From Pseudomonadota bacterium (GTDB lineage Bacteria; Desulfobacterota; Desulfobulbia; Desulfobulbales; SURF-16), in contig JAHJKA010000031.1 of the NCBI GenBank assembly GCA_018822545.1, positions 62,001 through 126,000 on the forward strand: 64,000 nucleotides of DNA. The letters run 5' to 3'. The position numbers and the translations under genes were made by a program. This document shows, in pieces, positions 1 to 64,000 of this stretch. Every line of letters begins with the position of its first letter. The stretch's first letter is position 1. The notes beneath the pieces were generated by a model. The model did not search any database, was not told where the DNA came from, and saw nothing but the letters and a program-made list of their open reading frames with translations.

Positions 1-39
1 GACGATATCTTCACGACGCAAATTCAACCCCACACAGCT

Positions 40-425
40 ATGCACAAGACCAAGCAGATAGCAGTCGTGAGCATCCTCTTCTTTCTTGTTGTCACAGCCC
101 GGTATGGGCCGCAAAGGATGCGAGCCCAGCTGAAGAATTGATGAATCGGCAACTCCCGGCCCTTGTCGAAGACAATGCCCATAAATTTGTCGAAAAGGGC
201 AACCGGGCATTTAGGGAGATGATGGCTGATTTCAGCTTTGAATCATTTACCAGGCAGTATGACGCCAAGCTCAAACAGGGCTATCGTCTCCACTATCTTG
301 GCGTCATAAAACGTTTGGGGATGGATGAATATCTCTGGAGAATTTCCATCACAGATTACCAGTATGAACCCTTCGGCAGTATCACCCTTGCTAAAGAGTT
401 TGTGGTGGGCTTCAAGTTGGAATGA
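40..425 (+). pseudogene. Small exported protein, apparent -1 frameshift in signal peptide
   Basis: An ATG at 40 opens a reading frame with a classic signal peptide (positively charged start, hydrophobic core ILFFLVV). It then hits TGA at 139-141. The next frame, entered near 98-101, supplies a perfect cleavage region (VWA followed by AKDA) and an unbroken 100-residue mature domain ending at 425. Adding one C to the CCC run at 98-100 joins the two halves into one protein of about 128 residues. The mature part is mixed alpha/beta with many aromatic residues and has no family I recognise. The break may be a sequencing error in a homopolymer or a real mutation. A TTG or ATG start near 138-141 would give an unexported short form and looks less likely. 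Confidence 0.6.
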
Positions 426-457
426 TCGACAGCGAGGTCAATGGCTGGCCCTGACCC

Positions 458-715
458 TTAGCGGTGCCGCTTGTTTTTCTCGGCGCTGTTGCGTTTGGAG
501 CCTGAGGCGGTAAAAGACTTGCTGATCATCTGATAATAGCTGCCCTTGTCGATTCCCACCTCGCGCCCACAGCGGCAACAAATCTTGCTGCCGCTTTCTT
601 CAAAACCATAGACCTTATCGATCCTGACCTTGTGGCAGCGCACAAGCTCACCCTGACCGATTTTATCGTAGCGCCACAGCTTCTTCTTGCAGGCTGCACA
701 TTTCAAAATAAGCAT
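458..715 (-). CDS. Small zinc-ribbon protein
   Basis: This is an 85-residue basic protein with an N-terminal CxxC (residues 6-9), further Cys near residue 27, and a CCRC cluster near residue 47. That spacing suits a treble-clef or zinc-ribbon fold. The tail is Lys/Arg-rich and probably disordered. It lies 20 bases downstream of trxC on the same strand and is probably cotranscribed with it. Function is unknown; RNA or protein binding is typical of such ribbons but is only inference here. Confidence 0.55.
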   Translation of the reverse strand: MLILKCAACKKKLWRYDKIGQGELVRCHKVRIDKVYGFEESGSKICCRCGREVGIDKGSYYQMISKSFTASGSKRNSAEKNKRHR

Positions 716-735
716 TGTGCAAACGTACCCATCAC

Positions 736-1167
736 CTAGATATGCTGGCGAACCCAGCTGATAATGGCATCTCTGGCCATGGCCCCGGGTTGTCTGGCCA
801 CCTCTTTACCGTTGTTGACCAGAACCAAGGTGGGGATGGTGCGAATATTCCAGCGCCGGGCCTGAATGGGCTCATCTTCGGTGCACAGTTTTAAGAGGCG
901 AACCTGGGGCTCAAGCACCTTGGCAGCTTCTGCCAAGGCAGGCCCCATCATCTTGCAGGGCCCGCACCAGGAGGCCCAGAAATCAATCAGGACCGGAATA
1001 TGGCTGCGATAGACATGTTTTTCAAACTCATCAAAAGTAACGCTCACCGGCTCGCCCTTAAACAAAGGGTGCTGACAATGGCCGCATTTGGGGTCGGCCG
1101 TCAATTTCCCTGCCGGCACCCGGCTGGTCTTATGACAAACCGGGCAGACAATATGTACATTTTCCAT
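736..1167 (-). CDS. trxC: Thioredoxin 2 with N-terminal zinc finger
   Basis: Cytosolic thiol-disulfide oxidoreductase of 143 residues. The N-terminal zinc finger has Cys pairs at 8/11 and 28/31, and the thioredoxin fold carries the active site WCGPC at 67-71. The cis-Pro region (TIPTL) near residue 110 is present. Length and layout match the TrxC family, which is linked to oxidative stress and reduces ribonucleotide reductase and peroxidases. The start is set by a strong ribosome-binding site (GGAGGTGATCC) directly upstream at about 1170-1180. It may serve as reductant for the ArsC and Tpx encoded elsewhere in the window, which is inference. Confidence 0.93.
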   Translation of the reverse strand: MENVHIVCPVCHKTSRVPAGKLTADPKCGHCQHPLFKGEPVSVTFDEFEKHVYRSHIPVLIDFWASWCGPCKMMGPALAEAAKVLEPQVRLLKLCTEDEPIQARRWNIRTIPTLVLVNNGKEVARQPGAMARDAIISWVRQHI

Positions 1168-1264
1168 GGATCACCTCCTGCCGGACAAAAACATTGACAG
1201 GCCCGGCAAACGGGCTATCTTTGCTGTACTTGACGGTCAAACTCTTACCCCTTCCCTGTTTTTT

Positions 1265-1807
1265 ATGTTCAGCAAACTCCTCCATCTTTACAGCGTTGTC
1301 GACCAGGCCGTGACGCAAATCCGCAACCAGTTCCCGGCTGAGGTAAAATGCGGCCCTGGGTGCGCTGACTGCTGCCATGCCCTCTTTGACGTCTCCGCCA
1401 TTGAAGCGGCCTATCTTGCCAGCCTGCTGAGCAGTGAGCAGGTTGAAGAGCTAAACGGGGCAGCGCAACAGGCCGCTGCGCAATTCAACAAGGCCTTAGC
1501 AAACCATACAAATCCTGCCGAGGCCCGCATCCGCTGTCCCCTTCTCGGGGCCGAGGATACCTGCCTCTGCTATCAAGGACGACCGATCAACTGCCGAACC
1601 TATGGCACCCCCACCGTCATCGAAGGCCAGGCACATGTCTGCGGCCTCTCCGCTTTCGACAAAGGCCTTTCCTATCCAACGATCAACCTTGCACCCCTGC
1701 AGCAGGGTCTGTACCAATACTCGACAGAGCTCTTCGGACCCGAGATCAGTAAGCAGCGCTTCTCCCTGGCCCTGGTGATTCTCGAGCCAGAAAAATTCCC
1801 CCGTTAA
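1265..1807 (+). CDS. YkgJ-family cysteine cluster protein
   Basis: About 180 residues with an N-terminal cluster C-x3-C-x2-CC (residues 29-37) and a second cluster (RCPLL, CLCY, NCRTYG, then C before GLS) in the C-terminal half. These are the two halves of the YkgJ/UPF0153 signature, thought to bind zinc or iron. The frame opens further upstream at 1166, but that ATG overlaps the palindromic start region of the divergent trxC, so 1265 is preferred; neither start has a good ribosome-binding site. The exact biological role of this family is not established. Confidence 0.75.
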   Translation: MFSKLLHLYSVVDQAVTQIRNQFPAEVKCGPGCADCCHALFDVSAIEAAYLASLLSSEQVEELNGAAQQAAAQFNKALANHTNPAEARIRCPLLGAEDTCLCYQGRPINCRTYGTPTVIEGQAHVCGLSAFDKGLSYPTINLAPLQQGLYQYSTELFGPEISKQRFSLALVILEPEKFPR

Positions 1808-1831
1808 GACACGATTCCTGCAAATTTCACC

Positions 1832-2839
1832 TTACCGCTTTCGACCCGACAATGCCTTGACCGTCAACATGGCAAGTAAAACGACAATCAGAGTGGCGAT
1901 GACGGCAAGTTCCCTGTTCTGCAAAAACCAGGGGTAAAGCTCAACAATGGCCAACCGCTGCAGTTTATTCTCCAGATCAGCGCGACCCGCTATTGGTACG
2001 ATGATTTCTGAGACATAATCCCGGCCCACCTTGATGATGAGGCCATGGTGAAACTGGCCATAGGGGGTTTCCTCCAGATACTTGCCGGCGGCGCCGCTGA
2101 CGATATAGGTTGTGCCCCCCTTTGCAACATGGGCATAGCCGTGATAATGGCCGGAGAAAACATAATCCACCTTATATTTATTAAAAAGGGCTATGAACTC
2201 TTCAGGAGCGTCAAACTTGTTGCCCGGCAGAATTTTCGGCGGCAGATGCATAAAAACAAAGGTTTTTGCATATCTGCCACCAGCCTCGTTAAGGGTCTCT
2301 TCTAAATACTGTAAACTGCCCGGAATATTTTCTGCAATGGCGAACCCCAGCCCGACAAAAAGACAATCCTGATAGATAAAGGAAAAGAGAGAGGGACCGA
2401 ATACCTCCTCAAACTGAACCAGGGGAACCGCCTTCATATCCTGATTACCAGGGAGAAAAAATACAGGAAATGGCAGGGCAAGATCGCTCCCAAGTTGGGC
2501 GCGAAAAAAGGGATAGGTTCTGGCGTCAAAGGCATCGCCCAGGTGAACTGCAAAATCCACCGGATGCGCACGCAGTTTCTGCGCCAATAACTTGAACGTG
2601 CTGGTGCCTTCGGTATCACCGAAAACAGCAAAGGAAAAATCTTCTTTGGGCGCCGCCTCCACCAAGACCTTCTGTATTTCGGCAAAATTCCCAAAGAGTG
2701 ACGGCACTGGGGCCTCACTTTTTCGCACCGCAAAAACCGTAAAAACTTCGAACCCGAGGATTGTCGCCAGAAGCACTAAAACAAAACTCCTCAGGCCTCT
2801 ATTCGATGTCCTTCTTCTACTAAAAATCTTGCGCTCCAT
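1832..2839 (-). CDS. Membrane-anchored calcineurin-like metallophosphoesterase
   Basis: 335 residues: an N-terminal membrane segment (about 18-37), a phosphoesterase domain facing the periplasm (about 67-290) and a C-terminal membrane segment (about 308-328). Metal-site motifs are visible in order: GDTEG (74-78), HLGDAFD, PGNQD, HLPP and GHYHGY. The first motif is usually GDxH; here Glu replaces the His, and GNHD is GNQD, so metal preference may differ. The substrate (phospho-ester, nucleotide or lipid) cannot be told from sequence. It is convergent with the YkgJ gene. Confidence 0.8.
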   Translation of the reverse strand: MERKIFSRRRTSNRGLRSFVLVLLATILGFEVFTVFAVRKSEAPVPSLFGNFAEIQKVLVEAAPKEDFSFAVFGDTEGTSTFKLLAQKLRAHPVDFAVHLGDAFDARTYPFFRAQLGSDLALPFPVFFLPGNQDMKAVPLVQFEEVFGPSLFSFIYQDCLFVGLGFAIAENIPGSLQYLEETLNEAGGRYAKTFVFMHLPPKILPGNKFDAPEEFIALFNKYKVDYVFSGHYHGYAHVAKGGTTYIVSGAAGKYLEETPYGQFHHGLIIKVGRDYVSEIIVPIAGRADLENKLQRLAIVELYPWFLQNRELAVIATLIVVLLAMLTVKALSGRKR

Positions 2840-3067
2840 TTTCCCCTATAACCTTGCCCCAAAGATTTTGCTAAACCCGTGAACATCTAGCCAACAATGT
2901 TCTATTTACCACTCAACGCCTGAAAAGGAATTTTTTTTGTGCATGGTTTCAACTCCCGGACCCTTTATTTCCCCCTTATTCCCGGGCTACCCATTGCCTA
3001 GCATTCTAGCAATAAATATCATTTAACTATTATAATAATTTCTCCTTTCCATATATGAGGTGACGAT

Positions 3068-3298
3068 ATGAAAGATGTTAACAATAGCGGCGGTTATGAC
3101 TCACTGGTTTGGCTACGGGATAAGGATGGCAAGGAGTATGCTAGCTCCATTGACACCTTCAAGGCGAATATAGATTCGATCTCTGAACTCTCGCCGGCAG
3201 AAAGGGAAATCTGCCTTGATATCAGCCTTCTTGTTGGTGCTGAACGCTGGCAAAAGACAATTCCATCTGCAAACAAAAGGCCCTTTTCTCGAAATTGA
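3068..3298 (+). CDS. Small soluble protein of unknown function
   Basis: 76 residues with a good ribosome-binding site (GAGGTGAC) ahead of the ATG at 3068. The protein is acidic, with a predicted beta segment (SLVWLRDKDGKEYAS) followed by helices (LSPAEREICLDISLLVGAERW). The stop codon falls inside the downstream terminator hairpin, so the last residues (KRPFSRN) are encoded by the terminator stem. I do not recognise a family. The ribosome-binding site and terminator support a real monocistronic gene. Confidence 0.5.
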   Translation: MKDVNNSGGYDSLVWLRDKDGKEYASSIDTFKANIDSISELSPAEREICLDISLLVGAERWQKTIPSANKRPFSRN

Positions 3299-3312
3299 GA
3301 AAAGGGCCTTTT
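3275..3312. terminator. Intrinsic terminator, 16-bp stem
   Basis: Perfect 16-bp arms (3275-3290 and 3297-3312) surround a 6-base loop and end in a T run. It closes the small gene at 3068-3298 and overlaps its stop codon. The symmetrical A/T flanks would let it work in both directions. Confidence 0.85.
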
Positions 3313-3429
3313 TAAATCACCAGCAAGTTTAGAACATAATGTGTAGCAATCTCACATGGTGACAATAACGGTCGAACGTATAGGAACCCGGCCTCAAATG
3401 GCTGGGGACAGGTAGTATTCTTATTTTTC

Positions 3430-3930
3430 TCAAACAGACAAGGCCTGCAATGCCGCCTTGTAATCTGGCTCCTGAGTGATCTCGGCAACCTGCTCAGTAT
3501 ACATAACCTTACCATCCTCGCCAATAATGACTACGGCCCGGGAAAGCAGTCCGGCAATGGGGCCATCGGCAATGGTCACGCCATAATCAGCACCAAAAGT
3601 GGAGCGAAACACGGAAAGGGGGACAACATCATTCAAGCCATCCGCCGCACAGAAACGTTGGTGGGCAAAAGGCAGGTCAGCAGAAATACAAAGGACAACG
3701 GTGTTAGCCATTGCACTTGCCTCCTGGTTAAAGCGCCGTACTGATGCCGCGCACACCGACGTATCTATGCTCGGGAAAATATTAAGAACCAGGGTTTTCC
3801 CGCTGAAATCCTTGGCTGTTTTCTCTGAGAGATCGGTGGCGGTGAGGCGAAATGCCGGGGCCTTGCTGCCTTTGGCAGGCAAGGTGCCCACCGTCTTAAA
3901 AGGGTTCCCTTCCAAGGTAATTTGAGCCAT
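3430..3930 (-). CDS. tpx: Thiol peroxidase (2-Cys peroxiredoxin)
   Basis: 166 residues, matching the Tpx family along its full length. The peroxidatic Cys is C60 in DTSVCAAS and the resolving Cys is C94 in QRFCAA, the standard Tpx spacing. The enzyme reduces H2O2 and alkyl hydroperoxides using thioredoxin. In an anaerobe it would defend against brief oxygen exposure. It is transcribed in the same direction as the fatty acid isomerase upstream on the minus strand, with a gap of about 270 bases, and probably has its own promoter. Confidence 0.95.
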   Translation of the reverse strand: MAQITLEGNPFKTVGTLPAKGSKAPAFRLTATDLSEKTAKDFSGKTLVLNIFPSIDTSVCAASVRRFNQEASAMANTVVLCISADLPFAHQRFCAADGLNDVVPLSVFRSTFGADYGVTIADGPIAGLLSRAVVIIGEDGKVMYTEQVAEITQEPDYKAALQALSV

Positions 3931-4202
3931 GACTATTACTCCTTGCAGAATATGCGTTTAAAATAAGTTGTATTTCAGAGGATATGAATTCTCAGCCGCC
4001 GAGTCAAGGCCTACGCCCATCCTTACAGAGCCATTGCGACGCATCTTTGGAGGCAGTTGCCCGCCTCCTGCCACAAATTCTACCGACCCAAAATGGCATC
4101 ACCCTCTTCCTCGATATTGGTTTGCTTAGAGCCATCATTATTATGGGCAAAGACAGGCTTCTGTTGGATATTGGTCTTTGAAAGTCATATAGACGGCGCG
4201 GG

Positions 4203-6692
4203 CTATGTATTATTTTTAACGAATACCTCTTCTTCACTATACCAATCCACGCCCATGAGCGGTCTACGCAGGCGCTCGTCATTGAGATAACGATTAAGAT
4301 CGAAGGCACCTGCTTCCAAAGGGAAATCGCGGATAAAACGCTCATAAAAAAAATCTGACATCTGCCACAGACGTGGATCAGCACGCTTGACCCCAAAGGC
4401 GTCAAAGAACTTCAGAAAACCTTTTTTTTGGGTATGGGCATCAACCAACAGGCGGAAAAACCGGGGCGCCTGACGGAAAGGAACGTCAAAATAGATATTT
4501 GGATAGCTGCCCAAAAAGCCCTTGACCACATCAACGGTGTCCTTCCCCTTGTCCAAGCGCCTATTATCGCCGGTTATAAAGGCCACAGACGAGTGATAGC
4601 GATTAAGAATCATGGTGTAAACCAGGTCCTCACCGTTATCCCGACGAAAGCGGACCTGGGCCATATCCCCCTTATCGGGGAGGGCTTGGACAAAGGGCCC
4701 TGACCAATGACTTATCTTACGAAACTCCTGATCTAAATCGTGCTCGCTGCCAATATATGAAGACAAGGTACGATCCAAATCAGCAGGATGATAATTAATG
4801 GCGTCGTATGCAATATTCACCTTTGCCGCAAAGCGCTTTTCAATGAGCAGCTTAAAAAACTCCGCCATAAAATCGTGGGATTGATACGGCACGGCACTTG
4901 GCAGCCCCTCCAGGAGCAGGGCGTCGTCGGCACTGACCTTTACCCCTGACCAGAAGGTATCATACCACCCCTGTCGCAATGCCCTTCTGCTTTCGGCAGG
5001 CATGAAGTTTAAAAATAGATGCTCTGCCTCCCGGCGCTGAAGATCCATATACAGTCGAATACTGACCTGTTCCTGGGCCTTTGAATAGACATCAAAACCG
5101 GCCACCAGATTATAGTACATGCGCTCTAAATTTCCATAATCAAGCACCCAGGCCATGCGCGGCAGGCCACCCACCGCCCCGGCCACCACCGAGGCGCTGT
5201 CGTAATGGCGGTAGACAGTTAAGAGCGGCGTACTGCCTGGATGATCCCCCGGCCAGATATCGGCAAGGCCCAGACCGGCCGGCCGCATGCTTGTATAGGT
5301 TGCAGCCTTGTCGGCAACAAACCGGTCTCGGCCTTTGAGGGTCGGGATATAGAAGAAACTATGCCAGAGACCTGCCGCCTCCACAGGAAGCCGCAGATTT
5401 TCAATATTTCGCGTCTGAAACTCTTTATCGCTTAAAAAAAGATCGGCGTCAGGGTCAAGAAAGGTGATCCAGAAATGATCATTGATGACATTCAGTGCTA
5501 CCTGGCCTTTACACACCGGGCCACGGATAAAACTCATAACAAAATAATGGGCGTCATCAAGGAGAAACTGGTAGCGAGAACGGGCAGGTATCTGACGGAA
5601 GGCCTGGAAGGGATTACTACCTATTTCCGACTCATACACCGGCGGAACCACCTCCCCATCCCAGTCGACACCGAGAAAGAGATCCTGAAAACGGCCCATC
5701 TTATCTGCACTCAAGCCGTAAAGAATATGGGTCTTGTGGACAAGAGTGGCATGGATTTTACGAAAACGATAATACAAAGCGGGGCCAGGGTTGTCGTAAG
5801 GTTTGCGGGTGGCAATCTCGTCGATTTCCTGGGGCCAAGGGGTGCGCGAACGAACCAGATAATAATAATCGCCGGGAATCTCGTCAAAATAGATATGGGC
5901 CAAAAAAAGATGCTCATAGAGATAACGCGCCATGGTGACGGTTTTAGGATCTTGTGCGTTTAAAAACCCCTCCCATTTCTTGAGTACTGCCTGCCCCTGC
6001 ACGCCGTTGCCAGGGGTTTTAAGTTCTCGAATGGTCTGCTCCGAAGGGCCTTTTCCTCCGCCAACAAGCCAGGCCTTCAAGGTCTGCAACTCTTCTTTTT
6101 TAAGCTCTGGAAAACCAAAGGGCATACCTTTGTGGGGATTTTTAGTCATGAAATCACGGAGCTCTTTGACCTCCTGTGAACAGGTAAGATCAGCGGTCTC
6201 AGAGTCATAATACCCCCTGACCTCAGGGTTTTTCTCCTTTAAGGCCAGCATCTGGAACATAAACGAATCACTGGCCAGACATTTTTTATCAGGCAGCACC
6301 GACGAGAACCCTTTCTTGGTCTGCCATTCTTCCGCATTTTTGGCATCCACAAAGAGCCGGGTGGGCTCTGCGGCATGCAGCCGTTCCGGATTATACACCC
6401 GCTCTTTCGTGGCCCCACGTGCCACGCCTTCCCAGGAGGTCATCTTCAGCTGGCACGGTGAGTTATAGCAGGAATGACAGACCACACAGCGTCTGTTAAA
6501 AATAGGCTGAATGTCACGCTGGTATTCCAGCATTGATCCCTGTTCTTGCAAGGCCGCCACTTCAGCAGGCTCTAAACCAAAGAGTGATGCTTCCTTGGCC
6601 TGAACGGTGCTGGTCCCCCAAGGCCCAAGCCCGATAAGCCACCAGAGTAGAAACAAAAGAACGGATTTGATGACCACGTTTCTGTTCTTCAC
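4203..6692 (-). CDS. cti: Cis/trans fatty acid isomerase, heme c type
   Basis: 829 residues, the usual Cti size. A signal peptide (residues about 1-32, ending VQA) is followed by a heme-c site CVVCH (69-73) and the family hallmark region with SCYNSPCQLKMTSWEG. Cti is a periplasmic enzyme that turns cis double bonds of membrane phospholipid acyl chains into trans, rapidly stiffening the membrane under solvent, heat or toxic stress. It is best known from Pseudomonas and Vibrio. The heme is needed for activity and requires the cytochrome c maturation system. The start is chosen at the only ATG that gives a signal peptide. No partner gene is adjacent apart from tpx. Confidence 0.92.
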   Translation of the reverse strand: MKNRNVVIKSVLLFLLWWLIGLGPWGTSTVQAKEASLFGLEPAEVAALQEQGSMLEYQRDIQPIFNRRCVVCHSCYNSPCQLKMTSWEGVARGATKERVYNPERLHAAEPTRLFVDAKNAEEWQTKKGFSSVLPDKKCLASDSFMFQMLALKEKNPEVRGYYDSETADLTCSQEVKELRDFMTKNPHKGMPFGFPELKKEELQTLKAWLVGGGKGPSEQTIRELKTPGNGVQGQAVLKKWEGFLNAQDPKTVTMARYLYEHLFLAHIYFDEIPGDYYYLVRSRTPWPQEIDEIATRKPYDNPGPALYYRFRKIHATLVHKTHILYGLSADKMGRFQDLFLGVDWDGEVVPPVYESEIGSNPFQAFRQIPARSRYQFLLDDAHYFVMSFIRGPVCKGQVALNVINDHFWITFLDPDADLFLSDKEFQTRNIENLRLPVEAAGLWHSFFYIPTLKGRDRFVADKAATYTSMRPAGLGLADIWPGDHPGSTPLLTVYRHYDSASVVAGAVGGLPRMAWVLDYGNLERMYYNLVAGFDVYSKAQEQVSIRLYMDLQRREAEHLFLNFMPAESRRALRQGWYDTFWSGVKVSADDALLLEGLPSAVPYQSHDFMAEFFKLLIEKRFAAKVNIAYDAINYHPADLDRTLSSYIGSEHDLDQEFRKISHWSGPFVQALPDKGDMAQVRFRRDNGEDLVYTMILNRYHSSVAFITGDNRRLDKGKDTVDVVKGFLGSYPNIYFDVPFRQAPRFFRLLVDAHTQKKGFLKFFDAFGVKRADPRLWQMSDFFYERFIRDFPLEAGAFDLNRYLNDERLRRPLMGVDWYSEEEVFVKNNT

Positions 6693-6889
6693 ATCACACC
6701 TTCAGATTTACCCATAAAAAATAAACAGCGTAATAGTCAGCAAGCACCGCCACGAGCTCAAAAACGTAGACAGAGAGTGTCACTATATTTTTATCGGGGT
6801 GAGTTATCGAGCCGGAAATTCCATTCAAGTATGCCCTTGAACCATCTCCCTGTCAAACTCTTAATAAGGGCTCTGCAGTTCTCGAAATC

Positions 6890-6935
6890 ACCAATAAAAA
6901 AAGGGCGCCCAAACGGGCGCCCTTTTTTTATTGGT
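6890..6935. terminator. Long bidirectional terminator after the glutamate synthase operon
   Basis: Perfect 21-bp inverted arms (6890-6910, 6915-6935) with an AAAC loop. The GC core GGGCGCCC is flanked on both sides by A/T runs that extend the pairing to ACCAAT/ATTGGT. It sits just after the stop of the gltB3-gltD gene on the minus strand. The outer arms resemble the hairpin at 42282-42324. Confidence 0.88.
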
Positions 6936-6951
6936 AGAGGAAAAAACAACC

Positions 6952-9284
6952 TTAAAACGGCCGCATCACCCAGATACCACAAGGGCAGGTGTCAGAGCAA
7001 AAGCCGCAGGCAATACATTTATCATCAGCTGAGATGTACTGGAAGGTGCCGTCGGGCAGCTTCTCGCGGCTGATGGCCTGTTCCGGACAAATGGTCTCGC
7101 AGAGATGACAGTCGCGGCAGGTACCGCAGCTCAGGCAACGGTCTGCTTCACCAGACTCAGAAACACCACATTGATCAGGGGCATAATGAGCATGGGTGAG
7201 GCTTGCCTGGGGGATAAGATTCTTGGCAAAACCGTGCCATTCTTCGCCCTTAAACTCAGCAAGGATGGCCTCAGCGGTGTTCTTGCCGGCGCCCAAGGCG
7301 TTGGTGGCAAGACCGGGACGCTCAACATCCCCGATGGCCGAGATCTTGGGATCGGAGGTGCGGCCGGCGGCATTACACTTAACCCAGGCAGCGCCACCCA
7401 CAGTAACCACCTCAACGGTGTCGGGTAGAAATTTAAGGGCAGGTACATCGCCGATGGAGATGATCACGGTCTGGGCCGGAATGAGCTGACCGGCAGCATC
7501 AATCAAGCCTTCCTCGGTGACTTCCTTGGTCTGCACCGGCCACTTGAACTTAGCACCCAGAGCCTCAGCAGCAGCCTTCTCCTTACCAAAGGCAAGGGGC
7601 TTCTGGATATCCACCAGGGTAACCTGCTCAGCGCCCAGCTTGTAGGCGTCGCAGGCCACATCACAACCAACATTACCGGCACCGATGATCACCACCTGCT
7701 TACCAACCTTGGCGGGATGATCGCTCTTGGCATCCTTCAGGAAATCAAGGGCCGGGATCACCCGCTCATGGCCTGGGAAGGGAATGGTTCGGGGCTGATG
7801 GGTACCAACGGCAACGATGACATGGTCAAAATCCTTCTTGAGCTTGGCAAAGGTGTCCTTGGTCATATCAACGCCAAAGTTGACATGAATATTTTCCACA
7901 GACATAAAACGGGCAATCTCTGACTCCCAGATGGCCTGGGGCATGCGCTCCCAGGGAATAACCTGGGCCAGCTTACCACCGAGCTTGTTGTCTTTTTCAA
8001 AGATATGGGCCTCAACACCGGCCTTGGCCAGTTGCCAGGCCGCGTTCATACCAGCAGGACCACCACCGATTATCGCTACTTTCTTGCCTAAAGAAGGGGC
8101 AGCCTTGGGAGCCGGTTGATCTTTGGCCGCCCGACCCAGCATCTGGACGTCGATCTTCTCATAACCATCTGGCGCGAACAGTTTTGCATGCAGAGATTGG
8201 GGCAGATATGACCACAAATCGAGGCGGGCAGAGGCGTATACTCCATCAGCATCTCATACGCTTCTTTACCCTTGCCCTCACGCATGAGGCGCAGGCGATC
8301 AATGGTGGGGATATGGACCGGGCAGTAATAAGCACAGGGCGCAGCCTTATCGCGGTTAGCCCAAAAAGGCTTCTTGCGGCGCAGGTCACCGCTCTCCACC
8401 ATACCAATAGGAGAACGATCCAACCCAGGGGCCAGATCACGGATAGGATCGCCACCGCCAAAACCAGGATTCCAAATCTTGTGCTTAAACTCAGCCATGG
8501 ACATGGGGCCGGTCTTCATCAAGGCCCGTTCCTGGGGAGGAATGGCATCGAGCATGGCCCACTCTTCGCGCTGGGAAAGCTCAGCAAGAAGTTCAGGACG
8601 ACCGATATTCTCAAGATACTTGGGCAGACGATCAAGCAACCACTGCCACTGCTCATCATCCGGCAGCACAGCCTTGACGTTGATCTGCGAGTAGGAGCCG
8701 TCAATCTTGCCCCGATAATAGATGGTGCCACCAACCATACCAACGCAAGGCCTATAGCCCAGGACGTTATCAGGATTTTTAGCCTCCACACCGCAAACTA
8801 TGGCAATACCGCCGCAGTTGAACTCGGCAAAGGAGTCACCGCAAGAACCTAAAACCCAGAGTTCCGGCTTATTATATTCCGGATTCCACTTGGTCATGGT
8901 CAGACCGCGGGCACCAATGGAGCCGCCGATATAGACCTTACCCTCAGCCATGGCATTACAGACACCATTAGTGGCTTCACCCTTAACGGTAATCTCGGCA
9001 CCGATATTCAACCAACCCACATCATCGGAGGCCGGGCCGTTGCAAACAATCTTGGTACCGGGCAGACCCATGCAGCCCAGACGCTGGCCACAAGGACCAT
9101 TGATCTCAATAGTGACTGGCTTGCCGCCTGACTTCAGACGCCCACCAACATTGTGCTGACCATAGGTTTCTAAAACCAGGTCATGGGACTTGGTGAAGGC
9201 CTTCTGCACCAGATCTTCAAAGATCTGCGTGCTGATCCGCTGGCCGTTTTCATCCCGTCCTTTTACGGTTATTTTCTTACTCAT
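6952..9284 (-). CDS. Glutamate synthase GXGXG domain fused to GltD-like oxidoreductase (apparent frameshift)
   Basis: The N-terminal part (about residues 1-260) is the GXGXG beta-helix domain of glutamate synthase large subunits (GGRLKSGG, GEATNGVCNAMAEG, GGSIGARG). A GltD-type module follows: Cys-rich N-terminal Fe-S region (CAYYCPVHIPT, CGHICPNLCMQNC), FAD site (IIGGGPAGMNAAW), NADPH site (IIGAGNVGCDVA), and a C-terminal two-cluster ferredoxin (CHLCETICP, CIACGFCSDTCP). The reading frame breaks near 8171-8174. Total length 2333 bases is one short of a multiple of three, and restoring one C gives CSRPDGYEKIDVQ, continuous with the family. It delivers electrons for glutamate formation with the two upstream subunits. 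Read as one gene it is about 777 residues. Confidence 0.85.
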
Positions 9285-9410
9285 ATCAAAATTCCTTTAG
9301 TGACTTACCCCAGCAAGGCTGCCTTTATCAAAAAACAATTTAAAAACTTGTTTTGCAACTATTGACTTCCACCTACTGCCAAGTCACTTATCCTTTCCAC
9401 TTTATGCGGG

Positions 9411-11048
9411 TTAGCAAACGTAACGGATGTTCAGACGATCAGCCGCGTCCTTATCGGCAATACCTAAGGCGTCAGACATACCAATGGGCAGACTCTGGGA
9501 ACGACCCAAAGGTGCCATGACCTTCTTGACCTCAACCTGGATGGCCTGGAAGGTTTCCACCAGGCGGTGGGCCACATCATCAGGATCAAGGCGACGATAG
9601 ATCTTTGGATTCTGACTGGTAATACCCTTGGGACAGATACCAACGTTACAGACATTGCAGCGATTCTTCTCAGAGCCAAGACAACCCGCCGCTGACTGCA
9701 TGATGAACTTGCCCATGTGGACTCCGGAGGCACCCAACATGATCAAGGCCAGGGCGTTTTGCACCACGTTGCCGTTCTTGCCGACACCGCCGGCCGCAAA
9801 AATGGGGATCTCGTTCTGCTTGCCCTGCTTACATAAATCAAGGTAGCAGTCACGGACGTTGGAGGCGATGGGATGGCCGGTGGCATTTAAAGAAATGTCA
9901 TAGGCGGCACCGGTGCCGCCGTCGATACCGTCAATCATCAGGGCCGAGGCATAGGGGTTACGCACCAGGTTATTGAGCACCGATTTCGCCGAGGTGGAAC
10001 CGGAGATTTTCGGATAGACCGGCACCTTGAAGTTCCAGGCCATGGACATGGACTGGATCATCTTCATAACCGACTCCTCAATGGAGTACAGCGTCTGGTG
10101 CACGGGCGGGCTGGGCAAATCAACACCTTCAGGCACACCGCGCAGACGGGCGATGAGCTTGGAGACCTTGAACCACATGAGCAGTCCACCGTCACCGGGC
10201 TTGGCGCCCTGACCGTATTTAATCTCAATGGCAGCCGGATCACATTGCATCTCGGGAATAGCGCGGATGATCTCATCCCAGCCAAAATATCCGGAGGCCA
10301 CCTGGAGGATTATATATTTAAGGAAGGGACTCCTGAGAACCCAGGGCGGACAGCCACCCTCACCCGTGGCCATAACCACCGGAATACCCAAGACCTCGTT
10401 ACAGTAGGCCACACCCTGAAGGAGACCGAGCCACATATTAGGTGACAGGGCGCCAAAGGACATGGAACCAATGATAAAAGGGAAGATCTCCCGCACCGGC
10501 GGAATCCATTCACCGCTCAGTTTGCGGCGAACATACTCCTCAGGGGGCAGCACCCGACCAAGCAGGGTGTTGTAGGCAAACTCATGGCGCCCGGCATCAA
10601 GGGCCGGATCGGTGAGCATGGATATCCGGTTGAAGATAATGCGATCAAGGAGACTGCCACCCGGCTCGTTACGGCGACCGCCACGCTTGGTGGCATCACC
10701 GCCGGCCGTGGCCTGGAAACGGTAACGGTCGTTCTCATTGAAGACCGGCCCGATGGCCTCGTTGGGACAGACCATGGCGCACGATCCGCAGCCGATGCAA
10801 CGCCGCCCCACATCGGTATTTTGCCGGATGCCCACGAATGTTTTAAAAGAACTGCCCCGTTCCGAGGAGTTCAAAACAATCTTGGGCATGCGTTTCCGCA
10901 TGTAGGTAAGTTTTAAGGTATTCACCGGGCAAACGGCCGCACATTTACCACAGAGGGTACAGCGGTCTTCACGGTGCTGAATAATCCAGGGCAGGTCGTT
11001 GGGACTTAAGCTGCCTGGACGAGAGGGAATTGATCGAATTGAGACCAT
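9411..11048 (-). CDS. Glutamate synthase central/FMN domain with N-terminal ferredoxin
   Basis: 545 residues. Two N-terminal [4Fe-4S] motifs (CTLCGKCAAVCP, CIGCGSCAMVCP) precede the FMN-binding alpha/beta barrel of glutamate synthase (IIGSMSFGALS, ATGEGGCPPW, IKYGQGAKPGDGG, DGIDGGTGAA, AAGGVGKNG). The 3Fe-4S cysteines appear as CLGSEKNRCNVCNVGICP. This is the archaeal-type GltB2 that makes L-glutamate from 2-oxoglutarate and ammonia. The start at 11048 has AGGAG about 10 bases ahead and overlaps the end of the upstream gene by about 43 bases, suggesting translational coupling. It forms one operon with the genes on both sides. Confidence 0.92.
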   Translation of the reverse strand: MVSIRSIPSRPGSLSPNDLPWIIQHREDRCTLCGKCAAVCPVNTLKLTYMRKRMPKIVLNSSERGSSFKTFVGIRQNTDVGRRCIGCGSCAMVCPNEAIGPVFNENDRYRFQATAGGDATKRGGRRNEPGGSLLDRIIFNRISMLTDPALDAGRHEFAYNTLLGRVLPPEEYVRRKLSGEWIPPVREIFPFIIGSMSFGALSPNMWLGLLQGVAYCNEVLGIPVVMATGEGGCPPWVLRSPFLKYIILQVASGYFGWDEIIRAIPEMQCDPAAIEIKYGQGAKPGDGGLLMWFKVSKLIARLRGVPEGVDLPSPPVHQTLYSIEESVMKMIQSMSMAWNFKVPVYPKISGSTSAKSVLNNLVRNPYASALMIDGIDGGTGAAYDISLNATGHPIASNVRDCYLDLCKQGKQNEIPIFAAGGVGKNGNVVQNALALIMLGASGVHMGKFIMQSAAGCLGSEKNRCNVCNVGICPKGITSQNPKIYRRLDPDDVAHRLVETFQAIQVEVKKVMAPLGRSQSLPIGMSDALGIADKDAADRLNIRYVC

Positions 11049-12148
11049 ATCTCTAACTCCTGTCTATCGGGAGGAATAATAACTGTATGTTCGCGCATGG
11101 GCTGGAAGTCTTTGGAGCGATCCCGATCCGGAATCATGGCATCCACACCACATATTTCAGAGGCCACGGCCCACTCGCCAGGCTTACCGCCCACGGTGGC
11201 CGGTCGCAGCTTTTTAGCATCCATGACCAGCAGGCAGGTTTCATCGGGCAGGGAGCCGATCACCGCATTCGGGCCATCAATAATAAGGCGGCGACAAACA
11301 TTGCGCAGCCCCAGAAGGAAGTCGCCCTGGGGATGGGCAGCCAACTCCTTGTTGTTCAAGGGAGTCATGACATGCTTATAGGCCTGCAGAGGCAATTTAA
11401 GCTGTTTGGTGACATAATGGAGGATATGGGCAAAAACCTCAGAGTCTGACTGATAGCCCATATAACCAGGGAAACTCTTGCCGGAGAGCCAATCCATAAT
11501 GGGGACAAAGGCGGTATTCTCACCGTTGGTCATGGTGGCCACGCCCTGAATGAAGAAGGGATGGCAGGCGTAGAGATTAATACCGTAGTTGGTGTTCTGG
11601 CGCCCCTGGGCAAAACAGATACGGGACTTGATCCGGTCATTATTCAGGCCAAAGGCCTGACCGATCTCAAGCGGCCAACCCACCTCTTTGATCATGGCCA
11701 CATCGGGCCAGAGAGAGAAAGCGGTGAGGTCATCGCCGTGGGCAGCGCCGTCAAGACGCAGGCCGATGCGGGTCATCATCAACTCGCCCTCCACCTCATC
11801 TTTCGAAAAGCTGTCCCAGGCCTTGGGCTGGGCATAGACACGGAGAACATATTTATGGCGGTCCTGCGCCTCGATCATCGAGCGTTTGACCTCAAACTCA
11901 TGGTCGTATTTCAACTCGAAACCCTTGCCGTCCATGATCGCGTTGAGACGATGGAGGGCCTCCGGGGTGTGGGCAATTCCCGACAGAATCGGGTCCCCGG
12001 CCTGATACTTATAGTCTGAGAACTCCAGACCACGAAGCAATAAGCCGAGACCGCTGCCGTCGTACCCCTCCTGCATGGATTCCATGGCTTCCAGCACGGT
12101 AAAGGGAGAGAACGTCTCACTTGCGGTTTTCATAGCTAACCGGCACAT
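11006..12148 (-). CDS. Glutamate synthase glutaminase domain (class II amidotransferase)
   Basis: 380 residues beginning Met-Cys, so removal of Met exposes the catalytic N-terminal Cys of class II (Ntn) amidotransferases. Motifs include a YDGSGLG segment early, NTNYGIN and a later SDSEVFAH (the glutamine-pocket aspartate region). It releases ammonia from glutamine for the FMN subunit encoded next. In E. coli this domain is part of one large GltB chain; here the three GltB parts are separate genes, as in archaea and many anaerobes. It is the first gene of the operon, with a promoter candidate at 12271-12299. Confidence 0.88.
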   Translation of the reverse strand: MCRLAMKTASETFSPFTVLEAMESMQEGYDGSGLGLLLRGLEFSDYKYQAGDPILSGIAHTPEALHRLNAIMDGKGFELKYDHEFEVKRSMIEAQDRHKYVLRVYAQPKAWDSFSKDEVEGELMMTRIGLRLDGAAHGDDLTAFSLWPDVAMIKEVGWPLEIGQAFGLNNDRIKSRICFAQGRQNTNYGINLYACHPFFIQGVATMTNGENTAFVPIMDWLSGKSFPGYMGYQSDSEVFAHILHYVTKQLKLPLQAYKHVMTPLNNKELAAHPQGDFLLGLRNVCRRLIIDGPNAVIGSLPDETCLLVMDAKKLRPATVGGKPGEWAVASEICGVDAMIPDRDRSKDFQPMREHTVIIPPDRQELEIWSQFDQFPLVQAA

Positions 12149-12270
12149 GTGTTACTCCTTTAATATTAAATAGATAACGCCAGCAAACCAAATCAGCGTG
12201 ACGCATTTAAAAAAATTACATTATTGTCAGCTGCAATTTCCACCCAAAAAGGCGAAGTTGGCAACGGGTT

Positions 12271-12299
12271 CAATTAATCCACTACAGTATAATTGTCAA
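12271..12299 (-). promoter_or_regulatory. Sigma-70 type promoter of the glutamate synthase operon
   Basis: Read on the minus strand there is a perfect -35 TTGACA (12299-12294), a 17-base spacer and a -10 TAATTG (12276-12271). Transcription would start near 12264, about 115 bases before the first gene. The -10 is only a moderate match. Confidence 0.5.
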
Positions 12300-12310
12300 G
12301 GGCTCGCCGC

Positions 12311-12330
12311 ATATTTGCACGGGCAAATAT
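12311..12330. promoter_or_regulatory. Palindromic operator candidate upstream of the glt promoter
   Basis: Perfect 8-bp inverted repeat ATATTTGC-acgg-GCAAATAT, lying about 12 bases upstream of the -35 box on the minus strand, an activator-like position. No regulator can be assigned from sequence. Confidence 0.45.
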
Positions 12331-12336
12331 AGCCAC

Positions 12337-12590
12337 CGAAATGCGCTTACGATTGCCCTGTTTTCCAGCAAAGCCCTGATCACAACAGAGCCCTCAAATA
12401 ACGCCAATCACCCCGCCAAACATCCAGCCCCACATTTTCCAGCGTCATTTTTCCACAAAAAATGGAGAAGGGCACGGTATCGGCACCTTCTCCATGAAAC
12501 TCTTTGCGGAATATTTTTTAAAAGGCAAGGTTGACTTCAGCTCATCCCCACAGGAGGGCACGGTCTTTCGCCTCACCCTGGACAGTCGGA
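12337..12590 (+). pseudogene. Remnant of a histidine kinase ATPase domain
   Basis: From about 12398 one frame reads a typical HATPase_c end: HIFQRHFSTKNGEGHGIGTF, then SMKLF, then GKVDFSSSPQEGTVFRL, matching the F box, G2 box and final beta hairpin of sensor kinases. Just upstream (12337-12405) a second frame reads TIALFSSKALITTEPSNNA, the strand that normally precedes it; one extra base near 12406 separates them. There is no room for the dimerisation, N-box or sensor parts because the glt promoter lies immediately upstream. This is a decayed gene fragment in the gap between two minus-strand genes, which implies past deletion or rearrangement here. Confidence 0.7.
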
Positions 12591-12634
12591 CAACGTACAC
12601 AAAGGCCAAACCCGGGGCCCATCACACCACACTG

Positions 12635-13093
12635 CTACTTCTTGCCGTGGGCAATAATCCGAATCAAATCGGCCTTACCGATTACCCCCACCAACTTGCC
12701 GTCTTTAAGAACAGGCAAGGTATGGACACCCTTTTCAGAGATAAGGCTGGCAATGTCTTCGAGCCCGGTATCCTCATCCACAGTATGCAGTTCCTCCGAA
12801 CACACATCACGTACCACAGAGCCGGTCATCTTCTTGATCTCTTTCTCAAAGCTTGCAGCGCTGTCAATAAAGATGACCGAATCCAGAAAAGACACCATGG
12901 TGGGAATATGGAGTTTCTTATTCTGGTCGATGAGATCATTCTCGGTAACCACGCCGACCACCCGTCCGTCATCATCAACCACAGGCACGCCGCCAATTTT
13001 ATTGTCGTAAAGAAGTGCGGCGAGCTCCTGGACAGGCATATCGAGGTGGGCAGTCTTCACCTCGCGAGTCATAATTTCCTTGGCTGTTATCAT
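12635..13093 (-). CDS. Two-CBS-domain protein
   Basis: 152 residues made of two CBS domains and nothing else (I-x-TREVKTA ... GGVPVVDDDGRVVGVVTENDL, and the C-terminal VHTLPVLKDGKLVGVIGKADL). Such proteins bind adenosyl nucleotides (AMP, ATP, SAM) and sense energy state. It has a good ribosome-binding site (AAGGAGAAA) and is transcribed away from the rnf operon, with a 317-base shared upstream region. A role in energy sensing next to Rnf is attractive but unproven. Confidence 0.88.
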   Translation of the reverse strand: MITAKEIMTREVKTAHLDMPVQELAALLYDNKIGGVPVVDDDGRVVGVVTENDLIDQNKKLHIPTMVSFLDSVIFIDSAASFEKEIKKMTGSVVRDVCSEELHTVDEDTGLEDIASLISEKGVHTLPVLKDGKLVGVIGKADLIRIIAHGKK

Positions 13094-13306
13094 TACTTTT
13101 TCTCCTTTAATTTTTATTTACCACATACCCACATCATAACAGAAATTGCGCGGCCGAGAATCATTTCCTGCGCTCCATGGCACTTAGACAAAAGACAAGG
13201 CACAGCATACTTGCAATCGCTTGCAACACCTGGTAAGACACGGCCTTCCGCGACTGTTTCCCCCTTGACAAAAAAAACGAAACGAAGTAGGGGAAGCTTG
13301 TTCCTG

Positions 13307-13322
13307 TGGCAGAAAAAATGCT
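13307..13322 (+). promoter_or_regulatory. Possible sigma-54 promoter of the rnf operon
   Basis: TGGCAGAAAAAATGCT carries the GG and GC pairs at exactly the -24/-12 spacing, about 90 bases before rnfC. A TTGACA at 13265-13270 is also present, but no convincing -10 follows it. The rest of the 13094-13410 gap shows nothing else I can name. Confidence 0.4.
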
Positions 13323-13410
13323 TTTTTTGAGAGCCGCTCAGCCCATTTTTCAAGCACCTCTGCCAAACACGCACTGTCGCCAAAACTGAAAATAATATCA
13401 AGCAGATAAC

Positions 13411-14730
13411 ATGACATCTTTACTGACATTCCCCAAGGGCGGCGTCCATCCCCCGGAATCAAAAAAGCTCACCGCAGATCTTGCCATTGAGGTGATGCCC
13501 GTTCCCGATGAACTTGAGATTATTTTAGGGCAGCACATTGGCGCCCCATGCACCCCCACTCTGGAAAAACAGGCGGAGGTCCGGGAAGGCGACATGATCG
13601 GCGAGGTCAAAAAAGGCTTGGGAGTGCCGCTGCATGCCCCGGTGGCCGGAAAAATTAAGTCCTTTGGCATGTCTGCCCACCCCATGCGGGTTTCCGCCCC
13701 ATCCATGACCATCCTTACCGATAAAGAGGCTGCACCTCGCACCTATACAAAAATAGAGTGGTCCCATCTTGACAGCAAACAATTGCTGGCCAAGGTGCAC
13801 GGTGCTGGCATTGTCGGCATCGGCGGTGCGGGTTTCCCCTCCCATGTCAAGCTCAGCCCACCACCAAGCAACCCCATCGACACCCTGATTTTAAACGGCG
13901 CTGAGTGTGAACCCTACATTACGGCAGACCACCGGCAGATGCTGGAGCGGAGCGCTGATATTGTCGAAGGTGCCAAGATTATCCTGAAGATTCTCAGTAT
14001 CAAAAATTGTTTCATCGGCATTGAAAACAACAAGCCCGATGCCATTGCCGCCATGACCGAGGCTGCCGAAAACGGCTCCACCTCAGAATTTGCCATCAAG
14101 GTCCAGCCCCTGCAGGTCAAATACCCCCAGGGTTCAGAAAAACAGCTCATCCAGTCCATTACCGGTCGCAAGGTGCCGGGCTTTGCCCTGCCCTCAGCGG
14201 TGGGTGTGGTGGTCCATAACGTCTCCACCACGGCCGCCATCTACGACGCAGTGGCCCTTGAAAAACCCCTCTACGAAAAGGTGATGACCATTTCTGGCAA
14301 GGGCATCAAGCGCCAAGCCAATCTCCGGGTCAAGGTGGGTACCAAGATCAGCGACATCGTTGATTATCTGGGCGGCGTCACTCCGGAGCTTGCCAAAATC
14401 GTCATGGGTGGGCCCATGATGGGTTTTGCGGTTTCAAGCCTTGATATCCCGGTGACCAAAACCACCTCATCGGTGCTTTTTCTGGCCGCAGATGAAATCG
14501 ACACGACACCCCACTCCCAGTGCATTCGTTGCGGTTGGTGCCTGGAGGCCTGCCCCATGGGACTTGAGCCCAAGGAGATCGCCATCCATGTTGAGGCTGG
14601 TCGCCCCCAGGACACCAAGCAGTTTGGGGTCTTTGAATGTTTTGAGTGCGGCTGCTGCGCCTATGTGTGCCCGGCCAAGCGACCACTGGTCCAGTTCATC
14701 CGCCTGGCCAAGATGAAAGCGACAAATTAA
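13411..14730 (+). CDS. rnfC: Rnf complex subunit C
   Basis: 439 residues. Peripheral, cytoplasmic subunit that joins NAD(H)/flavin to the Fe-S chain. It shows the NuoF-like core (GIVGIGGAGFPSH, LILNGAECEPYITAD), a soluble-ligand-binding beta-grasp region, and two C-terminal [4Fe-4S] motifs (CIRCGWCLEACP, CFECGCCAYVCP). First gene of rnfCDGEAB-apbE, the usual order. The Rnf complex couples ferredoxin oxidation to NAD reduction and pumps Na+ or H+. No frameshift and normal length. Confidence 0.95.
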   Translation: MTSLLTFPKGGVHPPESKKLTADLAIEVMPVPDELEIILGQHIGAPCTPTLEKQAEVREGDMIGEVKKGLGVPLHAPVAGKIKSFGMSAHPMRVSAPSMTILTDKEAAPRTYTKIEWSHLDSKQLLAKVHGAGIVGIGGAGFPSHVKLSPPPSNPIDTLILNGAECEPYITADHRQMLERSADIVEGAKIILKILSIKNCFIGIENNKPDAIAAMTEAAENGSTSEFAIKVQPLQVKYPQGSEKQLIQSITGRKVPGFALPSAVGVVVHNVSTTAAIYDAVALEKPLYEKVMTISGKGIKRQANLRVKVGTKISDIVDYLGGVTPELAKIVMGGPMMGFAVSSLDIPVTKTTSSVLFLAADEIDTTPHSQCIRCGWCLEACPMGLEPKEIAIHVEAGRPQDTKQFGVFECFECGCCAYVCPAKRPLVQFIRLAKMKATN

Positions 14731-14798
14731 ATTTACCGCGACGTAAATAGAGTTTTTTAAGGAGTATAGCCATCAAACAGCAAGATTCAGACAACCTG

Positions 14799-15845
14799 AT
14801 GACTCAGGCACCGCAGCATGGATTATGGAAAGTTTCTGTTTCCCCCCATGTGCGCAGTAACGAGTCGGTTGAAAAAATAATGTGGACCGTGGTGGCCTGC
14901 CTGGTGCCGCCCCTGGTCCTTTCGGTATTTATCTTTGGTATCCAGACCCTGATTATCACTGCCGTTTCGGTGATAAGCTGTGTCGCCATGGAGGCCATCA
15001 GTCAGAAGCTTCTGGGGCGCAGGGTGACCATCAAGGATGGCAGCGCCGTGATCACCGGCATGCTGCTTGCTTTTGTCATCCCCCCCGGCGTCCCCTATCT
15101 GTTGCCGGTGCTTGGTGCGGTGATGGCCATTTACATCGGCAAGCATCTTCTGGGTGGTATCGGCTATAATATTTTTAATCCAGCCCTGCTGGCCCGGGCC
15201 TTCCTCCTTGCCACCTTCCCGGTGGCTATGACCTCTTCCTGGCTCAGCCCTCTAAAGTTACAAGACAGCTCCATCTTCCATTACATGGGCACCACCATTG
15301 ACGCAGTTTCCACAGCTACCCCCCTTGCCGTTTTAAAGGCTAAGGGCATGGCAGCAGTTATCGAAACCTTTGGTGCTGCTCCCAATATTTACACTGACTT
15401 CTTTCTCGGCTGGCGGCCCGGCTGTATTGGTGAGACCTCCGGCCTGCTGATCATCCTCGGCGGACTCTACCTGATCTATCGCGGCTATATCACCTGGCAT
15501 ATCCCGGTGAGTGTGCTGGCGACCATTGCCCTGCTCACCTGGGCCTTTGGCGGTGACACCACCTTTAGCGGCGACCCGCTTCTGGCCATACTCTCCGGCG
15601 GTGCTCTTCTTGGCGCCTTTTTCATGGCCACCGATTATGTGAGCAGCCCCACCAATAAGATCTCAAAGTTGGTCTATGGCATTGGCATCGGCGCTCTCAC
15701 CGTCCTTATCCGCCTCAAGGGTGGCTATCCCGAAGGGGTCTGCTACGCCATCCTGCTTATGAATCCAGTGAGCTCCGTGCTTGACAACTGGTTCAAGCCC
15801 ATTCGTTTTGCGCCCCCCTTACCTCCCCAAGGAGGTGGCAAATGA
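14799..15845 (+). CDS. rnfD: Rnf complex subunit D
   Basis: 348 residues, integral membrane protein with about 8-10 hydrophobic segments. The motif VSTATPL near residue 170 fits the S-x-A-T site where FMN is linked to Thr by ApbE. The annotated ATG at 14799 has no ribosome-binding site. A good one (AAGGAG, 14759-14764) lies 7 bases before an in-frame ATC at 14772, which would add nine residues, so translation may begin at a rare ATC or an ATG has been misread. The C-terminus overlaps rnfG by 4 bases. Confidence 0.93.
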   Translation: MTQAPQHGLWKVSVSPHVRSNESVEKIMWTVVACLVPPLVLSVFIFGIQTLIITAVSVISCVAMEAISQKLLGRRVTIKDGSAVITGMLLAFVIPPGVPYLLPVLGAVMAIYIGKHLLGGIGYNIFNPALLARAFLLATFPVAMTSSWLSPLKLQDSSIFHYMGTTIDAVSTATPLAVLKAKGMAAVIETFGAAPNIYTDFFLGWRPGCIGETSGLLIILGGLYLIYRGYITWHIPVSVLATIALLTWAFGGDTTFSGDPLLAILSGGALLGAFFMATDYVSSPTNKISKLVYGIGIGALTVLIRLKGGYPEGVCYAILLMNPVSSVLDNWFKPIRFAPPLPPQGGGK

Positions 15846-16738
15846 AAAATATCCTGACCATCGTCATTCGCCTCACCCTGTCGTGCATTCTGGCAGGCAC
15901 AGTGATGGGCACCACCTATGTCTTCACCAGCAATGCCAAGAAACATAATGAGCATGTCAACGAACAAAAGGTCATGCTCAGCCTTTTGGGCTACACCAAG
16001 GACAAGCCTGCCCCGGATTCCATGGCCATGCATGAGGTGTATCGCTATGTGGTTACCGAGGGCGATGTTCTTAGCCTTGGCTACCTGGTGCCCGAGCAAG
16101 GCCACGTGTTCACCTTCGTCACCATTGATCTTAACGGCACGTTCCTGGCCACCATGCCGGTGGATATCAGTCACGACTTAGTCATTGACGACAACGAGCG
16201 CGCCAAGGCCATTACGACCGCCTTGGGCGCTGGCAAGTCGCTACGCTATGCCGACAAAACCATTGTGGTCACTGACAACGGCCAGCGCATGGCCTACCTG
16301 CTACCCGGTGCCTTCCCAGGTTTCAAGACCTTTATTTCGGTTATGCTGGCCCTTGACCCCTCTTTTACCATCCTTGGTCTTGAGATCATGGAGCATGAAG
16401 AGGATCCGGGTTTGGGCGGTGAGATTGTTCAGGATTACTTCAAGAACCAGTTCAAAGGCAAACCCTTTGCCGTGCTCAAAAAACTTAAAGTGGCCAAGAC
16501 CCCCATTCCCGCCGAGTACCTTAAGGCTTTGGAAGCCAAGAAATCTGGAATGACTGCGGCAGACGTTGCCACCATTCAGGAGCAGTATAAGGATAAAGAT
16601 ATCTATGCTCTCACCGGTGCCACCATCTCCAGCCGGTCAGTGACCAATGGCGCGAAAGCAATTGTTAAGAAATTCGCCTACCGCATCTCGATCCTCGATG
16701 GCGTCCTTAAGGAACAACAGATCGCTGTTCCCTTTTAG
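15842..16738 (+). CDS. rnfG: Rnf complex subunit G (flavoprotein)
   Basis: 298 residues: one N-terminal membrane anchor (about 5-28) and a periplasmic FMN-binding domain. The flavinylation motif TGATISS lies near residue 257, with Thr as the expected phosphoester-FMN site. ATGA overlap with rnfD shows coupled translation. Longer than the E. coli homologue (about 206 residues) through an extended middle region, as in other Desulfobacterota. Confidence 0.93.
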   Translation: MKNILTIVIRLTLSCILAGTVMGTTYVFTSNAKKHNEHVNEQKVMLSLLGYTKDKPAPDSMAMHEVYRYVVTEGDVLSLGYLVPEQGHVFTFVTIDLNGTFLATMPVDISHDLVIDDNERAKAITTALGAGKSLRYADKTIVVTDNGQRMAYLLPGAFPGFKTFISVMLALDPSFTILGLEIMEHEEDPGLGGEIVQDYFKNQFKGKPFAVLKKLKVAKTPIPAEYLKALEAKKSGMTAADVATIQEQYKDKDIYALTGATISSRSVTNGAKAIVKKFAYRISILDGVLKEQQIAVPF

Positions 16739-16879
16739 GACACGAGGAATAGAGAAATTCATATGAATTTTATAAAACTACAAAACATGCATAACTCTCC
16801 AAGCCGAAATCAAGCATTAAGAGATTTATCCTCAATCGGTGGGCAAAGCCCACAGCACCAGGGTTAAACAGGAAAGACC

Positions 16880-17494
16880 ATGGCTAACGAAAAATCAAAT
16901 TTTCAGCTGGTTACAAACGGCATCCTAAACGAGAACCCCATCTTTCGTCTGGTTCTCTCCATGTGCCCTGCTGTTGGTATCAGTACCACTATGATGAATG
17001 GCCTGATGCTTGGCATTGCAGTGCTCTTTGTCCAGGTCTTTTCCAGCGTCACCATCTCGCTTTTTAAAAACGTCATCCACCCACGAATTCGCATCCCGAC
17101 CTATACCCTGGCCATTGCCACCTGGGTTACTGTTATCGACTTGGTACTGGCCGCCTATCTTCCTGAGGCCTATGCCCAGATGGGTATTTTTGTCAAACTC
17201 ATCGTCGCCTTTGCCATTATCACCATGCGTCTAGAGATGTTTGCCTGCAAGGAATCGGTAAACGACTCCTTCTGGGATGGCATCGGCATGGGACTCGGCT
17301 TTATGTGCGGCATGATGGCCATCGGCTTTGTTCGCGAACTCCTGGGCTTAGGCACCCTGATGGGTTTTGACATCCTTGGCTTTAAACCCCTGCTGTTCTT
17401 TGTCTTGCCTTGCGCCGGTTTCTTTGTAGTGGGCTTGATGATGGCATTCTTCAACTATATTGAAATTGCCTATAAGAAGACCAAGCAGGCATAA
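16880..17494 (+). CDS. rnfE: Rnf complex subunit E
   Basis: 204 residues with six hydrophobic helices, matching RnfE/NqrD (NENPIFRLVLSMCPAVGISTT near the start, and a second Cys in LEMFACKESVNDS). In the related complexes RnfA and RnfE each supply a Cys in mid-membrane that together hold an Fe-S cluster. The 141-base gap from rnfG has no obvious gene; it contains GAATTCATATGAATTT, a small AT-rich near-palindrome. Confidence 0.94.
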   Translation: MANEKSNFQLVTNGILNENPIFRLVLSMCPAVGISTTMMNGLMLGIAVLFVQVFSSVTISLFKNVIHPRIRIPTYTLAIATWVTVIDLVLAAYLPEAYAQMGIFVKLIVAFAIITMRLEMFACKESVNDSFWDGIGMGLGFMCGMMAIGFVRELLGLGTLMGFDILGFKPLLFFVLPCAGFFVVGLMMAFFNYIEIAYKKTKQA

Positions 17495-17504
17495 GGAAAA
17501 CGCT

Positions 17505-18446
17505 ATGAAAAACATCATGACACGCCATTTCTTGACGCTGCTACTTTTCTTTATCCTGCCCGGCCTGGCCCATGGCCAGGAGCTCGTCACCGCCAAGAGT
17601 TTCGGCGCTGACAATGAGATCATCGTCAGCTTCAGTGAGGCCGTTGACCCAAGTGCCGCGGTCAACACAGCCAACTACACGGTCTATGAACAGCCGGATC
17701 CAGATATCCGTCTTAAAATCACGGAGATCATCTTGGCTGACGACCACATGAGCGCCTCGCTTTTTTTCAGAGATCCGCTTAACACCACCCAGAGCCATGT
17801 GGTGAACATTGCCAATCTGATCCCAGCCCAGGGCCCGGCAACTTTTACGGTGGCCAAATCCTATTGGGGTTATCTGATCGGCATTTTGGTCTCAGCCCTG
17901 CTCATTAACAACTTTGTCTTCACTAAATACCTTGGACTCTGCGTCTTTTTCGGCACCTCAAAACGTAAGGACACCGCCAAGGGTATGGGCTTCACGTTCA
18001 CCATTGTTATGGTCGTTTCAGCCATTATGAGCTGGTTCTTCTACCAGTTCATCTTAAAGCCCTTCGACCTCAACTTCCTGCAGATCGTGGTCTTTATAGG
18101 CCTGGTGTCGCTCACCGTGCAGGCGGTGGATACTGTGCTGCGCAAGGTGAACCCGGCCCTGTTCAACTCCTTTGGGGTTTACCTTGTTTTAGTAATTGCC
18201 AACTGTGTCATCATCGCCGTGCCTCTCATCCTGGCCGACAATGAGTATAATTTTCTTGAAACCTTCATGCTCTCCCTGGGCGCCGGCGGTGGTTTTCTCC
18301 TGGCCCTGTACCTGATGAGTTCTGTCAGGGAGCGTATGGAGCTTGCTAACATTCCACCCACCTTTAAGGGTGTGCCCATTGCCTTTATTGTGGCAGGCCA
18401 GTTTGCCTTGGCTTTCCTGGGCTTTTCAGGCTTACAGATTTTCTAG
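17505..18446 (+). CDS. rnfA: Rnf subunit A with exported N-terminal Ig-like domain
   Basis: The RnfA core (six helices, starting near residue 121 with WGYLIGILVSALLINNFVF and the expected NNFVFTKYLGLC motif) is preceded by about 120 extra residues. These are a signal peptide (1-24, ending AHG) and a domain (about 26-115) rich in beta strands (IIVSFSEAVDP, NTANYTVYE, SASLFFRDPL, VVNIANLIPAQG) of the Ig-like type found in secreted bacterial proteins. Ordinary RnfA is about 190 residues; this is 313. The start at 17505 has an AAGGAAAA site and follows rnfE closely. A periplasmic N-terminus agrees with the topology reported for RnfA/NqrE. Confidence 0.9.
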   Translation: MKNIMTRHFLTLLLFFILPGLAHGQELVTAKSFGADNEIIVSFSEAVDPSAAVNTANYTVYEQPDPDIRLKITEIILADDHMSASLFFRDPLNTTQSHVVNIANLIPAQGPATFTVAKSYWGYLIGILVSALLINNFVFTKYLGLCVFFGTSKRKDTAKGMGFTFTIVMVVSAIMSWFFYQFILKPFDLNFLQIVVFIGLVSLTVQAVDTVLRKVNPALFNSFGVYLVLVIANCVIIAVPLILADNEYNFLETFMLSLGAGGGFLLALYLMSSVRERMELANIPPTFKGVPIAFIVAGQFALAFLGFSGLQIF

Positions 18447-18513
18447 CCTTGAAGTGAACGCGTCATTAACTTGAGTAAATCATTTCGGTTTTCTATCCGA
18501 GATAGGTGAGAGT

Positions 18514-19386
18514 ATGGATCCAGCATTAGTAAAATTAGCCCTCGGCGGCGTGGCATTGCTCGCCTGCATCGGCCTGTTTTTCGGTATCGGCCTGGCCCTG
18601 GCGGCCCATAAATTCGCGGTGGAGACTGACCCCCTAATTGAGAAGGTCCTTGAGTCCTTGGCAGGAGCCCAGTGCGGCGGCTGCGGTTATGCTGGCTGTG
18701 AAGGCTACGCCATTGCCGTGGTCAATGACCCGGACGTCCCGCCCAATCTCTGCTACCCAGGCAAGGAGAAGGTGGCAGAACGTGTTGCCGATCTCACCGG
18801 CAAAAAGATGGCGGAAATGGAGGACATGATTGCCCTGGTGCGCTGTTCACGCGTTGAAGGCCGGGTGAGCCATAAGCACGAGTATATCGGCTTTGCCTCC
18901 TGCACCGCTGCAAACTTAGGCTTTGGCGGCCCCTCTGCCTGCAATTACGCCTGTATTGGTCTTGGCGAATGCGCCCAGGCCTGTCCCTTTGATGCCATTA
19001 CCATGGTGGACAGCTTTCCAGTGGTCAATCCAGATAAATGTGTAAGCTGCGGCACCTGTGTCAAGACCTGCCCCAAGCAGGTTATTGTTCTCCAGAGTTT
19101 GAAGGCCAGGGTTTATGTACCGTGCTCCACCAAGGAACTTGGTAAGAATGTCAAAAAGGTCTGTGAGGTGGGCTGCATCTCGTGCCAGATCTGCGTCAAG
19201 AAATGCCCGGCCGAGGCGGTGAGTGCCGTTAACGGTCTGATCCAGATTGATCAAGTAAAATGCCTGGCCTACGGCCCGGAATGCCACGAAATATGTGTTG
19301 AAAAATGCCCCCGCAACATCTTCAGAAGATACGAAGGCCGCAAGGTCCTTAAACGGACTGATGCCGGGCTGAAAATGGCGATCTAA
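18514..19386 (+). CDS. rnfB: Rnf complex subunit B (polyferredoxin)
   Basis: 290 residues. An N-terminal membrane helix (about 8-30) is followed by the RnfB Fe-S domain (CGGCGYAGCEGYA, then a Cys in NLCYPG) and four ferredoxin-type motifs (CIGLGECAQACP, CVSCGTCVKTCP, CISCQICVKKCP, ECHEICVEKCP). RnfB receives electrons from ferredoxin and passes them into the membrane part. E. coli-type RnfB has fewer clusters; the long polyferredoxin form is typical of strict anaerobes. Confidence 0.94.
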   Translation: MDPALVKLALGGVALLACIGLFFGIGLALAAHKFAVETDPLIEKVLESLAGAQCGGCGYAGCEGYAIAVVNDPDVPPNLCYPGKEKVAERVADLTGKKMAEMEDMIALVRCSRVEGRVSHKHEYIGFASCTAANLGFGGPSACNYACIGLGECAQACPFDAITMVDSFPVVNPDKCVSCGTCVKTCPKQVIVLQSLKARVYVPCSTKELGKNVKKVCEVGCISCQICVKKCPAEAVSAVNGLIQIDQVKCLAYGPECHEICVEKCPRNIFRRYEGRKVLKRTDAGLKMAI

Positions 19387-19425
19387 AGCACGTTTCCCTT
19401 TTGATAGAGCGAAATAGAGGAAGAT

Positions 19426-20469
19426 ATGAAAACACCGAAAATATGCCACTGTGACGAGCAAAGAAGATCCTTCATCAAGACCGCAGGGCTCCTGGGCCTT
19501 GGTGCTGCTTCGGCCACTCTTTTGCCAGCGCAGCGGGCCGAAGCGCTCCTTTTTGGCCGCAAAGAGTACAAGGTATCAAAAACCCGGCTGGCCATGGGAA
19601 CCTACGTCAACATGACTGCCATTCATCCCTCCAAGGATGAAGCGGAACATGCCTTTGGTCTGGCCTTTGCCGAAATCGATCGGCTCAATAAGTTGCTGAG
19701 CCGGTATGATGCCGACTCACCGGTTACCCATCTTAACCAGAAAGGCTCTCTGATTAAGGCTCCCCAGGAAGTCTTGGAGCTTGTTGCTCGCTCCCTCTAT
19801 TATCACAAGCAGACATCCGGCGCCTTTGACATTACAGTTAAGCCCCTTATCGATCTGTATAAAGACAACTTCAGCGCTGGTCGCAAGCCCACTGACATCC
19901 AGATCCAGGCCGCCCTCAACAATGTCGGCACTGAGCATCTGCATTTTGGAAACGGCAATATCAGCTTCAGTAAGTCCGAGATGGGTATCACCCTGGATGG
20001 TATCGCCAAGGGTTATATTGTTGATCGCGCCTCAGAAATCCTGGCCATAAACGGTATCAGCAATCATCTGATTAATGCCGGTGGCGATATCCGCACCAGC
20101 GGCTCCGCCGCCAAGGGTAAGCCCTGGACCATTGCCGTCCAGGACCCAGCCAAGAACAAACAGTATCCCGACGTTATCACCATGATGAACGGCGCCATCG
20201 CCACCTCCGGCAATTACGAGGTGTTCTACGATAACGAGAAGATGTTCCACCACATCATTGACAGCCGCACCGGTTACTCGCCTGAACTTTCTGCCAGTGT
20301 CACCGTTCAGGCCCCAACCGTGATGGACGCCGATGCCCTTTCAACCAGCGTCTTTGTTATGCAGCCTGTGGCCGGCATCAACTTCATCAATGGCCAGCAG
20401 GGCTGTGCATGTTTCGTTGTCGAAGCCAGTGGTGCAACCCATCACTCCCTGGGCTGGAAGGCTGGCTGA
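19426..20469 (+). CDS. apbE: FAD:protein FMN transferase, Tat-exported
   Basis: 347 residues. A twin-arginine leader (RRSFIKTAGLLGLGAA) begins near residue 13. The ApbE domain shows MGTYVNM, DGIAKGY, NAGGDI and HHIIDSRTG. The enzyme transfers FMN from FAD onto Thr of RnfD and RnfG in the periplasm, and it is the last gene of the rnf operon. The start has a clear ribosome-binding site (GAGGAAG). Export by Tat implies a lipoprotein-independent soluble form. Confidence 0.94.
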   Translation: MKTPKICHCDEQRRSFIKTAGLLGLGAASATLLPAQRAEALLFGRKEYKVSKTRLAMGTYVNMTAIHPSKDEAEHAFGLAFAEIDRLNKLLSRYDADSPVTHLNQKGSLIKAPQEVLELVARSLYYHKQTSGAFDITVKPLIDLYKDNFSAGRKPTDIQIQAALNNVGTEHLHFGNGNISFSKSEMGITLDGIAKGYIVDRASEILAINGISNHLINAGGDIRTSGSAAKGKPWTIAVQDPAKNKQYPDVITMMNGAIATSGNYEVFYDNEKMFHHIIDSRTGYSPELSASVTVQAPTVMDADALSTSVFVMQPVAGINFINGQQGCACFVVEASGATHHSLGWKAG

Positions 20470-20479
20470 GCACAAAACC

Positions 20480-20542
20480 AACATACGTTTTAAATACAAA
20501 AGGAGGCCATTACGGCCTCCTTTTGTATTTAAAACGTATGTT
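20480..20542. terminator. Very long perfect hairpin ending the rnf operon
   Basis: 29-bp arms without a mismatch (20480-20508 and 20514-20542) and a 5-base loop. The core GGAGGCC/GGCCTCC with its T run is a normal terminator, but pairing continues through about 20 further AT-rich bases on each side. It begins ten bases after the apbE stop. Confidence 0.85.
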
Positions 20543-20807
20543 GTACCCAGGGCTGCCTGAAAAGGCCTGTTTGTAGGCTTTACAAATGGCTAAAGCCGTG
20601 GGTGATCATATTTCGCATTCATCCTGTACTCTTTCTCAATCCCACCAGATAAACTGCGTTGTGTAATGCACTTAGACGTCCCTCCCAAGAAATTCTGTTG
20701 CTATTTGAAATCAACACCTCTAACATTTAACTAACGATTTCAAGTTGCTTCTCTCATTCCAAGAGTGATCAAAATTAATTTAACCCCTTCTCCGCACGTT
20801 TATACAC

Positions 20808-22952
20808 ATGCTGAAAACAAAAAAGGCCTCCCTTTTAATGACCACCATTAATCAGCTCAATCTGAAAGATAAGTTTAAATATTTGATCAGTATTTCTGCT
20901 ATCGTTATTTTTTCTCTCTCAAGCATTGGTTTCTGGCGGTACAGCCAATTTGCCAATCATAAAACCCTGATTCAAAACTCTTCGCAAAAATTACTCAGTG
21001 AACTCGAAGGCAACTTCGCCAATTCCCAACTTATGGGGGATATTGAGGCAGACCTGACCACCTTCATGCAAACGGGCCACCCTGCTGTCATGGCGGAATT
21101 GACTTTCAAAACCCAGCGCCTGGCAGGTCAACTCCCTGATGAGGCGAAAGAATCCCTCCTGCAATTTCTTAACAAGATCGGCAAACTCGAAATCCGCATG
21201 GAGAGTTTGCGCAAAAACAATGACACCGCGCTCTCAGCCGGCACAGCAATTCATAAAAAACTCGAAGATACGAAAATATGCGCGGGCAACAAGACCTGCC
21301 TGGAGGAATTTCATTACGCCGGCGAGATCTTCCGTACAGTTCAGCCCCTCTATATCACCGGCATCCTCCAGACCCAGACTAAAGAGATCCAAGAAACACG
21401 GACTGAAATATCACAACACCTGGCCGAACTTGATGGCCATCTGCAAAAAACCATTCCTTCCTTGCCCACTGCCCAGTCACTCAGTCTCACCAATCTTCAA
21501 GAACTCTTCTATGATTTTGATGATGCCATTACAACTGTGGCAGCCATTCGCCAACGTGTCATTGACAGTGAGCACGAGGTATTATCCCATTCCAAGACAA
21601 TCAAGAACCTGCTGGCCGCCGCCTCAATCACCCAAAGCCAAAAGGCAGTCGATCTTGCTGAGCAGGGGTTGAAACTGGCCACAAGCTATGTATTCCTGAT
21701 GTTTGCCAGTCTCGGTGTCATGACGGTTCTCTTTCTTGTTTTGAGTTCCTTTATGTCGCGCTCGATTATCGCACCCCTCGTTGTCCTCGTTGACCTGCTA
21801 AAAAGGTTTTCGTATCTACTCGCCACCGTGCGCCGTCAAGCCGTTGCCGGAGGCGACCAATTCAAGATTATCCATTCCCAGATCATTAAAAGGAAAGATG
21901 AAATTGGCGATGTCGGGCGGGCCACCAAAGAGTTGATGGATCATATCCAGGGAATTTCCGATTTTCGTCGAAAAATTGAAGATGACACCACAACTCAGGA
22001 GGTCTACTCCCGGCTGGCCACCATATTTTCCGAACATCTTCACCTGCCAAGTTATATCATTTACGAAAGAAGTGCTGACAATGCCATGCCCATTGTCTAT
22101 TCAGAACCACACGACATCACCGAGTTTCTTCCAGAATTTGCCACCGCAGACATGTGTCGAGCCAAAAGAACCGGGGCTGTTGTTTCCTCATTCAACGACC
22201 CAGAAATCTGTAAAATATGCCCGGTTAATGACATGCTTAACCATTACTGCGTGCCCATGCTGGTGGGCGGCCATGTCATCGGCGTTATTCAATTTTTGCT
22301 GCCCATTGCCACCAATGCGGACCAGAAGAAAAAAATGGACACCGCCCTGAATGAGGCCAGAAATTATATCGAAGAGGCCCTGCCTGTCTTGCAGGCCAAG
22401 CGGTTTGCCGCAAAACTTGAAGAGATGGCGACCAAAGACCAGCTGACAGGCCTTTATAACCGGCGTTACCTTGAAATCTCCCTGCAGCAGATTGTCGCCG
22501 GCATCAAACGTCGCAAATCGAGAATGGGCATCCTCATGTGTGACATGGACTTTTTCAAGGAAGTCAATGACAACCACGGCCACGATGCCGGTGATATTGT
22601 GCTTTCAGAACTTGCCGCCATTCTTAATAAGAATGTCAGAAGTTCTGATCTTGTCATCCGCTATGGTGGCGAAGAATTCCTCATCCTGCTCAATGACATT
22701 GAAGATGGCACGGCCTCTCTTGTCGCTGACAAGCTCCGTTCCGCAGTTGAGACCTATCGATTCCAGATTCCTGGTGCCGAAATCCAGAAAACCTTAAGTA
22801 TCGGGGTTGCTGAATACCCTGATCCCACCATGTCCAAGGGCATTTGGCAGATAATCAAACAAGCCGACGTTGCCCTTTATAACGCCAAGAATGGTGGCCG
22901 CAACCAGGTTGTCACCTTTGCCAAAGAGATGTGGGAAGAGCAATCCTATTAA
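20808..22952 (+). CDS. Membrane diguanylate cyclase with Cys-rich GAF domain (copy 1)
   Basis: 714 residues: membrane helix 1 (about 28-46), a helical periplasmic sensor (about 47-290) with a Cys pair (CAGNKTC), helix 2 (about 292-316), a linker, a GAF-like domain (about 385-520) and a GGDEF domain (about 545-705). The active site is GGEEF at 620-624 and the inhibitory RxxD (RSSD) lies five residues ahead, so it should make c-di-GMP with product inhibition. The GAF region holds four conserved Cys (C near FATADMC, EICKIC, and HYC), possibly a metal or redox site. A paralogue of the same length follows directly. The upstream 265 bases show no other gene. Confidence 0.9.
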   Translation: MLKTKKASLLMTTINQLNLKDKFKYLISISAIVIFSLSSIGFWRYSQFANHKTLIQNSSQKLLSELEGNFANSQLMGDIEADLTTFMQTGHPAVMAELTFKTQRLAGQLPDEAKESLLQFLNKIGKLEIRMESLRKNNDTALSAGTAIHKKLEDTKICAGNKTCLEEFHYAGEIFRTVQPLYITGILQTQTKEIQETRTEISQHLAELDGHLQKTIPSLPTAQSLSLTNLQELFYDFDDAITTVAAIRQRVIDSEHEVLSHSKTIKNLLAAASITQSQKAVDLAEQGLKLATSYVFLMFASLGVMTVLFLVLSSFMSRSIIAPLVVLVDLLKRFSYLLATVRRQAVAGGDQFKIIHSQIIKRKDEIGDVGRATKELMDHIQGISDFRRKIEDDTTTQEVYSRLATIFSEHLHLPSYIIYERSADNAMPIVYSEPHDITEFLPEFATADMCRAKRTGAVVSSFNDPEICKICPVNDMLNHYCVPMLVGGHVIGVIQFLLPIATNADQKKKMDTALNEARNYIEEALPVLQAKRFAAKLEEMATKDQLTGLYNRRYLEISLQQIVAGIKRRKSRMGILMCDMDFFKEVNDNHGHDAGDIVLSELAAILNKNVRSSDLVIRYGGEEFLILLNDIEDGTASLVADKLRSAVETYRFQIPGAEIQKTLSIGVAEYPDPTMSKGIWQIIKQADVALYNAKNGGRNQVVTFAKEMWEEQSY

Positions 22953-23060
22953 AATGCTGTTGCCCCCGCGCAGCTTTTTTTGTTTATGGGGGCATCGCCA
23001 TATATTATGGTCTCAGCCAATAAGCCTTTGAAGCCGTCTCCTCCCCCGAGATAGTCCATC

Positions 23061-25199
23061 ATGCCGCTGATAAAGAGCCTGTCTGCCATGCAAAATCCTT
23101 TATTGAACCTGAGCTTACGGGGCAGATTCCAACTCATCATGTGGCTGTCCATCATGGCAGCCATGCTTGCCACAACCGTCGGGATCTGGAAGTACAGCCA
23201 GTTCTCCCAAAGCAAAAAAAACATCGAACAAACCTCCGGAACCCTGCTGGCAGAACTGGAGAATGCCTTTAAAGAATCACTCCTGGTGGGCGAAATACAG
23301 TCTGATCTCATCCTGTTCATCCAGACGGCCCATCCCGAAACCATGAAGGAGATCAACAAGAAATCAGCGGCCCTGTTAAACCAGCTGCCAGAGCAAACGA
23401 AACCTCTGCTTGAGCAGTTCCTTGCCAAGGCCGACACCCTGGAAATCCGCATGGCCAGTTTGCGGCTCAACAACAATACGGTGTTGAATACAGGCAACAG
23501 CGTTATGGAGTCCCTTGAACAGCACGCCCTCTGCCGGGAAAACCAACCTTGTCTGCAGGGGGTGAGCCGGGTAGGTCAGATATTCCGCCAAACCCGCCCC
23601 CTCTACATGAATGGCATCCTGAATGGCCAACCCCATAAGTTAAAGGAGACCAAGCAGGAAATCTCTCAATTGCTTGGCTCGGTGATAAAGGACCTCCAGC
23701 TCATATCACACAAGCTCGGCCCGGAGCAATCTCGTTACTTATTGCATTTTATTGATCTTTTTCATGAGCTTGATGAATCGATTGCCACCGTGGCCGCAAT
23801 CAGAGAAAGGGTTGTTGACAGTGAAAAAGAGGTGTTGGATCTCTTTCACTCCTTGAAGATGCAACTTGCCGAGATCTCCATTGCCCACAACAAACAGGCC
23901 ATGACCCTTGCCGACCAGGGGTTGAAACTTGCCACCAACTATGTCTTCCTGATGTTTGCCGCCCTGGCCCTGGTTACCATTTTTTCCATCGTCACCATTG
24001 CCTCGATGGCGAACTCCATCCTGTCGCCCCTGGATTCCCTGGTGGATTTATTAAAGAAATTCACCGTCTTGATCCGCGGCATCCGCAATCTTTCCAACTC
24101 TGAAAAACTGCACTACCAGGAACTCCATGAACAGATTATCAACCGCCATGATGAAATCGGCGATGTAGGCCGGGCAACCCAGGCATTACTCAATCACATC
24201 CACAGCATTTCTGAATTTCGGCGGAAAATTGAAAATGATACGACCTGTTTTGATGTTTACGTGCGCTTGGGGAAAATCTTCTCCCAGGAACTGGCCTTAA
24301 CACGCTTTGTCATTTACGAAATAAGCAATAATGGCCCCCTGACTCCGATTTACTCCTCCCCCCCTGAACTCAAAGAAGAGATGCCTGATTTCACCATTAC
24401 CGAAACATGCCGGGCAAGACGCACCGGGGCTGTTGTGCATTCCTTCCACGACCCTGACATGTGCCCAATCTGCCATGTCAATGACATCCTTGACTATTTT
24501 TGTTTGCCCATGCTGGGCGGTGGGGAAATCATCGGCATCATCCAGTTCCTCCTACCCATTGCCACCACAGAGTCACAAAAAAAACAGTATCAAGACCGCC
24601 TCACTGAGGCGCAAAATTATATTGAGGAAGCACTGCCCATTATGCAGGCCAAACGCTACGCCCAAGAACTCGAAAGCATAGCCACCCAAGACCAACTCAC
24701 CGGCCTTTATAACCGCCACTATCTCGACATTTCCCTGCCCCAGATTGAGGCTGGCACCAAACGCCGCAACACGACATTGGGCGTTCTGCTCTGCGACATG
24801 GACAATTTCAAGGCCGTCAATGACACCTACGGTCACCAGGCCGGTGATACAGCCTTGACGGAACTTGCTGACATCCTGCGGGCCACGGTCAGGGGTTCGG
24901 ATATGATCATCCGTTATGGCGGCGAAGAATTTCTTATCCTGCTCCAGGATATTGAGGAGAAGGAAGAAATGGTGGTGGCTGAAAAAATCCGTAAGGCTGT
25001 GGCCAATCACACCTTTCAGTTGCCTGATGGTGCCCAGACACAAACACTCAGTATCGGGGTGGCGGAGTTTTCAGGCAGCAAGGCAGAACGGATGGGCAAG
25101 GTGCTGCGCAACGCTGATATTGCCCTTTATAAGGCCAAGGAAAAGGGCCGCAACTGTGTGGTTAAATTCAACAAAGAAAACGGCAACGCTGAAGCCTAA
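23061..25199 (+). CDS. Membrane diguanylate cyclase with Cys-rich GAF domain (copy 2)
   Basis: 712 residues, same architecture as the preceding gene: two membrane helices, helical periplasmic sensor with a Cys pair (CRENQPC), Cys-rich GAF region (ITETCRAR, DMCPIC, YFC) and GGDEF with GGEEF at 620-624 and an RGSD inhibitory site. The sensor part has diverged more than the cytoplasmic part, suggesting duplication followed by change in ligand. The start is uncertain: ATG at 23061 has no good ribosome-binding site, and ATG at 23091 is an alternative. It ends six bases before the convergent aat gene. Confidence 0.9.
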   Translation: MPLIKSLSAMQNPLLNLSLRGRFQLIMWLSIMAAMLATTVGIWKYSQFSQSKKNIEQTSGTLLAELENAFKESLLVGEIQSDLILFIQTAHPETMKEINKKSAALLNQLPEQTKPLLEQFLAKADTLEIRMASLRLNNNTVLNTGNSVMESLEQHALCRENQPCLQGVSRVGQIFRQTRPLYMNGILNGQPHKLKETKQEISQLLGSVIKDLQLISHKLGPEQSRYLLHFIDLFHELDESIATVAAIRERVVDSEKEVLDLFHSLKMQLAEISIAHNKQAMTLADQGLKLATNYVFLMFAALALVTIFSIVTIASMANSILSPLDSLVDLLKKFTVLIRGIRNLSNSEKLHYQELHEQIINRHDEIGDVGRATQALLNHIHSISEFRRKIENDTTCFDVYVRLGKIFSQELALTRFVIYEISNNGPLTPIYSSPPELKEEMPDFTITETCRARRTGAVVHSFHDPDMCPICHVNDILDYFCLPMLGGGEIIGIIQFLLPIATTESQKKQYQDRLTEAQNYIEEALPIMQAKRYAQELESIATQDQLTGLYNRHYLDISLPQIEAGTKRRNTTLGVLLCDMDNFKAVNDTYGHQAGDTALTELADILRATVRGSDMIIRYGGEEFLILLQDIEEKEEMVVAEKIRKAVANHTFQLPDGAQTQTLSIGVAEFSGSKAERMGKVLRNADIALYKAKEKGRNCVVKFNKENGNAEA

Positions 25200-25205
25200 C
25201 CAGTG

Positions 25206-25886
25206 TTACCCTTCGTAACTCCATACCCCGCGCCGAGTGGGCCTCTGCACACTGGCCTGCAGACAGCGGCCGAATTCCACACCACTTATCTCCCGGGCTC
25301 CGAGACTTACCAGATGCGAGGTCTTCATCTGACAGTCGAGGAGATCAAAATCCCAGGCAGCAAGCTGCCCGATCAGGGTGGCAAGCGCCACTTTAGAACT
25401 ATTGGCAACAGTGCTGAACATCGACTCTCCAAAAAAAACACCGCCAAGGGACACACCATAAAGACCTCCCACCAGCTGATCATCCAGCCAGCATTCCACG
25501 GAATGAGCCCAGCCTTCCTCGTGGAGCCGGATATAGGCGTCCTGCATTTCCTTGACAATCCAGGTTGCCTCCCGGCCAGGCCGAGGAGCTGCACAGCCCT
25601 GAATAACTTCCGTAAAAACCTGGTCAAAGGTGACCCTGAACATCTCCTGGCGCAAGATGCGCTCCAGGCGCCGCGAACAGTGAAACTCATCAGGCACAAG
25701 AACCATGCGCGGATCAGGCGACCACCAGAGAAGAGGGTCCCCCTCGGAATACCAGGGAAAGATGCCCATGGAATAGGCAAGGAGCAGACGCTGCACAGAA
25801 AGATCTCCACCCACGGCCAAAAGGCCGTCCTCCCGGGCCAGGACCGGTGGTGGAAAAACTAGTTCGTCAGAAAGTTTAAAAATCAT
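25206..25886 (-). CDS. aat: Leucyl/phenylalanyl-tRNA-protein transferase
   Basis: 226 residues if started at the internal Met (25886), which matches the family N-terminus (MIFKLSDELVFPPP); the open frame extends seven codons further. Family signatures include GLLAVGGDLS, GIFPWYSEGDP, LLWWSPDPRMVL, and GGVFFGESMFS. The enzyme adds Leu or Phe to N-terminal Lys/Arg of proteins, marking them for ClpAP. Full length and intact. Confidence 0.95.
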   Translation of the reverse strand: MIFKLSDELVFPPPVLAREDGLLAVGGDLSVQRLLLAYSMGIFPWYSEGDPLLWWSPDPRMVLVPDEFHCSRRLERILRQEMFRVTFDQVFTEVIQGCAAPRPGREATWIVKEMQDAYIRLHEEGWAHSVECWLDDQLVGGLYGVSLGGVFFGESMFSTVANSSKVALATLIGQLAAWDFDLLDCQMKTSHLVSLGAREISGVEFGRCLQASVQRPTRRGVWSYEG

Positions 25887-26061
25887 CGTCACTATCAAGT
25901 GCCACAAGACATGCGCTTGACACCTCGGAAAAGGACCTATAGAGTGTTAAAGTCGTTCATGAAAAGCTGCCTAAACCCCTTTTTCAGCTCGCACGGGCGG
26001 TTAAAGAGAAACCCACCCAGAGCTTTAAACAGCCTACTCAAATTTCTACTTATCACATACC

Positions 26062-26295
26062 ATGGATAAAATAAAACAAGACTGCCCTTACTGCCTGGAA
26101 AGCATATACGCAAATGCCATTGTCTGCAGGTATTGCTCCCGCGATCTGCCCCCCAATTTCCCGCCCCTGCGCCATCATTCCTCAACACCCTGGATTCCTT
26201 TACTCATCACCTCTGCCCTGCTCATTGGCACCGTCGCCCTTTTCAGCAGTGAACAGATGAAGGAACGCCTGGCTAAACTGCAACATAAGGAATGA
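26062..26295 (+). CDS. Small membrane protein with zinc ribbon
   Basis: 77 residues. Two CxxC pairs (CPYC at 8-11, CRYC at 22-25) form a zinc ribbon like that in many predicted membrane regulators, followed by one membrane helix (about 45-62) and a short Lys-rich tail. It stands alone between aat and the methyltransferase. Function unknown. Confidence 0.6.
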   Translation: MDKIKQDCPYCLESIYANAIVCRYCSRDLPPNFPPLRHHSSTPWIPLLITSALLIGTVALFSSEQMKERLAKLQHKE

Positions 26296-26359
26296 TGATT
26301 ATGTTCGCCTTGGTGTAGCCACAGGCCTGCAGTTTTCTTTGGTGCTGACTTGTTACACC

Positions 26360-27025
26360 TTATCCTTTGCGGGCCACCAGAACCACAAAACCTGCGTCTT
26401 TATGCCAACCCACCTGAGACGATTCAAATTCTGCCAGGGCCTCCGGTCTCTGATAGAGTGAAGAACGCTGTTCCACGACCTGCAGCCCCGCCGCCCTGAG
26501 CCACCCTTTAATCTCCCTGACCTCATAAAAAGTAGCATAGTGATAAAATGGATGGCCGGCCTTCTTTTTGACCTGCAGGGCCTGCCCCCATGGCCCACTG
26601 CCAGGAATGAACCCCAGGACAAGATGCCCCCCCGGTCGCAGGACCTGAGCGACCTGGGCCAACACTCGGTCCGGGTTCTCGGTAAAACAAAGGGTAAAGA
26701 GAATAAAAAGCGTCCCAATCGCCTCCGGGCGCAGGGGTAAATCCTCACCAACCCCCTGACACACTCCGGCAAGACGCCGAGAGGCAAGGGCAAGGGGGCC
26801 CCGGGCCGGATCAATGCCGACAGTTACCCCAAGCTCAGCGGCAAAACGTCCCGGCCCGACACCGAGTTCCACCCGGGGGAAGGCAAGCTCTGTCTTCAGT
26901 TCCTTGAGAGCCGCAAGCTCAATGGTAAAAAGCAGACTCTCGTCATACCAGCTGTCATATTCCAGGGCCCGTTCGTCAAAAACCTGTGAAGCCTTTTGCC
27001 AAAAGGGCCGGTTATCATCACCCAT
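26360..27025 (-). CDS. SAM-dependent methyltransferase, class I
   Basis: 221 residues of the Methyltransf_11 type. Motif I is seen as VELGVGPGRFAAEL, followed by an acidic residue in GIDPA, then LPLRPEAIGTLFILFTLCFTE (motif II region) and LRPGGHLVLGF (motif III). The substrate cannot be told. No operon partner: the gene is flanked by oppositely oriented genes. Confidence 0.8.
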   Translation of the reverse strand: MGDDNRPFWQKASQVFDERALEYDSWYDESLLFTIELAALKELKTELAFPRVELGVGPGRFAAELGVTVGIDPARGPLALASRRLAGVCQGVGEDLPLRPEAIGTLFILFTLCFTENPDRVLAQVAQVLRPGGHLVLGFIPGSGPWGQALQVKKKAGHPFYHYATFYEVREIKGWLRAAGLQVVEQRSSLYQRPEALAEFESSQVGWHKDAGFVVLVARKG

Positions 27026-27139
27026 CGATCCGCCGCATCCTTTTTAATAATTTCCATAACGCTCGCTCTTTTTACCATGAAGCGGGCGGAGGGCTTGAGA
27101 TTTTTTTAAATTCTTGACCATTAGCTATCCCAAATATCC

Positions 27140-28762
27140 ATGAATTCTTTGTTATCTCAGGAACCTGGGGTATTATGCGTCATGACCTCTGCAACCATGA
27201 AACATTGTCGCTTCCAAAAATCCCTCACCGACCCTGCCGACTTCACCCTCTCTTTTGAGCTTGTGCCGGGTCGAGGCGGTCGTTCCACAGTCCACACCCG
27301 GGCCCTAGACCTGGCTGCGAGCATGGCAGCGGATGGCCGCATCTGCGCCGTCTCCATTACCGATAATGCCGGGGGCCATGCCACCCTGGCCCCAAGTGTA
27401 CTGGGCAAGGAAATCCTTGAAATAGGCATGGATGTCATCAGTCATTTTTCCTGTAAAGATAAAAACCGCAACATGATGGAAAGCCTGCTCTATGGCTGGG
27501 ATCGCATTGGTCTCAACAATCTGCTGGTCATTGCCGGTGACTATCCCCAGAAGGGCTATTGCGGCCACCCTAAACCCGTCTTCGACCTTGACACCGTCCA
27601 CGTCATCGATCTTTTGACTCATCTCAATAACGGTGAGACAACTCACGGGCTGCAGCCCACCTCGTTTTATATCGGTGTGGTCATTTCTCCCTTTAAATAC
27701 ACAGAAGCCGAGCTGATGATGCAGTATTACAAACTGCAGCGCAAGGTGGCCGCCGGTGCCCATTACGGCATCACCCAACTTGGTTTTGACGCCCGTAAAT
27801 ATCAGGAGGCCCTGCTGTATGTCAGCGAGCATAATCTTGGCATTCCACTGCTTGGCAATCTCTTTATCCCTAATATCCATGTGGCCCGTCTCATGCACAA
27901 ACGGGCCATTCCCGGCTGCCTGATTCCGGATCATATCTTTGCAGAAATGGAAAAGGAATCCCGCTCAGCTGACAGGGGTAAAAAGGCACGCCTGGAGCGG
28001 GCGGCAAACCAACTTGCAGTCCTTCGCGGCCTGGGCTATAGCGGCGCGCATATCGGCGGATCAGGCCTTGAGATGGCAGATATTGACTTTATTCTCAACC
28101 AGGCCACGGCAAGACAGGAGCAGTGGCCGGATCTCTTAACAGAATTTCGACCAGATACGTCCCAAGGTTTTTATTATTACCAGAAAGACATACGCAGTAA
28201 CCTCAATCAGAAGAAAAAAACCGCCCTGGCTCCGCGTAAAAGGCAAGCACCGCTCTATCATTTCAGCAATTTTATTCACAACCTGGCCTTTGAACCTCAC
28301 GGCCTGCTCTATAAGCTGGCCAAAAAATGGTGCCTGGCCCTTGATAAGACCATGCTCGGCCGCCCCCTTTTCTGGCTGGAACATCTCTCCAAATTCATCC
28401 TCTTTGCCTGCCGCAACTGTGGCGACTGCACCCTGGCTGAGTATGGCTACAGATGCCCCCAGTCAGGATGTGCAAAATATCTTCTTAACGGGCCATGTGG
28501 CGGCAGCATCGATGGCTGGTGCGAGGTGTACCCTGGCCAGAAGCGCTGCCATTATGTCCTCACCTATGACCGCCTGAAAACCAAAGGCTGTGCCGATGAT
28601 CTCGGTTACGGCTATATCCCGCCCCGTGACTGGAGCCTGACTGACGCCTCAGCCTGGGTTCATTTCTATGCAGGCACAGACCATAGCCAGCGCCATTGCG
28701 GCACACCGGCAAGTAAAACTCCGGGAGAACATGCACCGCCCAATGAGCAGCAAGGCAAATAA
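27140..28762 (+). CDS. Methylenetetrahydrofolate reductase fused to MetV-like zinc/Fe-S domain
   Basis: 540 residues. The first 300 form a MetF barrel (FELVPGRGG, ISHFSCKDKNRN, NLLVIAGDYP, GITQLGFD); the last 170 are the MTHFR C-terminal domain with a Cys-rich signature (CRNCGDCTLAEY, CPQSGCAKYLLNGPCGGS). It reduces methylene-H4-folate to methyl-H4-folate in the Wood-Ljungdahl or methionine pathway. The same C-terminal domain appears as a separate protein, MetV, at 32889. The start is uncertain: ATGs at 27140, 27182 and 27197 are all possible, and family alignment favours 27182 or 27197. Confidence 0.85.
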   Translation: MNSLLSQEPGVLCVMTSATMKHCRFQKSLTDPADFTLSFELVPGRGGRSTVHTRALDLAASMAADGRICAVSITDNAGGHATLAPSVLGKEILEIGMDVISHFSCKDKNRNMMESLLYGWDRIGLNNLLVIAGDYPQKGYCGHPKPVFDLDTVHVIDLLTHLNNGETTHGLQPTSFYIGVVISPFKYTEAELMMQYYKLQRKVAAGAHYGITQLGFDARKYQEALLYVSEHNLGIPLLGNLFIPNIHVARLMHKRAIPGCLIPDHIFAEMEKESRSADRGKKARLERAANQLAVLRGLGYSGAHIGGSGLEMADIDFILNQATARQEQWPDLLTEFRPDTSQGFYYYQKDIRSNLNQKKKTALAPRKRQAPLYHFSNFIHNLAFEPHGLLYKLAKKWCLALDKTMLGRPLFWLEHLSKFILFACRNCGDCTLAEYGYRCPQSGCAKYLLNGPCGGSIDGWCEVYPGQKRCHYVLTYDRLKTKGCADDLGYGYIPPRDWSLTDASAWVHFYAGTDHSQRHCGTPASKTPGEHAPPNEQQGK

Positions 28763-28995
28763 CCGCTCAGCACCCTTTCACTTCAACATAAAATCAATGA
28801 TTTCGAGTGGTTCCTGCTTCTTAAAAAAAAACTTAAATATGCTTTGCGTCGCCAATTTAAAGAAGGTACATTAAATTCTTTTTTTTACGGGAAAACCATT
28901 AACCTTGTTATACTTTCAGGTTTCTATTTCACCCCTGAGAGAACCATAACAATCCGTCTATATATTTTTTTCACCATAGCAAAAGGATGACAGGC

Positions 28996-30414
28996 ATGGC
29001 TAAGCAAGCCTCTTCACGTCCGAAAGAAGAATGCGGTATCTGCGGTATTTTTGACCATCCCGATTCCGCCAAACTGACCTATTTCGGGCTCTACGCCCTT
29101 CAGCACAGGGGCCAGGAAAGTGCCGGAATTACCACTTCAGATGGTAAAAATATCTCTGAGCATAAGGCCATGGGCCTTGTCTCCGAGGTCTTCAAGGAAC
29201 AGGATTTTGAGCATCTCCATGGCCATCTGGCCATCGGCCACGTGCGCTACTCAACAACAGGCGCCTCAAACCTCGTTAATGCCCAACCCTTCACCGCCAA
29301 CCATCGCGGTGAGACCTATGCCGTGGCCCATAACGGCAACCTGGTAAATATCCGCAAACTCCGGGATTCCCTTGAAGAAAAAGGCTCTATTTTCCAATCC
29401 ACCATGGACAGTGAGGCCGTGGTTCACCTGCTGGCCCGCGAATGCTGCAAAAAAGACCTGAAGGAAGCTGTTGAAGCGGTGGCCCGCCAGATCCAGGGAG
29501 CCTATTCCATCCTGCTCATGACCCGCACCCAGTTGATTGCCCTGCGTGATCCTCAGGGTTTCCGGCCCCTATGTCTGGGTAAGCTGCCCAATGGCGGCTA
29601 TGTCCTGGCCTCGGAGACCTGCGCCCTTGATCTTATTGAGGCTGATTATGTCCGCGATGTTGAACCGGGCGAGGCCCTCATCATCAACAAGGATGGCATT
29701 GAGTCCTTTTTCCCCCAGGGCAAACAGAAATCAAGTTTCTGCATCTTCGAGCAGGTCTATTTCGCCAGACCAGACAGCGACATCTTCGGGATTAACGTCT
29801 ATAATTACCGGAAACGCACCGGAGAAATCCTGGCAAGAGAGTGTAAAATCGATGCTGATTTTGTCATGCCCTTTCCCGATTCGGGCAACTATGCAGCCAT
29901 CGGCTATTCCCAGGCCTCCGGAATCCCCCTTGAGTTCGGCGTCATCCGCAACCATTATGTGGGCCGCACCTTTATCCAGCCCACCCAGTCCATGCGCGAC
30001 TTTTCCGTGCGGGTGAAACTCAATCCGGTGCGCTCCTTTCTCGAGGGCAAACGGGTAATCATCATTGAAGATTCCATTATCCGTGGCACCACAGGCCGGA
30101 GCCGGGTCAAATCATTGCGTAAGGCCGGAGCCAAAGAGGTGCATATGCTGATCAGCTGCCCCCCCACCTGCAATCCCTGCTATTACGGCATTGACTTTCC
30201 GGATAGCGACCAGCTCATTGCCGCCCAGAAGTCCATTGAAGAAATTCGCCAGTACCTTGACTTGGACACTCTCTACTACCTGAGCATTGAAGGTCTGGTC
30301 GAGGCTTCCGGCAAACCAAAAGACACCTTTTGCCTGGCCTGTTTCAACGGCGAATATCCTGTGGAACCGGACCGCTCCTTTTTCAAGGACACTTTAAGCT
30401 GTGGCTGTGGCTGA
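28996..30414 (+). CDS. purF: Amidophosphoribosyltransferase
   Basis: 472 residues. First committed step of purine synthesis: PRPP plus glutamine gives phosphoribosylamine. A 12-residue propeptide precedes the catalytic Cys of the Ntn domain (EECGICGIF), and the PRTase motif is VIIIEDSIIRGTTGR. C-terminal Cys (CLACFNGEYP) show it is the Fe-S type, like Bacillus. Start 28996 is chosen because AAAGGA is correctly spaced; an in-frame ATG at 28987 overlaps that site. Confidence 0.96.
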   Translation: MAKQASSRPKEECGICGIFDHPDSAKLTYFGLYALQHRGQESAGITTSDGKNISEHKAMGLVSEVFKEQDFEHLHGHLAIGHVRYSTTGASNLVNAQPFTANHRGETYAVAHNGNLVNIRKLRDSLEEKGSIFQSTMDSEAVVHLLARECCKKDLKEAVEAVARQIQGAYSILLMTRTQLIALRDPQGFRPLCLGKLPNGGYVLASETCALDLIEADYVRDVEPGEALIINKDGIESFFPQGKQKSSFCIFEQVYFARPDSDIFGINVYNYRKRTGEILARECKIDADFVMPFPDSGNYAAIGYSQASGIPLEFGVIRNHYVGRTFIQPTQSMRDFSVRVKLNPVRSFLEGKRVIIIEDSIIRGTTGRSRVKSLRKAGAKEVHMLISCPPTCNPCYYGIDFPDSDQLIAAQKSIEEIRQYLDLDTLYYLSIEGLVEASGKPKDTFCLACFNGEYPVEPDRSFFKDTLSCGCG

Positions 30415-30487
30415 TGTTCTTACATCAGGAATGTAAAGAATGAAGAGGAGGTTAAGTAGTTTAGAATGACACCTCTTCTTTACCACC

Positions 30488-30514
30488 TCTAACTTCTCTA
30501 ACTTCTCTAACTTC
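30488..30514. repeat. Three tandem copies of a 9-base repeat
   Basis: TCTAACTTC repeated three times without change (30488-30496, 30497-30505, 30506-30514) in the purF-kdsD gap. A purine-rich stretch (30428-30470) that partly complements it lies upstream. A similar array occurs at 32424-32459. Confidence 0.8.
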
Positions 30515-30527
30515 ATAGTCTAAAAAC

Positions 30528-31502
30528 ATGACTTCACTTCCCCGTGCCAAAGAAGTTCTGCAGATCGAAGCAGAAGGTATCATCGCTGTCATCGACCAAC
30601 TTGATGCAGATTTCGACAAGGCCATTGAACTGGTTCTGGCCTGCCCTACCCGACTCATCATCTGTGGTATCGGCAAATCAGGCATCATCGGTCAAAAGAT
30701 CGCCGCCACCCTCAACTCCACCGGCACGCCATCTCTTTTTCTCCATCCGGTGGAGGCCATGCATGGCGATCTCGGCATTGTTGAGCCCAGCGATGTGGTG
30801 CTGGCCATCTCCTACAGCGGTGAGACCTCGGAACTAAATCTTTTGATGCCCACCTTAAAAAGCAGGGGAGTCAAAATCATAGCCCTTACCAGCAACGGCT
30901 CTTCCACCCTGGCCGGTTTCGCCGACGCCACCCTGCGCGCCGCCGTCCCCCGCGAGGCGTGCCCCCTAGGTCTTGCTCCTACGGCCAGTACCACCGCGGC
31001 CTTGGCCATTGGTGATGCTCTGGCTGTGGTGCTGATTGACCGCAAGAATTTCGCCGCCAGCGATTTTCGCAAAAATCATCCCGGTGGCAGTCTGGGCGAA
31101 CGTTTGAAGGTCAAGGTATCCGAGGTGATGATGACCGGGGCGGCCATGCCCATTGTTTCTCCGCAAACAAGTTTTGCTGAGGCGGTGGCCATTCTCAACG
31201 AGAAAAATATTGGTGCAGTTCTGGTTATTGAAAACAACATGCTACGCGGCATTATCACCGATGGTGATATCCGTCGCCTCATCAGCAGCAACAAGACAAA
31301 TTTAGCTGAAATTACTGCCAAGCAAGTCATGACCGCCTCCCCTAAAACTATTGACGAAAGCCTGCTGGCGGCCGATGCCTTGAGTATCATGCAGGACCAT
31401 GAAGTTACTGCCCTGCCGGTAACCAACGCCGCCGGAGATCTTTGCGGCTTGCTCCACCTTCATGACCTGCTTGGTAAAGGCGAATTTAGGCTCCTGGTCT
31501 AA
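30528..31502 (+). CDS. kdsD: Arabinose-5-phosphate isomerase (KdsD/KpsF type)
   Basis: 324 residues: a SIS sugar-isomerase domain (CGIGKSGIIGQKIAATLNST, HPVEAMHGDLG, ISYSGETSEL) followed by two CBS domains (about 205-320). It converts ribulose-5-phosphate to arabinose-5-phosphate for the Kdo sugar of lipopolysaccharide, in keeping with a Gram-negative cell. No other lipopolysaccharide gene is adjacent. Confidence 0.94.
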   Translation: MTSLPRAKEVLQIEAEGIIAVIDQLDADFDKAIELVLACPTRLIICGIGKSGIIGQKIAATLNSTGTPSLFLHPVEAMHGDLGIVEPSDVVLAISYSGETSELNLLMPTLKSRGVKIIALTSNGSSTLAGFADATLRAAVPREACPLGLAPTASTTAALAIGDALAVVLIDRKNFAASDFRKNHPGGSLGERLKVKVSEVMMTGAAMPIVSPQTSFAEAVAILNEKNIGAVLVIENNMLRGIITDGDIRRLISSNKTNLAEITAKQVMTASPKTIDESLLAADALSIMQDHEVTALPVTNAAGDLCGLLHLHDLLGKGEFRLLV

Positions 31503-31773
31503 CCCGTACAACTACCTAAATTCAGGGACAAATAGGCGAATAAGCCTTGGAGATTCCCTTGACAAAGGGTGTTTTTTTCTGGTAGCTTCTTTGACTGCCT
31601 TTGCCTTTGATAAACACAAGGAATTGGCACGTGTATATTCAATCCACCTAAGTGCGCCGAATCCCTGCCATTCCCCTCATTGTGAAGGGTATTTATCACG
31701 GCAAATCATTGCGCTGACCAAACATAAATAATTTTCAAATTTCATTTGATTAGTTTTTTTTAACGAGGAAATT

Positions 31774-32331
31774 ATGGCAATCACCAATAAAGAGATCAAT
31801 GCCGCCTTCGGCGCTGAGGTGACGAGTATTCCCGGTGGCGAATATCTCAACTCATGCTTTTCCTGCGGGGCCTGTAGTGGCGCCTGTCCTGTTAGTCAGG
31901 CCATCCCTGCCTTTGACCCCCGCAAGATCATCCACATGGTTCGCATGGGTTTAAAAGATCAGGTTCTCAATGCCGATTTACTTTGGTATTGCTCGCAATG
32001 TCAGGGCTGTGTCTTTGTCTGCCCCCAGAATGTCCGCTTTGCCGCAATCATGTCCGCCATTCAGAAACTGGCCATGCGTGAGGGAATTATTAGCGAACAG
32101 GATCTGCGTGAAAAGGGTAAGATTGCCTGGGTAGAACGTGACCAGTGTGTTTCCTGCCTGACCTGTGTCCGTGTGTGCCCCTTTGAGGTTCCGGTGATTG
32201 ACGATAAAGGGGTCGCCTTTATTGACTCTGAAAAATGTCGCGGTTGCGGAATCTGTGTTTCCGAATGTCCGGCCCAGGCTATCAAGCAAAACCAGGGTGA
32301 GGACGAGCGTCTCATTGCTGCTGCCGGTTGA
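31774..32331 (+). CDS. HdrC-like ferredoxin with four Fe-S clusters
   Basis: 185 residues. The N-terminal half matches heterodisulfide reductase subunit C (CFSCGACSGACP and CSQCQGCVFVCP around the RKIIHMVRMG segment). The C-terminal half adds a two-cluster ferredoxin (CVSCLTCVRVCP, CRGCGICVSECP). A good ribosome-binding site (GAGGAAA) precedes it. It is the first of hdrC-mvhD-metV, a set known in acetogens and sulfate reducers to link an Hdr/Mvh electron-bifurcating module to methylene-H4-folate reduction. HdrA and HdrB are not in the window. A TTGACA at about 31559 may be part of its promoter. Confidence 0.85.
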   Translation: MAITNKEINAAFGAEVTSIPGGEYLNSCFSCGACSGACPVSQAIPAFDPRKIIHMVRMGLKDQVLNADLLWYCSQCQGCVFVCPQNVRFAAIMSAIQKLAMREGIISEQDLREKGKIAWVERDQCVSCLTCVRVCPFEVPVIDDKGVAFIDSEKCRGCGICVSECPAQAIKQNQGEDERLIAAAG

Positions 32332-32423
32332 TTAAAAAGCAGGAGGTAAAGAAGATAGGAATGTAGAGGAAGGTATAGAAGAACGCCTTGTCTTTCTTAC
32401 CATAACCGCTCCAAACGGTTAGC

Positions 32424-32459
32424 TTCTTTACATTCTTTACACTCTTTACATTCTATAAA
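32424..32459. repeat. Tandem 9-base repeat between hdrC-like and mvhD genes
   Basis: TTCTTTACA twice, then CTCTTTACA and a degenerate TTCTATAAA. The reverse complement of the same unit (TGTAAAGAA) occurs at 30431-30439 in the purF-kdsD gap, linking the two sites. Confidence 0.7.
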
Positions 32460-32475
32460 AAATACGGAGAGTTAG

Positions 32476-32892
32476 ATGAGCTTTACTCCAAATATCCAAG
32501 CATTTTGTTGCCATTATACCTCTCAGCAGAGCCTTGCTGAAGGAGCAGAGGCCCTTCATGCCGACGGCATGCCTAAAAATATTACCATCAACCGGCTGGT
32601 ATGCGGTGGCAAACTCCAAGAGACCACCCTGCTCAAGGCCTTTGAAGAGGGTGCTGACGCCGTGTTCTTTGTGGGCTGCCCTCTTGACCAATGCCACAAC
32701 AAAAAAGGCAGCGCGCGGGCTGCTAAACGTGTGCTTGCCGTTAAAGAATCATTACAGGAACTGGGCCTTGGGGCAGAACGGGCCGAAATGTTCCATAGCG
32801 AGCGCGGCTTCCACCAGGAATTTATTACCGCGGCTCAGCTCATGAATAAACGCATCACGAACTTAGGCCCGGCTTTTGGAGGCTCAAAATGA
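32476..32892 (+). CDS. MvhD-family [2Fe-2S] electron transfer subunit
   Basis: 138 residues of the MvhD/hydrogenase delta family. The conserved Cys are seen at residues 10-11, in LVCGG and in GCPLDQCHNKKG. In methanogens MvhD wires hydrogenase to Hdr; here it would join an Hdr-like module to MetV/MetF. It has a GGAGA ribosome-binding site, and its stop overlaps the metV start by 4 bases. Confidence 0.85.
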   Translation: MSFTPNIQAFCCHYTSQQSLAEGAEALHADGMPKNITINRLVCGGKLQETTLLKAFEEGADAVFFVGCPLDQCHNKKGSARAAKRVLAVKESLQELGLGAERAEMFHSERGFHQEFITAAQLMNKRITNLGPAFGGSK

Positions 32893-33557
32893 TTATTGCT
32901 GAACGTAAACCCCTGGCTGAAATCCTTGACATGGTCAAGGACGCCAAAAAAATTCTGGTTCTGGCCTGCCGCGGTTGTGTTTCCGTGTGCTCCGCCGGTG
33001 GCGAGCGCGAGGCTGAGATTCTTGCCTCCCTGATCCGTATTGGCCTCAAGAAAGAGGGCAAAAAGGCCAAGGTTGCCACCAACTCCCTGGTTCGCCAGTG
33101 TGACAAGGAATATATCGACACTATTGATCAATTTAAAGGCAAATATGACGCCATTGTCTCAACGGCCTGTGGTGTGGGTGTGAACTTCATTGCCAATCTT
33201 CGGCCCACGGATACCGTGTATCCCGCCCTCAACACCTCGTTTTTGGGCGGCTCTGCCGAGCAAGGCATCTGGTCAGAACAATGCGGCGGTTGCGGTGACT
33301 GTGTTCTCCATCTCACAGGTGGTCTCTGCCCGGTGGTGCGCTGCGCCAAAAGCCTGATGAACGGCCCCTGCGGCGGGTCCGTTGGTGGTAGATGTGAAAT
33401 CCACGCCAATGTCGAGTGTATCTGGCAGTCCATCCATGATCGCATGGTCCGTATCGGCCAGGCCGACGGCATGGATCGTATCGCCCCCATTCGCGACTGG
33501 TCCACCGCCACCCACGGCGGGCCCCGTAAGATCGTGCGCGACGATCTCACGATCTAG
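32889..33557 (+). CDS. metV: Methylenetetrahydrofolate reductase partner protein MetV
   Basis: 222 residues. The C-terminal signature (CGGCGDCVLHLTGGLCP, CAKSLMNGPCGGS, GRCEI) is the MTHFR C-terminal family domain found in MetV. The N-terminal half holds more Cys (ACRGCVSVCSAGG, RQCDKEY, STACGVGV). MetV binds Fe-S or zinc and pairs with MetF. The nearest MetF is 4 kb upstream and already carries its own copy of this domain. Followed by a strong terminator. Confidence 0.88.
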   Translation: MIIAERKPLAEILDMVKDAKKILVLACRGCVSVCSAGGEREAEILASLIRIGLKKEGKKAKVATNSLVRQCDKEYIDTIDQFKGKYDAIVSTACGVGVNFIANLRPTDTVYPALNTSFLGGSAEQGIWSEQCGGCGDCVLHLTGGLCPVVRCAKSLMNGPCGGSVGGRCEIHANVECIWQSIHDRMVRIGQADGMDRIAPIRDWSTATHGGPRKIVRDDLTI

Positions 33558-33579
33558 ACGCTCTCCCTAAACGATCGAC

Positions 33580-33616
33580 ATAAAAAAAGGCTGCCATGAT
33601 GGCAGCCTTTTTTTAT
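33580..33616. terminator. Terminator of hdrC-mvhD-metV
   Basis: 16-bp perfect arms with core GGCTGCC/GGCAGCC, 5-base loop (33596-33600) and seven T on one side, seven A on the other. It stands between two converging genes and can serve both. Confidence 0.9.
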
Positions 33617-33666
33617 GGGAAATGCCTCAGGCAGGAGCCAAGCCCTCCATAAAAATTCAAGAGTAC

Positions 33667-35289
33667 TTAAAAATCCTCAAACTCATCATCATCAAAGGGA
33701 ATGACCTTCTCAGCCTTCGTGCCCGGAGATGTTTTCCTCGTGGTCTTGTGCGCAGAACCCGGGCTCACCGGGAGACGTTTAACAGAAGTAGTTGCTGACT
33801 GCTTACGAGGGGCAACAGGCCTAAAGGCTGTTGTCATTCTTAATTCTCTGCCAGTTCCGGCAGCTCTTCCTTCCACAAAGGCCAATAGGTCCTCGACAAA
33901 ACTCTTCATCATTTCAGCCTGGCCCGTAAGCTCTTCTGAGGCAGCGGCAGCCTCTTCGGCAGCACTGGCGTTAGACTGGGTGACAGTCTCAATTTCCTGC
34001 AGGGAACCATTCATCTGATCAAGGGCGGTGGCCTGTTCGTCGGCCGAGCTGGCAATTTCCGAGATCAAGACAGCAATGCGATCGGCGGCCTCGGTCACCG
34101 AGTTGAAGGAACGGCTCGTTTCATCAACAAGGCTGCTACCTACCTGCACCTTCTGCACCGTGCCTTCAATAAGACCTGAGGTGTTTCTGGCAGCCTCTGC
34201 GGCCCGCATGGCCAGGTTGCGCACCTCATCGGCCACCACGGCAAAGCCAGCACCGGCCTCACCGGCCCGGGCTGCCTCAACAGCGGCATTTAAGGCCAGG
34301 AGATTGGTCTGAAAGGCGATCTCGTCGATGGTCTTGACAATCTTCTGGGTTTCCGAACTGGCCGCGGAGATATCGCTCATGGAACCAGTCATCTTCGCCA
34401 TTGAGCTACCGGCCTCGTTAATAACCTTTTTCGCCTCCCGCATCAGGCTGTCGGCCTCACGAGCATTATCCGCATCTCTGCGACTCATGGACGCCACCTC
34501 TTCCATGGAGGCGGAAGACTCTTCAACAGATGCCGCCTGCCGGGAGGCACCATCCGCCAAGGTCTGGGCTGAGGATGAAATCTCACCGGCAGCCTCAGCC
34601 ACCTGGGATGAAGCACTATCAAGGCTCATACTGACTCCGGTCACTGTTTTAATGACGGAACGACTAATGATATAGAGGATAGGAACAATAAGGACAAAAC
34701 CCAAAATAAAGGCCACAATTGCCAAAAGAGACGTCCTGCCCAACACCTTTGCTGCATTGGCAGTGGCCTCGTTCACCTCTACGGCCACCGAGGCTTTCAT
34801 ACTGCCAAGTGCCTCTTCGAGGCCATCCCCATAAGTGTCGAGCACATCATCGACCTTGCTAAATTCAGCGTGCGGGGCTTTTGCCTCAATGAGGCGGACA
34901 AGCTCGCCCTGAATGCCTTCGGCCAGATGCCCGAAATCCTCTTCAATCTTTTTGGCCAAATCCTTTTCCTGAGCCGTATCCGCTAAATTTGCAAGTAAGG
35001 CCATACTTTTCTGGATAAAGGCCACGTTTTCATCAATGATGGCCATCCGTTCCGGAGCAACACGTCCTTCATCCCGATCAACGACGGCATCCATGGCAGC
35101 CAGCATGAGTCGGAGCTGGGCCTGCAGCACGTCATTGACCAGAACAATCTGGCTATTTCTCTCCACCGCCCTTTCTGAAGAGGCTTTGATACTCCGGTTG
35201 CCGACAACAGAAATACCACCCATAAGTGCCATGACAATGACAACGGCCATGCCAAGCAGCACCATTTTTTTTGCTATTGATATATGCAT
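33667..35289 (-). CDS. Methyl-accepting chemotaxis protein
   Basis: 540 residues from the start MHISIAKKM (35289); the frame extends five codons upstream. Membrane helices at about 7-28 and 185-210 enclose a periplasmic helical sensor of the 4HB_MCP type. The signalling hairpin is intact ([19 protein letters not shown], then [12 protein letters not shown]). There is no clear HAMP domain. The C-terminus has a basic linker and an acidic aromatic tail (DDDEFEDF), which may recruit methylation enzymes. The ligand is unknown. Confidence 0.93.
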
Positions 35290-35522
35290 TATACAGCTCT
35301 CCACCGCGCGTTTATCTTTTTAAATTTATTCTGGTTAGTGACAGAAAAGCATCACTACAGCACATGCCATCTTTCTTCCCCTTCAAGGGCTTAGTGTTAT
35401 CAGTATAGGTTCGCGACAAAATAAAAATCAAGGAATAAGGGAGGTTACGAGTAAACTTCAATTGATCGCCGCAACGATACTATCGGAGCCAGGGCCCACC
35501 CGGGAAAAGGATGAATTACCTT

Positions 35523-36131
35523 TTACGGCCGCAGGATCAGATCCGCCTCTTTGTGGATGGCAAGGATGGAGAACATATTGGACATAATGCCGACCTCGAC
35601 CTTATCACCAAGATTAAAATGCTTAAGACAGACGCCACAGGCCACAAACTGCACCCCCAGTTTCTCCAGTTCCCGGGCCTCAATCAGCACCGTTGACCCC
35701 TGGGCAATGAGCTTTACCCCGGAGTTCACCAGGGTGACATGGGTGATATTTTCGGCAAACTGCGCCAGGGTGTCAAAATAGGCAGCCATCAACCGAACCC
35801 CAAGGCCATCATCGCCACGCCCCATGAACTCGGAGGAGATATGAACGACAATCTTTTTTTTCGTAACCGGCATCGGGCATTCAATATGCGGCTCATCCTG
35901 CACGTCGCCACCGGCACCCTTGGTTATTGATACATGAAATATGTGCCCTGTCTGCTCTACAGCAACAGCATGCCCCTGGCTTTCGGCAAAGCGCCTGACA
36001 TTATCACGGGCCGCCTCATTATCAACAATAACCAAAAGCTCGCCCTCTGCCATTGCGGCCAGAGTGTCCTTGGTGCGAATAACCGGTTGCGGGCAATGCA
36101 GCCCCTCACAATGCAAAACCTGTATGGACAT
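35523..36131 (-). CDS. yedF: Selenium metabolism protein YedF
   Basis: 202 residues from the start with a proper AAGGA site (36131). N-terminal TusA/SirA-like domain with CEGLHCPQPVIRTKD, and a C-terminal DsrE-like domain with the Cys pair in VACGVCLKHF. YedF occurs mainly in organisms that use selenium and is thought to act in Se/S delivery. Its presence supports a selenocysteine-decoding host and so the reading of 63217-63435 as a selenoprotein. Confidence 0.88.
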   Translation of the reverse strand: MSIQVLHCEGLHCPQPVIRTKDTLAAMAEGELLVIVDNEAARDNVRRFAESQGHAVAVEQTGHIFHVSITKGAGGDVQDEPHIECPMPVTKKKIVVHISSEFMGRGDDGLGVRLMAAYFDTLAQFAENITHVTLVNSGVKLIAQGSTVLIEARELEKLGVQFVACGVCLKHFNLGDKVEVGIMSNMFSILAIHKEADLILRP

Positions 36132-36375
36132 ATGGTTCCTTTTTTTTGCCACCATGCACGATGGCCCGAATTAATTTTCGTTCTCACCATAATAAGTATT
36201 CTACATCTTTTACGAAACTATCAAGATAACGGATGAAGACCAAGAAAAACAAGAGTTAATACCTATCCGCGACTGCCATTCTATTTGCTTTTCAGCGGCA
36301 GCTCTCTTATCCTTAAAAAGGAAATCAGATGGAAATCCTGGCTAAGTTTACCGCATTGCCCTCAACATCCAACCC

Positions 36376-37656
36376 ATGACAGACAACAACCTTCCAAAGT
36401 GCATCGGCAAATACACCATTCAGGACATCCTGGGTCGAGGTGCCATGGGCGTTGTCTACAAAGGCTTTGACCCCCACATCCAACGTACCGTTGCCATCAA
36501 GGTTATCCGCAAGGCCGCCTTTGCCGATGACGAACTGGCTGAAGTGCTGGGGCGCTTTAAACATGAGGCCCAGGCAGCCGGGCGCCTTGTCCACCCTAAT
36601 ATTGTCACCGTTTATGAGTATGGCGAGGAGAACGACACCGCCTTCATTGCCATGGAGTATATTGAGGGCAAAAGCCTTAAAGAACTTATGGCCGACCAGG
36701 CAACCTTCACCCTGGCTGAGGTTGCCGACATCCTCAGCCAGCTCCTCACCGGCCTGCACTATGCCCATACCGCCGGCATCGTCCACCGGGACATCAAGCC
36801 GGACAACCTCATCTTTACCCTTGATGGCACCCTGAAAATTATGGATTTTGGTGTCGCTCGCCTGGAGTCTTCCAGTCTGACCAGGGCAGGCAGCGTGATG
36901 GGCACGCCATCCTATATGGCGCCGGAACTTTTCACCGGTGAAGACATCGATCAGCGCAGCGATCTTTTCTCGGCAGGCATTATCCTCTACCAGCTTCTCA
37001 CCGGGCGCAAACCTTTTTCAGGTTCGTCGATGACTGCCATCATGCACCAGGTGATCAACGTTACGCCCACCAACCCCTCACAATTCGACAATCGCCTCCC
37101 GGCACCGCTAGACCGCCTGATGCAAACCTGTCTGGCCAAAAATCCGGCCAATCGTTTCCAAAACGGCACCGACTTTCTTGTCGCCCTTAAAAAGGCCTTC
37201 GCCAAAGTGGATAGCTCTCTCATGACCCAGGCCGCAGGCCGCAAGGCAAGCTCTGCCCATGAATCAACATGCTACGAGTGTGGTCCGGCACCTGCGCCAC
37301 GACCAACACTGCTGACAAAGATCAAACACCTCCCCATCCCCATTTTCATCGGTGCAGCTCTTATTCTCTTGCTCATCGCGGCCTATTTCCTCTTTAAAAA
37401 TGAGAGTACGGCCCCAATTTCTGAACCCGAAGAAACACCAATCACCAGCCAACATCAAAAATCCGCGGGGCCCGAGCCCACCTCGAAAATACTCACTCCG
37501 AGTGGTACCAAGAAACAGGTGACCAAACAACAACCTGCCAAACAGCGCACGGGCATCAGCATCTCCACACCAAGCTCTGATGCTCGCCCCAAAACTGCGC
37601 CGGACAGACCCGCTTCGCGAAACGCGATCTCCATCACCGTTCCTGACCGCCAATAG
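36376..37656 (+). CDS. Membrane Ser/Thr protein kinase (PknB type)
   Basis: 426 residues. The kinase domain (about 10-275) has every key motif: GRGAMGVVYKG, VAIKVI (ATP Lys), HRDIKPDN, DFGVAR and YMAPELF. One membrane helix (about 318-338) follows, and the C-terminal tail outside the membrane is low-complexity Pro/Lys/Thr/Ser-rich with no recognisable sensor domain. A Cys pair (CYEC) lies before the helix. The substrate is not known, and no phosphatase gene is adjacent. Confidence 0.92.
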   Translation: MTDNNLPKCIGKYTIQDILGRGAMGVVYKGFDPHIQRTVAIKVIRKAAFADDELAEVLGRFKHEAQAAGRLVHPNIVTVYEYGEENDTAFIAMEYIEGKSLKELMADQATFTLAEVADILSQLLTGLHYAHTAGIVHRDIKPDNLIFTLDGTLKIMDFGVARLESSSLTRAGSVMGTPSYMAPELFTGEDIDQRSDLFSAGIILYQLLTGRKPFSGSSMTAIMHQVINVTPTNPSQFDNRLPAPLDRLMQTCLAKNPANRFQNGTDFLVALKKAFAKVDSSLMTQAAGRKASSAHESTCYECGPAPAPRPTLLTKIKHLPIPIFIGAALILLLIAAYFLFKNESTAPISEPEETPITSQHQKSAGPEPTSKILTPSGTKKQVTKQQPAKQRTGISISTPSSDARPKTAPDRPASRNAISITVPDRQ

Positions 37657-37761
37657 GCAGAGATCCATCATTCGGGTTGCTTCATTCTTTGCTGATGGCC
37701 ATGAAGATGGTATGGTGGCGACATAAATCAACCATCCACTCAGCACACCAAAACGAGAGAT

Positions 37762-39648
37762 ATGAAACCAAACTTCACCGATTACCTGCGCGACAAGGTC
37801 CTCCTTGGTGACGGCGCAATTGGCACCTATCTATATAGTAAGGGCCTCGAGCTCGGCAAAGACACCGAACGCCTCAACCTGAGCGAACCGGATTTGATCT
37901 ATTCCATCCACGAGGAGTATATCCGGGCCGGCAGTCAGTTCATCGAGACCAACACCTTTGGCGCCAACCGCTGCAAGCTTCAAGAATCTGGCTTAGACAG
38001 CAAGACACGTGACATCAACCTGGCCGGGGTTCAGCTGGCCAAGAGGGCTGCCGGCCAAGACGTCTATGTGGCCGGTTCCATCGGCCCTTCCGGCATGGAT
38101 TTCCCCCTGTCCACCGGCGAAGCCAGCGAAGAAGGTCTTCAGGAGGTTTTCCGTGAACAGATCACGGCACTCCTTGATGGCGGGGTTGATCTCCTGCTCT
38201 TTGAAACCTTTACCCATCTTGATGAGCTGGTCTTGGCCATCAAAACAGCCCGGTCCATCGCCGATATTGCCATTGTCGCCCAGATGGCTTACCCTTCCAG
38301 CGGTAAAACCGCCGCCGGTGTCGACGCCCTGACCTGTGGCGAGGCCGCCCTTGCAGCCGGTGCCAATGTGGTGGGTGGCAATTGCGGCCGGGGTGTCTCT
38401 TCGCTCCTCACGGCCATCGAACATCTCTCACCCCTGCGCGACCAAGTCCCCCTGTCTGCCTTTCCCAACGCCGGTTTCCCTGAGATTGTCGGCCACCGCA
38501 TGGTCTATCCGGCCGAGCCCGCCTATATGGTGAAGGCCCTGGCTGAAATGATCAAACTTGGTGCCCGCTTGGTGGGTGGCTGCTGCGGCACCACGCCCGT
38601 TCACATCCACGAATTCCAGCAGCACCTGAAAATAAAACGCCGTCCCCTGGTTCGTTCTGCCTCAATCCAGGGAGATACCGACCAGAAAAACGAAGAGACC
38701 ACCACAAGCCATATCAATGGCGCCCTGCTGGAAAGTCTGCCTGGAGATGAGCTTCCCATTATTGTCGAGCTCGACCCCCCCACCCATCTTGCCGTGGATG
38801 GCGTCATTGATGGGGCCCGGGAACTGAAAAAAAGTGGCGCCAATGCCATCTCCCTGGGAGAAAACCCTTTGGCCATCCTGCGGGCTGACAACCTGTCCCT
38901 GGCCCATCTCATTCATGAGAAACTGGACATCCAGACCATCATCCATCTAACCTGCCGCGACCGCAACATCCTGGGCCTGCAATCCCAGATCATGGGCGCT
39001 CATCTTCTAGGGATCAGCGGCATTCTCGCCATTACCGGCGATCCAGCCACCTCCAGCGACCAACCCGGCACCAGCGGCGTTTTTGACGTCAAATCCTTTG
39101 GTCTGATCCGGATGATTGACCTTTTCAACCAGGGCCATAATCTGGCGGGCAAAGCCATGAAGGCCCAAACCAATTTTTCCATTGGCGGCGCCTTTTCCTT
39201 TCGGCCGTCACGGCCTGAGGTCCAGATCAGACGGCTGGAACGCAAGGCGGAACTGGGCCTGAAATTTGTTATGACGCAGCCTATCTTCGACGCTGCCGAG
39301 ATCGAACAGATGATGGAGGCAGTCAACCATCTGGAACTGCTGATTTTGCCCGGCATTTTCCCACTGATCTCTGCACGTAATGCCGACTTTCTCCATAACG
39401 AGGTGCCCGGCATCTCCATTCCAGAGGCCTTACGTAAAAAACTCTGGCAGTATGAAAAGGTGGAGGATCAACGGAAATGCGCCCTGGATTACACCAGGCA
39501 GCTGATGAGCGATGTCTCTGATTTTGTCGACGGCCTCTATCTCATCAGCCCGTTGAACAAGTGGGAGGTCACAGCCGAGCTCACCCGCGAAATCCGGGCG
39601 GCGGGCTGGCAGGGCAGCGGCAAAGTGAAAAAATTCATTCAGGGCTAG
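37762..39648 (+). CDS. Homocysteine S-methyltransferase / methylenetetrahydrofolate reductase fusion
   Basis: 628 residues. The N-terminal domain (1-290) is a zinc-dependent homocysteine methyltransferase with Zn ligands in GGNCGRG and GGCCGTTP; the C-terminal domain (about 330-620) is MetF-like (IVELDPPTH, TCRDRNILGLQ, FVMTQPIFDA). Such YitJ-type fusions make methyl-H4-folate and pass the methyl group to homocysteine for methionine. It is the third MTHFR-related gene in 12 kb. Intact, with the start at a GAGA site. Confidence 0.92.
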   Translation: MKPNFTDYLRDKVLLGDGAIGTYLYSKGLELGKDTERLNLSEPDLIYSIHEEYIRAGSQFIETNTFGANRCKLQESGLDSKTRDINLAGVQLAKRAAGQDVYVAGSIGPSGMDFPLSTGEASEEGLQEVFREQITALLDGGVDLLLFETFTHLDELVLAIKTARSIADIAIVAQMAYPSSGKTAAGVDALTCGEAALAAGANVVGGNCGRGVSSLLTAIEHLSPLRDQVPLSAFPNAGFPEIVGHRMVYPAEPAYMVKALAEMIKLGARLVGGCCGTTPVHIHEFQQHLKIKRRPLVRSASIQGDTDQKNEETTTSHINGALLESLPGDELPIIVELDPPTHLAVDGVIDGARELKKSGANAISLGENPLAILRADNLSLAHLIHEKLDIQTIIHLTCRDRNILGLQSQIMGAHLLGISGILAITGDPATSSDQPGTSGVFDVKSFGLIRMIDLFNQGHNLAGKAMKAQTNFSIGGAFSFRPSRPEVQIRRLERKAELGLKFVMTQPIFDAAEIEQMMEAVNHLELLILPGIFPLISARNADFLHNEVPGISIPEALRKKLWQYEKVEDQRKCALDYTRQLMSDVSDFVDGLYLISPLNKWEVTAELTREIRAAGWQGSGKVKKFIQG

Positions 39649-39744
39649 AATTCAAAGACAAGCCCCTATAATCCCAATATCAGATCCAATATCTCAAGCT
39701 ATTGGCTATTGGTAACATACTGCTATTACAACGAGACATTTTTC

Positions 39745-40779
39745 TTGAAACAATCCTTTTATGATCTAAATCATACTGATTTAGCAATGGTTCTAAGTCA
39801 GAATGATTTAAACCACTCAGCAGCGGCAATTCTTTTTAATTGGCATTATAAGAAAAAAGAAAAGGCTCAATGCTCTGAGAAAATTGCCAAAGGTACATTG
39901 GCCTTTTTTCAAAACAATTTCGACTTTTCGCTCCCTGAAATCGACACGGTTCATGAGTCAAAAGATCGAACAGTAAAATTTGTTTTTACGCTTAACAACA
40001 ATCACAAAATTGAAACTGTCCTTATTCCGTTTCATAATAAATATTCTATCTGCCTTTCTTCACAGGTTGGCTGTGCAATGAATTGTTCTTTTTGTTCCAC
40101 CGGCAAACAAGGACTTAAAAGAAATTTGGCTCCAAGTGAAATTGTCGGCCAGTTTCTCCAGGCCTGGCGTTGGTTAGCGCAAAACAGGCCTGGAGAAGAG
40201 CGAATTTTGAATATTGTTTTTATGGGACAAGGCGAACCTCTACATAATTTTGATGCCGTCAAAAAAGCGTGCGAAATATTTTTATCAAAACACGGAACCT
40301 CCATTGGTGTTCAAAAAATTACTATTTCAACGGCTGGCTATCTTCCTGGGCTTAGAAGATGGCACCAGGAGATTCCCGGAGTGAACCTGGCGTTATCTCT
40401 TCATTCACCCTTTGCAGAAAAGCGAAATGAACTTATCCCCATTAATAAGAAATATCCACTCGACGAAGTGTTGGCCTATATTGACAAGATACCTCTACAG
40501 AAAAAACAATTTATTACCTATGAATATATTCTGCTAAAAGATTTTAATGATTCACCAGATGATGCTCAAAAATTAGGGATGCTACTGGCTGGTAAGAGTG
40601 CCTATATCAACTTAATTCCTTTCAACTCATTCCCTGGATCACATTACAACCGTCCGAGTTTGGAAAAAATTGAAAAATTTAAAGAAGTTTTAGATACTTT
40701 TAAAATCCCGACCTTAATAAGAAGTGCCAAAGGCGATGATGTCTTAGCAGCATGTGGACAACTCAATTCTCAAAATTAA
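39745..40779 (+). CDS. RlmN/Cfr-family radical SAM rRNA methyltransferase, AT-rich
   Basis: 344 residues from TTG at 39745, where the family N-terminus begins (KQSFYDLNHTDL). Radical SAM Cys are C110, C114 and C117 (CAMNCSFC). The catalytic Cys pair is C103 (ICLSSQ) and C338 (AACGQL), exactly the residues used by RlmN and Cfr to methylate A2503 of 23S rRNA. Base composition is clearly AT-richer than its neighbours and codon choice differs, pointing to acquisition. The length is nearer to Cfr (about 349) than RlmN (about 384), but the two cannot be separated by eye. The start lacks a strong ribosome-binding site. Confidence 0.85.
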   Translation: MKQSFYDLNHTDLAMVLSQNDLNHSAAAILFNWHYKKKEKAQCSEKIAKGTLAFFQNNFDFSLPEIDTVHESKDRTVKFVFTLNNNHKIETVLIPFHNKYSICLSSQVGCAMNCSFCSTGKQGLKRNLAPSEIVGQFLQAWRWLAQNRPGEERILNIVFMGQGEPLHNFDAVKKACEIFLSKHGTSIGVQKITISTAGYLPGLRRWHQEIPGVNLALSLHSPFAEKRNELIPINKKYPLDEVLAYIDKIPLQKKQFITYEYILLKDFNDSPDDAQKLGMLLAGKSAYINLIPFNSFPGSHYNRPSLEKIEKFKEVLDTFKIPTLIRSAKGDDVLAACGQLNSQN

Positions 40780-40897
40780 ATAGCTATTCATGTGCAAGGG
40801 ATTGGGCCTCTGGGTGACCAGCCGCTGGTTTTAAACGATAGTCATGAAGTGTAGCGCTGCAACAACGTTTCTTGCAATCAATCCAAGGAGAGAATCC

Positions 40898-41368
40898 ATG
40901 ATTCGTATTTTGCAATTAGCACAGCTAAACTGCAGGAGAAATTTCACGCACTTACTGATAGCGCACTTAGTAATTCCGCTCATCCTGACGGCTTGCTCCG
41001 GCATTCCCATCTCGTACTATGACGCTACGACCTATACGCAGTTAACGAGCCTGAAAGCGGAGGTCACAACTCTGGTTCAGAGCTTTGACACAAAAGCGTA
41101 CTTGGACAATCAACAAAAAATCGAAGACACGACTCTGACGCTCAAGAAAGCGTATGAGTATGAAAAAGGCAAAGGCGATCCAAACAGCGATACGACAAAG
41201 CAGTTCGATAAAATTACCGGTCTTTTCCTGGATGATGTCAAGGAGTACAAAGACAACGGTCCGGGGGATTTGGGACCAAAATATTTTCAGGAAGCGGCTA
41301 TTGTCTTGGGCCAGGCGTTCGATATTGCAATCTCGACAGAGAACCTGAAAAACAAAGACAAACGCTAG
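40898..41368 (+). CDS. Small lipoprotein of unknown function
   Basis: 156 residues from ATG 40898, which has a strong AAGGAGAG site. The signal sequence ends in the lipobox LTAC before SGIP, so a lipid-anchored exported protein is expected. The mature part is helical and charged. It is followed 9 bases later by another small gene, forming a two-gene unit. I know no family for it. It sits in the same low-GC patch as the methyltransferase upstream. Confidence 0.7.
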   Translation: MIRILQLAQLNCRRNFTHLLIAHLVIPLILTACSGIPISYYDATTYTQLTSLKAEVTTLVQSFDTKAYLDNQQKIEDTTLTLKKAYEYEKGKGDPNSDTTKQFDKITGLFLDDVKEYKDNGPGDLGPKYFQEAAIVLGQAFDIAISTENLKNKDKR

Positions 41369-41377
41369 GAGGTTTTC

Positions 41378-41701
41378 ATGACCACGTTTACAGACTTTAT
41401 TGACGGCCTTATTGACGAAGGAGAAATTCTCGCTAAAAAAGAACTCAAACAGCTCGTGTCAGACGCGAAAAAAGATCAATCGGACTTCGTACGCCTGCAA
41501 GCGGAGAATCTGGAACGATGGACCGTAATGCTTGCCGAGGGTGACTTAACTTCGAAAGGCTACAAGAAGCTGGTCCAGAAGATGGAAGTTTTAACGCAAC
41601 TCGAGGTCATCAAGCTCAAAATAAGCGCCAAAGCCAGTGCGCAAAGGCTGGCGGCAGGCATTCAAACTCTGGTCATAGACAGCCTGTTTGCCCTGATCTA
41701 A
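41378..41701 (+). CDS. Small helical protein paired with the lipoprotein
   Basis: 107 residues with a strong AGGAGG site. Almost wholly alpha-helical and Lys/Glu-rich (LIDEGEILAKKELKQLVSDA), no Cys and no membrane helix. It is cotranscribed with the lipoprotein at 40898, so the two may work together, for example as a periplasmic or envelope pair, but this protein has no signal peptide. No family recognised. Confidence 0.6.
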   Translation: MTTFTDFIDGLIDEGEILAKKELKQLVSDAKKDQSDFVRLQAENLERWTVMLAEGDLTSKGYKKLVQKMEVLTQLEVIKLKISAKASAQRLAAGIQTLVIDSLFALI

Positions 41702-41702
41702 T

Positions 41703-41778
41703 GGCTAACAACGTGTTCAATGCGGGGCTTGCTGGGAGCTGCGCGCCCCTCGGCCGGCTACAGCGGACGTTTAACGAC
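41703..41778 (+). other. attC-like or degenerate recombination site candidate
   Basis: Directly after the small gene, GGCTAACAACGTGTTCAATG resembles the left half of integron cassette attC sites (CTAACAA..GTTCAA). A GC-rich potential stem (GGGGC ... GCCCC) follows, then GACGTTTAACG at 41768-41778. The right half does not match GTTRRRY cleanly, so this may be a decayed site or chance. Confidence 0.2.
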
Positions 41779-41903
41779 ATCGCCACTCTAGAGAGAGCAA
41801 ATCCTCCTCCAGTTTATACAGACTGTGAAGGTCCGATTTGAAATTCTCTCGCTACAGCTGTCTAACCAAGCTTGCGCAACTGCACCTAAATCCTGCTGTA
41901 TTC

Positions 41904-42194
41904 TTATTTCTCGTCCTTCAGCCAGCCCTCTAATGCATCAATAATCTTGCGGGCCTGATCAGGACTGGAGATGTTAAACTTGCCTTGAGCTTTATATTCG
42001 CCACTCATCTTACGATAGCGTCTAATGGTATACCGATCCGGGCTATACTCCTCTTTTTTCTTATCCCATTGCTGGTAACGAAAAATAATGGTGCTCCAGG
42101 CGCCCTTGGAAAGGACAACCTTATCAAGCTCCTTGCAGACCAGGATGCCATCTTCTTCCCAGTCAATAGTCAATTCATCAATGGTTTCAGCCAT
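41904..42194 (-). CDS. Small protein of unknown function
   Basis: 96 residues, mixed beta then helix, with many charged and aromatic residues (STIIFRYQQWDKKKEEY, RRYRKMSGEYKAQGKFNIS) and a C-terminal helix (ARKIIDALEGWL). It looks like a conserved small cytosolic protein of Desulfobacterota, but I cannot name it. Neighbours are an acquired patch on one side and the octaheme cytochrome on the other. Confidence 0.6.
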   Translation of the reverse strand: MAETIDELTIDWEEDGILVCKELDKVVLSKGAWSTIIFRYQQWDKKKEEYSPDRYTIRRYRKMSGEYKAQGKFNISSPDQARKIIDALEGWLKDEK

Positions 42195-42281
42195 TTTCTT
42201 GCCTTTTTATTTTGTTATCCCTCTGAAGCGCTGAAAAACGCGCAGCTGCACATCATAAAACCAGCCCCACCATACAAAATA

Positions 42282-42324
42282 CCAATAAAAAAGCCAGGGC
42301 AAAATGCCCTGGCTTTTTTATTGG
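42282..42324. terminator. Long symmetrical hairpin
   Basis: 19-bp perfect arms (42282-42300, 42306-42324), loop AAAAT, core GCCAGGGC. The outer parts CCAATAAAAAA/TTTTTTATTGG repeat those of the hairpin at 6890-6935. It lies upstream of the gene at 41904-42194 and downstream of the octaheme cytochrome gene. The remaining 214 bases up to 42538 hold nothing recognisable. Confidence 0.8.
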
Positions 42325-42538
42325 CTGCACCACATCACCCCACCTGAGTGGGATGAAAACAAATTACATAGTCAGTGCTTGATTTAGAAATGAGTCCTTT
42401 CGGAGTCTCGCGTGCGCGCTTACCTTCTTGAGATCAAGAAACAGCGGGAAGCAAAAGCACCGCGTATAGCCATACGTGAGCATTTTTCTTTCCGCGATAA
42501 CGCAGAGATCGCATAAAAGGGCCATTTATAAACAACCA

Positions 42539-43957
42539 CTAGTTGCGGGCAGCCCCCTTGACCTGACGAGGATCACCCTTGTAGCCCAATGCTTTCCAAT
42601 CAAGACGGCCTTTGCCGCCATGACAGTCATTACACTTCAGGGCGTCTGCCTTGGCAGCCACCATATGGTTGATGGGCCAATAAACCTCGGTGGCGGCAAA
42701 ACCATACTCACCGGAGAAAGGAAGCCCAGAGGCCTTCATGCCGGCCTCAGAGGCCTTCTTCCAATCAAAGCCTTCCCAGTATGCACTTTCGTCACCTTTC
42801 TTACCAAAGACCTTGGGGGTAATGAAGTAGTTATTCTTGGAATCATACACCTGCTTGCCGGTATGCAACTTGAACGGCATAATCCTGGCGTTCTTGTCGT
42901 TGATGTCACCCAAGGGGTAGTTCAGTTTGGTGACCTTGGTTGGATCCATCTTGTCGCCAAGCTGATAGGACCCAGCCGTACCATTATACCAACGATACTC
43001 AGGAGTAACATTTTGCTGATAGGTAAAGCGCCCCTTCTTATCAACAAGAACGGTATGGCCATGCTCGTCTTTCTCTTCAACGACGCCCTTGCCGGCCTGT
43101 GACCAATCCCAGCTCATCTTGGTGGCAAATTTCTTGGCAAAGGTGGGGATATGGCAGGTCTGACAGGCAACACTTGCTATGTGTTTATTAATGGCCTTGT
43201 TCTTATGCTCACCATCATGACATTTTTCGCAACTTACCGGCGTCGTGCCCATGGGAGAAACGATGAGGGAATTGCCGGAAATCTTATGCTCACTGGTCTG
43301 ATGGCATTCCTGACAGCTCAGGTTATTGCCATCGGCAGCCATATGGATATCGATATCCTTGCCAGGCTTGATTAAAGACATGTCAATATCGCCGTGTTTG
43401 ACATTGTTGCCGCCGCCGCCATTGGCATGGCAATGGAGACAGTCATCACGGGTGGGTTTGCCGACACTCTGGGCCACTTTCACCAGATCGACAGGGTTCT
43501 CGTCGAACTTCGGATTGCCGGTGAATCCCGGAGGCATGCCGGCGCCGGCAGGCGCGCCTTTTGCTTTGAAATAGCTCCCTGTGCCGTCGTGGCAGACCAG
43601 ACAGTCAACCCGTGACTCATCGTTAAAGTCAAAGGTGGCGTCCTTCCAGCCATAGCCCACATGACAGCTGGTGCAGCGGGGCCAGTTGCTGGTTACGGAC
43701 ACACAGAAGTTATTCACGGCATTTTTCTTGCCGCGCATCACCTTCTTGCCATCAATTTCCTGCTCCAGCTCCCAGGTCCAATGGCTGGTTGCCATTACCT
43801 GTTTCGATGCATCCGCATGGCACTCCAGACATTTTTTAGTCACATCCATAGGCGTGGCAAACGGCCCGGTAATCTCCTGATGGTCATTGGCGGATACCAT
43901 GGCTGTCCCGGCCAAAAGAGCCAAAGCCGCCGTGGATACAATCAGACACCTTTTCAT
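42539..43957 (-). CDS. Octaheme c-type cytochrome, tetrathionate reductase (OTR) type
   Basis: 472 residues from the Met that begins a clear signal peptide (MKRCLIVST to VSA). Eight heme-c motifs are seen in order: CLECH, CTSCH, CLVCH, CLHCH, CQECH, CEKCH, CQTCH and CNDCH. The segment NNFCVSVTSNWPRCTSCH is typical of the OTR family first described in Shewanella. OTR reduces tetrathionate, hydroxylamine or nitrite in vitro; the physiological substrate is open. Periplasmic. The start has GGGAGAGAAG ahead. Expression is probably sigma-54 dependent (see 44123-44138), with the activator encoded divergently. Confidence 0.92.
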   Translation of the reverse strand: MKRCLIVSTAALALLAGTAMVSANDHQEITGPFATPMDVTKKCLECHADASKQVMATSHWTWELEQEIDGKKVMRGKKNAVNNFCVSVTSNWPRCTSCHVGYGWKDATFDFNDESRVDCLVCHDGTGSYFKAKGAPAGAGMPPGFTGNPKFDENPVDLVKVAQSVGKPTRDDCLHCHANGGGGNNVKHGDIDMSLIKPGKDIDIHMAADGNNLSCQECHQTSEHKISGNSLIVSPMGTTPVSCEKCHDGEHKNKAINKHIASVACQTCHIPTFAKKFATKMSWDWSQAGKGVVEEKDEHGHTVLVDKKGRFTYQQNVTPEYRWYNGTAGSYQLGDKMDPTKVTKLNYPLGDINDKNARIMPFKLHTGKQVYDSKNNYFITPKVFGKKGDESAYWEGFDWKKASEAGMKASGLPFSGEYGFAATEVYWPINHMVAAKADALKCNDCHGGKGRLDWKALGYKGDPRQVKGAARN

Positions 43958-44122
43958 ACTTCTCTCCCAAAGTTGATCGTTGCTCTTAAGCCGGCTGGCG
44001 CGACTCAAGCAGTTTACCGAATCCACTTCCAGCAGCTTTAGTGCTGCCATAAAGGTCGGCTCTTTTTTTGCCCTTCCCCATACTCAAAAGGACTCCTGCC
44101 ACCAGCAAATCAATACTATACT

Positions 44123-44138
44123 GGCAAGGAACATGCCA
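44123..44138 (-). promoter_or_regulatory. Sigma-54 promoter of the octaheme cytochrome
   Basis: Minus-strand TGGCATGTTCCTTGCC has the -24 GG and -12 GC elements at exact spacing. Transcription would start near 44112, about 155 bases before the cytochrome start. The surrounding CTGGCA-n7-TGCCAG is itself palindromic. Confidence 0.65.
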
Positions 44139-44182
44139 GTGTAACAACAGCTTGTAATTACGCCATTCTCCCTTACCATCAC

Positions 44183-44258
44183 TGTTAACGATTAACGAAG
44201 ACCTTAACAGAAGTGCAAACAGTGTTAACTAAAAAATTAACATTAGCAATTTGTTAAC
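44183..44258. promoter_or_regulatory. Repeated TGTTAAC sites, probable activator binding region
   Basis: TGTTAAC occurs three times (44183-44189, 44223-44229, 44252-44258), with extra TTAAC half sites at 44192, 44204 and 44237. The group lies 50-130 bases upstream of the sigma-54 promoter and just ahead of the divergent activator gene, the usual place for enhancer sites. Confidence 0.55.
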
Positions 44259-44317
44259 AATTGCTATAATTTGCAACATATTATCATTCAAATCATCAAA
44301 CAGAGCCGGAGACCTCC

Positions 44318-45712
44318 ATGCCCCAGCATGCCGTTTTTGAAGACTATTTCTGCGACAACTGGAAAGACGTTATTGACAAAATGACCGAAGGTTTGATGCT
44401 CGTCGACCCTTCAGGCAAGATCCTTTTTGTCAATACGGCCCTGGAAGACCTCCTCCTCTATAAACGTGATGAACTGGTGGGCCAGCGTTGTGATTTTCTC
44501 GAATGCGATAGCTGCTTTGATAAACGCCAGAAACAGGGCAACAAACATTGTGCTCTTTTTCGCAAAGGTGACGTCCGTAACCTCAAATGCACCTTCAAAC
44601 GCAAGGATGGCAGCAGGGTCAACGTCCTCAAAAACGCCACGGTCCTCACCGACTCCACTGGCAAAGTGGTGGCCGGCGTTGAAAACCTCACCGACATGAC
44701 CGCCATTGTCGCCCAGGAAAAGGTGATCACCGACCTGCGCAAACACATTGCCAAAGACGACGGCTTCCAGGGTATCATCGGCAAAAGCCAAGCCATGAGC
44801 CAGGTCTTTGAGCTGATCAAGAGTGCAGCCCAGTCCGATGCGCCGGTGGTGATTTATGGCGAAAGCGGTACCGGCAAGGAGCTGGTGGCAAGCGCCATCC
44901 ACGCCTTAAGCAAGAGACAAGACGCCCCGCTTATCAAGGTGAACTGTGCGGCCCTTAATGAAAATCTGCTTGAGAGCGAACTTTTCGGCCACATCAAAGG
45001 TGCCTTTACCGGCGCTGACCGTTCCCGAATGGGTCGTTTTGAAGCGGCCAATAAGGGCGTCATTTTCCTCGATGAAATCGGCGACCTTCCCCTGGCCACC
45101 CAAACCAAACTCCTGCGGGTTCTCCAGGAGCAGGAGATCGAACGGGTGGGCGATCACCAGCCCATTGCCATTGATGTCCGGATTATTGCCGCCACCAACA
45201 AGGACCTCGGCAAACTCATGGCCGAGGAAAAATTCCGCGATGATCTTTACTACCGCATTGGCGTCATCCCCATTATTTTACCACCCCTGCGTGATCGTCA
45301 AGAAGATATTCCCATGCTCATCGAGACCTTTCTTGACCGGGCCCGCCTGAAAACAGGCAAGGATATCACTACCATCACCAAGGCGGCCCTGGATCTCATG
45401 GTCACCTACCCCTGGCCCGGTAATATCCGTGAACTGATCAATGTGATCGAATATGCCTTTGTGATCTGCCCCGGTGGCGTCATCACCCCGGAGCACCTCC
45501 CCCACCACTTCGTCAATACAGATACCAGGTCATCAAGTGTCGGTATTTCCAGAAAAAAACCGAGCAGCGACCGACGCCAAGTCCTGCTGGACACCTTGAA
45601 AGAAACGGGTGGCAATAAATCTGAAGCGGCCCGTCTCCTCGGGGTAAGCAGGGTGACGCTGTGGAAGCAGCTCAAGAAATATGAGATCACGGTGGGCAAG
45701 GCTATTCGCTGA
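44318..45712 (+). CDS. PAS-sigma-54 activator, probable regulator of the octaheme cytochrome
   Basis: 464 residues: N-terminal PAS (about 15-130), AAA+ domain (about 150-390) with Walker A GESGTGKE, GAFTGA, Walker B FLDEIGD and R-finger region FRDDLYYR, and a C-terminal Fis-type helix-turn-helix (NKSEAARLLGVSRVTLWKQL). The PAS holds a Cys set (CDFLECDSCFD, then HCALF) that could sense redox or bind metal. No receiver domain, so it probably senses a small signal directly. It is divergent from the cytochrome gene, which has a matching promoter. Confidence 0.93.
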   Translation: MPQHAVFEDYFCDNWKDVIDKMTEGLMLVDPSGKILFVNTALEDLLLYKRDELVGQRCDFLECDSCFDKRQKQGNKHCALFRKGDVRNLKCTFKRKDGSRVNVLKNATVLTDSTGKVVAGVENLTDMTAIVAQEKVITDLRKHIAKDDGFQGIIGKSQAMSQVFELIKSAAQSDAPVVIYGESGTGKELVASAIHALSKRQDAPLIKVNCAALNENLLESELFGHIKGAFTGADRSRMGRFEAANKGVIFLDEIGDLPLATQTKLLRVLQEQEIERVGDHQPIAIDVRIIAATNKDLGKLMAEEKFRDDLYYRIGVIPIILPPLRDRQEDIPMLIETFLDRARLKTGKDITTITKAALDLMVTYPWPGNIRELINVIEYAFVICPGGVITPEHLPHHFVNTDTRSSSVGISRKKPSSDRRQVLLDTLKETGGNKSEAARLLGVSRVTLWKQLKKYEITVGKAIR

Positions 45713-45730
45713 GAGCACTGAGGCTAATCA

Positions 45731-45880
45731 ATGTTTTTAGAATGGTTCCTTCGCCATACCAGCGGCCTGCTCGACTGGCTGCTGGTCATTCTCTTCGTGG
45801 CTGTCCTAGTCTTTGGCTGCCAGTTCATGATCAATTTCCTAAAAGACCCAAACACCCACGAAAACGATGACGAGAACTAA
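45731..45880 (+). CDS. Small single-helix membrane protein (49 residues)
   Basis: A short gene 18 bases after the activator, with GAGG seven bases before ATG. It encodes one hydrophobic helix (LLDWLLVILFVAVLVFG) and an acidic tail (HENDDEN). Probably cotranscribed with the sigma-54 activator. Too short to assign; such proteins often tune membrane complexes. Confidence 0.5.
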   Translation: MFLEWFLRHTSGLLDWLLVILFVAVLVFGCQFMINFLKDPNTHENDDEN

Positions 45881-45927
45881 ACTCATATGTTTGCCCCCAT
45901 GGAGAAGGCTTTTTAATGGGTGCCGCC

Positions 45928-47259
45928 CTACCCCTTTTTGATCTGGTGCTTGCCCATTTTATAGCGCAACACCCGTTCACTGATGCCAAGGGCGTCTGCC
46001 GCCCGGGTCTGCACCCAGTCATGCTGTTTCAAGGCCTCAACAATCATCTCGCGTTCAACCTCGTTTAAGCGCGCGCCGAGATCGCCCTCACCATTTGCGA
46101 CCTGACTCAGCCGAATTTCACGGGGCAGATCGGCGGCCATAATTTTAGAGGATCGGGCCAGGGCTACCACCCGCTGGATGAGATGCTCAAGCTCTCTGAT
46201 ATTGCCGGGGAAGGGGTATTTCACCAAGGCATCAAGGGCCTCACGACTCATGGTTGTGGACTTTGCAGCGTACTTGCCCAGGAAAAAATCCACCAGGGCC
46301 GGGATATCCTCTTTGCGGCGACGCAGCGGGGGAACCTCAAGCTCCAGGACGTTAAGACGATAAAAGAGATCCTCACGAAACTCTCCTTTCTCCACCATCA
46401 TCTTCAGATCACGGTTAGTGGCGGCCACCACCCGGACATCCACTTCAATATCCTGCTCGCTGCCCACCCGACTGATCCGGCTTTCCTGGAGGGCACGCAG
46501 AAGCTTGGCCTGGAGATTCAAGGGTAACTCGCCAACCTCATCAAGAAAAAGCGTGCCACCCTGAGCCAGCTCAAAACGGCCCTTACGCCTGGCATCAGCC
46601 CCGGTAAAGGCCCCTTTTTCATGGCCGAAGAGTTCCGACTCAAAGAGATTTTCCGGCACTGCCGCACAGTTAAGCTCAATAAAAGGCTTGGCCTGCCGTG
46701 GGCTTAAACTATGAAGAAGGCGGCCAACAAGCTCCTTGCCGGTGCCGGTTTCACCCCGAATAAGAACCGTCCAGGGCGTCCGCGCCATGCGGCGCACCAG
46801 CGACAAGAGCTCCTTCATGGCCGGACTCTCACCAATCACCTGAAAAGGCAACTCCTGCTCCTCAAGGAACGCCGCAATCTCTCCGGCATCCTCCTCCACG
46901 GCCAGCTGGGCAGCGATGGCCTCAATCTTGTCAAGAAGGAGACGCAAATCCACTGGTTTTTCGAGAAAATCATCAGCGCCCAGACGCATGACCTTCACTG
47001 CCGTATCCACACTGGCATAGGCGGTAATCATGATGGCACGCACGAGGGGGTTTTTTTTCTTCATCAAAAAAAGGAGCTCGTCCCCACTCATCCCACCCAT
47101 TTTCTGATCAAGAAGGGCCAGATCAATTGCCGCGCTGTCAAAAATAGCAAGGGCGTCCTCCCCGGAACCGGCACTGAGTACCACGTGACCCTGTTTTTCA
47201 AGAAAACCCTGCAGCATATCGCGCTGCATCTCTTCGTCATCAACAATTAGAATCTTCAT
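45928..47259 (-). CDS. Sigma-54 response regulator (NtrC/ZraR type)
   Basis: 443 residues: receiver domain (phospho-acceptor Asp in LALLDQKMGG, near residue 51), AAA+ domain with GETGTGKE, GAFTGA, FLDEVGE and FREDLFYR, and Fis-type helix-turn-helix at the C-terminus (ADALGISERVLRYKM). The likely partner kinase is at 49235-50752 on the same strand, separated by two inserted plus-strand genes. A sigma-54 promoter at 51701-51716 is a probable target. Confidence 0.94.
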   Translation of the reverse strand: MKILIVDDEEMQRDMLQGFLEKQGHVVLSAGSGEDALAIFDSAAIDLALLDQKMGGMSGDELLFLMKKKNPLVRAIMITAYASVDTAVKVMRLGADDFLEKPVDLRLLLDKIEAIAAQLAVEEDAGEIAAFLEEQELPFQVIGESPAMKELLSLVRRMARTPWTVLIRGETGTGKELVGRLLHSLSPRQAKPFIELNCAAVPENLFESELFGHEKGAFTGADARRKGRFELAQGGTLFLDEVGELPLNLQAKLLRALQESRISRVGSEQDIEVDVRVVAATNRDLKMMVEKGEFREDLFYRLNVLELEVPPLRRRKEDIPALVDFFLGKYAAKSTTMSREALDALVKYPFPGNIRELEHLIQRVVALARSSKIMAADLPREIRLSQVANGEGDLGARLNEVEREMIVEALKQHDWVQTRAADALGISERVLRYKMGKHQIKKG

Positions 47260-47341
47260 TCTTGCTCTCTAAAAAATACCTGCCAACCATGACCTTTACA
47301 GATACTCATGATTTTTAATATGGTCCGGCGTCACTTTCAAT

Positions 47342-47371
47342 TTGAGTTTACGGTTTTTTTTAAGCTATACT
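47342..47371 (+). promoter_or_regulatory. Promoter of the first Hpt-like/REC gene
   Basis: TTGAGT, 18-base spacer, TATACT, about 100 bases before the start. The block from about 47338 to 47385 is repeated ahead of the second copy (48310-48339), so the promoter was duplicated with the gene. Confidence 0.6.
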
Positions 47372-47471
47372 TTGAAAAGGCAAAGGGTAATCCTTCTCCA
47401 CCACAGACCAAACATATCATAGCATCTCTTTTGCCGTAAAAAGTTTAACTATTTCTCTGGAGAACAGCCTC

Positions 47472-48263
47472 ATGGCACATAGATCCCCAAATTTTCAGGA
47501 TGATGCCCGATCACTCATCCAAGAAGTGGAAGAAGAGCTGCTCTCCCTGGAAAAAAACCCGCGCGACCCCAAAAATATCTGTCGTTGCGCAAACTCCCTG
47601 CGTACCATCCAGGGCGTGGCAAATCTCTTTAACCTCGACAATATCACCAGGCTGACAGGCCTTGCAGCTGACGGGCTTGACGCCTCCTGCAAACTCAACC
47701 AGGACGTTGATCCTAAACTCATCACCGCCACCCTTGAACTTCTAGACAACCTGCGCCATACAGGCGCAAGCGATCTCGATGGCCGTGCTACTCACAATAT
47801 TACTGCTATTCTGGCGCCTTTTGCGACCACAACCTTGCGACACCTCGCACCCAACCGCAGTCCGTCTGACACAAAAATCCTGGTTGTTGACGATGAGGCT
47901 GTAAACCGGGCCTTATTGGAAGAATTTATCAGAAGCTTTAACAAGGATATCAAGGTCACTGTAGTTGATTCAGCTGCGGAAGCCATTTTTTATTACCTCA
48001 CCGAAGAATTCGATCTTGTCTTTCTCGACATCATGATGCCCGAGGTGGACGGCAACCATTTCATCTCCATTGTTGAGAAAAACAGAGCCGTCCATAATAT
48101 TGGCGGCGAAGCCAATATTGTTGTCCAGACAGCTGTGCAGTCCATGGAGGAACTGCTCAGCATCATCCGCAAAGACTGCATCTTGGAAGTCATCCGCAAA
48201 CCAATCCTGAGAAAACGTATCTGCACCTGTATTGAACGGTACTGCCCGGCCTTCCGCCAGTAG
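47472..48263 (+). CDS. Hpt-like domain lacking His, fused to a receiver domain (copy 1)
   Basis: 263 residues. The first 120 resemble a CheA/Hpt helical bundle (CANSLRTIQGVANLFNLD where active Hpt reads AHSLKGxAxxLG), but Asn41 replaces the phospho-His. A receiver domain follows (about 135-260) with acidic pocket D140/D141, acceptor D186 (VFLDIMMPEVDG), a Thr in VVQTAV and Lys in RKP, all intact. No output domain. It may dock onto kinases or act as a phosphate sink. It has a near copy directly downstream and sits, on the opposite strand, between a regulator and its kinase. Confidence 0.8.
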   Translation: MAHRSPNFQDDARSLIQEVEEELLSLEKNPRDPKNICRCANSLRTIQGVANLFNLDNITRLTGLAADGLDASCKLNQDVDPKLITATLELLDNLRHTGASDLDGRATHNITAILAPFATTTLRHLAPNRSPSDTKILVVDDEAVNRALLEEFIRSFNKDIKVTVVDSAAEAIFYYLTEEFDLVFLDIMMPEVDGNHFISIVEKNRAVHNIGGEANIVVQTAVQSMEELLSIIRKDCILEVIRKPILRKRICTCIERYCPAFRQ

Positions 48264-48309
48264 GTCATCACCTCACCACAGAAAAAAAAGCCGCGACAAC
48301 AGTTTCAGT

Positions 48310-48339
48310 TTGAGTTTAAGGTCTTTCCCAGGCTATACT
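48310..48339 (+). promoter_or_regulatory. Promoter of the second Hpt-like/REC gene
   Basis: TTGAGT, 18-base spacer, TATACT, matching the promoter at 47342-47371 in both boxes and spacing, with similar flanks (GTTTA and GGCTATACTTTG). Confidence 0.6.
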
Positions 48340-48440
48340 TTGTCAGGAAAAGACCTATGTTCCTCGAAAAATTAATCAAACGCACCATCGCACCCCCTCA
48401 GTTTCCTTAAAAAGTTTGCCCACAGTGGAGAACAAATCTT

Positions 48441-49232
48441 ATGGCGTTTCACTCCCTCAATTTCGAGGATGATGCCGAATCACTCATCCAAGACACAGAA
48501 CAATACCTGCTTACTCTGGAAAAAAATCCTGCCGAGAAAACAGCCATCGATAACTGCGCAAACTCCATGCGCACCCTCCGGGGAGTGGCCAACCTCTTCA
48601 ACCTCGATAATATCACCAGACTTACCGCCCTTGCGGTAGACGGCCTGGACGTCGCCAGCAAACATAATCAGAAAATTGACCCTAAACTCATCAGCGCCGC
48701 CCTTGACCTCCTTGATAACCTGCGCCAAGCAGGCCCAAACGATCTCGAGGATCACACCACCCAGAATCTTGCCGTTACCCTGGCCCCGTTTGCGACCACA
48801 GCCATACAACATCTCGCCCCAAAACCTAGCCCGTCTGACACAAAAATATTGATTGTTGACGATGAAGCGATCAACCAGCTTTTACTGGAAGAATATGTCC
48901 GGAGCTATAACAAGGAGATCAAGGTCACAACGGTAGATTCAGCCGCCGAAGCAATTTTTTACTACCTCACCGAAAAATTCGACCTTGTCTTTCTCGATAT
49001 CATGATGCCCGAGGTGGACGGCAACCATTTCATCTCCATTGTGGAGAAAAACAGAGCCGCCCTTAATATCAGCGGCGAAGTCAATATCGTCGTGCAGACA
49101 GCGGTGCAGTCCCTGGAGGAACTCCTCAATATCATCCGTAAAAATTGCGTAAATGAAGTGATCCGCAAACCTATCTTGAGACAACGAATATATACCTGCA
49201 TTGAACGGTACTGCCCGGCATTCCGCCAATAA
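48441..49232 (+). CDS. Hpt-like domain lacking His, fused to a receiver domain (copy 2)
   Basis: 263 residues, the same length as copy 1 and clearly its duplicate. Asn41 again replaces the phospho-His (CANSMRTLRGVANLFNLD). The receiver keeps its acidic pocket, acceptor Asp (VFLDIMMPEVDG), Thr and Lys. Differences are spread over the Hpt-like half and parts of the receiver, so the two have evolved apart while conserving the same loss. It ends two bases before the convergent kinase gene. Confidence 0.8.
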   Translation: MAFHSLNFEDDAESLIQDTEQYLLTLEKNPAEKTAIDNCANSMRTLRGVANLFNLDNITRLTALAVDGLDVASKHNQKIDPKLISAALDLLDNLRQAGPNDLEDHTTQNLAVTLAPFATTAIQHLAPKPSPSDTKILIVDDEAINQLLLEEYVRSYNKEIKVTTVDSAAEAIFYYLTEKFDLVFLDIMMPEVDGNHFISIVEKNRAALNISGEVNIVVQTAVQSLEELLNIIRKNCVNEVIRKPILRQRIYTCIERYCPAFRQ

Positions 49233-49234
49233 TT

Positions 49235-50752
49235 TCAGTGAACTGGTGAAATCCCGGCATTGACAGGCAGCCACACCCTGACCTGAAGTACCCCCTCCTG
49301 CACCTCTTGCAGACTCAGAGTCCCATGGTGGGATTCCACAATCTTGGCACAGATGGCAAGGCCAAGACCACTGCCTCTGGTTTTCCCTGTAAAGTATGGC
49401 TCCGCCAGTCTGGTAATATCATCTGATTTGGCAAAACCATCATTGTCGCAGATGACCAGCACCCCGCCATTCTCCCGGCTGCTTACAACTCTCAGCCAGC
49501 CGCCTTCTGGCTGGGCCTCAATGGCATTCTTGATAATATTATCAAACAGCTGGGCGAGAAGATCGGCATCAGCCGCAACTTCGCCCTGATACCCAGGCAG
49601 AAAATCAACCTTAATATTTTCCTTCTCGCACTGGGGAGATCGCAGAAGAAGCTGCTGGGCCAGAATTTTATCAACCTCGACAGGCGCATACCGCGGCGCA
49701 ATGGGCAGGGAATACCGGAGCAGCCCTTCAATAATAGTATTTGTTCGTTGCATGGCCTTGCCCATGGCCGTAAGCAACGCCTTATGCTCACCATCAAGAT
49801 TTGCTTCAAGATCTATTCTTTGTAAGCCCAGACCAATGGCATTCAAGGGATTACGCACCTCATGGGCAATGGTGGCAGCGGCCCGGCCCAAGGCGGCATC
49901 CTCCTGCTCCCGGGCAAGTTCCCGTTCATAACGAGTAATCTCCACTAAATGCTGGCGCTGAAAACGGTAGAGAATATAGGTCAGCAGCAGTCCAAATCCC
50001 GCAAAAAAAGACGCGTAGAGGAAGAAACTCTGCCAGATTCCCTTAACACGTTGCCGGTAACGCTCGGTATCAAAACCAATCACCACCGTCTGTCCCTGGA
50101 TATCAATCTCCTGCCTTGCCACATCAGGACCAAAAGCTGAGTAGTCGCGATGCGGATCGGCAATCTCCAAAAAAGCGATCTCGGGTGCTGAAGACAAAAA
50201 AGCGAGGATGGAGGGTAGAGAAAACTGTTCCTGCAATTTCTGCAGCCGGCTGTCAGGGTAGCCGATGAGTACACACCCACCCTGGGGCCTGGGCCAGGAA
50301 TGAAGAAAAAATCCAGGCGCCTTGCTCAGCAAATCGCCATTTTGACCACAGGAATGTTCAGCGCCCAGCCATCCTTGCGGGCCACTGACCATTTCTTGGC
50401 CCGGCTCGATAATAGCGACACCTGCCAGACCGTTTTCATCGGCAAAACTGGCAAGCTCCTGATTGTGAAAGGGTTCTACTTCATGGAGAAAATTGAGAAA
50501 GCGCGCGGTATTGCCGAGAAAAAGAAGAATAGTATTGTTTAAAGCATCTTCAGCAAGAAAACCAAGCTCTGTCTGGCGATTCACAGCATTAAGGACCATC
50601 TGGCGATTATCGCGCAGATGGCTTTCCAGGGTCTGGCGCAGATAGTAGACCTGGCCCAGGGAATAGAATAAAACAGCCACCGTTATCAGGCCAAAGGCCA
50701 GAAGGTTGACCTTCCAGAACCATGCCTTGTTGGCCGGCCCTTCTTCATTCAT
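49235..50752 (-). CDS. Membrane sensor histidine kinase
   Basis: 505 residues: membrane helices at about 13-35 and 240-262, a periplasmic sensor (about 36-240), HisKA with IAHEVRNPLNAIGLG, and an ATPase domain with N box (NIIKNAIEA), G1 (DNDGF) and G2 (GKTRGSGLGLAI). NtrB/ZraS-type kinase, the natural partner of the sigma-54 regulator at 45928-47259. Its ATG overlaps the stop of the upstream exported protein gene, so the two are translated together and that protein may act in sensing. Confidence 0.93.
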   Translation of the reverse strand: MNEEGPANKAWFWKVNLLAFGLITVAVLFYSLGQVYYLRQTLESHLRDNRQMVLNAVNRQTELGFLAEDALNNTILLFLGNTARFLNFLHEVEPFHNQELASFADENGLAGVAIIEPGQEMVSGPQGWLGAEHSCGQNGDLLSKAPGFFLHSWPRPQGGCVLIGYPDSRLQKLQEQFSLPSILAFLSSAPEIAFLEIADPHRDYSAFGPDVARQEIDIQGQTVVIGFDTERYRQRVKGIWQSFFLYASFFAGFGLLLTYILYRFQRQHLVEITRYERELAREQEDAALGRAAATIAHEVRNPLNAIGLGLQRIDLEANLDGEHKALLTAMGKAMQRTNTIIEGLLRYSLPIAPRYAPVEVDKILAQQLLLRSPQCEKENIKVDFLPGYQGEVAADADLLAQLFDNIIKNAIEAQPEGGWLRVVSSRENGGVLVICDNDGFAKSDDITRLAEPYFTGKTRGSGLGLAICAKIVESHHGTLSLQEVQEGVLQVRVWLPVNAGISPVH

Positions 50753-51177
50753 GGTTTGCCCCCATCCATTTGCCGCATCATCTGTTTCCGGTGATGATTA
50801 AAGCGGGAGCGCACCCCGGTGGGGTCATGCCCCCCTCGCCTGCGGCATGGAAAAACTTCATCAGCTTCGAAAAGCTCCTTACTATCAAGGGCGTACTTAC
50901 CCCGGGCATACACTTGGGTGCCCGGAGTAAGGCAGCCTGGAAACCAAACGGCCTTGACAAGAATGTTCTTCGTTTTTCCCGGCGGGACCTGCCTTTCTTT
51001 ATCGACGGACTCGGTACCGTTTTCAAAACGGCACTGCCCATTCTCTGCAATCAGCATTTCAATCTCCCTCTTGCCATGATCAATACGCACCACTGTTCCT
51101 TGCAGATATTCCGCCATAACCGGCGATACCGAAAGAACGAGGAAAACAAAGAGTATGCTGAAGGCTAAAGGTCTCAT
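50749..51177 (-). CDS. Exported protein coupled to the sensor kinase
   Basis: 142 residues with a signal peptide (about 1-22, ending VMA). The mature part begins with a beta-rich region (LQGTVVRIDHGKREIEMLI) suggesting a small OB-like fold, and ends in a basic, His/Met-rich tail (NHHRKQMMRQM). The stop overlaps the kinase start. It could be a periplasmic accessory of the kinase, perhaps metal-linked; this is inference from position and composition. Confidence 0.65.
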   Translation of the reverse strand: MRPLAFSILFVFLVLSVSPVMAEYLQGTVVRIDHGKREIEMLIAENGQCRFENGTESVDKERQVPPGKTKNILVKAVWFPGCLTPGTQVYARGKYALDSKELFEADEVFPCRRRGGHDPTGVRSRFNHHRKQMMRQMDGGKP

Positions 51178-51191
51178 GGCATCTTAAAATT

Positions 51192-51230
51192 TCCGAAGAG
51201 GTAAAGAGTAGAGCACCTTACCTCTTCGGA
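51192..51230 (-). terminator. Terminator after the Gly-rich exported protein
   Basis: 13-bp perfect arms (51192-51204, 51218-51230) with core CCGAAGAGG, and a T-rich stretch following on the minus strand. It separates the Gly-rich gene from the kinase operon, with some read-through possible. Confidence 0.7.
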
Positions 51231-51256
51231 TTAGGGAGAAAAGACAAGCTTTTTTG

Positions 51257-51601
51257 TTACTTGGCAGCCTCGCCGCCTTTACCATTGTTTGGATGGTGGT
51301 CACAGATGCCGTCACCATCCTTGTCGACAAAGCCGCCCTGCCCCGGACCATTGCCCATGTGCTGTCCTCTGCCAGCAGGGCCGTTGCAGTTGCGAAAATG
51401 TCCACCACAAGGACCACGGCCTTGACCAGGGCCATAACAGGGCGCGCTCGCATTGCCATCCTGATCCATCATCTGCTGCCGACCAGCCCCGGGTGCAGGA
51501 CCAGTGCCGTCACCGCCGGCAGCACCGGCAAGGGGAAGACCCAGCAGAGCGACAAGGGCAAAGCCAGCTGCACCAGCAGCAATTTTAGATAACGTTTTCA
51601 T
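51257..51601 (-). CDS. Exported Gly-rich protein with Ca-binding-like loop
   Basis: 114 residues: signal peptide (about 1-27), then a Gly/Asn/Pro-rich chain with five Cys (in SAPCYGPGQG, RGPCGGH, RNCNG, and GICDHH) and an EF-hand-like loop DKDGDGICD near the C-terminus. It is transcribed from a clear sigma-54 promoter and followed by a terminator. The arrangement recalls ZraP (exported stress protein) with ZraS/ZraR, though the sequence is unrelated to ZraP as far as I can see. Confidence 0.7.
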   Translation of the reverse strand: MKTLSKIAAGAAGFALVALLGLPLAGAAGGDGTGPAPGAGRQQMMDQDGNASAPCYGPGQGRGPCGGHFRNCNGPAGRGQHMGNGPGQGGFVDKDGDGICDHHPNNGKGGEAAK

Positions 51602-51700
51602 AACGATCCTCCTTAAGCTAAGAAATGATAAACGATGTCTCCTTCCTTTTCCAGAAAAGCCTGGGATGAGAAGGATCCGTACTTGTTATCACCCTCTTAG

Positions 51701-51716
51701 TGCAGCGCTTGTGCCA
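51701..51716 (-). promoter_or_regulatory. Sigma-54 promoter of the Gly-rich exported protein
   Basis: Minus-strand TGGCACAAGCGCTGCA: perfect -24 (TGGCAC) and a good -12 (CTGCA) with exact GG-GC spacing. Start would be near 51689, 88 bases before the gene. Confidence 0.75.
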
Positions 51717-51789
51717 CAAGAAATATATATATGTAAGCTGCTTTTAAAAGATCAAATAACTTATTGATATATAAGAAATAAAATAAATT

Positions 51790-51805
51790 ACAGATGGCCA
51801 TCTGT
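51790..51805. promoter_or_regulatory. 16-bp perfect palindrome, activator site candidate
   Basis: ACAGATGGCCATCTGT lies about 75-90 bases upstream of the sigma-54 promoter read leftward, typical for an enhancer site of a ZraR-like regulator. It is surrounded by AT-rich DNA, which would help bending. Confidence 0.5.
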
Positions 51806-51850
51806 GCCGTAAAAACAGCCGATACCCAAGCTTTATTTCGACAATCCACC

Positions 51851-51882
51851 GCCATCGTTCGACAATTTTGTCGAACGATGGC
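51851..51882. promoter_or_regulatory. 14-bp inverted repeat ahead of the arsC promoter
   Basis: Perfect arms 51851-51864 and 51869-51882 built on TTCGACAA/TTGTCGAA, ending four bases before the arsC -35 box. An extra TTCGACAAT half site is at 51837-51845. Three copies of the half site suggest binding of an activator or a dual regulator of this divergent region. Confidence 0.55.
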
Positions 51883-51885
51883 TCC

Positions 51886-51914
51886 TTGACACACTGACTA
51901 TGCGTAACTATAAA
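51886..51914 (+). promoter_or_regulatory. Strong sigma-70 promoter of arsC
   Basis: TTGACA, exactly 17 bases, TATAAA: a near-consensus promoter. The transcript would start about 18 bases before arsC. Confidence 0.75.
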
Positions 51915-51938
51915 AAGGACGCCAACCAAGGAGAGGTC

Positions 51939-52379
51939 ATGCCAGAAAAACGTCCCAATATCCTTTTCCTCTGCACAGGAAACTCATGCCGCAGCCAGAT
52001 GGCTGAAGGCTGGGCCCGCTTTTTCTGGCCCGATCGCTTCCATGCCTTTTCAGCCGGGGTTGAAAAACATGGCTTGAACCCTGGCGCGGTGCAGGCCATG
52101 GCCGAACGGGGGGTGGACATCAGCAGCCACCACTCAAAACTCCTTACCGACCTTAAAAACATATCCTTTGACCTGGTGATTACGGTCTGCGATGACGCTG
52201 CCGAGGCCTGCCCCCTCTTTCCAGGTACCGCCAAGGTCATCCACCATCAATTCCCCGATCCGCCCCGTCTGGCCCAGGGCAAATCCGAGCAGGAAAGCCG
52301 AGTTATTTATGGCCGGGTATGCGACGAAATCAAGGAGTTCGTCCACCATCTCCCTGAGTTTCTCGAAGCCTGCCTCTAA
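51939..52379 (+). CDS. arsC: Arsenate reductase, thioredoxin-coupled
   Basis: 146 residues from ATG 51939, which has AAGGAGAG ahead (the frame opens earlier at 51900). The phosphatase-like loop is C12-TGNSCRS; the distal Cys are C84 and C91 (VCDDAAEACP), the same spacing as the Trx-dependent ArsC of Staphylococcus. It reduces arsenate to arsenite; TrxC encoded at 736 could be its reductant. No arsenite exporter or ArsR gene is in the window, so it stands alone. Its 3' end overlaps the convergent membrane protein gene by 50 bases. Confidence 0.88.
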   Translation: MPEKRPNILFLCTGNSCRSQMAEGWARFFWPDRFHAFSAGVEKHGLNPGAVQAMAERGVDISSHHSKLLTDLKNISFDLVITVCDDAAEACPLFPGTAKVIHHQFPDPPRLAQGKSEQESRVIYGRVCDEIKEFVHHLPEFLEACL

Positions 52380-53013
52380 GACCAGCCAGGGCCCTGTCAT
52401 GCGCCTTTGGCAACAATATCTGGCTACTCAATGCCCCTATCAAGGCCAGAAACATATCCCACTGGGTGTCCCAGACATCCCCCTGGCTCCCCAAGAAATC
52501 CTGGGACACGCCGTCATCAAGAAGCGCCACCCACCACTCGATCAGCTCATAAAATGCGCTAAAGGCCAGACAGATACACAAAACGACAAAAAAGAGCCAT
52601 TTCCCCGGCACAAGGGGCGAACGGCGCAGCAAGATCTCCCGACTTAAAATAGCAGGGATAAAACCCTGGGCCAGATGACCAAGACGGTCGTAATGATTGC
52701 GACTTAAATCAAAAAGATCCTGAACCCAGAAGCCGATTGGGACACGGGCATAGGCATAATGTCCACCAATGATGAGAATAAGGGCATGGAGGGCAAGAAG
52801 GCGATAGAGCAACATGGTCAGCGGAAAAGAATGATGCGTGGCCAGCAACAAAACAGCACCGATTATCACCGGTGCCACCTCCAAAAACCAGATCTGAAAG
52901 GTGAAGGGTTGCCATGCCGACCACATAAAGACAAGACCAACCACGGTAAACAAAAAAACAGGTTCCCACTGTTGCCGGGCAACATCTTGGCCTTGCCGAT
53001 TGGTAGTGATCAT
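52330..53013 (-). CDS. DUF2238 (YjdF-type) membrane protein
   Basis: 227 residues with six hydrophobic segments. The signature HYDRLGHLAQGFIPAI and the conserved AFYELIEWWVAL and DTQWDM stretches place it in DUF2238. The role of this family is unknown. It is convergent with arsC, and the overlap of about 50 bases suggests no shared regulation. Confidence 0.85.
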   Translation of the reverse strand: MITTNRQGQDVARQQWEPVFLFTVVGLVFMWSAWQPFTFQIWFLEVAPVIIGAVLLLATHHSFPLTMLLYRLLALHALILIIGGHYAYARVPIGFWVQDLFDLSRNHYDRLGHLAQGFIPAILSREILLRRSPLVPGKWLFFVVLCICLAFSAFYELIEWWVALLDDGVSQDFLGSQGDVWDTQWDMFLALIGALSSQILLPKAHDRALAGLRGRLRETQGDGGRTP

Positions 53014-53449
53014 CCTATGTCCCCCGCTTCATGCCTGGCACCAGCCAAGTTCGGCCTGACTGGTGAGAGCAAGAAAACTCCTCGCTCATCTGCTTGCCAA
53101 AACAAACTGATTATTGCTGCCTAGCGAAGCCAGCCCTTCAAAACCCATTATCATCATAGCGCAATTTGCAGGGGTATCAGATTATATTCATCATCCGGGG
53201 CCAGGCAATACGCCGTAAATCCAATACCCCTAGAGATCAACCTGATCAATTGCTGGCTACCCCATCCCCAAAAAATGGCTTATTTTATGCCCGCCCCAAT
53301 GGTGAAAAAAAATAAATCGAATTATACCAGTAAGTTAACAATATACACATATATGGCTTTAATTTTGCTTATATAATTTACCGAGAAGAAGGTTCAGAAA
53401 AATTTATAGCGCAACGTCCGGCAAAGTCTGACCCTGACTTGAGCGGATT
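53014..53449 (+). other. 436-base AT-rich gap without a gene
   Basis: No open frame with a ribosome-binding site was found on either strand. TATATAAT-like boxes near 53365-53375 (TTATATAATTT) may be the -10 of the downstream PilZ-PAS gene, but no good -35 is visible. Confidence 0.4.
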
Positions 53450-55264
53450 ATGCTAAAACACAATCTTCCATGTGAGTTCATGAAAAAGAAAGATGAGCGC
53501 CGTAACTTTACCCGAATGCCCTTCAATCTTAGCTTACGACTCCGTGAAAGCCTGAGCAATCTCACCTTTCCAGCCATTAGCACAGATATACATGCGTCAG
53601 GCATCCAGCTCGAAACCGATGCACCCATTTCTCCCCGCATGAGTATTGAAATATGGCCGGAAGATTACGGACTTGATGCCCACTATGCCCATGGCGAAAT
53701 CTGCTGGGTCAAACCACCGCTCAATGGCAACCGAAAAAACCGTTGCGGCATTAGCTTCAAACGTCAGATTGACTGGCCCATACCCCTGCCTGTTTTAACT
53801 CAAAGATATTCTGCCTATAAGGGCGAAATAGCCCCGCCAAAATTCATTCTGGACAGTATCGTTGATGGCATCTTCACCGTGGACCAGAATAAAAGAATTA
53901 CGTCATTCAACAAGGCCGTTGAACTGCTGACCGGCTGGTCGGAAAAAGATGCCCTGGGCAAGATATGCAGCGAGGTGTTTAAATCAAACTGCTGTGACAC
54001 CAATTGCGTGCTGACAGAAAGCATCCGCAATCAAAGAGCCGTAGAAAACCGCACCGTTTTTATTACCCACGCCAACGGCAAACGAATCGGCGCCACAATC
54101 AGTGCGACCCCACTCTTTGACGAGGATAATAACGTGGTGGGCGGCGTTCAAGTTTTTCGCAGCGTCCAATCCCTGCTTGACCGAGCTGTTATCCTCGACA
54201 ATATCAGTGATGGCGTCTTCACCGTGGATACCGAATGGAAGTTGACGTCCTTCAACAGGGCGGCTGAGCAAATTACCGGCCGCTCCCGCGCTGATGTCAT
54301 CGGCAAACCGTGCCATGAAGTTTTCCAGGCTAGTATCTGCGGCAAAACATGCGCCATAGCCGCCAGTATCAATAGCGGTCAACCCGACAAGAACCGCTGC
54401 ATCCATATCAAGAATGTCGACGATGTCAAGGTTCCCATAAGCATCTGTGCCGCCCCCATGTATGACACTGCCGGCAACCTTATCGGCGGCGTCGAAACAT
54501 TTAGAGACCTTCGTCCGTCAACGGCCCTTGAGACCCATCAGTACAAACAGAGACGAATCGGTGATATTATCACCAAGAGTCCGGCCATGAATAAGGTCTT
54601 TGATATTCTCCCTGATATTGCCGAGAAAGATCAGAATGTCCTGCTCGTCGGTGAATCAGGCACAGGAAAACAACTGATCAGCAGAGCCATCCACAAACTG
54701 AGCCCCAGGAAGGATGGCCCGATGGTTGTGGTGAAATGCGGTGAACTCTCAGATCCGATCCTCAAAGAACAACTCTTTGGTGCCTCAGTGCTTAAAAACG
54801 GTGGCGCCATACCTCTGGGCGGCGATTTATTCAATTCCGCCCGAGGAGGCCTGCTCTTTCTCGACCAGATCGGCAAACCACCCCTGGCTATCCAGGTCAA
54901 ACTACTACAGCTCCTTGAACGCGACCCTGCTGAAACAAATGTGCGGATTATTGCCACCTCGGCAACAGGCAGCGAGGATAAATCATTTTACAAACTCAAC
55001 GTCACCAAAATAGAAATGCCTTCCCTTCGTAACCGGGTTGATGACATCCAACTTCTTGTCGAACATTTCCTGGAAGAACTCAACCGAGAGAAAAAACGTG
55101 ATGTCTGGGGTATTTCAGAAGAGGCCCTTCGCACCCTCATGGCTTACGATTTTCCTGGTAACATCAGAGAGTTGCAAAACATCGTCGAGTACGCATCAAT
55201 CCTGTGCGTCAGCGGCATGATCCAGACCCAGCACCTTCCCCCCGCCCTCATCGCCGACCAATAA
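53450..55264 (+). CDS. PilZ-PAS-PAS-AAA+ protein with degenerate sigma-54 activator domain
   Basis: 604 residues (a start at 53480, MKKKDERRNF, is also possible). PilZ domain (about 15-120) with RxxxR (RNFTR) but DIHASG where DxSxxG is expected. Two PAS domains follow (about 130-250, 250-365), each with a Cys pattern (CCDTNC, CGKTC). The AAA+ domain keeps Walker A GESGTGKQ, but GAFTGA is replaced by KNGGAIPLGG, Walker B is FLDQIG (Glu lost), and the REDLYYR finger region is reduced to KSFYKL. There is no C-terminal helix-turn-helix. It cannot act as a normal sigma-54 activator and may be a signalling scaffold. Confidence 0.85.
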   Translation: MLKHNLPCEFMKKKDERRNFTRMPFNLSLRLRESLSNLTFPAISTDIHASGIQLETDAPISPRMSIEIWPEDYGLDAHYAHGEICWVKPPLNGNRKNRCGISFKRQIDWPIPLPVLTQRYSAYKGEIAPPKFILDSIVDGIFTVDQNKRITSFNKAVELLTGWSEKDALGKICSEVFKSNCCDTNCVLTESIRNQRAVENRTVFITHANGKRIGATISATPLFDEDNNVVGGVQVFRSVQSLLDRAVILDNISDGVFTVDTEWKLTSFNRAAEQITGRSRADVIGKPCHEVFQASICGKTCAIAASINSGQPDKNRCIHIKNVDDVKVPISICAAPMYDTAGNLIGGVETFRDLRPSTALETHQYKQRRIGDIITKSPAMNKVFDILPDIAEKDQNVLLVGESGTGKQLISRAIHKLSPRKDGPMVVVKCGELSDPILKEQLFGASVLKNGGAIPLGGDLFNSARGGLLFLDQIGKPPLAIQVKLLQLLERDPAETNVRIIATSATGSEDKSFYKLNVTKIEMPSLRNRVDDIQLLVEHFLEELNREKKRDVWGISEEALRTLMAYDFPGNIRELQNIVEYASILCVSGMIQTQHLPPALIADQ

Positions 55265-55461
55265 GGGCGGCGGGAAGCACAGAATCCTCACTAAAAATAC
55301 TGGCAATCCGCCAACGAATATTTTACGCTATTTTCATGCAGCATACCTGAATGCCCTTGCAAGGTTCTGTTCAAGCAACGCTGCAACTCTTTCCCGGAGT
55401 TCACAACCGTTGTTATGTACCCTATAACCCGCATATTTCAGATTTTTGTGGAGGTTCTGCG

Positions 55462-56079
55462 ATGGAAGAGCTTGCCGATATCGAGATAAACAAATTCAAC
55501 AACATCTGGAAGGTTATTACTGAAATAGGCCTGCAAGAAAGACATTTTAACGATCTACAAAGCAGGTACCGTACCCTGGCATCCACCTGGATCCTGGCGG
55601 CCTTTTCAGCCATCGGCTTTCTCATCGCGCAGGAAAAAACAGTCTTTTTAGCCTCTCCTACCTTATTCATTGTCAGCGGTATTGGTGTGGCGCTCAGTAT
55701 TGGCATCATCCTCCTCTGGAATCTCGACATCATGGTCTACCACCAACTTTTAGCAGCGTGTTTTCGGGAAGGACTTCTCCTCGAAGAAAAACATCCCTGG
55801 CTGCCTCGGATCAGGATACGGATGATGGCGCGCACCTCCGGTCAAGGGGTCATTCCCCGCGTTGTCTGGTTTTATATAGTGGCCAGTAGCCTCGGACTTT
55901 TAATCAGCTGTGGCGCCGTCACCTCTTTGGCTTATAACAACAACGACTTACAACTCCTTTCCCTTGCGGGCCACCTGACCCTCATTTCCCTCTTAAGTTT
56001 CTCTATTTTAAAACAATCCGGCTCAGAAAAAGTCCCAGTCCTGACAGAAGACGGATCAGGTCCCTCAGGCCGTCGCTGA
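55462..56079 (+). CDS. Four-helix membrane protein of unknown function
   Basis: 205 residues from ATG 55462, chosen for its GGAGG site; the open frame starts at 55351. Soluble helical N-terminus (GLQERHFNDLQSRYRTLAS), then membrane helices at about 41-58, 66-88, 137-156 and 165-185 with a basic cytosolic loop. The layout recalls small effector or sensor membrane proteins but no family is certain. It is followed 55 bases later by another membrane-anchored protein in the same direction. Confidence 0.65.
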   Translation: MEELADIEINKFNNIWKVITEIGLQERHFNDLQSRYRTLASTWILAAFSAIGFLIAQEKTVFLASPTLFIVSGIGVALSIGIILLWNLDIMVYHQLLAACFREGLLLEEKHPWLPRIRIRMMARTSGQGVIPRVVWFYIVASSLGLLISCGAVTSLAYNNNDLQLLSLAGHLTLISLLSFSILKQSGSEKVPVLTEDGSGPSGRR

Positions 56080-56134
56080 CCTGAAAACAGGGGACCTCAT
56101 GGTTCTTTTTTATAAGACATAAAAGGGGGCGGGC

Positions 56135-57241
56135 ATGACAGACAAAGAAAGAATTGAAGACGAACAACAGGTGAGTCAAGACAGCAAAACACCGGACATC
56201 TGGTACAAACTCCGCTCAGCAGGAGGAATAGCCACCGCAGTCATGGTGGCAGTTATCGGTACTGCGGGTTCGTACGTCATGAATAAGCAGCAGACTCTGT
56301 CCACCCGGGCTCAGCTCTACACCGAACTCATGAGTCAACGTGAGAACGCTGAAAGTTCGGTGCGCAAAGACATGTTCCAACAAATTCTCTCGTCGTTTCT
56401 TAGCAAGCCGACAGGTTCGGTCTGTATCCTGGAGCAGATCGATGAAGAGTTGCTCCGCCTTGAGTTGCTGGCCAGAAATTTCCACGAAATGCTCGATATG
56501 GAACCACTCTTTCTCCATGTCCTGCTCAAAATCGTCGGAGAAATACCCCGCCTGCAGGAACCATTACCAAGCCAAGACAACGCACAAGCCTCGGCACTTG
56601 CCACCCCCCAAGGCCGGCTTTATGCCCTCTGGAAAGGGCATAAAGGTGATATAGCCTGGAAAGACTTCAAGATGAAAATGATGCGCAGGAAACTCGATCG
56701 CCTCATCCGAATCGCCAACCGCATCACCAAAAAACAGCTGGAAAGCTTAAGCGGTGTCCAAGTCAGGCAACGGCTCACCATTGATTTAAGCAAAACCTGC
56801 CAGGATACGCGGCCTACAGAGCCTCTTGAGCACGAGTGTGACATGGGCGGAGCGGTGAACCAGCCGATTTTCTCCATGCGCTTAGATGCAGGTATAGAAC
56901 GGCAATTCACCGTATCAATAAACCACTCCTACCCTTTATGGAACCAAGTCAGAGTCAAGGTTGAGGTCCAGAAAACAAAGGAGGAAAAGAAAACAGACCC
57001 AAACGGCCAAGATGTCCACATGAGCGAATTCTGGTTAGGCTATTTTGACTTTCCTCTGGCAGAAAACACCTTTCTCTCTGACAAAGAAAGATATGCCGTT
57101 GTTCTGGATGAAATAAACGATACTAAGCAAGAAGCCCTTATCTCCGTTATCTATTTCCCAGCCTCCGCCGCCGGTTTGAAAGAAAAATCGTTCTACCAGC
57201 AAAAACTTATCACCACCCTGTTAGAGCACAAGAGCTTTTGA
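56135..57241 (+). CDS. Membrane-anchored protein of unknown function
   Basis: 368 residues. One membrane helix (about 28-46), then a long helical region (QTLSTRAQLYTELMSQRENA, and so on to about 215) and a C-terminal beta-rich domain (about 235-355). The ribosome-binding site GGGGGCGGG is unusual, so start strength is uncertain. It probably forms a unit with the four-helix protein upstream. I do not recognise either; no nuclease, protease or NTPase motif is visible. Confidence 0.65.
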   Translation: MTDKERIEDEQQVSQDSKTPDIWYKLRSAGGIATAVMVAVIGTAGSYVMNKQQTLSTRAQLYTELMSQRENAESSVRKDMFQQILSSFLSKPTGSVCILEQIDEELLRLELLARNFHEMLDMEPLFLHVLLKIVGEIPRLQEPLPSQDNAQASALATPQGRLYALWKGHKGDIAWKDFKMKMMRRKLDRLIRIANRITKKQLESLSGVQVRQRLTIDLSKTCQDTRPTEPLEHECDMGGAVNQPIFSMRLDAGIERQFTVSINHSYPLWNQVRVKVEVQKTKEEKKTDPNGQDVHMSEFWLGYFDFPLAENTFLSDKERYAVVLDEINDTKQEALISVIYFPASAAGLKEKSFYQQKLITTLLEHKSF

Positions 57242-57271
57242 GACAAACAACCTTAAAAATCCAGGTTCTCA

Positions 57272-58138
57272 TCAAGGAGACTGCAAAACGCCGGAAGCTG
57301 AAAATGGTTGGAGTATCTCGGAAGCTTCATTAAACTTACAGGCCAGGGTGTCCGGATCGTGGTAGAAGAGAAACCAGGCATCTTGGGCCGCTGCCTGCTC
57401 CAGAATTTCTTCCTTGGCAGCCACCGAATCCAGGGGAAAATTATCGTAGGCCGTAATCCACAGAGGGTTGCGATAGGCCGTATTGGGCAACAGATCGCCG
57501 CAATGAAGAGCCGTTACCCCTCCTGATTGCAGCCAGACCACCTGATGGCCACGGGTGTGGCCGCCGGTGAGCACGCAACGCACACCAGGCAGTATCTCGG
57601 CCTCGCCATCAATGAGATGTAAATTCCTGCCCTCTTCAAGGCCCTGGAAATTTACCGGCCAATACGTGCTTGCCGTGCGCCGGTTGGGATGGCAGACGTC
57701 CCACCACTCCTTGGCCTGGATATGGTGCATGGCCGTCGGAAAGGTAAGCTCAACCTCACCCTGCTTGTTATGCATGGTAATGCCGGCAGCATGGTCAAAA
57801 TCACAATGGGTGAGGATGACATGATGGACATCCTCGCGCCTTAAGCCCAGCCGGTCAAGTTCTGCCGGAATATCCCACGCCTTACCAAGGCGAAATATCT
57901 TTTTCTGCTTGTCGCTCAGCTTATTGCCAAGCCCGGTTTCTATCAGGACATTCCCCTTCGGGGTTCGCACCAGGATAGCCAAGTCCGCCAGAGTCACATA
58001 ATTGTCGGCGCTGCAGACGCATTTTTTCTCCCACAGCACCTTGGGCACCACGCCGAACATGGAGCCGCCGTCAATCTCAAAGCTTCCCCCTTCCAACCAG
58101 TGCACCTGAAAATCGCCAAGCCTGAAACCCTGTGTCAT
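57272..58138 (-). CDS. Metallo-beta-lactamase-fold hydrolase
   Basis: 288 residues resembling the AttM/AHL-lactonase branch of the fold. The metal motif is HCDFDH (111-116) where the usual form is HxHxDH, so Asp113 stands in for a His. Further ligands are GGHTRGHQ and HCGDLLP, and a final His appears in FYHDPDT. The substrate is unknown. Convergent with the unknown membrane gene at 56135. Confidence 0.82.
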   Translation of the reverse strand: MTQGFRLGDFQVHWLEGGSFEIDGGSMFGVVPKVLWEKKCVCSADNYVTLADLAILVRTPKGNVLIETGLGNKLSDKQKKIFRLGKAWDIPAELDRLGLRREDVHHVILTHCDFDHAAGITMHNKQGEVELTFPTAMHHIQAKEWWDVCHPNRRTASTYWPVNFQGLEEGRNLHLIDGEAEILPGVRCVLTGGHTRGHQVVWLQSGGVTALHCGDLLPNTAYRNPLWITAYDNFPLDSVAAKEEILEQAAAQDAWFLFYHDPDTLACKFNEASEILQPFSASGVLQSP

Positions 58139-58497
58139 CTCTCCCCCTTTTTAAAAATAAAATGGAACAAAACAGCGGATTCACCTTACCCGAAAACCAT
58201 AAATTCCAGCAAGCAAAGCCCTTGAAAACCATCACCTTTATTCATTTGCCAATTACCCCGATGTGCCGTACTTTCAGGCGATGCCTTCCCTGAAACCACC
58301 CACATTCCTCACCCTTGTTTTCTCGACCCTGCTTTTTTTGGCTAAAGGGGTCATTGATGCAATAAAGGCCATCACCTTCACCGAGGCGCACGTGGAAAGG
58401 CAGCGATTGCCTTTCTTCCGGGTTTGTGGGAGAAGATAAAAGAGCCCTTGGCCTTGGCTGCTTAAAAAATCTACAACTGAGAACACCTGCCAGCCCC
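58139..58497. other. Gap before umuD without a clear gene
   Basis: A 52-codon frame with one hydrophobic stretch opens at 58279 on the plus strand but has no ribosome-binding site. No classic CTGT-n8-ACAG SOS box was found, although LexA sites in this group may differ. Confidence 0.35.
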
Positions 58498-58935
58498 ATG
58501 CAAACCGATTCCTCCATAGCAGCCATCTACGCCCTTGATCAACAAACTAAAGTGGTACGCCCCCTTTTTTCCTGTGGCGTCTCGGCCGGATTTCCCTCAC
58601 CGGCCGACGATTACATCGACAGGAGCCTGGATCTAAACGAACTGCTCATCGTAAACCCAGCAGCCACCTTTTTCGTACGGGCCGCAGGGGATTCCATGAC
58701 AGGCGCCGGTATCAATCATAATGACATTCTCATTGTTGACAGGTCCCTGGCCGCAACAAACGGTAAGATTGTCATTGCCGTTTTAAACGGAGAATTGACC
58801 GTGAAACGTCTGGCGCAGACAGCAAGCACCTGCCGGCTGCTGGCCGAAAACCCATCCTATCCTGCCCTGGAGATCACCGAAGACTCAGACTTCCAGGTCT
58901 GGGGTGTCGTCACCTCGGTCATCCATCAATTTTAA
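58498..58935 (+). CDS. umuD: UmuD-type SOS mutagenesis protein
   Basis: 145 residues from ATG 58498; a GTG at 58426 would add 24 residues not seen in UmuD. The self-cleavage site is CGVSAGFPSPADDY (Ala-Gly bond), the catalytic Ser is in GDSMTGAG, and the Lys is in TNGKIVIAVLN. Activated UmuD joins UmuC to form the error-prone polymerase V. A DUF3784 gene separates it from umuC. Confidence 0.92.
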   Translation: MQTDSSIAAIYALDQQTKVVRPLFSCGVSAGFPSPADDYIDRSLDLNELLIVNPAATFFVRAAGDSMTGAGINHNDILIVDRSLAATNGKIVIAVLNGELTVKRLAQTASTCRLLAENPSYPALEITEDSDFQVWGVVTSVIHQF

Positions 58936-58960
58936 ACCTCTGCCCTAGGCTTAATCCCCA

Positions 58961-59296
58961 ATGTCCACTGCGAAAATCATCGAACTCATTGTCATGGAAG
59001 GCACGGCCCTGATACTTCTGGCCTTTGCCTATCTCATCGGGGTCAAGGGTCGGTTGGAGCTCATTGCCGGCTATAACGACAAAACAGCCCACCACGTTAC
59101 CGACAAGGCGGGCCTGCAGCGTTTAATCACCCGCCTTTGTCTCCTGCTGGCCGCAGGCTCTGCCCTGATGCCGGTTCTTACTGCGCTGGTGGCCCATACC
59201 CCCCATGGCCTGGCCTACGCTGTTGGCGGCTATGGCGGTTTTATTGCCGGCATTATCGGCATGGTCATGCTCCAGGCCCGCGACTACACCTCCTGA
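58961..59296 (+). CDS. DUF3784 membrane protein inserted between umuD and umuC
   Basis: 111 residues with three hydrophobic helices (about 12-27, 58-78, 90-105) and the DUF3784 pattern (LIGVKGRLELIAGYND). Spacing of 25 bases from umuD and 9 bases to umuC puts it inside the operon, so it should be expressed in the SOS response. The family function is unknown. Confidence 0.8.
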   Translation: MSTAKIIELIVMEGTALILLAFAYLIGVKGRLELIAGYNDKTAHHVTDKAGLQRLITRLCLLLAAGSALMPVLTALVAHTPHGLAYAVGGYGGFIAGIIGMVMLQARDYTS

Positions 59297-59305
59297 AATC
59301 ACCCC

Positions 59306-60577
59306 ATGGAAAAACTCTTTGCCCTTGTGGACTGCAATAATTTTTACGTTTCCTGCGAACGGCTGTTTCGACCGGAACTCCGGAACCGGCCCGTGGTGGT
59401 GTTATCCAACAATGATGGCTGCATTATTGCCCGCTCCAACGAGGCCAAGGCCTTAGGCATTGATATGGCTGCCCCCTATTTCAAGTCCAAGGAGCTGATC
59501 CGCCGCCATCAGGTCCGCGTCTTTTCGTCAAACTATGCCCTGTACGGCAATCTTTCCCACCGGGTTATGACCATCCTCCAGGAAATGGAGGGCAAGGTGG
59601 AGATCTACTCCATTGATGAGGCGTTTATTGCCTTGCCCGTGGACAGCCATTTTGACATTACCGCGTATGCAGCACAGGTCAGAGAGAGGATATTCCAGTG
59701 TGTGGGTATTTCCGTATCCATCGGCATAGGAACCACCAAGACCCTGGCCAAGATTGCCAACCGCATTGCCAAAAAAGAAGCGGCTCACCACGGAGTTTTT
59801 ATATTCCCGTCCGGCAACCACGGCGATAAACTCCTGACTCAAATCGAGGTTGGTGATGTCTGGGGCATCGGCCGGCGCTCCACCGAAAAACTGCACAGGC
59901 ACGGCATCATCACCGCATTACATCTTAAAAAAGCTGACCAAAAATGGATTCGCCGGCAACTCACCGTCACCGGCGCCCGCACTGTCATGGAGCTTAATGA
60001 CATCTCCTGCATTGCCCTTGATCAGGCGGTAGGCAACAGAAAATCGGTATTAAGCTCCCGTTCCTTCAAAAAACCGGTGCAGAGCTTGGACGAACTCAAA
60101 GAGGCAGTGGCCACTTACGCCGCCCTGGCAAGTGCAAAACTGCGCGGTCAGAATCTGGTTGCCGGAGCATTACAGGTCTTTATCGCTACCAATAGTTTTG
60201 CTACGCAGCTTACCCCCTACGCAAACAGTCAGATGCTCACCCTGAGCGCGCCAACCGCCCACACCCCCACGCTGATCACACTGGCACTGAAAGGCCTTGC
60301 CATCATCTATCGAGAGGGCCGGGGTTACCAGAAAGCCGGGGTGATGCTCACCGATCTCTGCCACAAAGAGTGCCGCCAGCAGAACCTTTTCACCGCCCCC
60401 AATCAGGATTCAGCAACGCTGATGGCCGCCTTGGACAACATCAATGATCGCTGGGGCCGCAACACCCTGCACTATGCAGCCGAGGGCATCAGCAAGCCGT
60501 GGGCCATGCGTCAGGACTTCAAGTCCCCGGCCTATACCAGCAAGTGGCAGGAACTGCCCCTGGTCCATTGCCGGTAA
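59306..60577 (+). CDS. umuC: DNA polymerase V catalytic subunit
   Basis: 423 residues, against 422 in E. coli. Y-family polymerase with FALVDCNNFYVSCERLF at the N-terminus, catalytic YSIDEAF, and GIGTTKTLAKIANRIAK. The little-finger domain follows, and the C-terminal DUF4113 segment (NDRWGRNTLHYAAEG) is complete. It carries out translesion synthesis with UmuD'. Confidence 0.96.
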   Translation: MEKLFALVDCNNFYVSCERLFRPELRNRPVVVLSNNDGCIIARSNEAKALGIDMAAPYFKSKELIRRHQVRVFSSNYALYGNLSHRVMTILQEMEGKVEIYSIDEAFIALPVDSHFDITAYAAQVRERIFQCVGISVSIGIGTTKTLAKIANRIAKKEAAHHGVFIFPSGNHGDKLLTQIEVGDVWGIGRRSTEKLHRHGIITALHLKKADQKWIRRQLTVTGARTVMELNDISCIALDQAVGNRKSVLSSRSFKKPVQSLDELKEAVATYAALASAKLRGQNLVAGALQVFIATNSFATQLTPYANSQMLTLSAPTAHTPTLITLALKGLAIIYREGRGYQKAGVMLTDLCHKECRQQNLFTAPNQDSATLMAALDNINDRWGRNTLHYAAEGISKPWAMRQDFKSPAYTSKWQELPLVHCR

Positions 60578-60657
60578 GAGCTTTTTATTGAGTGGGATCG
60601 CACAAAGGGTGCTGTGGCATGGCCGCTCTTGGCCGCGGTGGTCACAGCAGTTTTTTT

Positions 60658-60723
60658 GCCACGGAATCCACGGAACACACTGAAAAGAATTTTTCCCTCA
60701 CACCTTTCCGTGGATTCCGTGGC
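60658..60723. repeat. Palindromic CCACGGAATCCACGGAA element
   Basis: 18-bp perfect arms (60658-60675, 60706-60723) with a 30-base middle. Each arm contains two copies of CCACGGAA, so it has repeat-within-repeat structure. It is of the type found dispersed in many environmental genomes and may also end umuC transcription. Confidence 0.7.
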
Positions 60724-60752
60724 CTAAAAATATATGCTGACAGGGGCCTGTT

Positions 60753-61364
60753 TCACGCCGATGGTTTGAGCAGACGCCGAACCAGGAATTTCTCTGACAG
60801 GAAAATAAGGATGGCGGTGATGATCAGGGTGAACGGAATAGGACTGAAATTATTACCAAAAGAGGCAAGCAGAAGATAGGACCGCGGTGAGACCTGATTA
60901 TCCTTAATCTCGTAGGCATAGGTGGATGTCCGTTGACCATTGGTCTCGCCGATGGAAACCTCCACCAGCTGCCGCCGGCCAGGCAGGTTCTCCACTTTAA
61001 AAAAGACCCGGTCAGCATGAATTAAACGCCCCTCCCCGGGCACCCGATAAAGGTACCAGGACCTCTCTTCGGCATCTGCCTGCTTCGAGTAATCCGCCTT
61101 GGCAAGGCTGCGCAAAACCAGGGTCTCAGTGCCATCTTCTTGATGGTCCACCACCAGGACCGGGAAATAATCAGGGCCCTCGCCCACCGCATACTCCCTA
61201 CTGTCCTGGATGGAGGAGGGGCTCGCGAGATAGACGTGAAGCCCGGCATAGGTCCCCACAAAAAACAGGAAATAAAAAAATGTCACCCAGACGCGCGTGA
61301 AAACATTCCACCCTGAAACCATGAATTTTCCCTCAGCCCACCGATTATAAGCGTCAAAAAACAA
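60753..61364 (-). CDS. Membrane protein with periplasmic beta domain
   Basis: 203 residues (a start at Met15, 61322, is also possible). Membrane helices lie at about 25-45 and 178-196 around a periplasmic, strand-rich domain of 130 residues (VEVSIGETNGQRTSTYAYEI among others). Type and function are unknown. It is divergent from the phosphate cotransporter gene. Confidence 0.65.
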   Translation of the reverse strand: MFFDAYNRWAEGKFMVSGWNVFTRVWVTFFYFLFFVGTYAGLHVYLASPSSIQDSREYAVGEGPDYFPVLVVDHQEDGTETLVLRSLAKADYSKQADAEERSWYLYRVPGEGRLIHADRVFFKVENLPGRRQLVEVSIGETNGQRTSTYAYEIKDNQVSPRSYLLLASFGNNFSPIPFTLIITAILIFLSEKFLVRRLLKPSA

Positions 61365-61488
61365 AACACCCTGCGCAAAACCCTTTACAGCAAGGCCTAG
61401 AAACAGTCATAACAGAGCGTAGTGCAAAGTTCCTTCATTGTACCTGGCAGAAAAAATCAGACAAGCTTATCCGTCAAAAAAACTCATC

Positions 61489-63213
61489 ATGAACAGCTCC
61501 TTAGATCTCTGGAAACTCCTGGCCGGCCTGGCCATTTTTCTCTACGGCATGTTTCTCATGGAAGACTCCATCAAGAACATGTCCGGCAAGGCCTTTCGCA
61601 AGATCATCAAGCAATACACCAATGGCCGACTGCGCTCCGTGGCAAGCGGTGCCCTGATTACCGCCATTCTCCAAAGCAGTGCCGCGGTATCCCTCATGGT
61701 CCTGGCCTTTGTCGGGGCCGGGGTGATGACCATGGGCAACGGCATCGGCGTGATCATGGGTTCCAACATCGGCACCACCTTCACGGCCTGGCTTGTTGCC
61801 GTCTTCGGCTTCAAGCTCAAGATCGAAAGCTTTGCCCTGCCCCTTATTGCGGTGGGCGGCATGGTTCTCATCTGTTTTGGCCCCAGATCCCGGATCTTCC
61901 AGGCCAGCCGTCTGCTCATGGGTTTTGGTTTTCTCTTTCTTGGCCTTGACTTCATGAAGACCAGTGTTGAAAACTTTGCCCAGCATCTTGATATCCAGCG
62001 TATTGCCGAATTTGGCCTTTGGCTCTATGCCATCGTCGGCATACTGATCACAGCACTCATGCAGTCAAGCTCAGTGAGCATCGCCATCGTTCTCACGGCC
62101 TTAAACAGTAGCCTGATTACCTTTCCCATGGCTGCTGCCATGGTTATCGGTGCCAATATCGGCAGCACGGTCACTGTTTTGCTCGGCTCCATCGGCGGCA
62201 TCCAGCCCAAAAAAAGGGTGAGCACCAGCCATCTTATCTTCAATGTCGTCACCGGTGCCGTGGCCTTTGCCGCTCTCAAACCCTTGACCTGGGTGGTCAG
62301 CCGTTTTATAGACACCACCGCCAACAGCGTCATGGCCCTGGCCCTCTTTCATACCCTGTTCAATGTTCTGGGCGTGCTGCTCTTTTTACCCTTTATTGGC
62401 ATACTGGCCCGGTACCTGATCAAAATTTTCCCGGACCACAAGGAAAAACTCACCGTCTTTCTGGGCAATACCCCCACCCAGGTGCCGGATGCGGCCACTG
62501 CCTCTTTACGCAACGAGATTCTCCATCTTTTTGAGGAATGCCAACTCTACAACCTGCGCTCCTTCAAGATTGACGAAAAGCTTGTTTTCGACCATCCCCT
62601 GCCCTTTGAAAAAAATACCAGCAAACGCTTTCGCCTTGAAGACCAGTACGACAACGTCAAACTCCTCCACGGCGAAATTTTTGAGTTTTACGCCAAACTT
62701 CTCAATGAAAAGCTGGAAGAAGTCGAGGCCAAGGAGCTGGAACGCATCATCTTCGCCTCCCGTAATATCATGAACTCCATCAAAAACATCAAAGGCGTCC
62801 GTCACAATCTCGAGGAGTTTGATGCCTCGGATGACGACCACCTCAACACCCAGTATAAATCATTCAGGCGGCGCCTCATGGAGCTGTACCATGACATCAA
62901 CCGCTTTCGGGAGCTTGACAACAAACAGGAACAATACAGGGAACTGCTGCGTTCCATTGTCCACATGGAACAGGCTGACAAAAATTTCATCCAGGAAACC
63001 TTAAGAATGACGGCCTCCGGAGCCCTCAAGGAAATCGACATTGCCTCCCTGCTCATGGTCAACCGTCTCTTTAACCAGGCCTGCCGTCTGCAGATCTTTG
63101 CCCTTAAAGACCTGCTGCTTGGCCAAGAACAGATCCACGATTTTGATCATGCCCTGGAAATGAAGTCCTTTCTCGATGAAGAAAAGGCCAAAGAAGTGGA
63201 ATTCATTAAATAA
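61489..63213 (+). CDS. Na+/phosphate cotransporter with PhoU-like domain
   Basis: 574 residues from ATG 61489 (open frame from 61438). The N-terminal transporter has the paired repeat motifs typical of the NptA/PNaS family (GALITAILQSSAAVS, LITALMQSSSVSIAI, GSNIGTT, GANIGST), with about eight membrane helices up to residue 320. The C-terminal 220 residues form PhoU-like helical bundles. It imports phosphate using the sodium gradient, consistent with a Na+-pumping Rnf. The next gene starts three bases after its stop. Confidence 0.92.
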   Translation: MNSSLDLWKLLAGLAIFLYGMFLMEDSIKNMSGKAFRKIIKQYTNGRLRSVASGALITAILQSSAAVSLMVLAFVGAGVMTMGNGIGVIMGSNIGTTFTAWLVAVFGFKLKIESFALPLIAVGGMVLICFGPRSRIFQASRLLMGFGFLFLGLDFMKTSVENFAQHLDIQRIAEFGLWLYAIVGILITALMQSSSVSIAIVLTALNSSLITFPMAAAMVIGANIGSTVTVLLGSIGGIQPKKRVSTSHLIFNVVTGAVAFAALKPLTWVVSRFIDTTANSVMALALFHTLFNVLGVLLFLPFIGILARYLIKIFPDHKEKLTVFLGNTPTQVPDAATASLRNEILHLFEECQLYNLRSFKIDEKLVFDHPLPFEKNTSKRFRLEDQYDNVKLLHGEIFEFYAKLLNEKLEEVEAKELERIIFASRNIMNSIKNIKGVRHNLEEFDASDDDHLNTQYKSFRRRLMELYHDINRFRELDNKQEQYRELLRSIVHMEQADKNFIQETLRMTASGALKEIDIASLLMVNRLFNQACRLQIFALKDLLLGQEQIHDFDHALEMKSFLDEEKAKEVEFIK

Positions 63214-63216
63214 CAG

Positions 63217-63435
63217 ATGAACAACGAACCCTTTGACTTTCGCGGTGATTGCTGAAAAGGCTTTAAGGACGTAAGGTTACGTCTGCGCCATACTCCTGCC
63301 GGAGGTCAATTCAGCTTTATCTGTGACAACAATATTGTCGGCAAAATGGACAGGGTCATCGCCATTAACGATGGTCAGACCATCGCCAAGAAAGACAGCG
63401 GCAATGACACTCTCTTTGTGGTGGAAAAAACCTGA
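63217..63435 (+). CDS. Probable selenoprotein, TusA/SirA-like, with in-frame UGA
   Basis: ATG at 63217, three bases after the transporter stop, opens a 73-codon frame broken only by UGA at 63253-63255 (codon 13). Read as selenocysteine it gives a 72-residue protein. The start FDFRGDCU matches the TusA-family RGxxC motif with Sec at the catalytic Cys, then the helix KDVRLRLRHTPAGGQFSF, then IAKKDSGNDTLFVVEK at the end, where TusA relatives have a beta strand. A hairpin with GGU in its loop sits 12-27 bases after the UGA. It ends 11 bases before the convergent RND gene. If the UGA is a true stop, nothing useful would be made. No strong ribosome-binding site; coupling to the upstream gene is likely. 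Confidence 0.65.
63259..63289 (+). promoter_or_regulatory. Putative bacterial SECIS hairpin
   Basis: GACGTAA-GG-TTACGTC (63268-63283) forms a 5-7 bp stem with AAGGTT at the tip, about 20 bases after the UGA. An outer GGC/GCC pair (63259-63261 with 63287-63289) extends it. Distance and GGU loop agree with the known SelB-binding element. Confidence 0.6.
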
Positions 63436-63446
63436 GACACCGCTTA

Positions 63447-64000
63447 TCAGACCCGCTTCTCTTCTCTTTCTTCATCTTCCAATCTGAAAAACCGACCGAC
63501 ATCCTCGAAGATCAGATAGAGTGCCGGCAAGATAACCAAGGCAATCACCGTACCAAAGAGGATACCAAAGGCCAGACTGATGGCCATGGGGATAAGAAAC
63601 TGGGCCTGGGTACTTGTTTCCAGGATGATGGGTCCCAAGCCAAAAAAGGTGGTAAGGGAGGTGAGCAGAATGGGCCGGAAACGCCGCTGGGCCGCGGCCA
63701 GAACGGCATCACGCAGGGCAAGACCTCGGCCCTTGAGCTGGTTTATGTAATCGATAAGCAGCAAGGAGTCATTAACCACCACCCCTGACAGGGCAACAAT
63801 GCCGAACAGGGACATAATGGCGATATTATAGCCCAGGATAAAATGGCCCCAGACCGCACCCACCACACCAAAGGGGATGGCAACCATAATCAGCAAGGGT
63901 TGCACATAACTGCGCAGCGGGATGGCGAGCAGGGCATAGATCACCATGAGTGAGATGGCAAAGCCCCGCTTCATGCTGCCCAGAGACTCATTACGCTCCT
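63447..64000 (-). CDS. RND efflux pump inner membrane protein, 3' part only
   Basis: The last about 183 codons of an AcrB/HAE1-type transporter; the gene runs off the window at 64000. It shows the final membrane helices, the family segments GVVVNDSLLLIDYIN and RRFRPILLTSLTTFFGLGP, and the usual end LVILPALYLIF, then an acidic/basic tail. It exports drugs, metals or solvents with a membrane fusion protein that should lie upstream outside the window. Confidence 0.92.
   Translation of the reverse strand, partial: ERNESLGSMKRGFAISLMVIYALLAIPLRSYVQPLLIMVAIPFGVVGAVWGHFILGYNIAIMSLFGIVALSGVVVNDSLLLIDYINQLKGRGLALRDAVLAAAQRRFRPILLTSLTTFFGLGPIILETSTQAQFLIPMAISLAFGILFGTVIALVILPALYLIFEDVGRFFRLEDEEREEKRV

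Follow-up and report, generated by a model that had tools for sequence, protein, structure and literature searches.

A PilZ-PAS-PAS-AAA+ protein lacking the working motifs of sigma-54 activators, a possible modulator of its intact paralogues

The open reading frame at positions 53450-55264 (+ strand) of the 64,000-nucleotide stretch of DNA analysed here (the window) encodes a protein with PilZ, PAS, PAS, AAA+ and AAA+ lid domains, in that order. An initial annotation, made from the sequence alone, described it as a protein stripped of its sigma-54 functions and proposed a signalling scaffold or decoy linked to c-di-GMP. The locus raises the question of whether such a gene is simply dead, or whether a protein that has lost the means of activating transcription has been kept for some other purpose.

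Domain organisation and the motifs lost

Translation probably begins at the internal ATG at 53480, since all the orthologues share a Met at this position and what precedes it is unconserved. In the alignment, the motif MK[KNT][KN]DERR at this Met is common to all four orthologues. Pfam confirms the PilZ domain of the initial annotation (24.5 bits, against a cut-off of 22.5) and matches two PAS domains and AAA_lid_14 (90 bits). Sigma54_activat scores 99.2 bits, matched over model positions 1-120 of 168 only, and Pfam finds no helix-turn-helix (HTH) domain in the protein. The features of the gene, all on the + strand, are as follows.

53480-55264, +, coding sequence of the degenerate activator, 594 residues from the conserved Met (the listed reading frame begins at 53450)
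53495-53767, +, PilZ domain; RxxxR present, DIHASG at the DxSxxG position
53840-54169, +, PAS domain 1, with cysteine cluster GKxCxxVFKSNCCxxxC
54185-54514, +, PAS domain 2, with cysteine cluster GKPCHEVFQASICGKTC...NRC
54566-55024, +, degenerate AAA+ alpha/beta subdomain, from Pfam, family-conserved sites and fold match
54650-54670, +, Walker A, GESGTGK, intact in all four orthologues
54734-54736, +, switch Asn replaced by Lys (N429K) in all four orthologues
54773-54823, +, loop 1; GAFTGA/GA[FY]TDA gone, length unchanged
54851-54874, +, Walker B, LLFLDQIG; E to Q (LAH in the congener G002)
54908-54940, +, loop 2 (pre-sensor I); nine residues deleted
54944-54997, +, sensor I and arginine-finger segment; sensor I Asn gone, nine residues deleted, first finger Arg gone
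55028-55255, +, AAA+ lid; sensor II Arg (PGNIRELQN) present, and terminus of the protein, without HTH

The motifs lost here are those with roles in hydrolysis, intersubunit catalysis and sigma-54 contact (PMC7175178; PMC2745333). A GAFTGA-type loop 1 is missing from all four orthologues. In the window's protein, LKNGGAIP stands where relatives have GA[FY]TDA or GAFTGA. The Walker B LDE has become LDQ in three of the four, and in G002 the Asp is gone too. The sensor I Asn is replaced by Ala, the arginine of the FR pair that forms the first finger is gone, and the second finger is Lys or Arg among the four. The LRxR motif, Walker A, the sensor II Arg and the lid are all retained. All four proteins terminate at the same point, and downstream of the gene no convincing remnant of an HTH was found in the four genomes, the best tblastn match being of 17 residues, on the opposite strand (E 0.009).

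The losses listed in the initial annotation (GAFTGA, the Walker B Glu, the arginine-finger segment and the HTH) are therefore all borne out, as is the retention of Walker A. It overlooked the loss of the switch Asn, the sensor I Asn and nine residues of loop 2, and its statement that the overall length of the AAA+ domain is kept does not fully hold, given the two nine-residue deletions.

The pattern of loss was analysed using sites that are at least 95% identical among intact relatives, scored as kept or lost across all four orthologues. In the AAA+ alpha/beta subdomain, 32 of 69 such sites are kept and 27 lost in all four; the corresponding numbers are 41 and 2 of 45 for PAS2, and 24 and 3 of 29 for the lid. 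Judged from these residues, it is the catalytic and sigma-54-contact positions in which the losses concentrate. Some of the replacements (N429K, E441Q, R487Q and D511K) are fixed in all four orthologues, which suggests a new role rather than decay. ATP hydrolysis and activation of sigma-54 RNA polymerase are expected to be absent, and neither sigma-54 contact nor DNA binding through an HTH would be expected of this protein. The predicted fold of the AAA+ part matches the AAA+ domains of bacterial enhancer-binding proteins, with FleQ, ZraR and NtrC1 as top matches. The monomer model has a mean pLDDT of 82 and a pTM of 0.42, and on account of the latter was used domain by domain and not for domain arrangement.

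The cysteine clusters of both PAS domains (window positions 53957-54013 and 54302-54409) are conserved, and common to the intact family. They may point to redox or metal sensing.

Conservation, origin and promoter

The same losses were sought in related genomes, as the initial annotation had recommended, and found in all three congeners. Orthologues are present in each of these genomes, at 86, 83 and 79% identity, and carry nearly every loss in common. They also share a neighbourhood, with a DUF2238 gene upstream, and a metallo-beta-lactamase-fold gene, the gene at 58426 and its neighbour downstream. Between the degenerate gene and the metallo-beta-lactamase-fold gene, the window has two further genes without a Pfam match (55351-57241); nothing matching them was seen in the corresponding place in G001, G002 or G003. 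An operon with this pair was considered and rejected, because the pair is missing here in G001 and G002 and nothing matching it was seen in G003.

Pairwise dN/dS among the four orthologues is 0.06-0.14 overall and 0.10-0.17 within the AAA+ alpha/beta part. By comparison, the values are 0.10-0.16 for the intact paralogues of clades A and B (described below) and 0.11-0.23 for a neighbouring gene. Selection on the degenerate gene is as strict as on its intact paralogues.

The degenerate form occurs in all four genomes of the genus and in none of 18 other genomes of the family. Among the genome-contig matches, none was seen beyond the genus, nearly all of them keeping a GAFTGA-like loop by pattern; the eleven matches that the loop pattern missed were inspected, and keep the Walker B DE and an HTH-like C-terminal end. 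A tree of 23 proteins groups the four degenerate ones in a single clade (support 100/100) on a long stem branch of 0.89 changes per column; the sister of this clade, at moderate support (89/88), is intact clade A. The degenerate form would thus appear to be an old paralogue of a PilZ-PAS-PAS-AAA+-HTH activator, arising by an old duplication.

Upstream of the gene there are two further conserved features.

53252-53290, +, conserved block with a CCA-N5-TGG core, from the four-region alignment; putative enhancer (activator-binding) site
53354-53369, +, sigma-54 -24/-12 promoter, TGGCTTTAATTTTGCT

When the four upstream regions are aligned, TGGC-N7-TTGCT is found at the same place in all four genomes, within an intergenic region that is poorly conserved (24% of ungapped columns identical). 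In 20,000 column shuffles, TGGC-N7-TTGCT did not occur, and GG-N10-GC occurred in 5. There are two strict promoter matches in the 64 kb, including this one, with 0.9 expected by chance. Each of the four genomes has one rpoN gene. The conserved block is about 70-100 bp upstream of the promoter and is a candidate enhancer. No second copy with 0-2 mismatches was found in the four genomes, and two places in G002 resemble it with three mismatches.

The idea of a retained, non-catalytic regulator, already implicit in the initial annotation, is supported by the occurrence of the same losses in four species, by purifying selection and by the conserved promoter.

Intact paralogues and the link to c-di-GMP

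The nearest relatives of the degenerate protein are intact PilZ-PAS-PAS-AAA+-HTH activators with a GA[FY]TDA loop, encoded at other places in these genomes. At least two further relatives with this loop and an HTH are present in every congener. Intact clades A and B (for example G003:C127, G000:C6, G001:C76 and G002:C19) have the domain order, PAS cysteines, Walker A and lid in common with the degenerate protein, at about 50-57% identity. In them, unlike in the degenerate protein, the Walker B Glu and both finger arginines are present, as are the GA[FY]TDA motif, loop 2 and the HTH. DVU2106 of Desulfovibrio vulgaris and VfmH of Dickeya likewise have a loop of the GAFTDA variety. DVU2106 (loop GAFTDA; PMC4641369) activates the sigma-54 orp promoters in a reconstituted E. 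coli system (PMC3897727), so that this loop can be functional. Both are complete activators, unlike the degenerate protein: DVU2106 recognises palindromic sites in DNA, and VfmH carries an HTH of the Fis type (PMC3897727, PMC10714721).

Good -24/-12 sites are also found upstream of several intact relatives (in L152, upstream of 11565 on the - strand, and in L146, L147, L052 and L053). These sites match 5-6 of 7 flanking positions, hinting at a sigma-54 cascade around the PilZ-PAS-PAS-AAA+-HTH family.

The activator at 44318 was put forward in the initial annotation as a partner for hetero-oligomers. It is a poor candidate and was set aside, being only about a third identical and from another branch, when the same genomes encode PilZ-PAS-PAS-AAA+-HTH paralogues at about 50-57% identity. 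The window's own assembly (85% complete) yielded no clade A gene; the only such relatives found there are one of clade B, truncated at a contig edge, and a multi-PAS paralogue. The clade A paralogue G001:C39 (L149, 12862-15006) has a single in-frame TAG within PAS2, which is either a sequencing error or a recent inactivation. Because of this stop, and because clade A was not found in the window's own assembly, there is no single partner carrying PilZ that could be seen intact across all four genomes. The oligomer interfaces may moreover have diverged, identity to the paralogues being about 50-57%. Another member of clade A, G002:C19 (L135, 4490-6289), is without PAS domain 1 and keeps PilZ, PAS2, AAA+ and HTH.

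As for c-di-GMP, the RxxxR motif of the PilZ domain is present in all four orthologues as ERR[NH]F[TS]R. The second motif, [DN]xSxxG, is replaced by DIHAxG in all four, and its Ser is replaced in most intact relatives as well. Because DxSxxG is changed to DxHxxG, binding of c-di-GMP by the degenerate protein is uncertain. Clade A genes adjoin GGDEF and histidine kinase genes. In L140, an intact PilZ-PAS-PAS-AAA+-HTH gene has a PAS-HD protein (HD_5, HD-GYP type) on either side, at 4731-6737 and 9035-10726. The degenerate gene itself adjoins neither GGDEF or HD-GYP genes nor an intact paralogue. The two diguanylate cyclases that the initial annotation had seen in the window are indeed there as GGDEF proteins, but at a distance of about 30 kb. 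The link to c-di-GMP is only indirect: intact relatives do adjoin GGDEF or HD-GYP genes, but the second PilZ motif is changed to DxHxxG in all four orthologues.

Possible modes of action

Hetero-oligomers between activator paralogues have rarely been reported (PMC9542535). The closest precedent is FleT of Rhodobacter (Cereibacter) sphaeroides, likewise a paralogue of sigma-54 activators without a DNA-binding domain, which acts by joining FleQ in hetero-oligomers (PMC11655674, PMC3162934, PMC9542535). The degenerate protein has both of the corresponding features, namely no DNA-binding domain and a homologous intact partner in the genome. FleT differs in being needed for activation and in having no sensor domain at its N-terminus, where the degenerate protein keeps PilZ and two PAS domains. 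The catalytic and sigma-54-contact motifs of the degenerate protein are gone. VnfA paralogues also hetero-oligomerise (PMC9542535), and the HTH-less TrlR and CerN are antagonists of TraR and CerM (PMC11655674).

On the basis of the losses, found together with strong selection and a conserved sigma-54 promoter in four species, the degenerate gene is probably not dead, and its product is probably a sensor that blocks or tunes intact sister activators. That it does so by forming hetero-oligomers with the intact paralogues, most likely with a negative effect, we regard as about evenly balanced between true and false. The scheme would be that a signal-sensing pseudo-ATPase is made from the sigma-54 promoter, and that its PAS and AAA+ interfaces let it enter the oligomers of intact paralogues. 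In the mixed ring it would provide no arginine finger for its neighbour, no GAFTGA loop for sigma-54 and no anchor to DNA, so that the activator would be dampened or conditioned according to the signal sensed by the degenerate subunit. With the gene itself behind a sigma-54 promoter, the arrangement would amount to a brake within the sigma-54 network, of the feedback or feed-forward kind. The retention of sensors, nucleotide pocket and lid against the loss of the working parts is what might be expected of a subunit that enters a ring and does no work there. Of this, the conservation of the gene, what it has lost and kept, the promoter footprint and the presence of intact paralogues are observations, and from them we infer ATP binding, hetero-oligomerisation, the negative sign and the identity of the partner; in G002, where the Walker B Asp is also lost, binding of Mg-ATP may be dispensable. 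The most specific form of the proposal, which we offer tentatively, is of a natural 'poison subunit' in the rings of sigma-54 activators: a signal-sensing cysteine-PAS/PilZ pseudo-ATPase, made from a sigma-54 promoter, that would feed back on the activators from which it descends.

Several other explanations have to be set against this. Decay of an activator gene into a pseudogene might be read from the loss of nearly all the motifs that define a working sigma-54 activator and from the long stem branch, but is hardly credible and was rejected. Four open orthologues at 79-86% identity with the low dN/dS noted above, a common endpoint, a conserved promoter and the lack of any recent nonsense remnant all argue against it. 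The initial annotation had named intact homologues in the same position as the sign of a simple pseudogene; instead, the orthologues in that position share the losses, and the intact paralogues sit elsewhere in the same genomes. It is also very improbable that the protein serves as a sink for c-di-GMP or nucleotide, or as a decoy gated by c-di-GMP through PilZ. The RxxxR motif and the GGDEF or HD-GYP neighbours of intact relatives would fit such a role, but the second PilZ motif is altered in all four orthologues, the gene's own neighbours are not c-di-GMP genes, and the genome already has 18 PilZ matches.

A stand-alone role in signalling is a rather doubtful reading, though one with several observations in its favour. 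Here the targets of the PAS and PilZ domains would lie outside the sigma-54 activators, and the remaining AAA+ part would serve only as a scaffold, dimeric or gated by nucleotide. By family-conserved sites, PAS2 is better kept than any other part, the cysteines of the PAS domains persist, the gene stands alone without an adjoining paralogue, and Walker B is completely lost in G002. Such a role does not readily explain why lid and Walker A, for which a bare PAS scaffold has no need, are kept under selection, nor why the gene lies behind a sigma-54 promoter. A positive co-subunit in the manner of FleT and FleQ, altering the choice of DNA site or supplying a signal to a mixed ring that still activates, would agree with the retention of lid and nucleotide pocket, and FleQ/FleT, HrpR/HrpS and VnfA1/VnfA3 are all co-dependent or co-activating pairs (PMC9542535). 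This nevertheless seems unlikely, because with all the sigma-54 contact loops, the first arginine finger and the switch residues gone, the degenerate protomers would be passive in the ring.

A conserved paralogue with its sensors and nucleotide pocket in place, but without the residues for hydrolysis, sigma-54 contact and DNA binding, offers a clean test of whether inert subunits control sigma-54 activator rings, and the conserved sigma-54 promoter makes a feedback loop directly testable.

VpsR, TyrR, DhaR and HupR, which act as DNA-bound regulators with an HTH, differ from the degenerate protein, which has none. They resemble it in being NtrC-type AAA+ proteins without a working GAFTGA (PMC3162934), and sigma-70 dependence has been reported for TyrR, DhaR and HupR (PMC3162934). 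The degenerate protein, put forward above as a 'poison subunit', carries the Walker B Glu-to-Gln change that is used in the laboratory to block hydrolysis. PspF E108Q and the NtrC1 Walker B mutant have the same change as three of the four orthologues, and are engineered single changes rather than natural proteins. Structures of PspF E108Q have been solved (4qnm, 4qnr and 4qos).
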